Assembly: GCA_009692925.1 (NCBI GenBank)
Contig: SHYG01000014.1
Span: 1-38,841, forward strand
Direction: 5' to 3'
Length of the DNA stretch: 38,841 nt
From: Dehalococcoidia bacterium
GTDB lineage: Bacteria; Chloroflexota; Dehalococcoidia; Lucifugimonadales; UBA3495
Made by a program: the position numbers and the translations under genes. Position 1 is the first letter of the stretch. Every line of letters begins with the position of its first letter. This document shows, one piece after another, positions 1 to 38,841 of the stretch. The notes below the pieces were generated by a model, which was not told the DNA's origin, searched no databases, and saw only the letters and a program-made list of their open reading frames with translations.

Positions 1-1212
1 CCCCTCACTCCCCAGCCTCGCCACCTCCGCCTCGCTCAGCCCCAGCCAGGCGCCGTAGACCTGCCGGTTGTGCTCCCCCAGGGCCGGGCCTAGATGCTCC
101 ACCGCGCCGGGGGTCTGGCTGAACTTGGGCACCACGCCCAGGACTTTCGCCTGGCCCAGTTCCGGGTCATCCACTTGCAAGATGTCCTCCCGCGCCTGGT
201 AGTGGGGGTCGGCGGCAATCTGATCGGCGGTGTACACCGGGCCGACCACACCGCCAGCTGGCACCAACTGCGCCATGATATCAGCCAGGGAGCGCTGGCC
301 CAGCCAGCCCTGCAGGATGCCGTTCAGGGCGTCCTTGTGCTCCACCCGCGCCACGTTGTTGGGGAAGCGTGGGTCTTGCGCCAGCTCCGGCATCCCCATA
401 GCCTCCACCAGCGTTTGGAAGGTGCTTTGCGAGGTGGCGGAAAGCCCCAGCCAGCGCTGGTCGGCGGTGCGGTACAGGCTGCGCGGCGCGGCGTCGGGGA
501 AGTCGTTGCCCACGCGCTCCCGCACAATGCCCAGCTGGTCGTACATGGTGACGTGGGGGATGCACAGGCGGAACAGCGGCTCAAACAGACTCACGTCAAT
601 GACCTGCCCGCGCCCTGGTGCAGACGTGCCAGGCACATCACGCCCCGCGTCTCGATGGTAAAGAGCCATCATGGCCGCCATGGCCCCAAATACCCCGGCG
701 ATCTCGTCGGCCAGGGGAACCGGCGGCAGCACCGGCGGCGTGTCGGGAAAGCCGGTCATGCCGATGTAGCCGCTCATGCACTCGGCGATGGTGCCGAAGC
801 CGGGCCGGTCTTTGTACGGCCCAGTCTGGCCGAAGCCCGAGTAGCGCATCATAACCAGCCGCGGGTTGGCCGCCAGCAGAACGTCGGGGCCGAGGCCCCA
901 CGCTTCCAGGGCGCCGGGCCGGAATCCCTCGATGAGCAGGTCCGCCTGCCCTGCCAGCTTTTTCAGCAACTCCTGGCCCTGAGGGTGGGCCAGGTTCAGG
1001 GTGATGGACTGCTTGTTACGGGCGTGGACCTTCCACCACAGGGACACGCCGTTGGCCATGGGCTCCCAACTGCGCAGGGGGTCGCCGCTGCCGGGGCGCT
1101 CCACCTTGACCACCTCCGCGCCGAAGTCGGCCAGCAGGCTGCTGGCTGTGCCCCCGGCCACGAGGATGGACAGGTCCAGAACCCGCAGGCCCCGCAGGGG
1201 TCCGGTGGTCAT
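1..1212 (-). CDS. CoA-transferase family III (CaiB/BaiF/Frc type), 3' end cut by window
   Basis: Family III CoA-transferases move CoA between acyl-CoA and a carboxylate through an enzyme-bound aspartyl anhydride. The frame is open for 404 codons from ATG at 1212 to the left edge with no stop, so the C-terminus lies outside the window. The N-terminus (PLRGLRVLDLS, then DFGAEVVKVERPGSGDPLR) is the CoA-binding fold of this family. The family NK(Q/S)SI-L-L motif is at residues 66-73, and an RYSGFGQTGPY motif at 123-133. Asp169 in VPLADEIAG aligns with the catalytic Asp169 of Frc and CaiB. An AGGA Shine-Dalgarno lies about 8 nt before the ATG. It diverges from the nuo operon. The acyl substrate cannot be inferred from sequence; carnitine, formyl or succinyl-type donors are all possible. 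Confidence 0.9.
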   Translation of the reverse strand, partial: MTTGPLRGLRVLDLSILVAGGTASSLLADFGAEVVKVERPGSGDPLRSWEPMANGVSLWWKVHARNKQSITLNLAHPQGQELLKKLAGQADLLIEGFRPGALEAWGLGPDVLLAANPRLVMMRYSGFGQTGPYKDRPGFGTIAECMSGYIGMTGFPDTPPVLPPVPLADEIAGVFGAMAAMMALYHRDAGRDVPGTSAPGRGQVIDVSLFEPLFRLCIPHVTMYDQLGIVRERVGNDFPDAAPRSLYRTADQRWLGLSATSQSTFQTLVEAMGMPELAQDPRFPNNVARVEHKDALNGILQGWLGQRSLADIMAQLVPAGGVVGPVYTADQIAADPHYQAREDILQVDDPELGQAKVLGVVPKFSQTPGAVEHLGPALGEHNRQVYGAWLGLSEAEVARLGSEG

Positions 1213-1339
1213 GGATTTCCTGCTTTATGTAAGTTTGATGCGGACATGAACGGAATTATGGCAAGGCTTAAGCCATTTGCGCAACAGGCTTACGGAGAGT
1301 TGCATGAATATCGAATGTGGTTGGAAGGGTGCTTGGGAC

Positions 1340-1390
1340 GGAAATCCCCCCAACGCCCCTTTGCGAAAGGGGGGCCAAGGAGGGACTTCC
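1340..1390. repeat. Palindromic repeat, CCCCTTTGCGAAAGGGG family, copy 1
   Basis: An imperfect inverted repeat about 51 nt long, with ends GGAAATCCC and GGGACTTCC and centre CCCCTTTGCGAAAGGGG. It is nearly identical to 6101-6149 and related to 37026-37071. It could form a strong hairpin. Its position fits a REP- or MITE-like dispersed element rather than a simple terminator, because it lies between divergent genes. Confidence 0.8.
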
Positions 1391-1553
1391 GCAGCTTCGA
1401 GTAGGGTATTTATGCCAGGGAGTGTTAACAGGCACAGGCAACCACTCGTAGCCTCTCCACGTTTTCCGCGCGCTCTGCGGTTATCGCACGTCCTCTCAGC
1501 GGGCCGACGGCCGGCACTTGTGCAAAAATTCACTACCAGGGGCGTAATGCCCA

Positions 1554-1562
1554 TGTTATAAT
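1554..1562 (+). promoter_or_regulatory. Extended -10 promoter of the nuo operon
   Basis: TGTTATAAT is a perfect TGnTATAAT extended -10 element, 59 nt before the nuoA ATG. No good -35 hexamer lies 16-18 nt upstream, which is usual for extended -10 promoters. Transcription would begin near 1569 and leave a leader of about 50 nt. Confidence 0.6.
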
Positions 1563-1621
1563 GCCAGCGCCCTGAGAAAGTCACTCTCATTCCACCTCGG
1601 GGCCACCCGGGCGGGACACCG

Positions 1622-2005
1622 ATGTTAGAAAACTACTTCCGGCAGTATGGCCTCGTGGCAGTGTTTGTGGCGGTGGCTTTCGCCGTGCCCGTGGGCATGC
1701 TGCTGGCTTCCTGGCTCACCTCCCGGGTGGGCATCCGCCCCAGCAATCCCACTCCGGTGAAGCTGGACACCTACGAGTGCGGCATGCAGCCCATCGGCGG
1801 CGCGTGGAGCCGGTTCAACTTCCGCTACTACATGTACGCCATCCTCTTCGTCATCTTCGACGTGGAGGTCGTGTTCCTCTACCCCTGGGCGGTGCAGTTC
1901 ATCGAGATGGAAACCTTCGCCCTCATGGAGGTGCTAGTGTTTGTGTTTGTGCTGGTGGTGGCCTGGGCCTACGCCTGGCGCAAGGGCGACCTGGAGTGGA
2001 GGTAA
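1622..2005 (+). CDS. nuoA: NADH-quinone oxidoreductase subunit A
   Basis: NuoA (ND3) is a small membrane subunit of complex I at the junction of the peripheral and membrane arms. The 127-residue product has three hydrophobic helices. Between the first two is the conserved loop with [11 protein letters not shown] and then [10 protein letters not shown], followed by the [12 protein letters not shown] signature with its membrane acidic residues. Length is normal. It is the first gene of an eleven-subunit nuo operon and is closely followed by nuoB. The ATG is preceded by a GGGCGGGA stretch rather than a clear AGGAGG. Confidence 0.95.
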
Positions 2006-2118
2006 ACACCATCGCTGACGGTATGGCGCTTCCCCCCGTGGGTCTTACTGGAGAAGGGCCACTCCCGGCCCGCACCTGGTGCCTGGACCGCTCCGAGGGC
2101 CAGGAGGTGCACGACCTG

Positions 2119-2658
2119 ATGGCCGCCTCGGCAATGCCGCTGGAGGCTCCAGGCATCCACGTGCCCGACGACCTGCAAAGCAACCTGCTGGTGACCTCCG
2201 TGGACGCCCTGGTCAATTGGGGGCGCAAGTCCGCCCTGTGGCCCGTCTCCTTTGGCCTGGCCTGCTGCGCCTTCGAGATGATGGCCACCGCCATGGGCCG
2301 CTTCGACATCGCCCGGTTCGGCATGGAGGCATTTCGCTCCTCGCCGCGCCAGGCTGACCTGATGATCGTGGCGGGCACCGTGACCTGGAAGATGGCCCCG
2401 GCCATCCGCCGCATCTACGACCAGATGGCGGAGCCCAAGTGGGTCATCGCCATGGGGGTGTGCGCCACCAGCGGCGGCCCCTACTACGGCTCCTACAGCG
2501 TGGTGCCCGGTGTGGACCACATTGTTCCGGTGGACGTGTATGTGCCCGGCTGCCCGCCCCGGCCCGACGCGCTGCTCTACGGCATCATGATGCTGCACGA
2601 GAAGATCAAGAAATACCACCACCTGCGCAAGTCATCGCCGCCGGCCCTGGGAGCATAG
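2119..2658 (+). CDS. nuoB: NADH-quinone oxidoreductase subunit B
   Basis: NuoB (PSST/20 kDa) carries the terminal iron-sulfur cluster N2 that passes electrons to quinone. From the ATG at 2119 the product has 179 residues. The cluster ligands are Cys49 and Cys50 (LACCAFEMM), Cys115 (GVCATSGG) and Cys145 (PGCPPRPD). I chose 2119 because AGGAGG lies at 2102-2107, 11 nt upstream, and because the homologous part ([17 protein letters not shown]) starts soon after. The frame stays open upstream into nuoA, and ATG 2023 is an alternative that would give 211 residues but has no well-placed ribosome binding site. The choice leaves a gap of about 113 nt after nuoA. Confidence 0.93.
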
Positions 2659-2665
2659 GATACGC

Positions 2666-3109
2666 ATGGCAGTCCGCGCCTTAACCGGCCAGGAGGTGGC
2701 GCAGCGATTGGAAGCCGCGCTGCCCGACGCGGTGGAGCGGTGGGAGCCAGAAGTAGTGTGGGTCCATCCGGGGCAGATCTCCACGGCGTGCCGGTTCTTG
2801 CGGGACGACCCGGAGCTGGACTTCCGGTTCCTCAGCTCCCTCAGCGCCGTGGACTTCATAGGACACTTTGACCTGGTCTACCATCTGACATCCCTAGGAC
2901 GGCGGCACACCGCGGTGGTCAAGGCGCGGCTGTACGGACGAGACACGCCGTCCCTGCCCTCGGTGTACCCAGTCTGGCAGGGCGCCGACTTCCAGGAGCG
3001 GGAAGTGTGGGACCTCATGGGGGTGCGCTTTGAAGGCCACCCCAACCTGAAGCGCATCATGCTGTGGGAGGGCTTTGAAGGCCATCCCCTGCGCAAGGAT
3101 TTTTTATAG
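2666..3109 (+). CDS. nuoC: NADH-quinone oxidoreductase subunit C
   Basis: NuoC is the 30-kDa peripheral-arm subunit that packs against NuoD and carries no cofactor. The 147-residue product ends with the family signature EREVWDLMGVRFEGHPNLKR followed by IMLWEGFEGHPLRKDF. It is a separate gene, not fused to nuoD as in some proteobacteria. It starts 7 nt after the nuoB stop. A fold-back repeat separates it from nuoD. Confidence 0.94.
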   Translation: MAVRALTGQEVAQRLEAALPDAVERWEPEVVWVHPGQISTACRFLRDDPELDFRFLSSLSAVDFIGHFDLVYHLTSLGRRHTAVVKARLYGRDTPSLPSVYPVWQGADFQEREVWDLMGVRFEGHPNLKRIMLWEGFEGHPLRKDFL

Positions 3110-3196
3110 CGGTCAGCTATCAGCGGTCAGCCGTCAGCCCCCACCCCGCCGTGGGGAGGGGAGACCGCTGAAAGCTGAAGGCTGATAGCTGAGAGC
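3110..3196. repeat. Fold-back repeat between nuoC and nuoD
   Basis: The spacer is almost entirely an inverted repeat. AGCGGTC and GCTATCAGC on the left pair with GACCGCT and GCTGATAGC on the right, around a GC-rich core (CCCCACCCCGCCGTGGGGAGGGG). The CTGATAGC motif recurs as a tandem heptamer at 7023-7050. The right end supplies the GAGAG that precedes the nuoD start. In mRNA it would form a stable stem inside the operon. Confidence 0.75.
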
Positions 3197-3202
3197 TTGG
3201 CA

Positions 3203-4312
3203 ATGCCCTTCCGCACCGAGCCGATGACGGTAAATATCGGGCCGCAGCACCCCAGCACGCATGGGGTGTTCCGGCTGCGCGTCACCTTCGATGGCGAGGT
3301 CATCACGGAGGTGGAGCCGGTCTTTGGCTATCTGCACCGGGGCACTGAGAAGCTGGCGGAGGAGCGCAACTACGTGCAGGTCGTGACTCTCACCGACCGG
3401 CTGGATTACGTCTCCTCCATGACCAACAACCAGGCCTACTGCATCGCCGTGGAGAAGCTGCTGGGCGTGACGCCGCCGTTGCGGGCCAAGTACCTGCGCA
3501 CCCTGGTTGCCGAGTTGCAACGCATCGCCAGCCATCTCATCGGCGTGGGCTTCTTCCTGCAGGAGCTGGGCACCTTCGGCGGCACCCCGCTGATGTACTG
3601 CTTCCGCAGCCGGGAGCGCATCCTGGATTTGTTCGAGATGCTGTGCGGCGCGCGCATCACCGTGAGCTACCTGCGGCCCGGCGGGGTTTTCTCCGACGCC
3701 CCGGCGGACTTCTGGCCGGCCCTGGACGCCTTCATGCAGGTCTTCCCCGGCGAGCTGGCAGAGCTGGAGCAGCTTGTTCTGGAGAACGAGATTCTAATGG
3801 TGCGCACCCGGGGGGTTAGCCCGCTGCCCTTAGATGTGGCGGTGAACTGCTCGGTCAGCGGGCCGGTGCTGCGGGCCAGCGGTTTGGCCTGGGACTGGCG
3901 CAAGGAGGACCCCTACGACGCCTACGACCAGGTGCGGTTTGAGGTGCCAGTGGGAACCAACGGGGACAACTACGACCGGCTGTGGGTGCGGATGCAAGAG
4001 GTCCACCAGAGTCTGAGCATCGTCCGCCAGTGCGTGGCCCAGATTGAGCCGGGGCCGGTGCGCCTGGACTTGCCCTTAGTTCTGCGGGCCGAAGCGGGCG
4101 TCGAGGCTTACGGGCGAATCGAGTCGCCCCGGGGCGAGCTGGGCTTCTATTTGGTCAGCGACGGCGGCATCTCCCCCTACCGGTGCAAGATCCGGTCGCC
4201 CTCCCTCCTGAACCTGACGGTGACGGAGCACCTGCTGGTGGGCTGGAAGCTGGCGGACATGATTGTGTCCCTGGGCAGCGTGGACATCAACATGGGCGAG
4301 GTTGACCGTTGA
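3203..4312 (+). CDS. nuoD: NADH-quinone oxidoreductase subunit D
   Basis: NuoD is the 49-kDa subunit, related to [NiFe] hydrogenase large subunits, that forms the quinone site with NuoB. Its hallmarks are MTVNIGPQHPSTHGVFRL near the N-terminus, HRGTEKLAEERNYVQ, and a C-terminal tail ending SLGSVDINMGEVDR. There is no hydrogenase-type CxxC nickel motif, as expected for NuoD. From ATG 3203 it is 369 residues, close to the usual stand-alone length. An in-frame TTG at 3197 would add two residues. The only Shine-Dalgarno-like sequence is GAGAG at 3191-3195, inside the repeat. The stop overlaps the nuoH start. Confidence 0.94.
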   Translation: MPFRTEPMTVNIGPQHPSTHGVFRLRVTFDGEVITEVEPVFGYLHRGTEKLAEERNYVQVVTLTDRLDYVSSMTNNQAYCIAVEKLLGVTPPLRAKYLRTLVAELQRIASHLIGVGFFLQELGTFGGTPLMYCFRSRERILDLFEMLCGARITVSYLRPGGVFSDAPADFWPALDAFMQVFPGELAELEQLVLENEILMVRTRGVSPLPLDVAVNCSVSGPVLRASGLAWDWRKEDPYDAYDQVRFEVPVGTNGDNYDRLWVRMQEVHQSLSIVRQCVAQIEPGPVRLDLPLVLRAEAGVEAYGRIESPRGELGFYLVSDGGISPYRCKIRSPSLLNLTVTEHLLVGWKLADMIVSLGSVDINMGEVDR

Positions 4313-5532
4313 GCTGCCAACTGGCCGCCGGCAACATCCTTTACGAGAACCCGCTGCTCCGCTGGGTCTACGACATCGCCGGGACGGTGGCCCCCTGCTG
4401 GGCGGCCTACCTGGCGGCGGGCCTGGCCTTCATGCTGCTGCTGGTCAACGGAGTGCTGATTGGCACCGCAATACTCACCTGGGCGGAGCGCCGCATCCTG
4501 GCGCGGTTCGCCAACCGCATCGGCCCCAACCGCTGGGGGCCCTTCGGGCTGCTCCAGCCGCTAGCCGACCTGATTAAGCTGCTCACCAAAGAAAGCCTCA
4601 CGCCCAGGAGCGCCGACCGCATCGTCTTCAACCTGGCGCCCATCCTGATGCTCATGCCCGCCCTGCTGGTGGTGGCGGTGGTGCCCTTCGCCCGCAACAT
4701 CGCGCTGGCGGACCTGAGCATCGGCGTGCTGTACGTGCTGGCGATTAGCTCCCTCACCATTTTGGCAATCTTCATGGCGGGCTGGGCCTCCCAGAACCGG
4801 TTCGCGCTATTCGGCGCCGCCCGCGGCGTGGCGGTGCTGATCAGCTATGAGGTGCCGGTGGTGCTGTCGCTGCTGGGGGTGGTCATGCTTGCGGGCTCCA
4901 TGTCGTTGAACGACATTGTGGCGGCGCAAGCCGTGCCCTTCTTCCTGGTGCAGCCCCTGGCCTTCTTTGTATTCTTCACCGGCGTCTCCGCCGAGCTGAA
5001 CCGCACCCCCTTTGACGTGGCCGAGGGCGAGTCGGAGATTGTGGCCGGCTACCACACCGAGTACAGCGGCATCAAGTTCGCAATTATGCAGGCGGCAGAG
5101 TTCGGCGGCACGATAACGGCCTCGGCGGTCATCGTCAGCCTGTTCCTGGCCGGCTGGGCCGGGCCATTGGCGGGCTACCTGGGCTGGCTGTGGTTTCTGC
5201 TCAAGCTGGGCGCGGTGCTGTTTGTGTTCATCTGGGTGCGGGCCACCTTCCCTCGCCTGCGCACCGACCAGATCATGGCCTTCTCCTGGAAGTTCCTGCT
5301 GTCGCTGGCGTTAATCAACCTGGTGGCCACCGCTCTGGAGGTGTACTTCCTGCGGGGCGACTCCCGGACTTTGACCACGGTTGACCTGTGGGTCATGGCG
5401 GGCATCAACCTGGCGCTGGCCGCCGTCGCCATTGGGGCCTTTGGCCGGCTGAACCGCGCCCAGGTCCAGCGGGTGCGGCCGCCCCTGCCGGTGCTGGCTC
5501 CCGCTGGCGCGCCCGCGGGGAAGGCGGTGTAA
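4309..5532 (+). CDS. nuoH: NADH-quinone oxidoreductase subunit H
   Basis: NuoH (ND1) is the membrane subunit that builds the quinone-access chamber against NuoB and NuoD. The 407-residue, strongly hydrophobic product has the signatures AERRILARFANRIGPNRWGP with GLLQPLADLIKLLTKE, AELNRTPFDVAEGESEIVAG and YSGIKFA. I place the start at TTG 4309. It overlaps the nuoD stop as TTGA, and GAGG at 4298-4301 is 7 nt upstream, so translation is probably coupled. The C-terminus carries a short Pro/Ala/Arg-rich tail after the last helix. Confidence 0.94.
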   Translation: MSCQLAAGNILYENPLLRWVYDIAGTVAPCWAAYLAAGLAFMLLLVNGVLIGTAILTWAERRILARFANRIGPNRWGPFGLLQPLADLIKLLTKESLTPRSADRIVFNLAPILMLMPALLVVAVVPFARNIALADLSIGVLYVLAISSLTILAIFMAGWASQNRFALFGAARGVAVLISYEVPVVLSLLGVVMLAGSMSLNDIVAAQAVPFFLVQPLAFFVFFTGVSAELNRTPFDVAEGESEIVAGYHTEYSGIKFAIMQAAEFGGTITASAVIVSLFLAGWAGPLAGYLGWLWFLLKLGAVLFVFIWVRATFPRLRTDQIMAFSWKFLLSLALINLVATALEVYFLRGDSRTLTTVDLWVMAGINLALAAVAIGAFGRLNRAQVQRVRPPLPVLAPAGAPAGKAV

Positions 5533-5534
5533 GT

Positions 5535-6167
5535 ATGTACGGCCTGCAGATGGTCCGGGGCCTGCTGGTGACCCTGAAGAACCTGCGCCGCAAGCCCTTC
5601 ACGGTGCAGTACCCCGAGGAGCGGCTGCCCCAGCACCCGCGCTTCCGGGGCGAGGAGTTTGTCTGGTACGAGGAGCGCTGCACCGGGTGCGCCTCGTGCG
5701 CCAAGTACTGCCCCCTGGGCATCATCAAGATTGTTACCAGCCCCAGTGGCGCGGCGCTGCCCCAGGGCGAGAAGTACAAGCTGGAAGTCTTCGACATTGA
5801 CATCTCCCGCTGTATGTTCTGCGGTCTGTGCGTGGAGGCCTGCCCCTACGACGCGCTGTTCATGGGCAGCGGGTTTGAGCAGAGCCGGTACAGCCGCCTG
5901 GGCCTCGTAATCCCAGTGAAACAACTGCGGGAGGCGGAGAAGCGCCCCAGCACCTGGTTCCGGCCCCAGTTGGAAGGCACGGCGTACAACCCCCACCAGG
6001 GACAACCCCTGGACTGGAAGCAGGTGGGCCGCGAGTCCTGGCGGTGGCACCAGCGGGAGAAGGCAGGCATGCGGCTGGCGCCCGACTCCGAGGGGGACGA
6101 GAAATCCCCCCAACCCCCCTTTGCGAAAGGGGGGCTAGACGGGAGTTCCACGGGGGGAGCGCCCTAG
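5535..6167 (+). CDS. nuoI: NADH-quinone oxidoreductase subunit I, with repeat-derived C-terminal tail
   Basis: NuoI (TYKY) carries clusters N6a and N6b in the peripheral arm. Two ferredoxin motifs are complete: Cys49/52/55 with Cys59 (CTGCASCAKYCP) and Cys93/96/99 with Cys103 (CMFCGLCVEACP). ATG 5535 lies 2 nt after the nuoH stop and gives 210 residues. The last 20 or so residues (from about KSPQPPFAKGG) are encoded by a copy of the palindromic repeat at 6101-6149 and have no counterpart in ordinary NuoI. The catalytic part ends well before this, so function is probably unaffected. The stop abuts nuoJ. Confidence 0.94.
   Translation: MYGLQMVRGLLVTLKNLRRKPFTVQYPEERLPQHPRFRGEEFVWYEERCTGCASCAKYCPLGIIKIVTSPSGAALPQGEKYKLEVFDIDISRCMFCGLCVEACPYDALFMGSGFEQSRYSRLGLVIPVKQLREAEKRPSTWFRPQLEGTAYNPHQGQPLDWKQVGRESWRWHQREKAGMRLAPDSEGDEKSPQPPFAKGGLDGSSTGGAP
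6101..6149. repeat. Palindromic repeat copy 2, inside the nuoI coding region
   Basis: Same element as 1340-1390: GAAATCCCCCC at the left, CCCCTTTGCGAAAGGGG in the centre, GGGAGTTCC at the right. It is translated in the nuoI frame without a stop, giving a tail containing PPFAKGG. Confidence 0.85.
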
Positions 6168-6686
6168 ATGCTGCTGGTAGACATAACCTTCTGGGGGCTG
6201 TCGGTCGTGGCTATCGGCGCGGCGCTGGGCGTGGTTTTGGTGCGGGATTTGTTCCGGGCGGCGCTGCTGCTGGTGGTGGTGTTCCTGGCGGTGGCCGGGT
6301 TCTTTGTGCTGCTCAGCGCCCAGTTCCTGGCGGTGGTGCAGGTGCTGATCTACGCGGGGGCCATCGCCATTCTGCTGGTGTTTGCGGTGATGCTGACCAA
6401 AGACGTGCCCCACGGCAACTTGCCGAACCGCCTGCAAGTCCCGGCAGCCATGGTTGCCGCCCTGCTGCTGGCCGTGTTGGTGGCGGTGGCCGCCGCCACC
6501 CAGTGGCAGCCGGTGCCTCTGGCCCAGCAGGAGCAGGTGGCAGTAGTGCAAACCGGCAGCGCGGGTTTGGCCAACCTGCTGGTGAGTGACTACGCCCTGG
6601 CCTTCGAGGCGGTGTCGGTGCTGCTGCTGGGGGCGGCCATCGGCGCGCTGGCCCTGCTGCGGGGCCGGCCGGAGCAGGCGCCATGA
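6168..6686 (+). CDS. nuoJ: NADH-quinone oxidoreductase subunit J
   Basis: NuoJ (ND6) is a membrane subunit near the joint of the two arms of complex I. The 172-residue product is five hydrophobic helices. It includes the conserved segment FLAVVQVLIYAGAIAILLVF with AVMLTKD, which contains the pi-bulge helix of this family. The ATG follows the nuoI stop directly. Its last four bases form an ATGA overlap with nuoK. Confidence 0.94.
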   Translation: MLLVDITFWGLSVVAIGAALGVVLVRDLFRAALLLVVVFLAVAGFFVLLSAQFLAVVQVLIYAGAIAILLVFAVMLTKDVPHGNLPNRLQVPAAMVAALLLAVLVAVAAATQWQPVPLAQQEQVAVVQTGSAGLANLLVSDYALAFEAVSVLLLGAAIGALALLRGRPEQAP

Positions 6687-7012
6687 CGCTGCAAGCTATG
6701 CTCATCGTGGCGGCGATACTGTTCTGCATTGGGCTGTACGGCGCATTGGCCCGGCGCAACGTCATTGCCGTGTTCATGAGCATCGAGATAATGTTCAACT
6801 CGGTGAACCTGACGCTGGTGGCCCTGGGCCGGTACGTCGCCCCCCATGCCCTCGCTGCAGACATTGAGTCGGCCCTCACTGGGCAGGTGTTCGCCGTGTT
6901 CATCATCGCCGTGGCGGCGGCGGAGGTGGCCCTGGGGCTGGGCATTGTCTTCGCCCTGTACCGCAACACCGAGTCGGTAGACCTGACCGAGGCCGCGCAG
7001 ATGCGGCGCTGA
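6683..7012 (+). CDS. nuoK: NADH-quinone oxidoreductase subunit K
   Basis: NuoK (ND4L) is a three-helix membrane subunit taking part in proton translocation. The 109-residue product has the two conserved membrane glutamates, in MSIEIMFNSVNL and in AVAAAEVALGLGI. It overlaps nuoJ by ATGA, indicating translational coupling. It ends just before the CTGATAG tandem repeat. Confidence 0.95.
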   Translation: MTLQAMLIVAAILFCIGLYGALARRNVIAVFMSIEIMFNSVNLTLVALGRYVAPHALAADIESALTGQVFAVFIIAVAAAEVALGLGIVFALYRNTESVDLTEAAQMRR

Positions 7013-7022
7013 TCGCTGACAT

Positions 7023-7050
7023 CTGATAGCTGATAGCTGATAGCTGATAG
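7023..7050. repeat. CTGATAG tandem heptamer, four units
   Basis: Four exact copies of CTGATAG follow the nuoK stop, preceded by two decayed units. Because the unit is 7 nt and contains TGA and TAG, it places stops in all three + frames. The motif is shared with the nuoC-nuoD fold-back repeat. Confidence 0.85.
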
Positions 7051-7057
7051 CTGGTAT

Positions 7058-7252
7058 ATGTGGGTTGAGTTCAAAAGCGCGCCGGACCTGATGCTGGCGG
7101 AGATGTGGAAGGAGGCCCTGGAGGCCGAGGGCCTGCCTGCGCGCATCCTTCCCCGTGGCGATGTGCTGGACTGGGGAGAGCGCGTCCCGTTCCTGGTATA
7201 TGTCCCCAAGGGTCGGGAGCACGTGGCCGAAGAAATCTTGAGGAAGCTGTAG
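7058..7252 (+). CDS. Small DUF2007-like protein inside the nuo operon
   Basis: A 64-residue soluble protein encoded between nuoK and nuoL. The pattern is FKSAPDLMLAEMWKEALEAE, then GLPARILPRG, then a hydrophobic FLVYVP strand and a basic C-terminal helix. It resembles the DUF2007 (putative signal-transducing) family, whose members read like 'substrate-A-E-K-LE-AGIP'. It has no metal-binding cysteines or membrane segment. There is no clear Shine-Dalgarno; the sequence before the ATG is the tail of the heptamer repeat. Its place in the operon suggests a role in assembly or regulation of complex I, but this is inference only. Confidence 0.7.
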   Translation: MWVEFKSAPDLMLAEMWKEALEAEGLPARILPRGDVLDWGERVPFLVYVPKGREHVAEEILRKL

Positions 7253-7267
7253 ATTGAGGACTTGTAG

Positions 7268-9361
7268 ATGATCAGCGAGTCCTTCATCTGGGCAATTCTC
7301 CTGCTGCCGCTGGCTTCCTTTGTGGTCATTGCCCTGGTGATTCGCCCCTTCCTGGACCGGGCCTCCGCCCTCAGCGGCCGGGTGCTCATCGGCTGTCTCA
7401 CCGTGGCGCTGGCGCTGTCCCTATGGACCCTGGCGGCCACCGCTGGCGGCGCAGTGCCCGACTTCCAGCCTCATCCCTGGCTGGATGTTGGCCAGGCAAC
7501 GGTCGCCCTGGGGCTGCTGGTGGACCCGATAACCGCAATAATGCTGGTGGTGGTCACTGGCGTCAGCCTGATGGTGCAGATTTACTCCCAGGGCTACATG
7601 CGAGGCGATCCCAGCTACAGCCGCTACTTTGCCTACATGTCCCTGTTCACCGGGGCCATGATTGGGCTGGTGCTGTCCAGCAACATCGTGCAACTCTACG
7701 TCTTCTGGGAGTTGGTGGGAGTGGCCTCATACCTGCTCATCGGCTTCTGGCACCACCGGCCGGCAGCGGCGGCGGCGGCCAAGAAGGCCTTCATCATCAC
7801 CCGCATCGGCGACGTGGGATTCCTGCTGGCTATCCTGTACCTGTTCAGCCAGGCGGACCGCTTTGCCGCCGCCGGGCTGGACCCCTTCCACATTCCGGAC
7901 ATCTGGCAGGCGGCGCAGCCCCTGGCGACGGGCGGCGCGGTTCTGGGAGGCGCGGCCCTCACGTGGGTGCTGCTGGGCATCTTTGCCGGCGCGGCGGGCA
8001 AGTCGGGCCAGTTTCCCCTGCACGCCTGGCTTCCCGACGCGATGGAAGGCCCCACGCCCGTCAGTGCGCTGATTCACGCCGCGACGATGGTGGCCGCCGG
8101 GGTGTTTCTGGTGGCCCGCTTCTACCCCCTGTTCCTGGCCTCGCCCAACGCCATGACGGTGGTGGCGCTGATTGGCGCCTTCACCGCATTCATGGCCGCC
8201 ACCATGGGGCTGGTGATGAACGACATCAAGCGCGTGCTGGCCTACTCCACCATCAGCCAGCTGGGCTACATGATGGCCGCCCTGGGCGTGGGCGCCTACG
8301 GCCCGGCGATCTTTCACCTGTTCACCCATGCCTTCTTCAAGGCGCTGCTGTTCCTGGGGGCGGGCAGCGTCAACCACGCCGCCGGCACGTTCAACATGCG
8401 CTACATGGGCGGGCTGCGGCGCTTCATGCCCTGGACCTACGCCCTGACCCTGATTGGCGGATTGAGCCTGGTGGGCATCTTCCCCCTGTCGGGGTTTTGG
8501 AGCAAGGACGAGATTCTGGCGGCGGCCTGGCAGGGCGGCGGGTCAGTAGAGATGTGGGTGAGCCGTCTGACTCTTGGGTTGCTGCTGGCGGGGGTGCTGC
8601 TCACCGCGTTCTACACCTGGCGGCTGCTGCACCTGACCTTTCACGGCGAGTTCCGCGGCGGCGGCGAGCGCGAGCAGTCAGACCTAGCGGCGTCGGCGCC
8701 CCCAGCGGCAGCCGAGGTTCCGCAGCACCACGGGGCGGCGCCGGCGGGCAACCATCCCAGCGGCGTTCACCTGGCCGAGTCGCCGTGGGTGATGGTGCTG
8801 CCTATGGCGGCGCTGGGCGTAGCCGCCGTGGCCGCCGGCTTCGTCGCTAATCCGCAATGGGTGCAGCGACTGGTGATCTTCCCGGCACACTGGCTCACCG
8901 ATTTCCTGGACGCGGGGCTGGAGCACGGCCTGGGTGCGGCGGCGGAAGCTGTCCACCCGATAGTGCCCAAGTTCAGCCTGGAGGTGGCGCTGGCCTCCAC
9001 CGCCGCGGCGCTGGTGGGCATTGGCGTGGCGATGCTCCTGTACCGGAGCCGTGCCAGTGAGGCTATCCGAGACCCACTGGAACGGATGGGCCCAGTCCAC
9101 CGGCTGCTGTCCCAGCGGTATTACGTCGATGCGCTGTACGAGGGCATCCTGGTGCGCCGGGTATTTTACCGCGCGGTGGCCGGCGCCCTGGACTGGGTGG
9201 ACCGCTTCCTGGTGGATGGCCTGGTCAATCTGGTGGGCTGCAGCGTGCGCGGCGTGGGCCGTGGGGCAGCTTTGTTCCAGAACGGCCAGGTTCAGTGGTA
9301 CGGCGTGATGATCGCCATCGGCTCGTTGCTCATTCTGGCGGGATACCTGGTGCTGGGTTAA
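7268..9361 (+). CDS. nuoL: NADH-quinone oxidoreductase subunit L
   Basis: NuoL (ND5) is the distal antiporter-like proton pump with a long lateral helix. The 697-residue product has YSRYFAYMSLFTGAMIGLVL, FWELVGVASYLLIGFW (conserved Glu) and GKSGQFPLHAWLPDAMEGP with TPVSALIHAATMVAAGVFL (key Lys and His). The C-terminal part ends in a hydrophobic helix after the lateral helix region. GAGGA lies 7 nt before the ATG. Between later helices there is a loop at about residues 470-500 rich in Ala, Pro and His (for example QHHGAAPAGNHPSGVH), which is longer than usual. Confidence 0.95.
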   Translation: MISESFIWAILLLPLASFVVIALVIRPFLDRASALSGRVLIGCLTVALALSLWTLAATAGGAVPDFQPHPWLDVGQATVALGLLVDPITAIMLVVVTGVSLMVQIYSQGYMRGDPSYSRYFAYMSLFTGAMIGLVLSSNIVQLYVFWELVGVASYLLIGFWHHRPAAAAAAKKAFIITRIGDVGFLLAILYLFSQADRFAAAGLDPFHIPDIWQAAQPLATGGAVLGGAALTWVLLGIFAGAAGKSGQFPLHAWLPDAMEGPTPVSALIHAATMVAAGVFLVARFYPLFLASPNAMTVVALIGAFTAFMAATMGLVMNDIKRVLAYSTISQLGYMMAALGVGAYGPAIFHLFTHAFFKALLFLGAGSVNHAAGTFNMRYMGGLRRFMPWTYALTLIGGLSLVGIFPLSGFWSKDEILAAAWQGGGSVEMWVSRLTLGLLLAGVLLTAFYTWRLLHLTFHGEFRGGGEREQSDLAASAPPAAAEVPQHHGAAPAGNHPSGVHLAESPWVMVLPMAALGVAAVAAGFVANPQWVQRLVIFPAHWLTDFLDAGLEHGLGAAAEAVHPIVPKFSLEVALASTAAALVGIGVAMLLYRSRASEAIRDPLERMGPVHRLLSQRYYVDALYEGILVRRVFYRAVAGALDWVDRFLVDGLVNLVGCSVRGVGRGAALFQNGQVQWYGVMIAIGSLLILAGYLVLG

Positions 9362-9378
9362 TGGCGAAGGACTAAGCG

Positions 9379-10890
9379 TTGGTTACCGGCTTCACAGGAC
9401 TGCTGACCGTCACCGTGTTCCTGCCCGCCGCCGGGGCGCTGGCGCTGCTGCTGCTGGCCCGCAGCGACCGCGCCGCCCGGCTGCTGGCCTTCGCGGTGGG
9501 CGTTGCCGAACTGGCGCTGTCCCTGGTGGTGTTCTTCGGGTTTCAGCGAGGCGGGGAGAGATTCCAGTGGGTAGACCGGCTCCCCTGGTTTGCTAGCGAG
9601 ACGCTGAACGCCAGCTACTTTCTAGGGGTGGACGGCCTCAGCGCTCCGCTGGTGCTCCTCACCGGATTGCTGGGATTGTGCGCGGTGCTAGCGTCGTGGC
9701 GCATTACCCTGCGGGTGCGGGAGCACTTCGCCTGGCTGCTGCTGCTGCAGACGGCGGTGCTGGGGGTGTTCACCTCCCTGGACCTGCTGCTGTTCTTCCT
9801 CTTCTGGGAGCTGGAGCTGCTGCCGATGTACATGCTCATCGCCATTTGGGGCGGCGGGCGCAAAGAGTACTCGGCCATGAAGTTCCTGATCTTCACAATA
9901 ACCGGCAGCGCCTTCATGCTGGTGGCCATCGTGGCGGTGTTCCTCACCCCGCAGGTGGGCACCTTCGACATGACTCAACTGCTGGCCCACGGCGTCGGTC
10001 TGTCGGGGGCGGACCTGCTGCTGCCGGCTTCCGCGCTGTTCTGGCTGTTTTTCCTGGCCTTTGCGATCAAGCTGCCGGTGTGGCCTCTGCACACCTGGCT
10101 CCCCGACGCCCACACGGATGCCCCAACCGCGGGCAGCGTAATGCTGGCCGGGGTGCTGCTGAAGATGGGCGGCTATGGCCTGCTACGCATCAACGTGGGC
10201 ATATTCCATCAGCAGACCCAACAGTTTGCGTGGGCGCTCATGGCTTTGGGGGTCATCAGCGTGCTGTACGGCGCGGTGGTGACGATACGCCAAACCGACC
10301 TTAAGCGGCTCATCGCCTACTCCAGCGTCAGCCACATGGGACTGGTGCTGGTCGGCATCGCCTCGGTGCAGGTGGGCTTAGGGGAGCTCACCGACACGGG
10401 ACTCAGCGGCGCGGCGATGCAGCTCTTCACCCACGGCACAATCACGGGGCTGCTGTTTCTGGCCGTGGGGCTGGTGTACGACAAGGCTCATACCCGCTAC
10501 ATCCCCGACCTGGGCGGGCTGGCCAACCGCATGCCCCTGGTGGCGATAGCCTTCCTCATAGCCGGGCTGGCCTCCCTGGGGCTGCCCGGCCTCAGCGGCT
10601 TTGTGTCGGAGCTGCTGGTCTTCCTGGGCGGCTTCCAGGCGTACCCCTGGCCCACGGCGCTGGCAGTGCTGGGAATAATCCTGGCGGCGGGCTACATCCT
10701 GTGGATGATGGAGCGGTGCTTGTTCGGCGCGGCGCGGGAGCGGTTCGACCACCTGACCGACGCCTCCTTCGTGGAGGCGCTGCCCCTGGTGCTGCTGATT
10801 ATTGTGATTGTGGCGGTGGGGGTTTATCCCGCGCCGCTGACCCAGGTGTTCCAGGCGGGGCTGGCCCCCATGGTGGACGCGTTTAGATGA
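9379..10890 (+). CDS. nuoM: NADH-quinone oxidoreductase subunit M
   Basis: NuoM (ND4) is the second antiporter-like proton pump. The 503-residue product has FFLFWELELLPMYMLIAIWG with the conserved Glu, IKLPVWPLHTWLPDAHTDAP with the conserved Lys, and AYSSVSHMGLVLVGIA. I place the start at TTG 9379, with AAGGA at 9367-9371 and a 7-nt spacer. No ATG or GTG fits the N-terminal helix better. It overlaps nuoN by ATGA. Confidence 0.95.
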   Translation: MVTGFTGLLTVTVFLPAAGALALLLLARSDRAARLLAFAVGVAELALSLVVFFGFQRGGERFQWVDRLPWFASETLNASYFLGVDGLSAPLVLLTGLLGLCAVLASWRITLRVREHFAWLLLLQTAVLGVFTSLDLLLFFLFWELELLPMYMLIAIWGGGRKEYSAMKFLIFTITGSAFMLVAIVAVFLTPQVGTFDMTQLLAHGVGLSGADLLLPASALFWLFFLAFAIKLPVWPLHTWLPDAHTDAPTAGSVMLAGVLLKMGGYGLLRINVGIFHQQTQQFAWALMALGVISVLYGAVVTIRQTDLKRLIAYSSVSHMGLVLVGIASVQVGLGELTDTGLSGAAMQLFTHGTITGLLFLAVGLVYDKAHTRYIPDLGGLANRMPLVAIAFLIAGLASLGLPGLSGFVSELLVFLGGFQAYPWPTALAVLGIILAAGYILWMMERCLFGAARERFDHLTDASFVEALPLVLLIIVIVAVGVYPAPLTQVFQAGLAPMVDAFR

Positions 10891-12422
10891 CCCTTCACGA
10901 CCTGTACCTGCTGTCCCCTTACGTAGCCACTGCCGGGATGGGCATCCTGGTAGTGCTGCTGGACTTGGTGACGCCCCGAAAGAGCCTGCTGGCCGCCGTC
11001 GCCGTGCTGGGTGTGCTCGTCGCCGGCGCGCTGACGCTGGTGCAGCTCCTGGACATGGGCGGCATTCTGGGCGGTCCGGGGCTGCCCAACCTGGTGTCGG
11101 ACGGCGGCGTGCTGGCGGGCAGCCTGTCGGTGGACCGGTTCGCCTTGTTCTTCAACTTCCTGATCCTGGCCGCGCTGGGGCTGGTGGTGCTGGCCTCGAC
11201 AGATTACCTACGACGTATGCCAGGGCATCAGGGCGAGTATCTGGGCCTGCTGCTATTCTCCGCCACCGGCATGATGATGCTGTCCGCCGCCACCGAGCTG
11301 ATTACCATCTACATTGCCCTGGAGCTGACCACCCTGCCCCTGGCGGCTTTGGCGGCCTTCCTGCTCACCGGGCGCTCCACCGAGGCCGGGATGAAGTACC
11401 TGATCATCGGCGCCATCAGCTCGGCGGTGATGCTCTACGGCATGGCCCTGGTGTTTGGCTTCACCGGCAGCACCAGCCTGGAGGGCATTGCCGCCAGCTT
11501 CCGCGTGCCAGCCCAGCAGGACGTCCCCTTCGGCAGCTACGCCATGCTGGCGGGGGTGGCGCTGATGCTGGCGGGGTTCGGGTTCAAGATCGCCGCGGCG
11601 CCCTTCCAGATGTGGGTGCCCGACGTGTACGAGGGAGCGCCCGTGCCGGTGGTGGCATTTCTGTCGGTGGCCAGCAAGGCGGCGGGCTTTGCGGTGCTGC
11701 TGCGGGTGTTCTACACCGGATTTCTGGACTACGACGTGGACTGGGGCGCACTGCTGGCCATCCTGGCCGCCGCCTCCATGACGGTGGGCAACCTGGCGGC
11801 GTTGGGCCAGAGCAACATTCGGCGCCTGCTGGGGTACAGCACCATCGCCCACGCCGGGTACATTTTGGTGGGTGTGGCGGCGGTGGCGGGAGTAGCCTAC
11901 AGCCCTGGCGCCGGCCCGGCCTTCACCACCTTCGGCCCCAGCAGCGTGCTGTTCTACCTGGCAGCCTACCTGGCGGCCAACCTCACCGCCTTCATCGCCA
12001 TCATCGCCATCAGCAACCGCATCGAAAGCGACCGCATCTCCGACTACGCGGGGCTGGTGCGCCGGTCGCCGTTCCTGGCCATCACCCTGGCCCTGGCCCT
12101 GGTGGCGCTAATTGGCGTGCCGCCTACCAGCATATTCATCGCCAAGCTGTACGTCTTCACCGCCGCGGTCAAGAGCGGGCTGGCCTGGCTGGCGTTGGCG
12201 GGCGTCATCAACAGCGTCATCTCGGCCTACTACTACATCCGCATCGTCCGGGTGATGTTCCTGGACGCCCCTCCGTCCGCCGAGAGAATCCCGGTGCCCG
12301 TCCCATCACGGGTAGCCTTGGCCGTGGTCGCCATCGCCACCGTCGCCATCGGCGTGGCCCCCGGATTGCTGCTGACCGCCGCGGAGGGCGCGGTGAAGGC
12401 GCTGGCTGGGGTGGCGCGATAG
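10887..12422 (+). CDS. nuoN: NADH-quinone oxidoreductase subunit N
   Basis: NuoN (ND2) is the third antiporter-like subunit and the last gene of the operon. The 511-residue product includes LITIYIALELTTLPLAALAA, GFGFKIAAAPFQMWVPDVYE with GAPVPVVAFLSVASKAAGF, and LGYSTIAHAGYILVGVAA, all typical of NuoN. It starts within the ATGA overlap with nuoM. No nuoE, nuoF or nuoG follows it, so the locus encodes the 11-subunit form of complex I. No hairpin terminator is obvious after it; the nadK promoter begins 36 nt downstream. Confidence 0.95.
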   Translation: MTLHDLYLLSPYVATAGMGILVVLLDLVTPRKSLLAAVAVLGVLVAGALTLVQLLDMGGILGGPGLPNLVSDGGVLAGSLSVDRFALFFNFLILAALGLVVLASTDYLRRMPGHQGEYLGLLLFSATGMMMLSAATELITIYIALELTTLPLAALAAFLLTGRSTEAGMKYLIIGAISSAVMLYGMALVFGFTGSTSLEGIAASFRVPAQQDVPFGSYAMLAGVALMLAGFGFKIAAAPFQMWVPDVYEGAPVPVVAFLSVASKAAGFAVLLRVFYTGFLDYDVDWGALLAILAAASMTVGNLAALGQSNIRRLLGYSTIAHAGYILVGVAAVAGVAYSPGAGPAFTTFGPSSVLFYLAAYLAANLTAFIAIIAISNRIESDRISDYAGLVRRSPFLAITLALALVALIGVPPTSIFIAKLYVFTAAVKSGLAWLALAGVINSVISAYYYIRIVRVMFLDAPPSAERIPVPVPSRVALAVVAIATVAIGVAPGLLLTAAEGAVKALAGVAR

Positions 12423-12457
12423 GTGCAGATATCTCAGTCCGGCGAGGCACACTCAAG

Positions 12458-12486
12458 TTGACACCCCCTGGGGCCGATGCTAGACT
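12458..12486 (+). promoter_or_regulatory. Sigma-70-type promoter upstream of nadK
   Basis: TTGACA at 12458-12463 is a perfect -35 hexamer. After a 17-nt spacer comes TAGACT at 12481-12486, a 4/6 match to TATAAT. Transcription would start near 12493, about 105 nt before nadK, so nadK can be expressed separately from nuo. Confidence 0.65.
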
Positions 12487-12598
12487 CCCCTTGCCCTCGA
12501 AGTCCCGAAACTTCAGTTGTCCGCGCCCTTCAACACGCATTAGGGAAAAGGCTTGAGGCAGGCGCCCCAGCGTCGCTGCGGGTTGCCCGCCACCCCAG

Positions 12599-13465
12599 AT
12601 GAAAACTGCGAAAACTGCCGGAATCATCTACAACGCCCGCATCCCGGAAGCCCTTGACCTGAGCACCGCCATCTTTGATGGCTTGGCCCTGGGAGGGCGA
12701 AGCTGGGTCTCCTCGGCAGAGGACATGGACAAGCTGGTTCCGCGCATGGCCGACACCGACCTGGTCATCACCGTAGGCGGCGACGGCACAATACTCAGGG
12801 CCATCCGGGTGACTGCGCCCTGTGAGGTGCCGGTGGTGGGCATCAACATGGGCCGCCTGGGGTTCATGACCGAGCTTTCTGTGCAGGAAGCCCTGGAGAA
12901 GCTGCCCCTCTACTTCAACGGTGCTTGCCGCGTTGAGGAGCGGGGCATGCTGCAAGCCCGGCTTGTCAACGCGTCCGCCGGAGGTTCCGCCCGCGTGGAC
13001 GGGCCCTACCACGCGGTGAACGACGTGGTGCTGGCTAGGGGCGCGGCGTCTCGGGTGGTCACCATCCGGGCCACCATCGACGGAGCGGAGCTGACCACAT
13101 TTCGCGCCGACGGGGTGATCCTTGCCACTGCCACCGGCAGCACCGGATATAACCTGTCGGTGGGCGGACCCATCCTCGACCCCTTGTCCGACTGCCTGGT
13201 GCTGAAGCCGGTGGCCGCCCACGTTGGTTTGGCCGCCGGGCTGGTGCTGCAGTCCGGCAGCAAGGTGCAGTTGTCCCTGGGCGGCGACCAGCAGGCCATC
13301 CTCAGCGTGGACGGGCACGTGGACTACCCCATGTCCCCCGGCGACCGGGTGGAGGTGGAGCAGAGTCCTCTGAAGGCCCGGTTCCTGCGGGCCAACCCGC
13401 CCAACGATTTTTACGCCACCCTTACGCGGCGCCTGGGCTTTGGCGTCAGCCGCCGCGGGCAATAA
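12599..13465 (+). CDS. nadK: NAD kinase
   Basis: NAD kinase phosphorylates NAD to NADP. The 288-residue product has the nucleotide-binding GGDGT motif at residues 60-64 (VGGDGTILRA), followed by GINMGRLGFMTEL, the NDVVLARG motif and ATATGSTGYNLSVGGPI near residue 180, all diagnostic of the family. Length is typical. It has its own promoter and lies between nuo and a Nudix gene. Its product would support the NADP-dependent isocitrate dehydrogenase encoded at 23693. The ATG is the first credible start; the upstream sequence has no strong Shine-Dalgarno. Confidence 0.95.
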   Translation: MKTAKTAGIIYNARIPEALDLSTAIFDGLALGGRSWVSSAEDMDKLVPRMADTDLVITVGGDGTILRAIRVTAPCEVPVVGINMGRLGFMTELSVQEALEKLPLYFNGACRVEERGMLQARLVNASAGGSARVDGPYHAVNDVVLARGAASRVVTIRATIDGAELTTFRADGVILATATGSTGYNLSVGGPILDPLSDCLVLKPVAAHVGLAAGLVLQSGSKVQLSLGGDQQAILSVDGHVDYPMSPGDRVEVEQSPLKARFLRANPPNDFYATLTRRLGFGVSRRGQ

Positions 13466-13491
13466 AAACAGGACAGCAGGTTTACGTAAAG

Positions 13492-14037
13492 ATGGGCGCC
13501 GCCGAGTCTGAACCCACCCTGGAAAGCAGGGTGATTTACCAGGGCCGCATTATGACGGTGCGAGTCGACAAGGTGCGCCTGCCCAACGGCCGCGTCACCA
13601 CCCGCGAGATTGCGGAGCACGACGACTCGGTGTGCGTGGTGCCGGTGGACAGCCAGGGCAACGTGGTGCTGGTGCGCCAGTACCGCAAGCCGGTGGAAAG
13701 GGTGCTGCTGGAGGCGCCGGCGGGCGGCATCAACCCCGGCGAGGCGCCGGAGGCCACGGTGCTGCGGGAACTGCAGGAGGAAACCGGGTTCAAGGCGACC
13801 ACAGTGCGGCATCTCTCCAGCTTCTGGCTGGCGCCGGGGTGGTGTACCGAGCGCATGCACGCCTATCTGGCCACCGGGCTGGCGCCTTCCCGCCTGGAGG
13901 CGGACGACGACGAGAACATCACCGTGGAGCTAGTGCCATTGTCCCGCATCCCGGAGCTGATTGCCAGCGGCGAGATTCAGGACGCCAAGAGCATTGCGGC
14001 GCTGCTGCTGGCCATGCGGGCGCTGGAGAGTGGTTAA
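13492..14037 (+). CDS. Nudix hydrolase, ADP-ribose pyrophosphatase type
   Basis: Nudix enzymes hydrolyse nucleoside diphosphates linked to another group. The 181-residue product contains a perfect Nudix box (Gx5Ex7REUxEExGU) in GGINPGEAPEATVLRELQEE followed by TGF. The N-terminal strands (GRIMTVRVDKVRLPNGRVTTRE) and the loop APGWCTERMHAYLA after the box are typical of ADP-ribose pyrophosphatases. It lies 26 nt after nadK, in the same direction and probably co-transcribed, which fits a role in NAD-derived ADP-ribose clean-up. The exact substrate is inferred from similarity of layout only. Confidence 0.9.
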   Translation: MGAAESEPTLESRVIYQGRIMTVRVDKVRLPNGRVTTREIAEHDDSVCVVPVDSQGNVVLVRQYRKPVERVLLEAPAGGINPGEAPEATVLRELQEETGFKATTVRHLSSFWLAPGWCTERMHAYLATGLAPSRLEADDDENITVELVPLSRIPELIASGEIQDAKSIAALLLAMRALESG

Positions 14038-14077
14038 GGTCCGTTGGATTAGGCAACTAAGAGCACCTAACAAAATG

Positions 14078-14112
14078 AATCCTCCCTCCCGAAAGCGGGG
14101 GGAGGGAGGATT
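14078..14112. terminator. Strong hairpin after the Nudix gene
   Basis: AATCCTCCCTCCC (14078-14090) and its exact complement (14100-14112) form a 13-bp perfect stem around a 9-nt loop. Only a short TTTC follows, so it may be a terminator, a repeat element, or both. It lies between the nadK-Nudix unit and sdhA. Confidence 0.55.
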
Positions 14113-14182
14113 TCATCGGCCATTGGGGTTACACTATCACAGGCTTGAACATCCCAAGGGAGTTGTTAAGGAGAAACCGTCC

Positions 14183-15862
14183 ATGTTGGAGCACGATGTC
14201 CTGATAATTGGAGCCGGGCTGGCCGGGATGCGCGCCGCCATCGCGGCCAAGGCTAACGGCGCCAATACCGCCATCATCAGCAAGGTCCACCCAGTTCGCA
14301 GCCACTCCAACGCCGCCCAGGGCGGCATCAACGCGGCCCTGACCGACCGCGGCGACAACTGGGAAGACCACGCCTACGATACTATCAAAGGCAGCGACTT
14401 CCTGGGCGACCAGGACGCCATTGAGGTGATGTGCCGCGCGGCGGGGCGCTCCCTCATCGACATGGAGCACATGGGCGTCACCTTCAACCGCGACGAGGAG
14501 GGACACCTGGGCACCCGCGCCTTCGGCGGACAGCGCCGCGCCCGCACCTTCTTCGTGGGCGACTTCACCGGCCAGGCGCTGCTCCACGTCATGTTTGAGC
14601 AGCTCATCAAGTCCGGCATCCAGAGCTACGAGGAGTGGTTCGTCACCTCCCTGGTGCAGGAGGAGGGCCGGGTCTGTGGCGTGGTCGCCCTGGAGATCCG
14701 CACTGGGCAGCTCCACGCCATCCGCGCCAAGACTGTCATCTTCTGCACCGGCGGCCTGGGCCGCGTGTTTGAGCCCAGCACCAACGCTCTCATCGTCACC
14801 GGCGACGGCATGGCCCTCGCCTACCACGCCGGCGCGCGACTCATGGACATGGAGATGGTGCAGTACCATCCCACCACCCTGGCGGGCAGCGGCGTGCTCA
14901 TCTCCGAGGCGGCCCGCGGTGAGGGCGCGTACCTGCTGGACAAGAACGGCGAGCGGTTCATGAAGAAGTACGCCCCCAACATGATGGAGCTCGCATCGCG
15001 CGATGTGGTGTCGCGGTCGGAGCAGACGGAGATTAACGCGGGCAACGGCGTCAATGGCTGCGTGTATTTGGACTGCCGCCACCTAGGCGAGAAGCTGATT
15101 AAGGAAAAACTCAGCCAGATACGGGAGATTGGCATTGACCTGGCTGGAGCGGACATGGTCAAGGAGCCTATCCCAATACGGCCCGGCATGCACTACATGA
15201 TGGGCGGCATCAAGACCGACGTGAACGGCCTGACCAACCTGCCGGGGGTCTACGCCGCCGGCGAGTGCGCCTGCGTCAGCGTCCACGGCGGCAACCGCCT
15301 GGGCGCCAACTCCCTGCTGGACACCATCGTGTTCGGCGAGCGGTCGGGCAGCCACGCCGCCGCTGCTGCGGGAGAGCTGAAGTTTGTGGATTTCAGCGCC
15401 GCCGCCGCGGTGCAGCGGGAGGAGCAGCGCATCCAGGCCATGCTGAACCGCCCCCAGAACGGTGACCGCGTAGCCAGCGTCCGGCTGGGCATGGGCGAGT
15501 CCATGAACCGCAACCTGGCGGTGTTCCGCCAGAAGACAGGCATGGAGGAGACGGTCCAGGAGCTGCAGGAGCTGAAGGCCCGCTTCGCCAAGGTGCCGGT
15601 GGAAAACAAGGGCAAGGTGTTCAATACCGACCTGGTGTTTGCCCTAGAGCTGGGGTTCATGCTGGACTGCGCGGAGACCATCGCGGTCAGCGCCCTGGAG
15701 CGCAAGGACAGCCGGGGCGCCCAGTTCCGCACCGACTACCCCAAGCGCGACGACGAGAACTGGCTGAAGCACATCGCGGTAACCAAGGGCGAGGTGGGGC
15801 CGGAAATCTCCCACCTGCCGGTGACCATTACCAAATGGACTCCAGAGGAGCGGAAGTATTAA
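14183..15862 (+). CDS. sdhA: Succinate dehydrogenase/fumarate reductase flavoprotein subunit
   Basis: SdhA/FrdA interconverts succinate and fumarate on covalently bound FAD. From ATG 14183 the product is 559 residues. It has the Rossmann motif DVLIIGAGLAGMRAA at the N-terminus and His41 in RSHSNAAQGG as the predicted FAD-linked histidine. It also has HPTTLAGSGVLISEAARGEG with the catalytic Arg region, and MHYMMGGI and GECACVSVHGGNRLGANSLL for FAD binding. The frame is open upstream, but AAGGAG at 14168-14173 with a 9-nt spacer fixes this start. It heads an sdhA-sdhB-CCG operon. Direction (oxidation or reduction) cannot be told from sequence. Confidence 0.95.
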   Translation: MLEHDVLIIGAGLAGMRAAIAAKANGANTAIISKVHPVRSHSNAAQGGINAALTDRGDNWEDHAYDTIKGSDFLGDQDAIEVMCRAAGRSLIDMEHMGVTFNRDEEGHLGTRAFGGQRRARTFFVGDFTGQALLHVMFEQLIKSGIQSYEEWFVTSLVQEEGRVCGVVALEIRTGQLHAIRAKTVIFCTGGLGRVFEPSTNALIVTGDGMALAYHAGARLMDMEMVQYHPTTLAGSGVLISEAARGEGAYLLDKNGERFMKKYAPNMMELASRDVVSRSEQTEINAGNGVNGCVYLDCRHLGEKLIKEKLSQIREIGIDLAGADMVKEPIPIRPGMHYMMGGIKTDVNGLTNLPGVYAAGECACVSVHGGNRLGANSLLDTIVFGERSGSHAAAAAGELKFVDFSAAAAVQREEQRIQAMLNRPQNGDRVASVRLGMGESMNRNLAVFRQKTGMEETVQELQELKARFAKVPVENKGKVFNTDLVFALELGFMLDCAETIAVSALERKDSRGAQFRTDYPKRDDENWLKHIAVTKGEVGPEISHLPVTITKWTPEERKY

Positions 15863-15865
15863 CTC

Positions 15866-16840
15866 ATGGATCTGACAGTAAGAGTCAAGCGGTTCAACCC
15901 CGAGGCGGAGCCACGCCAGCCCTATTGGCAGGACTTCCCCATATCCATTGACGAGAACGCCACGGTGCTGGATACTCTGATCCACATTCGAGAGATGGTG
16001 GACGGCACCCTGAGCCTGCGCTGCTCCTGCCGCAGCGCCATCTGTGGCTCCTGCGCCATGCGCATCAACGGCCACGCCGGCCTGGCCTGCAAGACCAAGG
16101 CCAGCGACGCCATGGACAAGGATGGCATGATCAAGGTGGAGCCAGCGGGGAACATGCCCGTCGTCAAAGACCTGGTGGTGAACTTGGACCTCTTCTGGCG
16201 CAAGATTGTGCAGGTGGAGCCTTTCCTGAAGCCCCAGGGGCCGGAACCCGAAGCGGAGTACGTGGTGCCCAACGAGGCGATGATGCACCTGTCGGGGGTC
16301 ACCGCCTGTATCATGTGCGGCGCCTGCGTCTCCGACTGCACCGTGCTGGAGGTGGACCCCAACTTCCTGGGCCCCGCGGCGCTGGCCAAGGCCTACCGCT
16401 TCACCGCCGACCCGCGGGACGGCGATGGCGAGGGGGTCTCTCGGGAGCGTCTCCGCAAACTCAGCGATTACGGCGGCATGTGGGACTGCACCCGCTGCGG
16501 AGAGTGCGTGCAGGCGTGCCCCAAGGGTGTGGCGCCCATGGACCGCATCATGGCTCTGCGGGAGCAGGCAATCAAGGCGGGCTTCGACAACAACAACGGC
16601 GCGCGCCACACGGAAGCCTTCACCGAGTCGGTGGGCCACAGCGGGTCGCTGAACGAGCTGCAACTGCCCGTGAAGACCGTGGGCATCACCAACATCCCGG
16701 CGCTGCTGGGCTTCCTGCCGGTGGGCCTGCGCGCCCTGACCCACGGCAAGCTGCCGCCCCTGGTGCACAAGAACATTGCCAACGTGGAGTTCGTCCGCAA
16801 GCTGCACCACAAGCTGGAAGAGCATCAGCCGGAGAAGTAG
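15866..16840 (+). CDS. sdhB: Succinate dehydrogenase/fumarate reductase iron-sulfur subunit, non-classical
   Basis: SdhB relays electrons from the flavin to the quinone side. The 324-residue product binds a [2Fe-2S] cluster by Cys53, Cys55, Cys60, Cys63 and Cys75 (CSCRSAICGSC), and a [4Fe-4S] cluster by Cys148/151/154/158 (CIMCGACVSDC). The third motif is CTRCGECVQACP (Cys208/211/214/218). Classical SdhB has only three cysteines here and holds a [3Fe-4S] cluster. The extra Cys211 predicts a [4Fe-4S] cluster, as in archaeal-type and type-E enzymes. A C-terminal extension of about 80 residues makes it longer than the classical subunit. It starts 3 nt after the sdhA stop. Confidence 0.93.
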   Translation: MDLTVRVKRFNPEAEPRQPYWQDFPISIDENATVLDTLIHIREMVDGTLSLRCSCRSAICGSCAMRINGHAGLACKTKASDAMDKDGMIKVEPAGNMPVVKDLVVNLDLFWRKIVQVEPFLKPQGPEPEAEYVVPNEAMMHLSGVTACIMCGACVSDCTVLEVDPNFLGPAALAKAYRFTADPRDGDGEGVSRERLRKLSDYGGMWDCTRCGECVQACPKGVAPMDRIMALREQAIKAGFDNNNGARHTEAFTESVGHSGSLNELQLPVKTVGITNIPALLGFLPVGLRALTHGKLPPLVHKNIANVEFVRKLHHKLEEHQPEK

Positions 16841-16872
16841 CTAACTCGCCTAACAACATCAGCTTTGACCGA

Positions 16873-16955
16873 GACCCACCCCCATCCTAACCTTCCCCTC
16901 GACGGGGGAAGATTAAAGCCTGCCCTGAGCTTGCCGAAGGGGTGGGGGTGAAAGG
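16873..16955. repeat. Nested palindromic repeat between sdhB and the CCG gene
   Basis: The outer arms CCCACCCCC and GGGGTGGGGGTG enclose a hairpin TTCCCC-TCGA-CGGGGGAA. A different motif, GCCTGCCCTGAGCTTGCCGA (16918-16937), sits between the hairpin and the right arm. It looks like one dispersed repeat inserted in another. Confidence 0.65.
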
Positions 16956-17042
16956 CTCCACCAGGACATTTTGTCAGGCATTCTGAAGCCCGCTCGTCCG
17001 GAGCGTGTTTAAGGACAAGCGAACATAATCTCGGAGGCAAAC

Positions 17043-17927
17043 TTGAAGTACGCGTTCTACCCCGGTTGTGTTTCCCGCGGCGGCTGTCCGGAGCTGTACC
17101 CGGCGGCCAAGCTAATCTGCCAGCGCCTGGGCATTGAGCTGGAGGAGATGCCCGCCGCCGCCTGCTGCGGCGCCGGGGTGATGCAGGAGAAGAACCAGCT
17201 GTTTGGCGACACCCTGAACGCCCGCACCATGGCCATGGCCGAGAAGAAAGGTCTGGGCCTGATGACAATCTGCAGCACTTGCCAGGGGGTGATGGCTCAG
17301 GCCAACCACCGCATGAAGTCCGACTCGGCCTACCTGGAAAAGATTAACTCCAACCTGGCCGAGGAAGGCCTGCACTATAGCGGCGGCGTCCAGCCCAAGC
17401 ACCTGCTGTGGATTCTCATTGAGGACTACGGCCTGGACAAGCTGATGCCCCTGGTGACCAAACCCCTGCGCGGTCTGCGGCTGGCGCCCTTCTACGGCTG
17501 CTACATCGTGCGGCCCACGGAGGCCCTGGGGATTGAGGAGCACCCGGAGCGGCAGACCTCCCTGGAAACGCTGATCGCCGCGTTGGGCGCCACTGTAATA
17601 GACTTTGAGGGCAAGACCCGCTGCTGCGGCTTCCCCATCCTCACCATCAACGAGAAGAACTCCATGGCCATGGTGGGCAAGCACACGTCTGAGGCCAAAG
17701 ACCTGGGGGCCGACGCCATGGTCACGCCCTGTCCCCTGTGCCACCTGAACCTGGACGGCTACCAGCCCAAGGCCGCGTCCCAGGCCCATCGGCCCATTGG
17801 CCTGCCCATCCTGCACCTGCCTCAGATCATTGGCTTGGCCATGGGCATCAGCCCTAAAGAGCTGGGGTTGCAGCGGCACATCGTCAACACCAAGCCCCTG
17901 CTGGTGAAGCTGGGCGCGGGCGGGTAG
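17043..17927 (+). CDS. CCG-domain protein, HdrB/SdhE-like membrane-interaction subunit of type-E succinate:quinone oxidoreductase
   Basis: The 294-residue product has two complete CCG domains of the heterodisulfide reductase subunit B family. The first has Cys9, Cys41-Cys42 and Cys77-x-x-Cys80 (Cx31CCx34CxxC); the second has Cys153, Cys194-Cys195 and Cys230-x-x-Cys233. Such proteins bind unusual iron-sulfur clusters. In type-E succinate dehydrogenases and methylmenaquinol:fumarate reductases this subunit (SdhE/MfrE) replaces the heme- and helix-bearing SdhCD anchor. There are no transmembrane helices here and no SdhC, SdhD or SdhF gene next to it. I use TTG 17043 as start, with GGAGG at 17033-17037. 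Operon position after sdhB supports the assignment. Confidence 0.88.
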
Positions 17928-17950
17928 GTGGCAGTTGTGCGGTGAGACAA

Positions 17951-17981
17951 CGTAGGGGCGAGTTTGAAACTCGCCCCTACG
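17951..17981. terminator. Near-perfect palindrome between convergent genes
   Basis: CGTAGGGGCGAGTTT and its exact complement flank a single central G, giving 15-bp arms. It belongs to the GTAGGGGCG/CGCCCCTAC repeat family also seen at 32102-32128 and 32238-32285. It lies between the convergent CCG gene and Zn-ribbon ORF and could stop transcription from both sides, though no U-tract follows. Confidence 0.6.
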
Positions 17982-18022
17982 GATTAGCATATCGCTGATA
18001 TTTTATTAGGCAGCGGGTCAAT

Positions 18023-18247
18023 CTATTGGGTCCAGTCACTCCATCCGCATTCTTTACATCGGATGAAGTAGTACATATCGCCCTGCCGTGGATCAGGTGC
18101 GGAACTTCTTTTTAGATCGTTGCCACCGCAGCCAGGGCAGGCTCTTAGGCCAAAGTCATCAGACTCATCAGTGATGACTTCGTGGTACTTTCGGACTATG
18201 GCCCTAAATGAGATTCTGCGAAGGCGGCGACCCAATGACTGCTTCAA
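18023..18247 (-). CDS. Small zinc-ribbon ORF overlapping the TIR gene
   Basis: A 74-residue ORF with a four-cysteine zinc ribbon: Cys37-x2-Cys40 (CPGCGG) and Cys64-x2-Cys67 (CKECGWSDW). The N-terminal part is basic. It starts at TTG 18247, 44 nt inside the 3' end of the TIR gene and in another frame, so it is either translationally coupled or the second half of a frameshifted TIR-zinc-ribbon protein. The region is visibly richer in A and T than its neighbours, suggesting recent acquisition. I cannot name a function. Confidence 0.55.
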   Translation of the reverse strand: MKQSLGRRLRRISFRAIVRKYHEVITDESDDFGLRACPGCGGNDLKRSSAPDPRQGDMYYFIRCKECGWSDWTQ

Positions 18248-18638
18248 TCAGCTGAGATCGGTCTGCCTCAGTTCCACCCTTATATGAAATGTATCGGATG
18301 TCTCGAATGAGTGGAGGCATCGCCGTCTGATCCAAAAGAACCGGTATGCTTTTGGGTTTCCCGGACTCTATGGCAAGGTGGATCGCGGACTCCAGTTCAC
18401 GACGTACCCACTGTGAGCGATTCGCATTGGCTGACCACACGATGACAAGATGGGTGCATCCGATAAGTCCATTCTGGATTTGTTGAACTATGCTGTCCCC
18501 AGCCGATATTTCCCACTCATCAAACCAGGCTCCCAAATCTTCGGCCACAAGATACAATCCAAGCTCTCTTGCAACTTCCTTATCCAGGCTGTTGTGGCTT
18601 ACGAAGACCCTAACATGTTGGCCCGTAGAACGACTCAA
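18204..18638 (-). CDS. TIR-domain protein
   Basis: A stand-alone TIR domain of 144 residues. It has the box-1-like strand VRVFVSHNSLDKEVARELG, then LGAWFDEWEISAGDSI, and SANANRSQWVRRELESAI, where Glu81 is the probable catalytic glutamate of NAD-cleaving TIR proteins. Bacterial TIR proteins often act in anti-phage defence or NAD metabolism. No sensor domain or known defence partner (Thoeris, CBASS, pAgo) is visible beside it. It starts at TTG 18638 with GGGAG 4 nt upstream, 12 nt after the aminotransferase stop. Base composition is A/T-richer than neighbours, pointing to horizontal gain. Confidence 0.85.
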   Translation of the reverse strand: MSRSTGQHVRVFVSHNSLDKEVARELGLYLVAEDLGAWFDEWEISAGDSIVQQIQNGLIGCTHLVIVWSANANRSQWVRRELESAIHLAIESGKPKSIPVLLDQTAMPPLIRDIRYISYKGGTEADRSQLIEAVIGSPPSQNLI

Positions 18639-18650
18639 GCCGCTCCCTTC

Positions 18651-19946
18651 CTATCCCCGCAGCCCCGGCGCCACTGCTTCAAATGCCTGGATGGTCCGCG
18701 CCACGTCCTCGTCGGTGTGTACCAGCGAGGGATAGAACTTCTGGGGCCAGGCTTTGAGGATGCCCCGCTCCAGCAGTCCGGCGTTCAGGTGGGACATCAT
18801 CCCCGCGTCGGCGGCCAGGCCATCGCGGTAGCTGGTCACCGGCTGGTCTGAGAAGAACACGTCGAAGATGGTGTCCTCGCCGCAGCTCTGGGCCGAGATG
18901 CCGTTCCTGGCGCAGGTGTCAGCCAGGGCCTGCCGCACCCGCCCGCCGGTCTCCCGCAGCCGCTGGTACGCCCCAGGCTTCCGCAGCTCCGACAGTGTAG
19001 CCAGCCCCGCGGCGCAGGCGATGGGGTTGCCGTTAAGGGTGCCGATCTGGTTGATGTACTCGCCGGAGGCGGCCTGGGACTGGTCGTACCTTGACATAAT
19101 GTCAGCACGGCCCATCACCGCCGCCAGCGCGTAGCCGCCGCCCATGATCTTGCCCACGGCGCACAGGTCTGGGGTGACGCCGTAGAACTCCTGAGCGCCG
19201 CCGTAGGCCAGGCGGAACCCGGTGACCACCTCGTCAAAGATCAGGGGGATGTCGTGGCGGGCCGTGAGCTGGCGCAGCCCTTGCAGGAAGCCCGGCTGGG
19301 GCGCCAGCACTCGCTGCAGCGGCTCCACAATCACCGCCGCCAGCTCGTCGTGGTGCGCCTCGATGATGGCGGCGGTGGTGTCCAGGTCGTTGAAGGGGGC
19401 GATGAGCATGAGGTCCTGGATGGCGGCGGGGATGCCGCCGCTGCTGGGCCGCGCTTGGGGATACTCATCCCCTGCCGCAGGGGTCACGCTCATCAAGGCA
19501 TAGTCGCTGGTGCCGTGGAAGGCGCCCTCGAACTTCAGCACCTTCTCTCGTCGGCGGTAGGCGCGGGCGGCGCGCATGGCCTGGAAGCAGGCATCGGTGC
19601 CGCTGGTGGTGAAGCGCACTTTCTCGGCGCAGGGCATGGCCTGGGAGAGGGTTTCCGCCAGCAGCACCGCCCTCTCGTTGGTGGCGAAGAAGGTGCTGCC
19701 CTGCTCCACCGCCTTGATCACCGCCTCGTTCACCGCCGGGTGGGCGTGGCCCAGAATCATGGGGCCGGAGCCCATCAGCCAGTCCACATACTCGTTGCCA
19801 CTGACGTCCCAAATTCGGGAGCCCCGGCCCTCCCTAGCCAGGAACTTCAGCGAGTCGGGGTAGCTGGTGTTGCCGGTGCTGGCGCCGGGGAGGTAGCGAG
19901 CCGCCTTCTCCAGCAGCTGCTGCTCTAATCTGGTGCGCTTGGGCAT
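18651..19946 (-). CDS. Class III aminotransferase, glutamate-1-semialdehyde aminomutase-like
   Basis: A PLP enzyme of 431 residues, the length of HemL. The phosphate/substrate region is VRFTTSGTDACFQAMRAARA with FEGAFHG. The PLP-contacting Asp238 lies in LIFDEVVTGFR, and Lys266 in AVGKIMGGGYALAAVMG is the Schiff-base lysine. The ATG at 19946 has GGAGG at 19954-19958, 7 nt upstream; the in-frame codons further up are less likely. Overall layout matches HemL, but no other heme genes are nearby and several HemL positions differ, so it may act on another amino acid. The 5' 135 bases recur as a fragment at 21315-21452. Confidence 0.88.
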   Translation of the reverse strand: MPKRTRLEQQLLEKAARYLPGASTGNTSYPDSLKFLAREGRGSRIWDVSGNEYVDWLMGSGPMILGHAHPAVNEAVIKAVEQGSTFFATNERAVLLAETLSQAMPCAEKVRFTTSGTDACFQAMRAARAYRRREKVLKFEGAFHGTSDYALMSVTPAAGDEYPQARPSSGGIPAAIQDLMLIAPFNDLDTTAAIIEAHHDELAAVIVEPLQRVLAPQPGFLQGLRQLTARHDIPLIFDEVVTGFRLAYGGAQEFYGVTPDLCAVGKIMGGGYALAAVMGRADIMSRYDQSQAASGEYINQIGTLNGNPIACAAGLATLSELRKPGAYQRLRETGGRVRQALADTCARNGISAQSCGEDTIFDVFFSDQPVTSYRDGLAADAGMMSHLNAGLLERGILKAWPQKFYPSLVHTDEDVARTIQAFEAVAPGLRG

Positions 19947-20016
19947 GGGTTGGCCTCCGTTACTACTCAAATCCTTAGCTATTCTTCCCGCTCAAGAGTC
20001 TCCGGTTAGCAGGCCC

Positions 20017-20550
20017 TCAAATGCCTATGGCAATGGTCCCGGCGATTGCGCCAAGTAAAGCTCCTCCAAGAAGTATGAGCAATGGGTGAAGCTTTGTCCT
20101 GAGGGATAGAAGCAACGCCACTATGGCAATTAACACGAAAGGCCAGCTATAGAACGCCGAGCGTCCCAGGCTGAAGGCGGTGACGCCCAGAAACCCAATC
20201 ACCGCCGGTGCAGCCCCGCGTCCAAAACCCATTAGCCAGCGGGAGCGAACCGCTCGCCGAAGCGTGTGGGAAGCAAGCGCGGCCAAACCCCAGGACATCA
20301 GAAAAGCGCCAACGGTGGCGGCCAAGGCCCCCGTGATTCCTGCCACCCGATAACCGATAAAGGTTGCCGTAATGAGAACTGGGCCAGGAGTAAGATACCC
20401 GAAGGCGGCTGCGGTTGCAAAATCCTGCGAGCTGATCCAGCCGGTCTCGGCGACACTGACTCGCTCGACCAGTGGTAAGGCAGCCTGGCCGCCGCCAAAA
20501 GCCAGCAAGCTAATCAGAACGAAGCGCCAAAATAGTTCTAGTTCAATCAT
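20017..20550 (-). CDS. chrA: Chromate transporter ChrA family, second half-protein
   Basis: A 177-residue membrane protein with one CHR domain. Key motifs are LLAFGGGQAALPLVERV near the N-terminus and FGYLTPGPVLITATFIGYRV in the middle, followed by four to five helices. Split CHR proteins are encoded as pairs with opposite membrane topology and probably form a heterodimer that exports or takes up chromate or another oxyanion. It overlaps the upstream half gene by 4 nt. The pair's codon use is a little less GC-rich than that of the nuo genes. Confidence 0.88.
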   Translation of the reverse strand: MIELELFWRFVLISLLAFGGGQAALPLVERVSVAETGWISSQDFATAAAFGYLTPGPVLITATFIGYRVAGITGALAATVGAFLMSWGLAALASHTLRRAVRSRWLMGFGRGAAPAVIGFLGVTAFSLGRSAFYSWPFVLIAIVALLLSLRTKLHPLLILLGGALLGAIAGTIAIGI

Positions 20551-21236
20551 CGCTGCCGTTCTTTGCCGGATGGCTTGCTGGATGCCTTGCCGGACGATTG
20601 TTTCTCGCTATTTGCCGGAGAGGAGAGGAGCAGAATGCCCATCAAGCCGGCGGCCATCACAATCAGCGCCATGTTGATATCCAGGAACACCCCGGCTCCG
20701 AACGCCGCCAAGGTAATCGCCAGCATTAAAGGGTTTCGGAAGTTGGATTTGCCAAGACGGTAGGTGGTCGCCAGGAGGATACCCACAATGGCGGCGGTTA
20801 GTCCATTCAGCGCCGGCGCGATATTCGGCAACGCGGGCGCGGCGACGTAGACGGCGGCGAGGGCGATCATGGCAATGGCTGCGGGCAGCACGAAGGCGAT
20901 AGTCGCAATTGCCGAACCGGTCCATCCCCCGAGTTTAAAACCCAGGTACGCTACCACCTGCGCCACAGTGGACCCGGGGAGGAGCTTGGTGTAGGTTAAC
21001 GCTTCAGTCACATCGGCTGCGGTGAGTGCCTGGCGCCGCTCAACCCACTCTCGCTCGATTAAGGCCAGTGCTGCCCCCAGTCCGCCAAAGGCCATGGCGC
21101 CAATTCGCAGAAAGACCCAACCCAAGGTTAACAGTCCAAGTATTGTTAATCCCTTGTTTGGAGGAGACCCTGCCGCCGCCTGAGTTTGAACGGCGTCGGT
21201 TGCTGCCGAGATACCGGCTTCGTCGCGATTTTCCAC
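20547..21236 (-). CDS. chrA: Chromate transporter ChrA family, first half-protein
   Basis: A 229-residue membrane protein with one CHR domain. After about 30 polar residues come GWVFLRIGAMAFGGLGAALA and TKLLPGSTVAQVVAYLGFKL, the family motifs, then further helices and a polar Ser/Lys-rich C-terminus. The start is GTG 21236 with GGAGG 9 nt upstream. It pairs with the ORF at 20017-20550 through a 4-nt overlap. Substrate specificity (chromate, sulfate or other) is not visible. The pair sits exactly between the intact aminotransferase gene and a duplicated fragment of that gene's 5' end. Confidence 0.88.
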   Translation of the reverse strand: MENRDEAGISAATDAVQTQAAAGSPPNKGLTILGLLTLGWVFLRIGAMAFGGLGAALALIEREWVERRQALTAADVTEALTYTKLLPGSTVAQVVAYLGFKLGGWTGSAIATIAFVLPAAIAMIALAAVYVAAPALPNIAPALNGLTAAIVGILLATTYRLGKSNFRNPLMLAITLAAFGAGVFLDINMALIVMAAGLMGILLLSSPANSEKQSSGKASSKPSGKERQR

Positions 21237-21314
21237 GGCCTAATCCCTCCAATTTGGGTATTCATTAGGAGTGGGGCTAGGTATCAACCCAGCGGGTGTA
21301 GATGATGGGACGTC

Positions 21315-21452
21315 TTATATGCGGGAGCCACGGCCCTCCCGCGCCAGGAACTTCAGCGAGTCGGGGTAGCTGGTGTTGCCGGTGCTGGCGCCGGGCAGGT
21401 AGCGGGCCGCCTTCTCCAGAAGCTGCTGCTCTGGCCGGATGCGCTTGGGCAT
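21315..21452 (-). pseudogene. Duplicated 5' fragment of the class III aminotransferase gene
   Basis: The 45-codon frame from ATG 21452 to TAA 21315 matches residues 1-45 of the protein encoded at 18651-19946 with only two changes (Thr5 to Ile, Leu7 to Pro). The DNA match spans about 139 bases (19816-19954 with 21322-21460) with about 11 differences, most of them silent. Homology stops just after the Gly-Ser-Arg-Ile codons, where a TAA appears. The short upstream sequence (ATGGGTTGGC on the + strand) is also duplicated. Confidence 0.85.
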
Positions 21453-21497
21453 GGGTTGGCTTCTGCCATCTGGGGTCACTCTGGATATTGGCAAGAC

Positions 21498-21742
21498 TCA
21501 GACAGCCTGAGTCAGTTGATTGAGGTCAATGCCTGCCACGATGGGGATCACCAAGCCCAACGCAGTCGCAGCGCCAGCCAGTCACTGAGCGCCTCCCGGA
21601 GTTCACACCGGCAGCCCTCCAAGTTGGCGTGACGAGCCCACACGCCTTGAAGCCCCGGAATTTCTCCCCAGCAGGTTTTCTCGTCCTCGATGATCTCATA
21701 AACAGCTTGTTCCATAGCCTTGTCCAAATAGTTGGCAAGCAT
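21498..21742 (-). pseudogene. HicB-family antitoxin-like gene with a one-base frameshift
   Basis: From ATG 21742, with AGGAGG 6 nt upstream, the frame reads MLANYLDKAMEQAVYEIIED, then GEIPGLQGVWARHANLEGC and LREALSDWLALRLR, the pattern of short HicB-like (UPF0150) antitoxins. The frame then hits TGA at 21548-21550 after two out-of-character residues. Restoring one missing base near 21558 gives GLVIPIVAGIDLNQLTQAV and a stop at 21498, the expected HicB C-terminus. No HicA toxin gene is present on either side; the aminotransferase fragment occupies the place where it would be expected. Confidence 0.7.
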
Positions 21743-21794
21743 TGCACCCCTCCTGACCAGAGGTCATACCCGTATTGCTATGGATTCAAACCGA

Positions 21795-21823
21795 AGGCCC
21801 CACCAAGGTCATAGGTGAGGCCT
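21795..21823 (-). terminator. Possible terminator of mdh
   Basis: AGGCCTCACC and GGTGGGGCCT on the minus strand form a 10-bp stem with one G-U pair and a 9-nt loop, followed by TTCGGTTTG. It lies about 30 nt past the mdh stop. Confidence 0.4.
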
Positions 21824-21854
21824 CCACGCTAGGTTGTCGTCGGAGTTGCGCGGG

Positions 21855-22805
21855 CTAAACCTTAGCGCCCTGGGCCTTGGCCTTGTGCATCACGTCCACC
21901 AGCTCTTTCACTGAGGCCGCGGAGCGCTTCAGCGCCGCTTGCTCGTCCCGGGTCAGCTTGATCTGGATGATCTGTTCCATGCCGCCGGCGCCCACCTTCA
22001 CCGGCACGCCCACGCAGGTGTCGTGGATGCCGTACTCGCCCTGCAGGTAAGCGCAGCAGGGGATGATGCGCTTCTTGTCCAGCAGCACCGCCTCCACCAT
22101 CTGGGTGATGGACGCCGAGGGCGCGTAGAAGGCGCTGCCCTGCTTGAGCAACGCCACGATCTCGCCACCGCCCTGGCGGGCGCGGGTCACTAGCTGCTGC
22201 ACCTTCTCTTCGGCCATCAGCTCGCTAATGGGGATGCCGCCCACGGTGGTGTAGCGCACCAGCGGCACCATATCGTCGCCGTGGCCGCCCAGCACGTAGG
22301 CCTGCACGTCCTCCACAGACACGTTCAGCTCCTGGGCGATGAAGGTGCGGAAGCGGGCGGTGTCCAGCACGCCGGCCATGCCAAAGACCCGGCTGCGGGG
22401 GAAGCCGCTGGTCTCGTAGATGTTCTGGAGCATGGCGTCCAGGGGGTTGGTCACCGCGATGATGATGCAGTTGGGGGAGTACTTCACCACCTGCTGGGTG
22501 ACGGCGGAGGTAATCTTCATGTTGGTCAGCAGCAGGTCGTCCCGGCTCATGCCCGGCCTGCGGGCGATGCCGGCGGTGATGACCACCACGTCGGAGTTGG
22601 CGGTGGCCTCGTAGGTGTTGCTGCCGGTGATGCGGGCGTCGGAGCCGATGACGGGGCCTGACTCCAGCATGTCCAAGGCCTTGCCCTGGGGCAGGTCCTC
22701 CACTACGTCCACCAGCACCACGTCGGCATACCCCAGGCCATGAATTCGCTGGGCGGTGGTGGCGCCCACGTTGCCGGCGCCCACCACGGTTACTTTGCTG
22801 CGCAT
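21855..22805 (-). CDS. mdh: Malate dehydrogenase, LDH-like type
   Basis: This enzyme oxidises malate to oxaloacetate with NAD in the TCA cycle. The 316-residue product has the Rossmann motif [12 protein letters not shown] near the N-terminus, with Asp33 for NAD. It has [15 protein letters not shown] with Arg82/83 and Arg88 in the mobile substrate loop, VTNPLDAM, Arg151 and the catalytic His175 in [11 protein letters not shown]. The substrate-loop arginine fits malate rather than lactate. AAGGAG is 9 nt before the ATG. It faces away from icd and belongs with sdh and icd functionally. Confidence 0.93.
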
Positions 22806-22890
22806 CTAAACATGCTCCTTTAGCTCGATATCAACTAGGTTGCCCGCCAGCGCGACCTGGGCAGCTTGCCCGCACAACTTGAAAAGAGTC

Positions 22891-23160
22891 TTACTTGCCT
22901 TCCGACTGCCGAAAGTAGTATCCGATCACGGCGCCGACCAACCCCGTCAGGGAGGAGATCACCACCGGAAAGAAGTTGCCCGCTGCCTGCTTGCTCTCCG
23001 GTGTGGGGAGCACCGCCCAGACCACGATGAAGCTCATGACCACCAAACACAGCAGCAGCACCAAGATCAGCGCCAGCCATGACCGCACCCGCGCTTCACG
23101 GCTTGAGGAGTTGGTTCTACCCGCCGCTTCTTCTACTTTGTCGTTGGCAGGGGACGTCAT
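22891..23160 (-). CDS. Small two-helix membrane protein of unknown function
   Basis: An 89-residue protein with a polar, charged N-terminus of about 27 residues. Two hydrophobic segments follow (about 28-50, WLALILVLLLCLVVMSFIVV, and 62-82, NFFPVVISSLTGLVGAVIGY), and it ends in YFRQSEGK. AAGGAG is 8 nt before the ATG at 23160, which supports expression. It is upstream of mdh in the same direction, 85 nt away, and could be co-transcribed. I do not recognise the family. Confidence 0.7.
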   Translation of the reverse strand: MTSPANDKVEEAAGRTNSSSREARVRSWLALILVLLLCLVVMSFIVVWAVLPTPESKQAAGNFFPVVISSLTGLVGAVIGYYFRQSEGK

Positions 23161-23213
23161 CCGCGCACTCCTTCAAGGCCTCTATTGCGAGATTCCCGTT
23201 GCAGGCAAGTGCC

Positions 23214-23327
23214 TTATCCCTTCTTCACGTAGGCGTCCCACTTGGATTCCAGGTCCCGGTCCTCCACAGTCTTCATCAGATACTCGCCGAACTGGGCGCA
23301 AGTGGCCCCGGTGCTGCGCCCGGTCAT
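23214..23327 (-). CDS. Hypothetical small protein or gene remnant
   Basis: From ATG 23327 (AAAGG 5 nt upstream) the frame gives 37 residues: MTGRSTGATCAQFGEYLMKT and then VEDRDLESKWDAYVKKG. The open frame continues upstream without a stop to 23411 and still reads protein-like (ALGVCGQYERKVT), so this may be the 3' end of a decayed gene whose start is lost. A TATAAT on the minus strand at about 23384-23389 could serve as a -10 element. Function unknown. Confidence 0.35.
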   Translation of the reverse strand: MTGRSTGATCAQFGEYLMKTVEDRDLESKWDAYVKKG

Positions 23328-23597
23328 GGTGACCTTTCTCTCGTACTGGCCGCAGACGCCCAGGGCCTTGTGCAGGTGGTGAATTATACTACAATGGACA
23401 CGAAGATACACGGGGAGCCATTTGGAGGGCTACTCGACAGACGACAGCGATGCCGGCGCCCTCACCATACCCCGGTTGACCCGCACCAGAATCAAGTCTA
23501 GAATCCCTCTAGCAAGCAAATGGGACCTTTTGGACAGGGTTCCTCCGCAGTGACATCGCCAGTTTCGCGAGTCTTTACGGCGCCCAACCCGTTGGTT

Positions 23598-23609
23598 TGA
23601 TGATACTAT
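23598..23609 (+). promoter_or_regulatory. Possible extended -10 promoter of icd
   Basis: TGATACTAT (23601-23609) resembles TGnTATAAT with one mismatch, 84 nt before the icd ATG. No good -35 is visible. The rest of 23412-23692 shows no gene. Confidence 0.35.
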
Positions 23610-23692
23610 TCACTCCCATGGCGGGATGGTAGTCGGGGTTCCCTGGGCAACTGCTGGCGGTCCCTGAAACTTATCTACCAGAGGAGAAGAAC

Positions 23693-25921
23693 ATGTCGGA
23701 AGCAGCTCCAATTATCTACACCAAAGTTGACGAGGCTCCGGCCCTGGCCACCTACTCGTTGCTCCCCATTCTCCAGGCCTTTACCAAGGGGTCCGGCATC
23801 GAACTAAAGCCCTGGGATATCTCGCTGGCTGGCCGTATTATCGCCAATTTCCCAGACGACCTGGCCGATGTGCAAAAAATCCCCGACTATCTGACCATGT
23901 TGGGAAAGCTTTGCTTGGACCCGTCGGCGAACATTGTCAAGCTCCCGAATATCAGCGCCTCCATTCCTCAGCTAAAAGAAGCGATCAAGGAGCTGCGGGA
24001 CAAGGGATATGCGATTCCCGACTACCCCGATGATCCCAAGACCAACAAAGAGCGCGAGGTACGTCAGCGCTATGCTAAGGTGCTGGGTAGCGCGGTTAAC
24101 CCGGTGCTCCGAGAAGGGAACTCTGACCGTCGAGCAGCCAACGCGGTCAAGGAGCATGGCAAACGCCACCCCCATAAGATGATGAGAGACTGGCCGGAAG
24201 TGTCCAAGACCCGCGTTGGACACATGACCAGCGGGGACTTTTACGGTAGTGAAAAGGCCGTGACCGTCGCCGCGTCGGGGTCGGGTGCCATCGAGTTTGT
24301 GGCCGGCGATGGTAAGGTTACAGTGCTCAAGTCCGCTATCCCTCTGGTGGCCGACGAAATCGTTGATTGCGCCGTAATGAAGGCCAAAGCGTTGCGCCAG
24401 TTTTACGCCGACCAAATGGAGCAGGCCAAAGCTGACGGCGTTTTGCTCTCGTTGCACTTGAAGGCGACCATGATGCGGGTGCAAGACCCGATAATTTTCG
24501 GCCATTGCGTTTCGGTCTTTTACCAGGACGTGTTTGCCAAGCACGGGGCTGTCCTGCGTCAACTGGGGGTGAACCCCGACAACGGGGTGGAGGAACTCCT
24601 CACCAAAATCCAATCGTTGCCTGAGGCCAAACGAGGGGAAATCGAGGCGGATATCAAGGCGGTGTATAACGCCCGTCCAAAGCTGGCGATGGTGAACTCC
24701 AGCCGGGGCATAACTTGTCTGCATGTGCCCAGCGACGTAATTATCGACGCCTCCATGCCGGTGATCATTCGCGATGGTGGCCGCACGTGGGGTCCTGACA
24801 ACCAACTTCATGACACCATCGCAATGATCCCGGACCGCTCTTACGCCACGCTATATCAAACGGCCATCGAAGACTGCAAGAAAAACGGGGCATTTGATCC
24901 GTCTACCCTAGGGAGTGTCGCCAATGTGGGGTTGATGGCCCAGCAGGCCGAAGAGTACGGATCTCACGACAAGACCTTTAAAGCGCCCGGCCGCGGGACG
25001 ATGCGGGTCGTGGACGCCGCGGGCACACCCCTGCTGGAGCAGAGCGTCGAGGAAGGCGATATTTTCCGGATGTGCCAGGCCAAAGACGCGGCAATTCAAG
25101 ACTGGGTCCGGCTTGGGGTCCATAGAGCCGGGGCCACCGGCGCGCCGGCCATTTTCTGGCTGGACCAGAACCGTGCCCACGACGCTGAGCTGATTAAGAA
25201 GGTGAACAAGTATTTGTCTATGCAGGACACTTCCGGGTTGGATATCCGCATCATGTCCACAGTCGAGGCGATGCGGCTTACCCTGGAGCGTAGCCGGGCT
25301 AGCCAGGACACCATTTCCGTGACCGGCAACGTGCTGCGGGATTACTTGACCGATCTCTTCCCGATTATGGAATTGGGCACCAGCTCCAAGATGCTCTCCA
25401 TCGTCCCCTTGCTGGCCGGGGGAGCCCTATTTGAGACCGGCGCTGCCGGGACGGCCCCAAGGCACGTGGAGCAGTTCCTGGAGGAGGGCCATTTGCGGTG
25501 GGATTCCATGGGTGAGTTCTGCGCCCAGGTCGCTTCCTTCGATCATTTCGGCCAGGTGTATGATAATCACAAGGCAAAGATCTTGGCCGAGACCCTGGAC
25601 CAGGCTATTGGTCACCACCTGGAAAACGACCGGGCGCCGTCACGGCGGGTGAAGGAACTGGACACCCGAGGAAGTCACTTCTACCTGGCCCTTTACTGGG
25701 CGGAAGCGCTGGCCAAGCAGACCCAGGATCGCGAGCTGCGAACTCGGTTCACCGCGGTGGCCCGAAAGTTGGCCGCCAGCGCAGACCGTATCGTTCAGGA
25801 GCTAAACGACGCTCAGGGACATCGGGTGGACATCGGCGGTTACTTCCTTCCCGATGATGATCTGGCCGCCAAGGCTATGCGCCCCAGCGCCGCTCTTAAC
25901 GCGATCATAGACGCGATCTAG
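23693..25921 (+). CDS. icd: NADP-dependent isocitrate dehydrogenase, monomeric type
   Basis: This enzyme converts isocitrate to 2-oxoglutarate and CO2, reducing NADP. The 742-residue product has the size and motifs of the monomeric class. Near the N-terminus are [20 protein letters not shown] and [17 protein letters not shown]; near residue 135 is the substrate motif [14 protein letters not shown]; later come [13 protein letters not shown] and [20 protein letters not shown] is 6 nt before the ATG. Base use is less GC-rich than in nuo, sdh or metH, suggesting later acquisition. The 3' end abuts the remnant of an opposing gene (25918-26028). Confidence 0.95.
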
Positions 25922-26028
25922 AAACGCCAGTCGGGCTGCTTCTTCAGGCCCTCCACGCGCGCCAGTTGTTGCTCCAAGACTTTGCCAAAGTGGGTCTTTG
26001 CTGCTTCAATTTGCCGCTAGTACGCCAT
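25918..26028 (-). pseudogene. Remnant of a gene start, possibly a displaced NAD-type isocitrate dehydrogenase
   Basis: On the minus strand ATG 26028, with AAGGAG 6 nt upstream, begins a frame reading M-A-Y[40 protein letters not shown]. The TAG at codon 4 and the abrupt stop at 25918-25920, overlapping the icd stop, mark it as broken. The sequence resembles the N-terminal extension I recall from some isocitrate/isopropylmalate dehydrogenase family proteins; that identification is from memory and tentative. The gene's downstream part has been replaced by icd in the opposite orientation. Confidence 0.5.
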
Positions 26029-26117
26029 TGTCGCTCCTTGTTCTGTACCCAACTGTACCGCGTTGGGGTCTAAGCTGGGGGTATTATTCAGGGATTGCCC
26101 TGGCTTCGGTAGTCCCG

Positions 26118-27368
26118 CTATCCGCCCCGTCGCCGCCCGACCTCCTCCGGCGGTTTAACCTTGCGGAACAGGGCGTACAGGGACAGGTCGTAGCTAATCT
26201 TCAGCACGCTGCTGGCCAGGAAGGGCGCGCTGGCGGATATCGCGTTCCACAGCGCCGTGGACGCCGCCGGGCCCAGGCTGGCCGCCACGCTGCGCCCGGT
26301 GAAGTTGAGGCTGGCGGTAGCTACTCGCTCCTCCGGGCGCACCACCGCCATGGTGTAGGAGTCGCGAGTGGGCGAGTCCATCTGCCCCAGGAACGACCTG
26401 AGCTGCCAGAATAGCACCGCCAGCCAGGAGGTGGGGGCAAAGGCCGCGGCGATGGTGAACAGGCTGGACGGGATGTGGGTAAACACCATGGTGTTCAGCA
26501 GCCCGATGCGGCTGGCAATGCGGGCCGCCAGCCACAGCGATATGGCGGACAGCACGTGGGAGAGGAAGAGGATGAAGGCGATGGACCCCAGGTCGATGCC
26601 AAAGCGGTGGGAAAACCAGTAGGCGACCAGAGTCTGGGTGACCATGGCGGTGGTGAAGGTGTCCAGGGAATAGAGGCCCGTCAGCGTGAAGATGCGCCGC
26701 CGGGAGGGCAGTCGCATTGGATTGGTCCAGCCTCCCGTGCCCGCGGCGGCTTCCACTTGTCGCGACAGCAGGCCGTAAACCAACGCCGTCCCCAGCTGCA
26801 GCGCGGCAAACGCCAGGAAGGTTACGCGGTAGGATTCCGTAGTGTCCAGCCCCAGCGCCTCCTGGTAGATGGCGGGCAGGCCGGCGGCCAGCGCTCCGAG
26901 GGCGGTGCCCGTCCGGGCGATGATGCCATACAGGGCGAAGAGGTCGGTGCGCCGTTCCGTTGGAGCCGTGTCGGGTAGGCTGGCCTGCTCAATGGGCTGA
27001 GTGGGACTGGCGCCGCCGCCCACGTCGCCAGCCAGGCTGCCCAGGAACATCAGGGCCACTATAACTATTGGGGCATTGACAAAGTACAGTCCCAGGCCTG
27101 CCGCCGCCGACATCAGCGTGAACCCCACCAAAAGCCGCCGCCGCCCAATCTTCTGCGCCGTCAGCCCGGACAGGAAGGCTAAGAAGGCCGCGCCGGCCAC
27201 GCCCGCGCTGAGGAACCCGCCAATTTGCACCAGGCTGAACCCCAGCAGGTCCAAATACAGCCCAAAGATTACCGCCAGCCAGCTCTGGGAGAAGGTGCGG
27301 AGGCCGCGCCCAGCCATAATCAGCCAGGCGTCGCGGCGCACCCAGGCCAGCGGTGGCGGCTTGGGCAA
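26118..27368 (-). CDS. MFS transporter
   Basis: A 416-residue protein with about twelve hydrophobic segments in two halves. Between helices 2 and 3 is the MFS signature region, SGLTAQKIGRRRLLVGFTLM. A shorter polar loop (RQVEAAAGTGGWTNPMRLPS) divides the halves, and the C-terminus is basic and cytoplasmic (RKVKPPEEVGRRRGG). The start is TTG 27368, directly after the stop of the response-regulator gene, so the two are probably translated together. No substrate motif is recognisable. Location behind a two-component system suggests the system may control it, but that is inference. Confidence 0.85.
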   Translation of the reverse strand: MPKPPPLAWVRRDAWLIMAGRGLRTFSQSWLAVIFGLYLDLLGFSLVQIGGFLSAGVAGAAFLAFLSGLTAQKIGRRRLLVGFTLMSAAAGLGLYFVNAPIVIVALMFLGSLAGDVGGGASPTQPIEQASLPDTAPTERRTDLFALYGIIARTGTALGALAAGLPAIYQEALGLDTTESYRVTFLAFAALQLGTALVYGLLSRQVEAAAGTGGWTNPMRLPSRRRIFTLTGLYSLDTFTTAMVTQTLVAYWFSHRFGIDLGSIAFILFLSHVLSAISLWLAARIASRIGLLNTMVFTHIPSSLFTIAAAFAPTSWLAVLFWQLRSFLGQMDSPTRDSYTMAVVRPEERVATASLNFTGRSVAASLGPAASTALWNAISASAPFLASSVLKISYDLSLYALFRKVKPPEEVGRRRGG

Positions 27369-28042
27369 CTAGCCCGACTTCTGCCCGGACTGGGGCGGCT
27401 CCAGGAGGCCCCGCTGGGCGGCGTAGGCTGCCACCTGGGAGCGGCGGCTGAGACCCAGCTTGTCCAGGATGTGGCTCAGGTGGTTGCGCGCCGCGTTTTC
27501 GCTGAGCACCAACTCCGCGGCGATCTCTCGGTTGGTCAGCCCTCGGGCCACCAGCGCCAGCACTTCTTTCTCCCGGCCCGAGAGCAGGTCGTTCTCGCGC
27601 TCCCGCTCCTTGCGGGCCAAGGTGGTGAAGCGAGCCAGCACCTCCGCGGCCACGCTGGGGCTGAGCAGAGAGTTGCCCTGGGCCACCGCGCGGATGCCCC
27701 GGAGCAGGCCCGCCCGCCCGCCGTTCTTCAGCAGGTAGCCCGAAGCTCCGGCCAGCACCGCGGCCTCCACCGCCTGGGCGGCAGAGTGGGAGGTGAGCAT
27801 CAGAACGCGGGTTTCCGGGCGGGCGCTTTTGATCTGGCGGCAGGCGTCAATTCCGTCCAGACCCGGCATCAGCACGTCCAAGAGCACCACGTCAGGCTGG
27901 AACTGGGCCGCCAGACGCACCCCGTCGCGACCGTTGCCCGCCTCTCCCACCACCTGCAGGTCCGGCTCCAGGCCCAGCACCATCTTCAGCCCTTTCCGCA
28001 AGATGGCGTGGTCGTCCACGATAACACTCGGATGGGGGCCAT
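27369..28042 (-). CDS. LuxR/NarL-type response regulator with a probable frameshift at codon 8
   Basis: The receiver domain has the acidic pair in VDDHAILRKG, the phospho-acceptor Asp in DVVLLDVLMPG, and YLLKNGG near residue 105. The C-terminal HTH (LSGREKEVLALVARGLTNRE, then IAAELVLSENAARNHLSHIL) is of LuxR type. The likely start is ATG 28042 with AGGAGG 6 nt upstream, reading M-A-P-I-R-V-L. The next codons then leave frame, and one missing base near 28020-28022 would restore the expected I-V-D-D-H. If the base is truly absent, only a shorter protein from GTG 28019 (216 residues) is made, lacking the first beta strand. It partners with the kinase at 28159. Confidence 0.8.
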
Positions 28043-28108
28043 GCGGTTCCCTCCTGGTGAGGTGTATTGGCCATTGTTCCCTTTACCGAGGATATGTTAG
28101 GCGAGGTT

Positions 28109-28144
28109 GGACGACCCCCTCTGTATCTCCCCCTTGGCAAGGGG
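28109..28144. repeat. Dispersed repeat, inverted relative to 32201-32235
   Basis: The reverse complement reads CCCCTTGCCAAGGGGGAGAT followed by ACAGAGGGGGTCGTCC. It matches 32201-32235 (CCCCTTCATAAGGGGGAGAT then ACAGAGAGGGTCGTCC) apart from the loop and one base. It lies between the kinase and regulator genes. Confidence 0.75.
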
Positions 28145-28158
28145 AACAAGGACAGGTC

Positions 28159-28962
28159 TTACCCGTTCCCTGACTTGGCTGCGGTCATCGGCGAGGGCAG
28201 GGTTAGAGTAACACAAGTGCCCTGCCCCGGCCCGCTGGCGATGTCCAGCCGCCCGCCCAGCTCCCGCGCGCGCTCCGATAGGTTGCTCAGACCGTGGCCG
28301 CCGTGTTCCCCCTCAATCACAAACCCCTTGCCGTCATCGGCCACCTGCAGCAGCACCTCGCCTTGCTGGAAGGCCAGATGCACCTCCACACAGGAGGCAT
28401 CCGCGTGTTTGTACACATTGGCCAGACTCTCCTGCACAATGCGGTACAGCCCCATGCTGGCGGTCAGGGGCAGCGGCGACTCGCTCCCCGTAACGACAAC
28501 CTCAGCGGGTATGCCGGTGACGGTCTGGAACTCCTCCACCTGCCGCTGCACCGTCTGGGACAGGGACGCGCGGCCTTCCTGCAGAGGGCGAAGGTCGAAG
28601 ATGTAATGCCGGGCGTCCAGCAACGCCTGCTTGGACAGCCGCGACAGGGAGGTGAGCCGCTGGTCCAACCCCCTTTCCCCCTTGGCCGCCAGCTCGGCGC
28701 AGGCCTCCAGGCTGATGCTGAGCATGTACAGCGACTGGGCAATACCGTCGTGGATGTCTCGGGCGATGCGGCTGCGCTCCTCCGCGGCGGCCTGCTCTGC
28801 CTGGCGGGCGCGGCGCTCCAGCTCCAGGTTCTCGGCAGCCCGCTGGCGTTCGGCGGCCACCGCCTCCCGGCGACGGGGGCGCTCCCAGCCGGTAATCAGC
28901 GCTCCCGCGGCTACAATGCCCGCCATGTTAATCACGCGCACTGCCAGCTTCTTAGCGTTCAT
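28159..28962 (-). CDS. NarL-family sensor histidine kinase
   Basis: From ATG 28962 the product has 267 residues. One N-terminal membrane helix (about residues 6-25) is followed by a charged coiled-coil, then a HisKA_3 domain with the phospho-accepting His71 in ERSRIARDIHDGIAQSLYML. The HATPase domain has the N-box RIVQESLANVYKHAD, DDGKGF and GHGLSNLSERARELGG. There is no extracellular sensor domain, so the signal is probably cytoplasmic or membrane-borne, or comes through a partner. GAGG lies just before the ATG. The response-regulator gene follows after a repeat-containing spacer. Confidence 0.9.
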   Translation of the reverse strand: MNAKKLAVRVINMAGIVAAGALITGWERPRRREAVAAERQRAAENLELERRARQAEQAAAEERSRIARDIHDGIAQSLYMLSISLEACAELAAKGERGLDQRLTSLSRLSKQALLDARHYIFDLRPLQEGRASLSQTVQRQVEEFQTVTGIPAEVVVTGSESPLPLTASMGLYRIVQESLANVYKHADASCVEVHLAFQQGEVLLQVADDGKGFVIEGEHGGHGLSNLSERARELGGRLDIASGPGQGTCVTLTLPSPMTAAKSGNG

Positions 28963-28987
28963 TCTGCCTCGCCTGGTGCCTGGCAAT

Positions 28988-31036
28988 TTACCCGGTCAGC
29001 TGCTTCACCAGCTCCGCGGGCTCGGTGACGGGAAGCTGGCAGGTGTAGTTCTGGCAGACGTAGGCCGCGGGCTTGCCGCCCACCAGATCCCGCCCGGCTA
29101 GCAGAGGCAGGTTGGTCCCGGCGGCGGCCTGGCCGTCGGCGGCGCCGGTCACCACTTTGTTGGGCAGGTAGCTGCCGAAGATCACGTCCAGCAGGGTAAG
29201 GGTGGCCGGGTCGTCCCGCGAACCGATGACCGCCACCTCCTTGGGGGCGCCGGCGTAGAAGTCCAGCGCCGCCAGCCAGTGGCCTACTCCCGCCGGCGCG
29301 CGGCCCATCAGTTCGTTCAGGGCTCGCATCGGTGCGGCGCCCTTGCGGGCATACTCCTGGTTGCCGGTGACTACCGCCAGCCGCAGCAGCAGGTCGGAAG
29401 CCACCGAGCCGCCGCAGGGCTGGGCGTTGTCAAAGATGTCCCGGGGGCGGATGACCAGCGCCTCGTGATCCGAGCCGGTATCATAGAACCCGCCGATGCC
29501 TTCATCCCAGAACAGCTCGATCATGGAGTCAGCCAGGGAGACTGCTTCCTGTAGCCAGCGGAGTTCGAAAGTCGCTTCATACAGGGCCAGCAGGCCGTCG
29601 GCCACGAAGGAGTAGTCCTCCAGGTAGCCCAGCAGATGGGCCTGGCCCTGACGCCAAGTACGCAGCAACCGCCCCTGGCTTCGCAGATTGTCCAGCAGGA
29701 AGGCGGCGTTGCGCCGGGCGACCTCCAAATACTCAGGGCGCTTCAGGCAGGCCCCGGCCTCCGCAAAGCTCCGCAGCATCATTCCGTTCCACGAGGCCAG
29801 CACCTTGTCGTCCCGCAGCGGATGCACCCGCTGTTCCCGCACGAGGCGCAGGGTCTCCTTGCCCCGTCTAATCAGGTCCAGCAGGCCGTCCAAGTCCAGG
29901 CCGTGCTCCTTGGCAAAGTTAATGGGCCTCTGGGGCATGTGCAGGATGGTCTGCCCCTCAAAGTTGCCAGCCTCGGTCAGGCCAAAGAAGCCGCCCAGGA
30001 GATCGCCGTCTTTGTCGCCCAAGGCGGCGCGGAACTGGCCGGGAGTCCAGATGAAGAACTTGCCTTCCTCCCCCTCGCTGTCGGCGTCCTGGGCCGAGTA
30101 GAACCCGCCTGCCGGGTCGGTCATCTCCCGCTGCACATAGGTCAGGATCTCCTGGGCGATGCGCTGGTACAGGGGCCGCCGGGCAACCTGGTAGGCGTGA
30201 AGATACAATCGGGACAGCAGCGCGTTGTCGTAGAGCATCTTCTCAAAGTGGGGCACCAGCCAGAAGGCGTCGGTGGAGTAGCGATGGAACCCCCCGGCAA
30301 TCTGGTCGTACATGCCGCCGTAGGCCATCTTGTCCAGAGTCAGCTCCACCATGTCCCAGGCCCGGGGGCTGTAGCCGTGGTGGTGGTAGCGCAGCAGGAA
30401 CTCCAGGGTCATGGGCTGCGGAAACTTGGGCGCGGCGCCAAAGCCGCCGTTCTGGTAGTCGAAGCTGGTGGCCAGGCTGGCGTAGGCCCGGTGCAGCACG
30501 TCAGCGGTCAGGGGCGTAGTCCCTTTGGAAAGCTGCCCGGAGCGGCCAAGTTGGGCGGACAACTGCTGGGTGACCCGGAGAACCTCCCCTCGGTTGCTCT
30601 GGTAGGTCTTGGACATGGCCATGAGCAGGCGGGGAAAGCTGGGCATGTTGGGGTGATCCACCGGTGGGAAGTAGGTGCCGCCGTAGAAGGGACGTCCGTC
30701 GGGGGTGAGGAACACCGTCATGGGCCAGCCGCCGCCGCCGGTGAGCATCTGCACCGCTTCCATGTACACCGCATCCAGGTCCGGGCGCTCCTCCCGGTCC
30801 ACCTTGATGCTTACGAAGAACTCGTTCATCAGCGCCGCGGTGGCGGAATCCTCAAAGGACTCCCGCTCCATCACGTGGCACCAGTGGCAGGCGGAGTAGC
30901 CGATGCTCAGCAGGATGGGCTTGTCCTCCTGCTGAGCCCGCTCCAGGGCCTCCGGCCCCCAGGGATACCAATCCACCGGATTGTGGGCGTGCTGCAACAG
31001 GTAGGGACTGGTCTCGTTAATCAGGCGATTGGGCAT
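28988..31036 (-). CDS. Thioredoxin-domain protein, YyaL/SPATA20 (DUF255) family
   Basis: A 682-residue protein. The N-terminal thioredoxin-like DUF255 domain opens with [20 protein letters not shown] and has the CHWCH motif with Cys50 and Cys53 ([16 protein letters not shown]), then [10 protein letters not shown] and [20 protein letters not shown] with GTYFPP. The remainder is an alpha/alpha-barrel resembling glycan-processing folds. The family's reaction is not established. The ATG at 31036 has AGGAG 6-7 nt upstream; the longer upstream frame is unlikely. It is divergent from the selenoprotein redoxin gene, 156 nt away. Confidence 0.9.
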
Positions 31037-31192
31037 GATGGCTCCTGGCATCGCGGGCTTAGGCCAGCGTATAGTACCGCTGGGACAGTATACATCCTTT
31101 ACATGCCTGGCCCACGTAGTAATTGATGCAGCCCCGCCGCAGACTGGGACTGCGGCTGGACTGGGCGTAACTCGGCGCATGGGGGCACAGAT

Positions 31193-31993
31193 ATGATACA
31201 CATACCCGTGGTTAAGGCATTCCTGGCGGCCAGGCTGGGCCTGCTGGGCCTAACCCTGGCTGGACTGGCCCTGGCGTGCGGGCCAAGCGCGGCGCCGGAG
31301 TCTTTCGGCGGGGTCGCTACCGCCATTCCCGCCGCGACAGGCATTCCCGTAGTAACTGCAATGCCTTTGGCTACTGCGGCGCCCGACGCCACAGCCATCC
31401 CCGCAGCCACTGCAATGCCTTTCGCCACCGGTATTCCCGCCGCCACCGCCGTGCCTGCCGCGACCCGCATTCCCGCCGCCACCGCCATGCCCGCCACTAC
31501 CGCCGTGCCTGCGGCGCGCTTGCCCTCGGTGGGCACGCAGGCGGGCGCGCTGGTCCACCCCTTCACCATCAAGCTGGCCGGCGGCGCTCAAGTAACCTCC
31601 CAGGAGCTGCTGGTACAGCACCGGCCCACCTTTCTGTTTTTCTTTGCCTCCTGGTGACCCACCTGCCGCGCTGAGTTGCAGCGCCTGAAGAGCATCTACC
31701 CCGAGTACTCCGACAGGGTGGCGTTCTACGCCGTTGGCTCCGACCCCACAGAAGGCATTGCGACGCTGGAATCCTACCGGCAGAGGCAGGGATATCCCTG
31801 GCCGGTGGCGGAGGCCGTGGGCACTAGCTTGCAGGACTTGCAGGTGCAGACCCAGTCCACCAAGATCGCCTTTGACGCTCAAGGGGTAATCATCTACCGC
31901 GACGGCTACGGCCAAGGCAGCGAAGCCAGCTGGCGCAAGGTGTTCCAGGACCTGGCGGTGTCGGCAAAACCGGCGGGCGGAGCGGGCTACTAG
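31193..31993 (+). CDS. Selenocysteine-containing TlpA-like redoxin lipoprotein (UGA at 31655-31657 read as Sec)
   Basis: Read through its TGA, this is a 266-residue exported redoxin. A hydrophobic signal ends at a lipobox-like LALAC (Cys29), so it is a likely lipoprotein. Residues about 40-112 are a degenerate A-x-P-x-A-T repeat linker. The redoxin domain has FLFFFASW, then TGA, then P-T-C-R-A-E-L. TGA occupies exactly the first Cys of a WCPxC redox motif, giving Sec155-Pro-Thr-Cys158. The frame continues 111 codons with a normal thioredoxin-like pattern ([33 protein letters not shown]). Ser222 stands where cis-Pro is usual. A hairpin follows the TGA at the right distance. Conventional gene calling would split it at 31657. 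Confidence 0.8.
31655..31684 (+). promoter_or_regulatory. Candidate bacterial SECIS element
   Basis: After the TGA (31655-31657), GCGCTG (31668-31673) pairs perfectly with CAGCGC (31679-31684) around the loop AGTTG. The loop begins 17 nt after the TGA and has G as its second base followed by T, fitting the described bacterial SECIS rules (short stem, a G in the first two loop bases, 16-37 nt from UGA). Confidence 0.65.
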
Positions 31994-32020
31994 GGAGGGG
32001 ATGGGCGCCCAGCCCAGAGC

Positions 32021-32069
32021 AGACACGTAGGTCTGCCCCTACGTGGGGCGAGGCGGCCGTCTCCCCCTT
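32021..32069. repeat. Direct repeat, copy 1
   Basis: AGACACGTAGGTCTGCCCCT, ACGTGGGG, CGAGGCGGCC, CTCCCCCTT. The second copy at 32156-32205 differs by about two substitutions and one extra base; the period is about 135 nt. Confidence 0.85.
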
Positions 32070-32101
32070 GGCAAGATTCCTGACGCCAGTGATTTGTCCC
32101 C

Positions 32102-32128
32102 GTAGGGGCGCACCCGTGTGTGCGCCCC
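32102..32128. repeat. GTAGGGGCG-family palindrome
   Basis: GGGGCGCAC (32105-32113) is complementary to GTGCGCCCC (32120-32128), with a 6-nt loop. Confidence 0.75.
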
Positions 32129-32155
32129 GGTCCCAAACACCGCGGCGCCTAGGGC

Positions 32156-32205
32156 AGACACATAGGTCTGCCCCTACGTGGGGACGAGGCGGCCTTCTCC
32201 CCCTT
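32156..32205. repeat. Direct repeat, copy 2
   Basis: Second copy of the unit at 32021-32069. Its right end runs into the CCCCCTTCATAAGGGGG hairpin that also occurs, inverted, at 28109-28144. Confidence 0.85.
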
Positions 32206-32237
32206 CATAAGGGGGAGATACAGAGAGGGTCGTCCGC

Positions 32238-32285
32238 CCGCAGCGGTGTAGGGGCGACGCATGCGTCGCCCCTACACCGCTGCGG
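32238..32285. repeat. Perfect 48-nt palindrome
   Basis: Both 24-nt arms are exact complements with no loop. The centre is GACGCATGCGTC and the flanks are GTAGGGG and CCCCTAC. It is the largest member here of the GTAGGGGCG/CGCCCCTAC family. Confidence 0.9.
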
Positions 32286-32363
32286 CACACCCGTGGCGGC
32301 CGCCTGTGGTAAACTCGTAGTGCGAACTGTCCCAAAAGTCTGTAATGGTGGTAATGCGCGAGT

Positions 32364-33350
32364 ATGGCCCAACCTAAGGTGGTGTTCTTCACCAATCTCC
32401 CGCCAGATCTGCGCCAGCAGGTGGTGGACCGCGCCCTGCCCGGCATGAACGTCGTGGCCGCCGCGGCCAACCTGCCCGACGACGAAAAGATCAAGCTGGT
32501 GCGGGATGCGGACTTCATCATGCTCTTCCCAGGCCGCCTCTCCGACCGGGTGTTGCAGGCCGCCAAGCAGTGCAAGCTGATCCAGCTGCTCAGCGCCGGA
32601 TACGACGAGATGAACTTGCGCCTGGCCGGCGACCTGGGCATTCCGGTGGCCAACAACGGCGGCGCCAACCGCGTGGCGGTGGCCGAACACACCATGATGC
32701 TCATCCTCTCCTGCTACCGGCGCTTGATGTACTACGCCACCAACGTGCGGGCAGGCCGGTGGAAGCCGGAGCAGGACCGCAAGATTGACGTGTTTGAGCT
32801 GGAGGGCAAGACCCTGGGCATTATCGGCATGGGCAACATCGGCCAGCAGGTGGCCAAGCGGGCCAGGGCTTTTGACGTGAACCTCCAGTACTACGACAAG
32901 TTCCACCCGCTGCCGCCTACCCAAGAGGAGGCGTTGGGTCTGCAAGCTGTGACTCTGGAGGACCTGCTGCGCACCTCCGACGTGGTGACCTGCCACGTGC
33001 CCCTGACGCGGGAGACTCGCGGCATGATCGGCGCCAGGGAGCTGGCGATGATGAAGCCTACCGCCGTCATCGTCAACACCAGCCGGGGCGGCGTGATTAA
33101 CGAGGCGGCGCTGGCGGAGGCGCTACGCAAGGGCGTCATCGCCGCCGCCGGGCTGGACGTGATGGAGCATGAGCCGCCGGACCCCAGCGACCCGCTGCTG
33201 AAGCTGGAAAACGCCATCATCACGCCCCATACTGCCGGGCCAACCCTGGAGTCCATCCCCAAGCGCGCCGACAACTCCTTCGCCAACATCCAGCGAGTGT
33301 GGCAGGGCGAGCCGCCCCAGTGGACTCCCGAGTACGAAAACCCGGAGTAA
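32364..33350 (+). CDS. D-2-hydroxyacid dehydrogenase, NAD-dependent
   Basis: Enzymes of this family reduce 2-keto acids or oxidise D-2-hydroxy acids. The 328-residue product has the nucleotide motif GIIGMGNIGQQVAKRA at about residue 153. The catalytic triad is Arg241 (NTSRGGVIN), Glu270 (DVMEHEPP) and His289 (TPHTAGPT). Substrate-binding loops include LLSAGYDEMNL and NNGGANRVAVAEH. Substrate (glycerate, phosphoglycerate, glyoxylate, lactate) cannot be told from sequence. There is no C-terminal ACT domain, so it is not a long-type phosphoglycerate dehydrogenase. The start is ATG 32364; the upstream region is repeats and has only a weak ribosome binding site. Confidence 0.9.
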   Translation: MAQPKVVFFTNLPPDLRQQVVDRALPGMNVVAAAANLPDDEKIKLVRDADFIMLFPGRLSDRVLQAAKQCKLIQLLSAGYDEMNLRLAGDLGIPVANNGGANRVAVAEHTMMLILSCYRRLMYYATNVRAGRWKPEQDRKIDVFELEGKTLGIIGMGNIGQQVAKRARAFDVNLQYYDKFHPLPPTQEEALGLQAVTLEDLLRTSDVVTCHVPLTRETRGMIGARELAMMKPTAVIVNTSRGGVINEAALAEALRKGVIAAAGLDVMEHEPPDPSDPLLKLENAIITPHTAGPTLESIPKRADNSFANIQRVWQGEPPQWTPEYENPE

Positions 33351-33403
33351 TACTGCGCACACGTTAATAGCCAACCGCCGGAGCAGGATAGCTACGCTTT
33401 TCA

Positions 33404-33472
33404 CCACAGAGATCACAGAGGACACTGAGAATTACCACGAAGACGTTCTGAATTTCTCTGTGCTCTCTGTGG
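33404..33472. repeat. CCACAGAG-type inverted repeat upstream of metH
   Basis: CCACAGAGATCACAGAG (33404-33420) and CTCTGTGCTCTCTGTGG (33456-33472) are inverted copies with one mismatch around a 35-nt centre. Similar CACAGAG/CTCTGTG elements are widespread intergenic repeats in bacteria. It ends 27 nt before the metH start and could affect its leader. Confidence 0.8.
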
Positions 33473-33499
33473 TAAATCGCCCCCCGGGTTTGGATAAGA

Positions 33500-37078
<3,579 letters not shown>

Positions 37079-37322
37079 AAATGCGCATCGCATTGTCCCT
37101 GAGGCAATTCATCGCGCGCTGGCTGGCGCGGCGCCGCGCCCGTGCCAACGCCGCTACACGCCGTCCGCGGGTCGCGTCTCCGCTGGGCGTCTGGCTCAAC
37201 GACACGGTCCAGTACCACCATTGAGGGCCAAAACCTTAACCCCTCAGTTGAGGGTGCGGCGTCTCCCAACTTCCCTGGCGCTAAACCTTCTCCCAGTCTT
37301 ATTATCTAATCAGAGGTATGCA
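37079..37322. other. metH-fhs intergenic region
   Basis: This 244-base gap contains a possible 47-codon Arg-rich frame (37081-37224) without a ribosome binding site, which I do not consider a supported gene. A short CCCTCA/TGAGGG hairpin lies near 37241-37254. An A/T-rich stretch (TATTATCTAAT, 37300-37310) just before fhs could hold a -10 element. Confidence 0.4.
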
Positions 37323-38841
37323 ATGCAACCCATCAGCCAGATTGCCGCCCGCCTGGGCATCTCCGAGCAGCACCTGATTCCCTACGGGCATTACAAGGCC
37401 AAGGTGGCGCCCGAAGCACTGGCAGAGGCTCCCTCCCGGCAAGGCAAGCTGGTGGTGGTCACCGGCATGACTCCCACTCCGGCCGGCGAGGGCAAGACTA
37501 CCACCGCCGTGGGGTTGACCCAGGGTTTGGGCAAGCTGGGTCATAACGCCGTGGTCACATTGCGGGAGCCGTCGCTTGGCCCCATCTTCGGCATCAAGGG
37601 CGGCGGCACCGGTGGCGGCCGGGCGCAGGTGGTGCCGGAGGACGAGATCAACCTCCACTTCACCGGCGACGCTCACGCCGTGGCCTCGGCCCACAACCTG
37701 CTGGCTGCCTTGGTGGACAACGCGGTGTACCGGGGCGCGGCCAACGGCCTGGAGCCAGGCGGCATCCAGTGGTCGCGGGTCACCGACGCCTCGGACCGGG
37801 CGCTGCGGCAGGTGGTCACCGGCCTGGGCGGCGGCAACAACAGCCCGCTGCGGGAGGCCCGTTTCGACATCATCGCCGCCTCGGAGATCATGGCGATCTT
37901 GGCCCTGTCCGCTGACCTGGAAGACCTGCGCGCCCGGCTGGCCCGCACCGTGGTGGGGGCCACTCCCAAAGACGAGCCGGTCACCGTAGAGTCGCTGGGG
38001 TTCACCGGGCCGTTGCTGGCCTTGCTGCGCCACGCCATCCTGCCCAACCTGGTGCAGACCCTGGAGGGGCAGCCTGCCCTGGTTCATGCCGGCCCCTTTG
38101 GCAACATCGCCCACGGGTGCAGCTCGGTGGCGGCGGACCGGCTGGCGCTGGCCTACGCCGACTACGTGGTCACCGAGGCTGGGTTTGGGTCAGACCTGGG
38201 GTTCGAGAAGTTCATCCACATCAAGTGCCGCCAGAGCGGGCTGCGACCCAGTGCCGCGGTGCTGGTGGCCTCCGTGCGTGCGCTGAAGTGGCACGGCGGG
38301 GCGACCCGGCGGGAGCTGGAGCGGCCCAATGCGGCGCAGGTGGCGGCCGGCGGCCCCAACTTGGCGCACCATGTGGGCATCGTGCGAGGCATGGGCCTGC
38401 CGGTGGTGGTCGCCATCAACCGCTTCGGCACCGACAGCGCGGAGGAGGTGGCCGCGGCGCGGAAAATCGCACTGGACGCCGGAGCCAGCGACGCCGTGGA
38501 GTGTAACGGCTTCACCGACGGCGGCGATGGCGCTACGGCGCTGGGCGAGGCGGTGGTGCGCGCCGCCAAATTGGGAGCGATGGAACCCAGCTATGCCTAC
38601 CCGCTGGACGCCACGGTGGAGGACAAGGTGCTGGCTTTGGCCCAGAAGATTTACGGGGCTGATGCCGTCGCCTGGTCGCCCGAGGCCCGCCGCCGGATGC
38701 GCCGGTTTGAGGAGCAAGGCTGGGGCAGCCTGCCCATCTGCATGGCCAAAACCCACCTGTCCATCTCCCACGACCCGGCGCTGCGGGGCCGTCCCCGTGG
38801 CTACACTTTCGCCGTGTCGGACATCCGGGCCTCCGTGGGCG
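37323..38841 (+). CDS. fhs: Formate-tetrahydrofolate ligase, 3' end cut by window
   Basis: Fhs (10-formyl-THF synthetase) joins formate to tetrahydrofolate using ATP. The frame runs 506 codons from ATG 37323 to the right edge; family members have about 550-560, so roughly 50 are missing. The P-loop TPTPAGEGKTT is at residues 50-60, followed by REPSLGPIFGIKGGGTGGGR (a family signature), FTGDAHAV, and GFGSDLGFEKFIHIKCR. AGAGG lies 6 nt upstream; a second ATG at 37318 is out of frame. With metH it ties formate to the folate pool; whether it belongs to a Wood-Ljungdahl branch or to serine/purine supply is not visible. Confidence 0.95.
   Translation, partial: MQPISQIAARLGISEQHLIPYGHYKAKVAPEALAEAPSRQGKLVVVTGMTPTPAGEGKTTTAVGLTQGLGKLGHNAVVTLREPSLGPIFGIKGGGTGGGRAQVVPEDEINLHFTGDAHAVASAHNLLAALVDNAVYRGAANGLEPGGIQWSRVTDASDRALRQVVTGLGGGNNSPLREARFDIIAASEIMAILALSADLEDLRARLARTVVGATPKDEPVTVESLGFTGPLLALLRHAILPNLVQTLEGQPALVHAGPFGNIAHGCSSVAADRLALAYADYVVTEAGFGSDLGFEKFIHIKCRQSGLRPSAAVLVASVRALKWHGGATRRELERPNAAQVAAGGPNLAHHVGIVRGMGLPVVVAINRFGTDSAEEVAAARKIALDAGASDAVECNGFTDGGDGATALGEAVVRAAKLGAMEPSYAYPLDATVEDKVLALAQKIYGADAVAWSPEARRRMRRFEEQGWGSLPICMAKTHLSISHDPALRGRPRGYTFAVSDIRASVG

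Follow-up and report, generated by a model that had tools for sequence, protein, structure and literature searches.

A probable selenocysteine redoxin with a UPTC active site, predicted to be a lipoprotein, in an apparently SAR202-like bacterium

Selenoproteins of the redoxin type are already on record. In a 2026 review that distinguishes 119 selenoprotein families or subfamilies, Table 1 has a Prx-like thiol:disulfide oxidoreductase, of domain PF00578 and with UxxC/UxxU, beside a Redoxin family protein of domain PF08534, with UxxC (PMC13188914); Prx-like 1, Prx-like 3 and UxxC are named in the text of a marine metagenome survey (PMC2398784), such selenoprotein classes are listed in a 2022 review (PMC9312934), and deep-sea Chloroflexi with selenocysteine (Sec) formate dehydrogenases are in print (PMC5736913). 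A word search of the main text of PMC13188914, PMC9312934 and PMC2398784 returned neither “chloroflex” nor “lipoprotein”, and “SAR202”, searched for in PMC2398784 alone, did not occur there; the words sought were equally absent from PMC12013277, a paper on selenoprotein prediction. Judging by titles and the opening of abstracts, the open-access papers listed on selenoproteins or selenium of Chloroflexi or SAR202 include none on a redoxin of the kind described here.

The gene lies in a stretch of DNA of 38,841 nucleotides, the whole of which is called the window below. A preliminary description, made from the sequence alone, had placed an in-frame TGA between FFFASW and PTCRAEL, with 111 further codons of normal redoxin sequence behind it, and had proposed a Sec redoxin missed by ordinary gene calling. 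The sequence confirms the placement: in the 266-codon frame running from ATG 31193 to 31993 (+), TGA 31655-31657 is the sole interruption, and 111 codons separate it from TAG 31991-31993. The redoxin sequence is confirmed by Pfam, where the read-through protein, scanned with Cys substituted for Sec, matched AhpC-TSA over residues 122-207 (1.6e-9) and Redoxin over residues 117-236 (1.5e-8), residue 155 lying inside both matches; in the ResA/TlpA-like domain, the TGA takes the place of the first redox residue. That ordinary gene calling would miss the gene is plausible: the mechanical ORF list gives it as one piece of 154 aa (31193-31657) and another of 105 aa (31676-31993), and no NCBIfam model reached its cut-off for any of the three proteins scanned. 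Genes of this type thus risk being cut in two in annotation, as the ORF list does in the window. Rfam, at gathering scores, gave zero matches within the window. On comparative evidence, we put at roughly 93% the probability that this TGA inserts selenocysteine and that the gene encodes a selenoprotein; its features are collected in Table 1.

Table 1. Predicted features of the redoxin gene, in window coordinates.
Feature	Positions	Strand	Basis
Predicted selenoprotein gene (266 residues, Sec at 155, stop TAG)	31193..31993	+	Frame, domain matches, homologues
Signal sequence ending LALA-C, Cys29 being the predicted lipid attachment site	31193..31279	+	Sequence by eye; relatives' rows
Ala/Pro/Thr-rich repeat linker, residues 30-112	31280..31528	+	Repeat periods and low pLDDT
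Redoxin domain (ResA/TlpA-like thioredoxin fold), residues 113-257	31529..31963	+	Pfam, model, structure matches, alignment
UGA codon read as selenocysteine (probable Sec155)	31655..31657	+	Sequence, column in relatives, Sec machinery of the genome
Putative resolving Cys158 (U-P-T-C)	31664..31666	+	Cys in 114/114 sites read
Probable SECIS hairpin, stem 31668-31673 / 31679-31684, loop AGUUG 31674-31678	31668..31684	+	Limits, covariation, codon choice, TGA versus Cys sites
Glu161	31673..31675	+	Six residues past Sec, compare ResA Glu80 after Cys74; E in 93/104 Sec rows
Ser222, position of the ResA/CcmG cis-Pro	31856..31858	+	Alignments and column counts

The Sec column was followed through 118 genomes, the window's own and 117 from the same family or order; matches were found in 111 of them, and by eye 95 of the 98 matches listed at E <= 1e-17 held at least one TGA and three held none. 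A profile was used to read the column from 117 loci, for matches within E 1e-10 (whole) and 1e-8 (domain) and leaving out weaker or unlisted ones; removing repeats of the same 80-base context reduced 162 matches to 114 distinct sites. TGA occupies the column in 105 of these, Cys in 8 and TGG in 1, counts that are not an unbiased rate as the sites were chosen largely among TGA-bearing matches. Homologues aligned across the UGA, a check that the preliminary description had named, thus carry TGA or Cys at 113 of 114 sites, and the second Cys is invariable. A TGA copy is present in 69 of the 118 genomes, among the sites read; two of the eight Cys sites (L188 and L192) belong to generic CxxC proteins. 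The 19 relatives aligned with the window sequence (alignment A1) show 41-52% identity with it over the part spanning the site, and in the relatives read conserved redoxin sequence continues past the site; decay beyond it was looked for and did not appear. The column bears the mark of a bacterial selenoprotein, a UGA within the frame that lines up with Cys or Sec codons of homologues.

Several individual copies deserve mention. The L075 copy near 3.1 kb has TGG at the Sec position and keeps the hairpin, and its near-identical counterpart in L076 has TGA; the TGG may be either a fresh mutation or an assembly error. L187 (G068:C9:16200-18000, TGA near 708-749 on the minus strand) encodes an AhpC-type protein at a greater distance, whose TGA lies in FWUPFC and whose hairpin is a different one; it is probably another selenoprotein, and it is counted among the 105 although it does not fit the hairpin. 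Adjacent redoxin copies occur in several relatives (L133, L134, L136, L137 and others), with three in a row in G027; the window's genome has one Sec redoxin copy plus one generic CxxC relative.

A 6-bp hairpin with a G/U-containing loop had also been noted at SECIS distance, and it holds up as GCGCTG-AGTTG-CAGCGC (31668-31684), with a loop that begins 16 nt past the TGA. The limits for bacterial SECIS elements given in the legend to Figure 2 of PMC13188914 are a loop of 3-9 nt, a stem of 4-16 bp, a G in the first two loop positions, a spacing of 16-37 nt and an MFE <= -7.5; the window hairpin falls within all of them (loop 5, stem 6, A-G-U-U-G, spacing 16, which is the lower limit, and MFE -10.1). 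Taken alone, its stability does not stand out from that of synonymous shuffles (z from -0.20 to -1.56 by stretch length), so that the case rests on comparison across relatives. There, the mean z was -0.96 for the 105 TGA sites, against 0.02 for the nine others and -0.10 for the stretch 45 nt further on. In the covariation alignment (A2, 72 of 100 distinct 42-mers listed), 89.1% of cells were paired against 71.7% in shuffles, 70 cells were double-changed against 20.0, and the covariation score was 0.460 against 0.164, none of 500 shuffles being as high on any of these three measures; both-side changes occurred in all six pairs, a measure which, for itself, was equalled by 14 of the 500. Sliding the partner by 1-3 columns left 28-55% paired and scores of 0.05-0.13, and three of the six slid versions kept five pairs with such changes. 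RNAalifold, given 101 distinct 42-mers, returned the upper three pairs only and no covariation bonus, a shortfall probably caused by the one-base bulge present in 33 of the 105 sites.

The upper three pairs of the hairpin are formed in 103 of 105 TGA sites and in none of the eight Cys sites; with these formed, the lower three follow straight on in 58 sites, lie past a one-base bulge in 33 and are reduced to two of three in 12. Energy fails to separate the two groups, since the limit of -7.5 kcal/mol is reached by 102 of 105 TGA sites and also by four of the eight Cys sites. The second pair from the loop is C-G in 86 sites, T-A in 18 and T-G in one. GTT is the loop sequence at 101 of the 105 sites, regardless of whether it lies across Glu-Leu, Ala-Leu, Ser-Leu or Glu-Phe; its Leu codon is TTR in 96 of 97 cases, against 19 of 130 Leu codons downstream, and GAG serves for Glu at the hairpin in all 94 cases, compared with 70 of 125 Glu codons downstream. 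At L151, which has Cys, the AGTTG loop is retained without a stem. A first hairpin scan had put a G within the first two loop positions of the best hairpin in only 75 of the 105 sites. Searched against the genome of the window, a SECIS model found this gene at 2.3e-9 and one chance-level match at E 4.96 (150 of 1441 first-look candidates scored), the search being blind to selenoproteins with other hairpins, of which selD is one. The 105 sites make up a natural data set on what SelB needs of its SECIS, in which the pull of the protein and that of the RNA are separable.

The machinery for Sec insertion, which the preliminary description would have looked for in the same genome, is there. In this assembly (2,065,070 bases, 101 contigs, 91% complete), tRNA-Sec scored 66 bits against a cut-off of 47, SelA 555 bits, SelD 399 bits and SelB 309 bits, above its cut-off and with the C-terminal part in the same frame; selA, selB, selC and selD are thus all represented. 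Fourteen control genomes passed the cut-offs five times for tRNA-Sec, twice for SelB, once for SelA and twice for SelD. As five of 14 controls exceed it, the tRNA-Sec cut-off alone is not strict, and the anticodon is the better proof: ARAGORN calls the same gene tRNA-Sec with anticodon TCA. The selD gene (L049:1501-2424, minus strand) itself has an in-frame TGA, in HCAGUAAK, which we take to encode the catalytic residue of SelD, and is thereby a selenoprotein gene too. Six of the 23 main ORFs of the window, picked by hand, terminate at TGA, so TGA also serves as an ordinary stop.

How far does the gene spread? A search of 84,980 species genomes gave 376 stretches coding for a relative; one of its two patterns required Cys codons, which left the other alone to pick up Sec sites. 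Among the best 80 of the 376, 27 bear SAR202, Dehalococcoidia or Chloroflexi/Chloroflexota in their titles, all with E 2e-32 or better, and the other 53, at E 5e-13 or worse and 27-34% identity, belong to other phyla by title; we infer from the titles of its relatives that the host is SAR202-like. A sample of 350 genomes of the phylum gave scores above 150 bits only for the window's own genome and two of other classes, all three with TGA, and the next best, at 90.5 bits, was without TGA. The two, G285:C9:4329-4865 and G173:C301:17218-17631 (182 and 157 bits), are close TGA-bearing members in other classes of the phylum that were perhaps acquired by transfer.

Within the order, a strong tRNA-Sec accompanies 62 of the 69 genomes with a Sec copy and 34 of the 49 without, among those read (p = 0.008, with a limit of 57 bits chosen after the scores were known and the genomes below it listed by hand); this is a weak test, because nearly the whole order has tRNA-Sec. 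In seven of the 69 genomes that hold a TGA copy, a tRNA-Sec of at least 57 bits is missing; six of these are 75-88% complete and the seventh, G092, is 95%. G080 and G091 yielded copies with Cys, among those read, and are both without a strong tRNA-Sec; G072 combines a Cys copy with a strong tRNA-Sec. A tree of 113 rows needs five changes between Sec and non-Sec, three of them forced by well-supported branches, one forced-change group being the generic CxxC pair and 28 of the 110 inner branches being open. The pattern fits repeated loss of Sec, on a tree whose root is not known.

The preliminary description had further proposed a lipoprotein tethered by a repeat linker. The linker is borne out: its repeats, within 31314-31509, have periods of 18, 36 and 54 bp, and the blocks covering residues 1-100 of the structure model have pLDDT 41-67. 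The anchor fits the sequence as read by eye. The N-terminus is hydrophobic and runs into LALAC ahead of the Ala/Pro/Thr repeats; a Cys after small or hydrophobic residues is present in all 11 rows of a 30-row alignment that reach that far, and a longer hydrophobic stretch is visible in six of those 11. The protein is probably anchored as a lipoprotein.

Behind the linker, the model (Cys for Sec, 20-row alignment) is confident, no block of residues 111-260 having a pLDDT below 93; its pTM is only 0.61 because of the linker. Foldseek placed ResA at ranks 1-4 for this predicted fold (4nmu, 2h19; TM-score by target 0.82-0.88), and ResA, TlpA and CcmG types lead the best 50 of 705 matches at E <= 0.001, none of which is named a peroxiredoxin. 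Sec155, Cys158 and Glu161 have the spacing of ResA Cys74, Cys77 and Glu80 (ResA numbers from entry titles), and the modelled domain has the thioredoxin fold of the ResA/TlpA/CcmG subgroup, with its active-site pair and the ResA-type Glu. It departs from that subgroup at one position, set by alignment to P144 of E. coli CcmG (entry 2g0f is P144A) and to the ResA Pro, which we take to be the cis-Pro facing the active site. Pro occurs there in none of the 103 Sec rows with a letter, which have Ser (84), Met (10), Ala (8) or Thr (1); 104 Sec rows were counted, against 105 TGA sites, the rows being keyed by fragment name. The nine non-Sec rows have Ser (6), Asp (1) or Pro (2), and both Pro rows are generic CxxC proteins, one of them (L192) from the window's own genome. 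The absent cis-Pro suggests that the substrate or partner differs from those of ordinary ResA or CcmG.

The gene's surroundings are ordinary. ORFs were clustered around the gene in the window and at 27 named loci, and the 16 largest clusters, those listed, gave no conserved operon and no clue to a substrate. Pfam scans of 10 neighbour proteins and 10 window proteins (two of the latter without a family) gave a short-chain dehydrogenase, an ABM monooxygenase, a class-III aminotransferase, a second redoxin-domain protein (L063), a UvrD helicase, a luciferase-like monooxygenase, G6PD, an ABC transporter, an FKBP and a 2-hydroxyacid dehydrogenase. This last is the only neighbour common to the window, L075 and L076 among the clusters listed, bar the gene itself and antisense ORFs. 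In the window, the divergent neighbour (28988-31201, minus strand) encodes a DUF255/Thioredox_DsbH protein, so that another thioredoxin-fold gene adjoins the redoxin. The intergenic stretch 31993-32365 is repetitive: direct repeats of 37 nt begin at 32012 and 32147 and agree to 92%, and 32238-32285 form a perfect palindrome of 48 nt.

Another account of the TGA is that the gene is now broken, its Cys codon having mutated to a stop, or that the sequence is in error: a single base change separates TGC or TGT from TGA, and eight of the 114 sites do have Cys. The same TGA at 105 distinct sites from 69 genomes, in a set whose 19 aligned members have 41-52% identity with the window across the site, and a hairpin that covaries leave this account hardly any credit, and we rejected it on the shared TGA and the covarying hairpin. 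A genome-wide reassignment of UGA to Trp or Gly, which the TGG of L075 could be taken to favour, is just as improbable; it was rejected in view of the ORFs of the window (6/23 picked, in the window only) that end in TGA, of Cys, not Trp, at eight of the nine non-TGA sites, and of the tRNA-Sec, SelA, SelB and SelD found in the genome. Sec insertion competes with termination in known systems, and the gene might accordingly be used for two products, the full Sec protein at plentiful selenium and, upon termination, a 154-residue lipoprotein tail devoid of the redox centre; the sequence offers no use for the short form, whose linker part aligns poorly among relatives, and we hold this very unlikely. 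The preliminary description's reading, a Sec redoxin, is supported: of the three findings that it named as refuting, a genome without sel genes, decay past the site and a column lacking Cys or Sec, none turned up.

What the Sec protein does is less settled. An extracytoplasmic thiol-disulfide reductase role stands at about even odds, by analogy with the subgroup whose fold it has; the genome encodes a DsbD_TM (CcdA type) protein (44 bits, over the cut-off), as do 10 of the 14 control genomes. The main alternative leaves Sec in place and makes the protein a peroxidase of the peroxiredoxin kind: AhpC-TSA is its best Pfam model and the ResA-type cis-Pro is absent. Against this stand the leading Foldseek matches, ResA, TlpA and CcmG with no peroxiredoxin among the best 50 of 705, and a UxxC pair accompanied by the Glu of ResA, and we judge a peroxidase rather unlikely.

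With Sec at residue 155, the following sequence of events may be proposed. SelB with Sec-tRNA would bind the hairpin just past the UGA for Sec to be inserted; the N-terminal signal, as predicted from its residues, would direct export and lipidation on Cys29, and the flexible Ala/Pro/Thr linker would hold the domain outside the membrane. By homology, Sec155 may attack a disulfide or peroxide and Cys158 resolve the selenenyl-sulfide, with Glu161 at the place of ResA Glu80; electrons could come via the CcdA-type protein of the genome. More broadly, and somewhat short of even odds, we tentatively see here a Sec-preferring extracytoplasmic redoxin family of one SAR202-like order, often in tandem, with a near-invariant SECIS loop, no cis-Pro and a substrate that ResA and TlpA do not use. 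SAR202 bacteria are abundant in the deep ocean. If the proposal is true, selenium would be needed for surface redox chemistry in these bacteria. The SAR202-like order gains a widespread predicted selenoprotein outside the cell membrane (69/118 genomes); what merits further work is the absence of the cis-proline and the set of SECIS elements across the order.

Compared with known systems, the gene is, as far as its sequence tells, a new member of the known UxxC class, in a lineage for which we found no description of one; its predicted lipoprotein anchor and its lack of a cis-proline set it apart. It shares with the published Prx-like and Redoxin UxxC selenoproteins their Pfam domains (PF00578/PF08534) and the UxxC motif, here UPTC; the likeness is drawn from descriptions alone, and SAR202-like proteins may already be among those classes. 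Etrx1 and Etrx2 of Streptococcus pneumoniae (4hqs, 4hqz, 2yp6) have the same fold and are exposed lipoproteins by entry title; they differ in their active site, which has Cys and reads WCGPC for 4hqz in the alignment. ResA of Bacillus and CcmG/DsbE/TlpA are alike in fold, in the place of the CxxC pair and in the Glu six residues after its first member, whereas the protein described here would have Sec for the first Cys, has Ser, Met, Ala or Thr across its family for the cis-Pro, and carries its domain on a long Ala/Pro/Thr linker behind a predicted lipobox.
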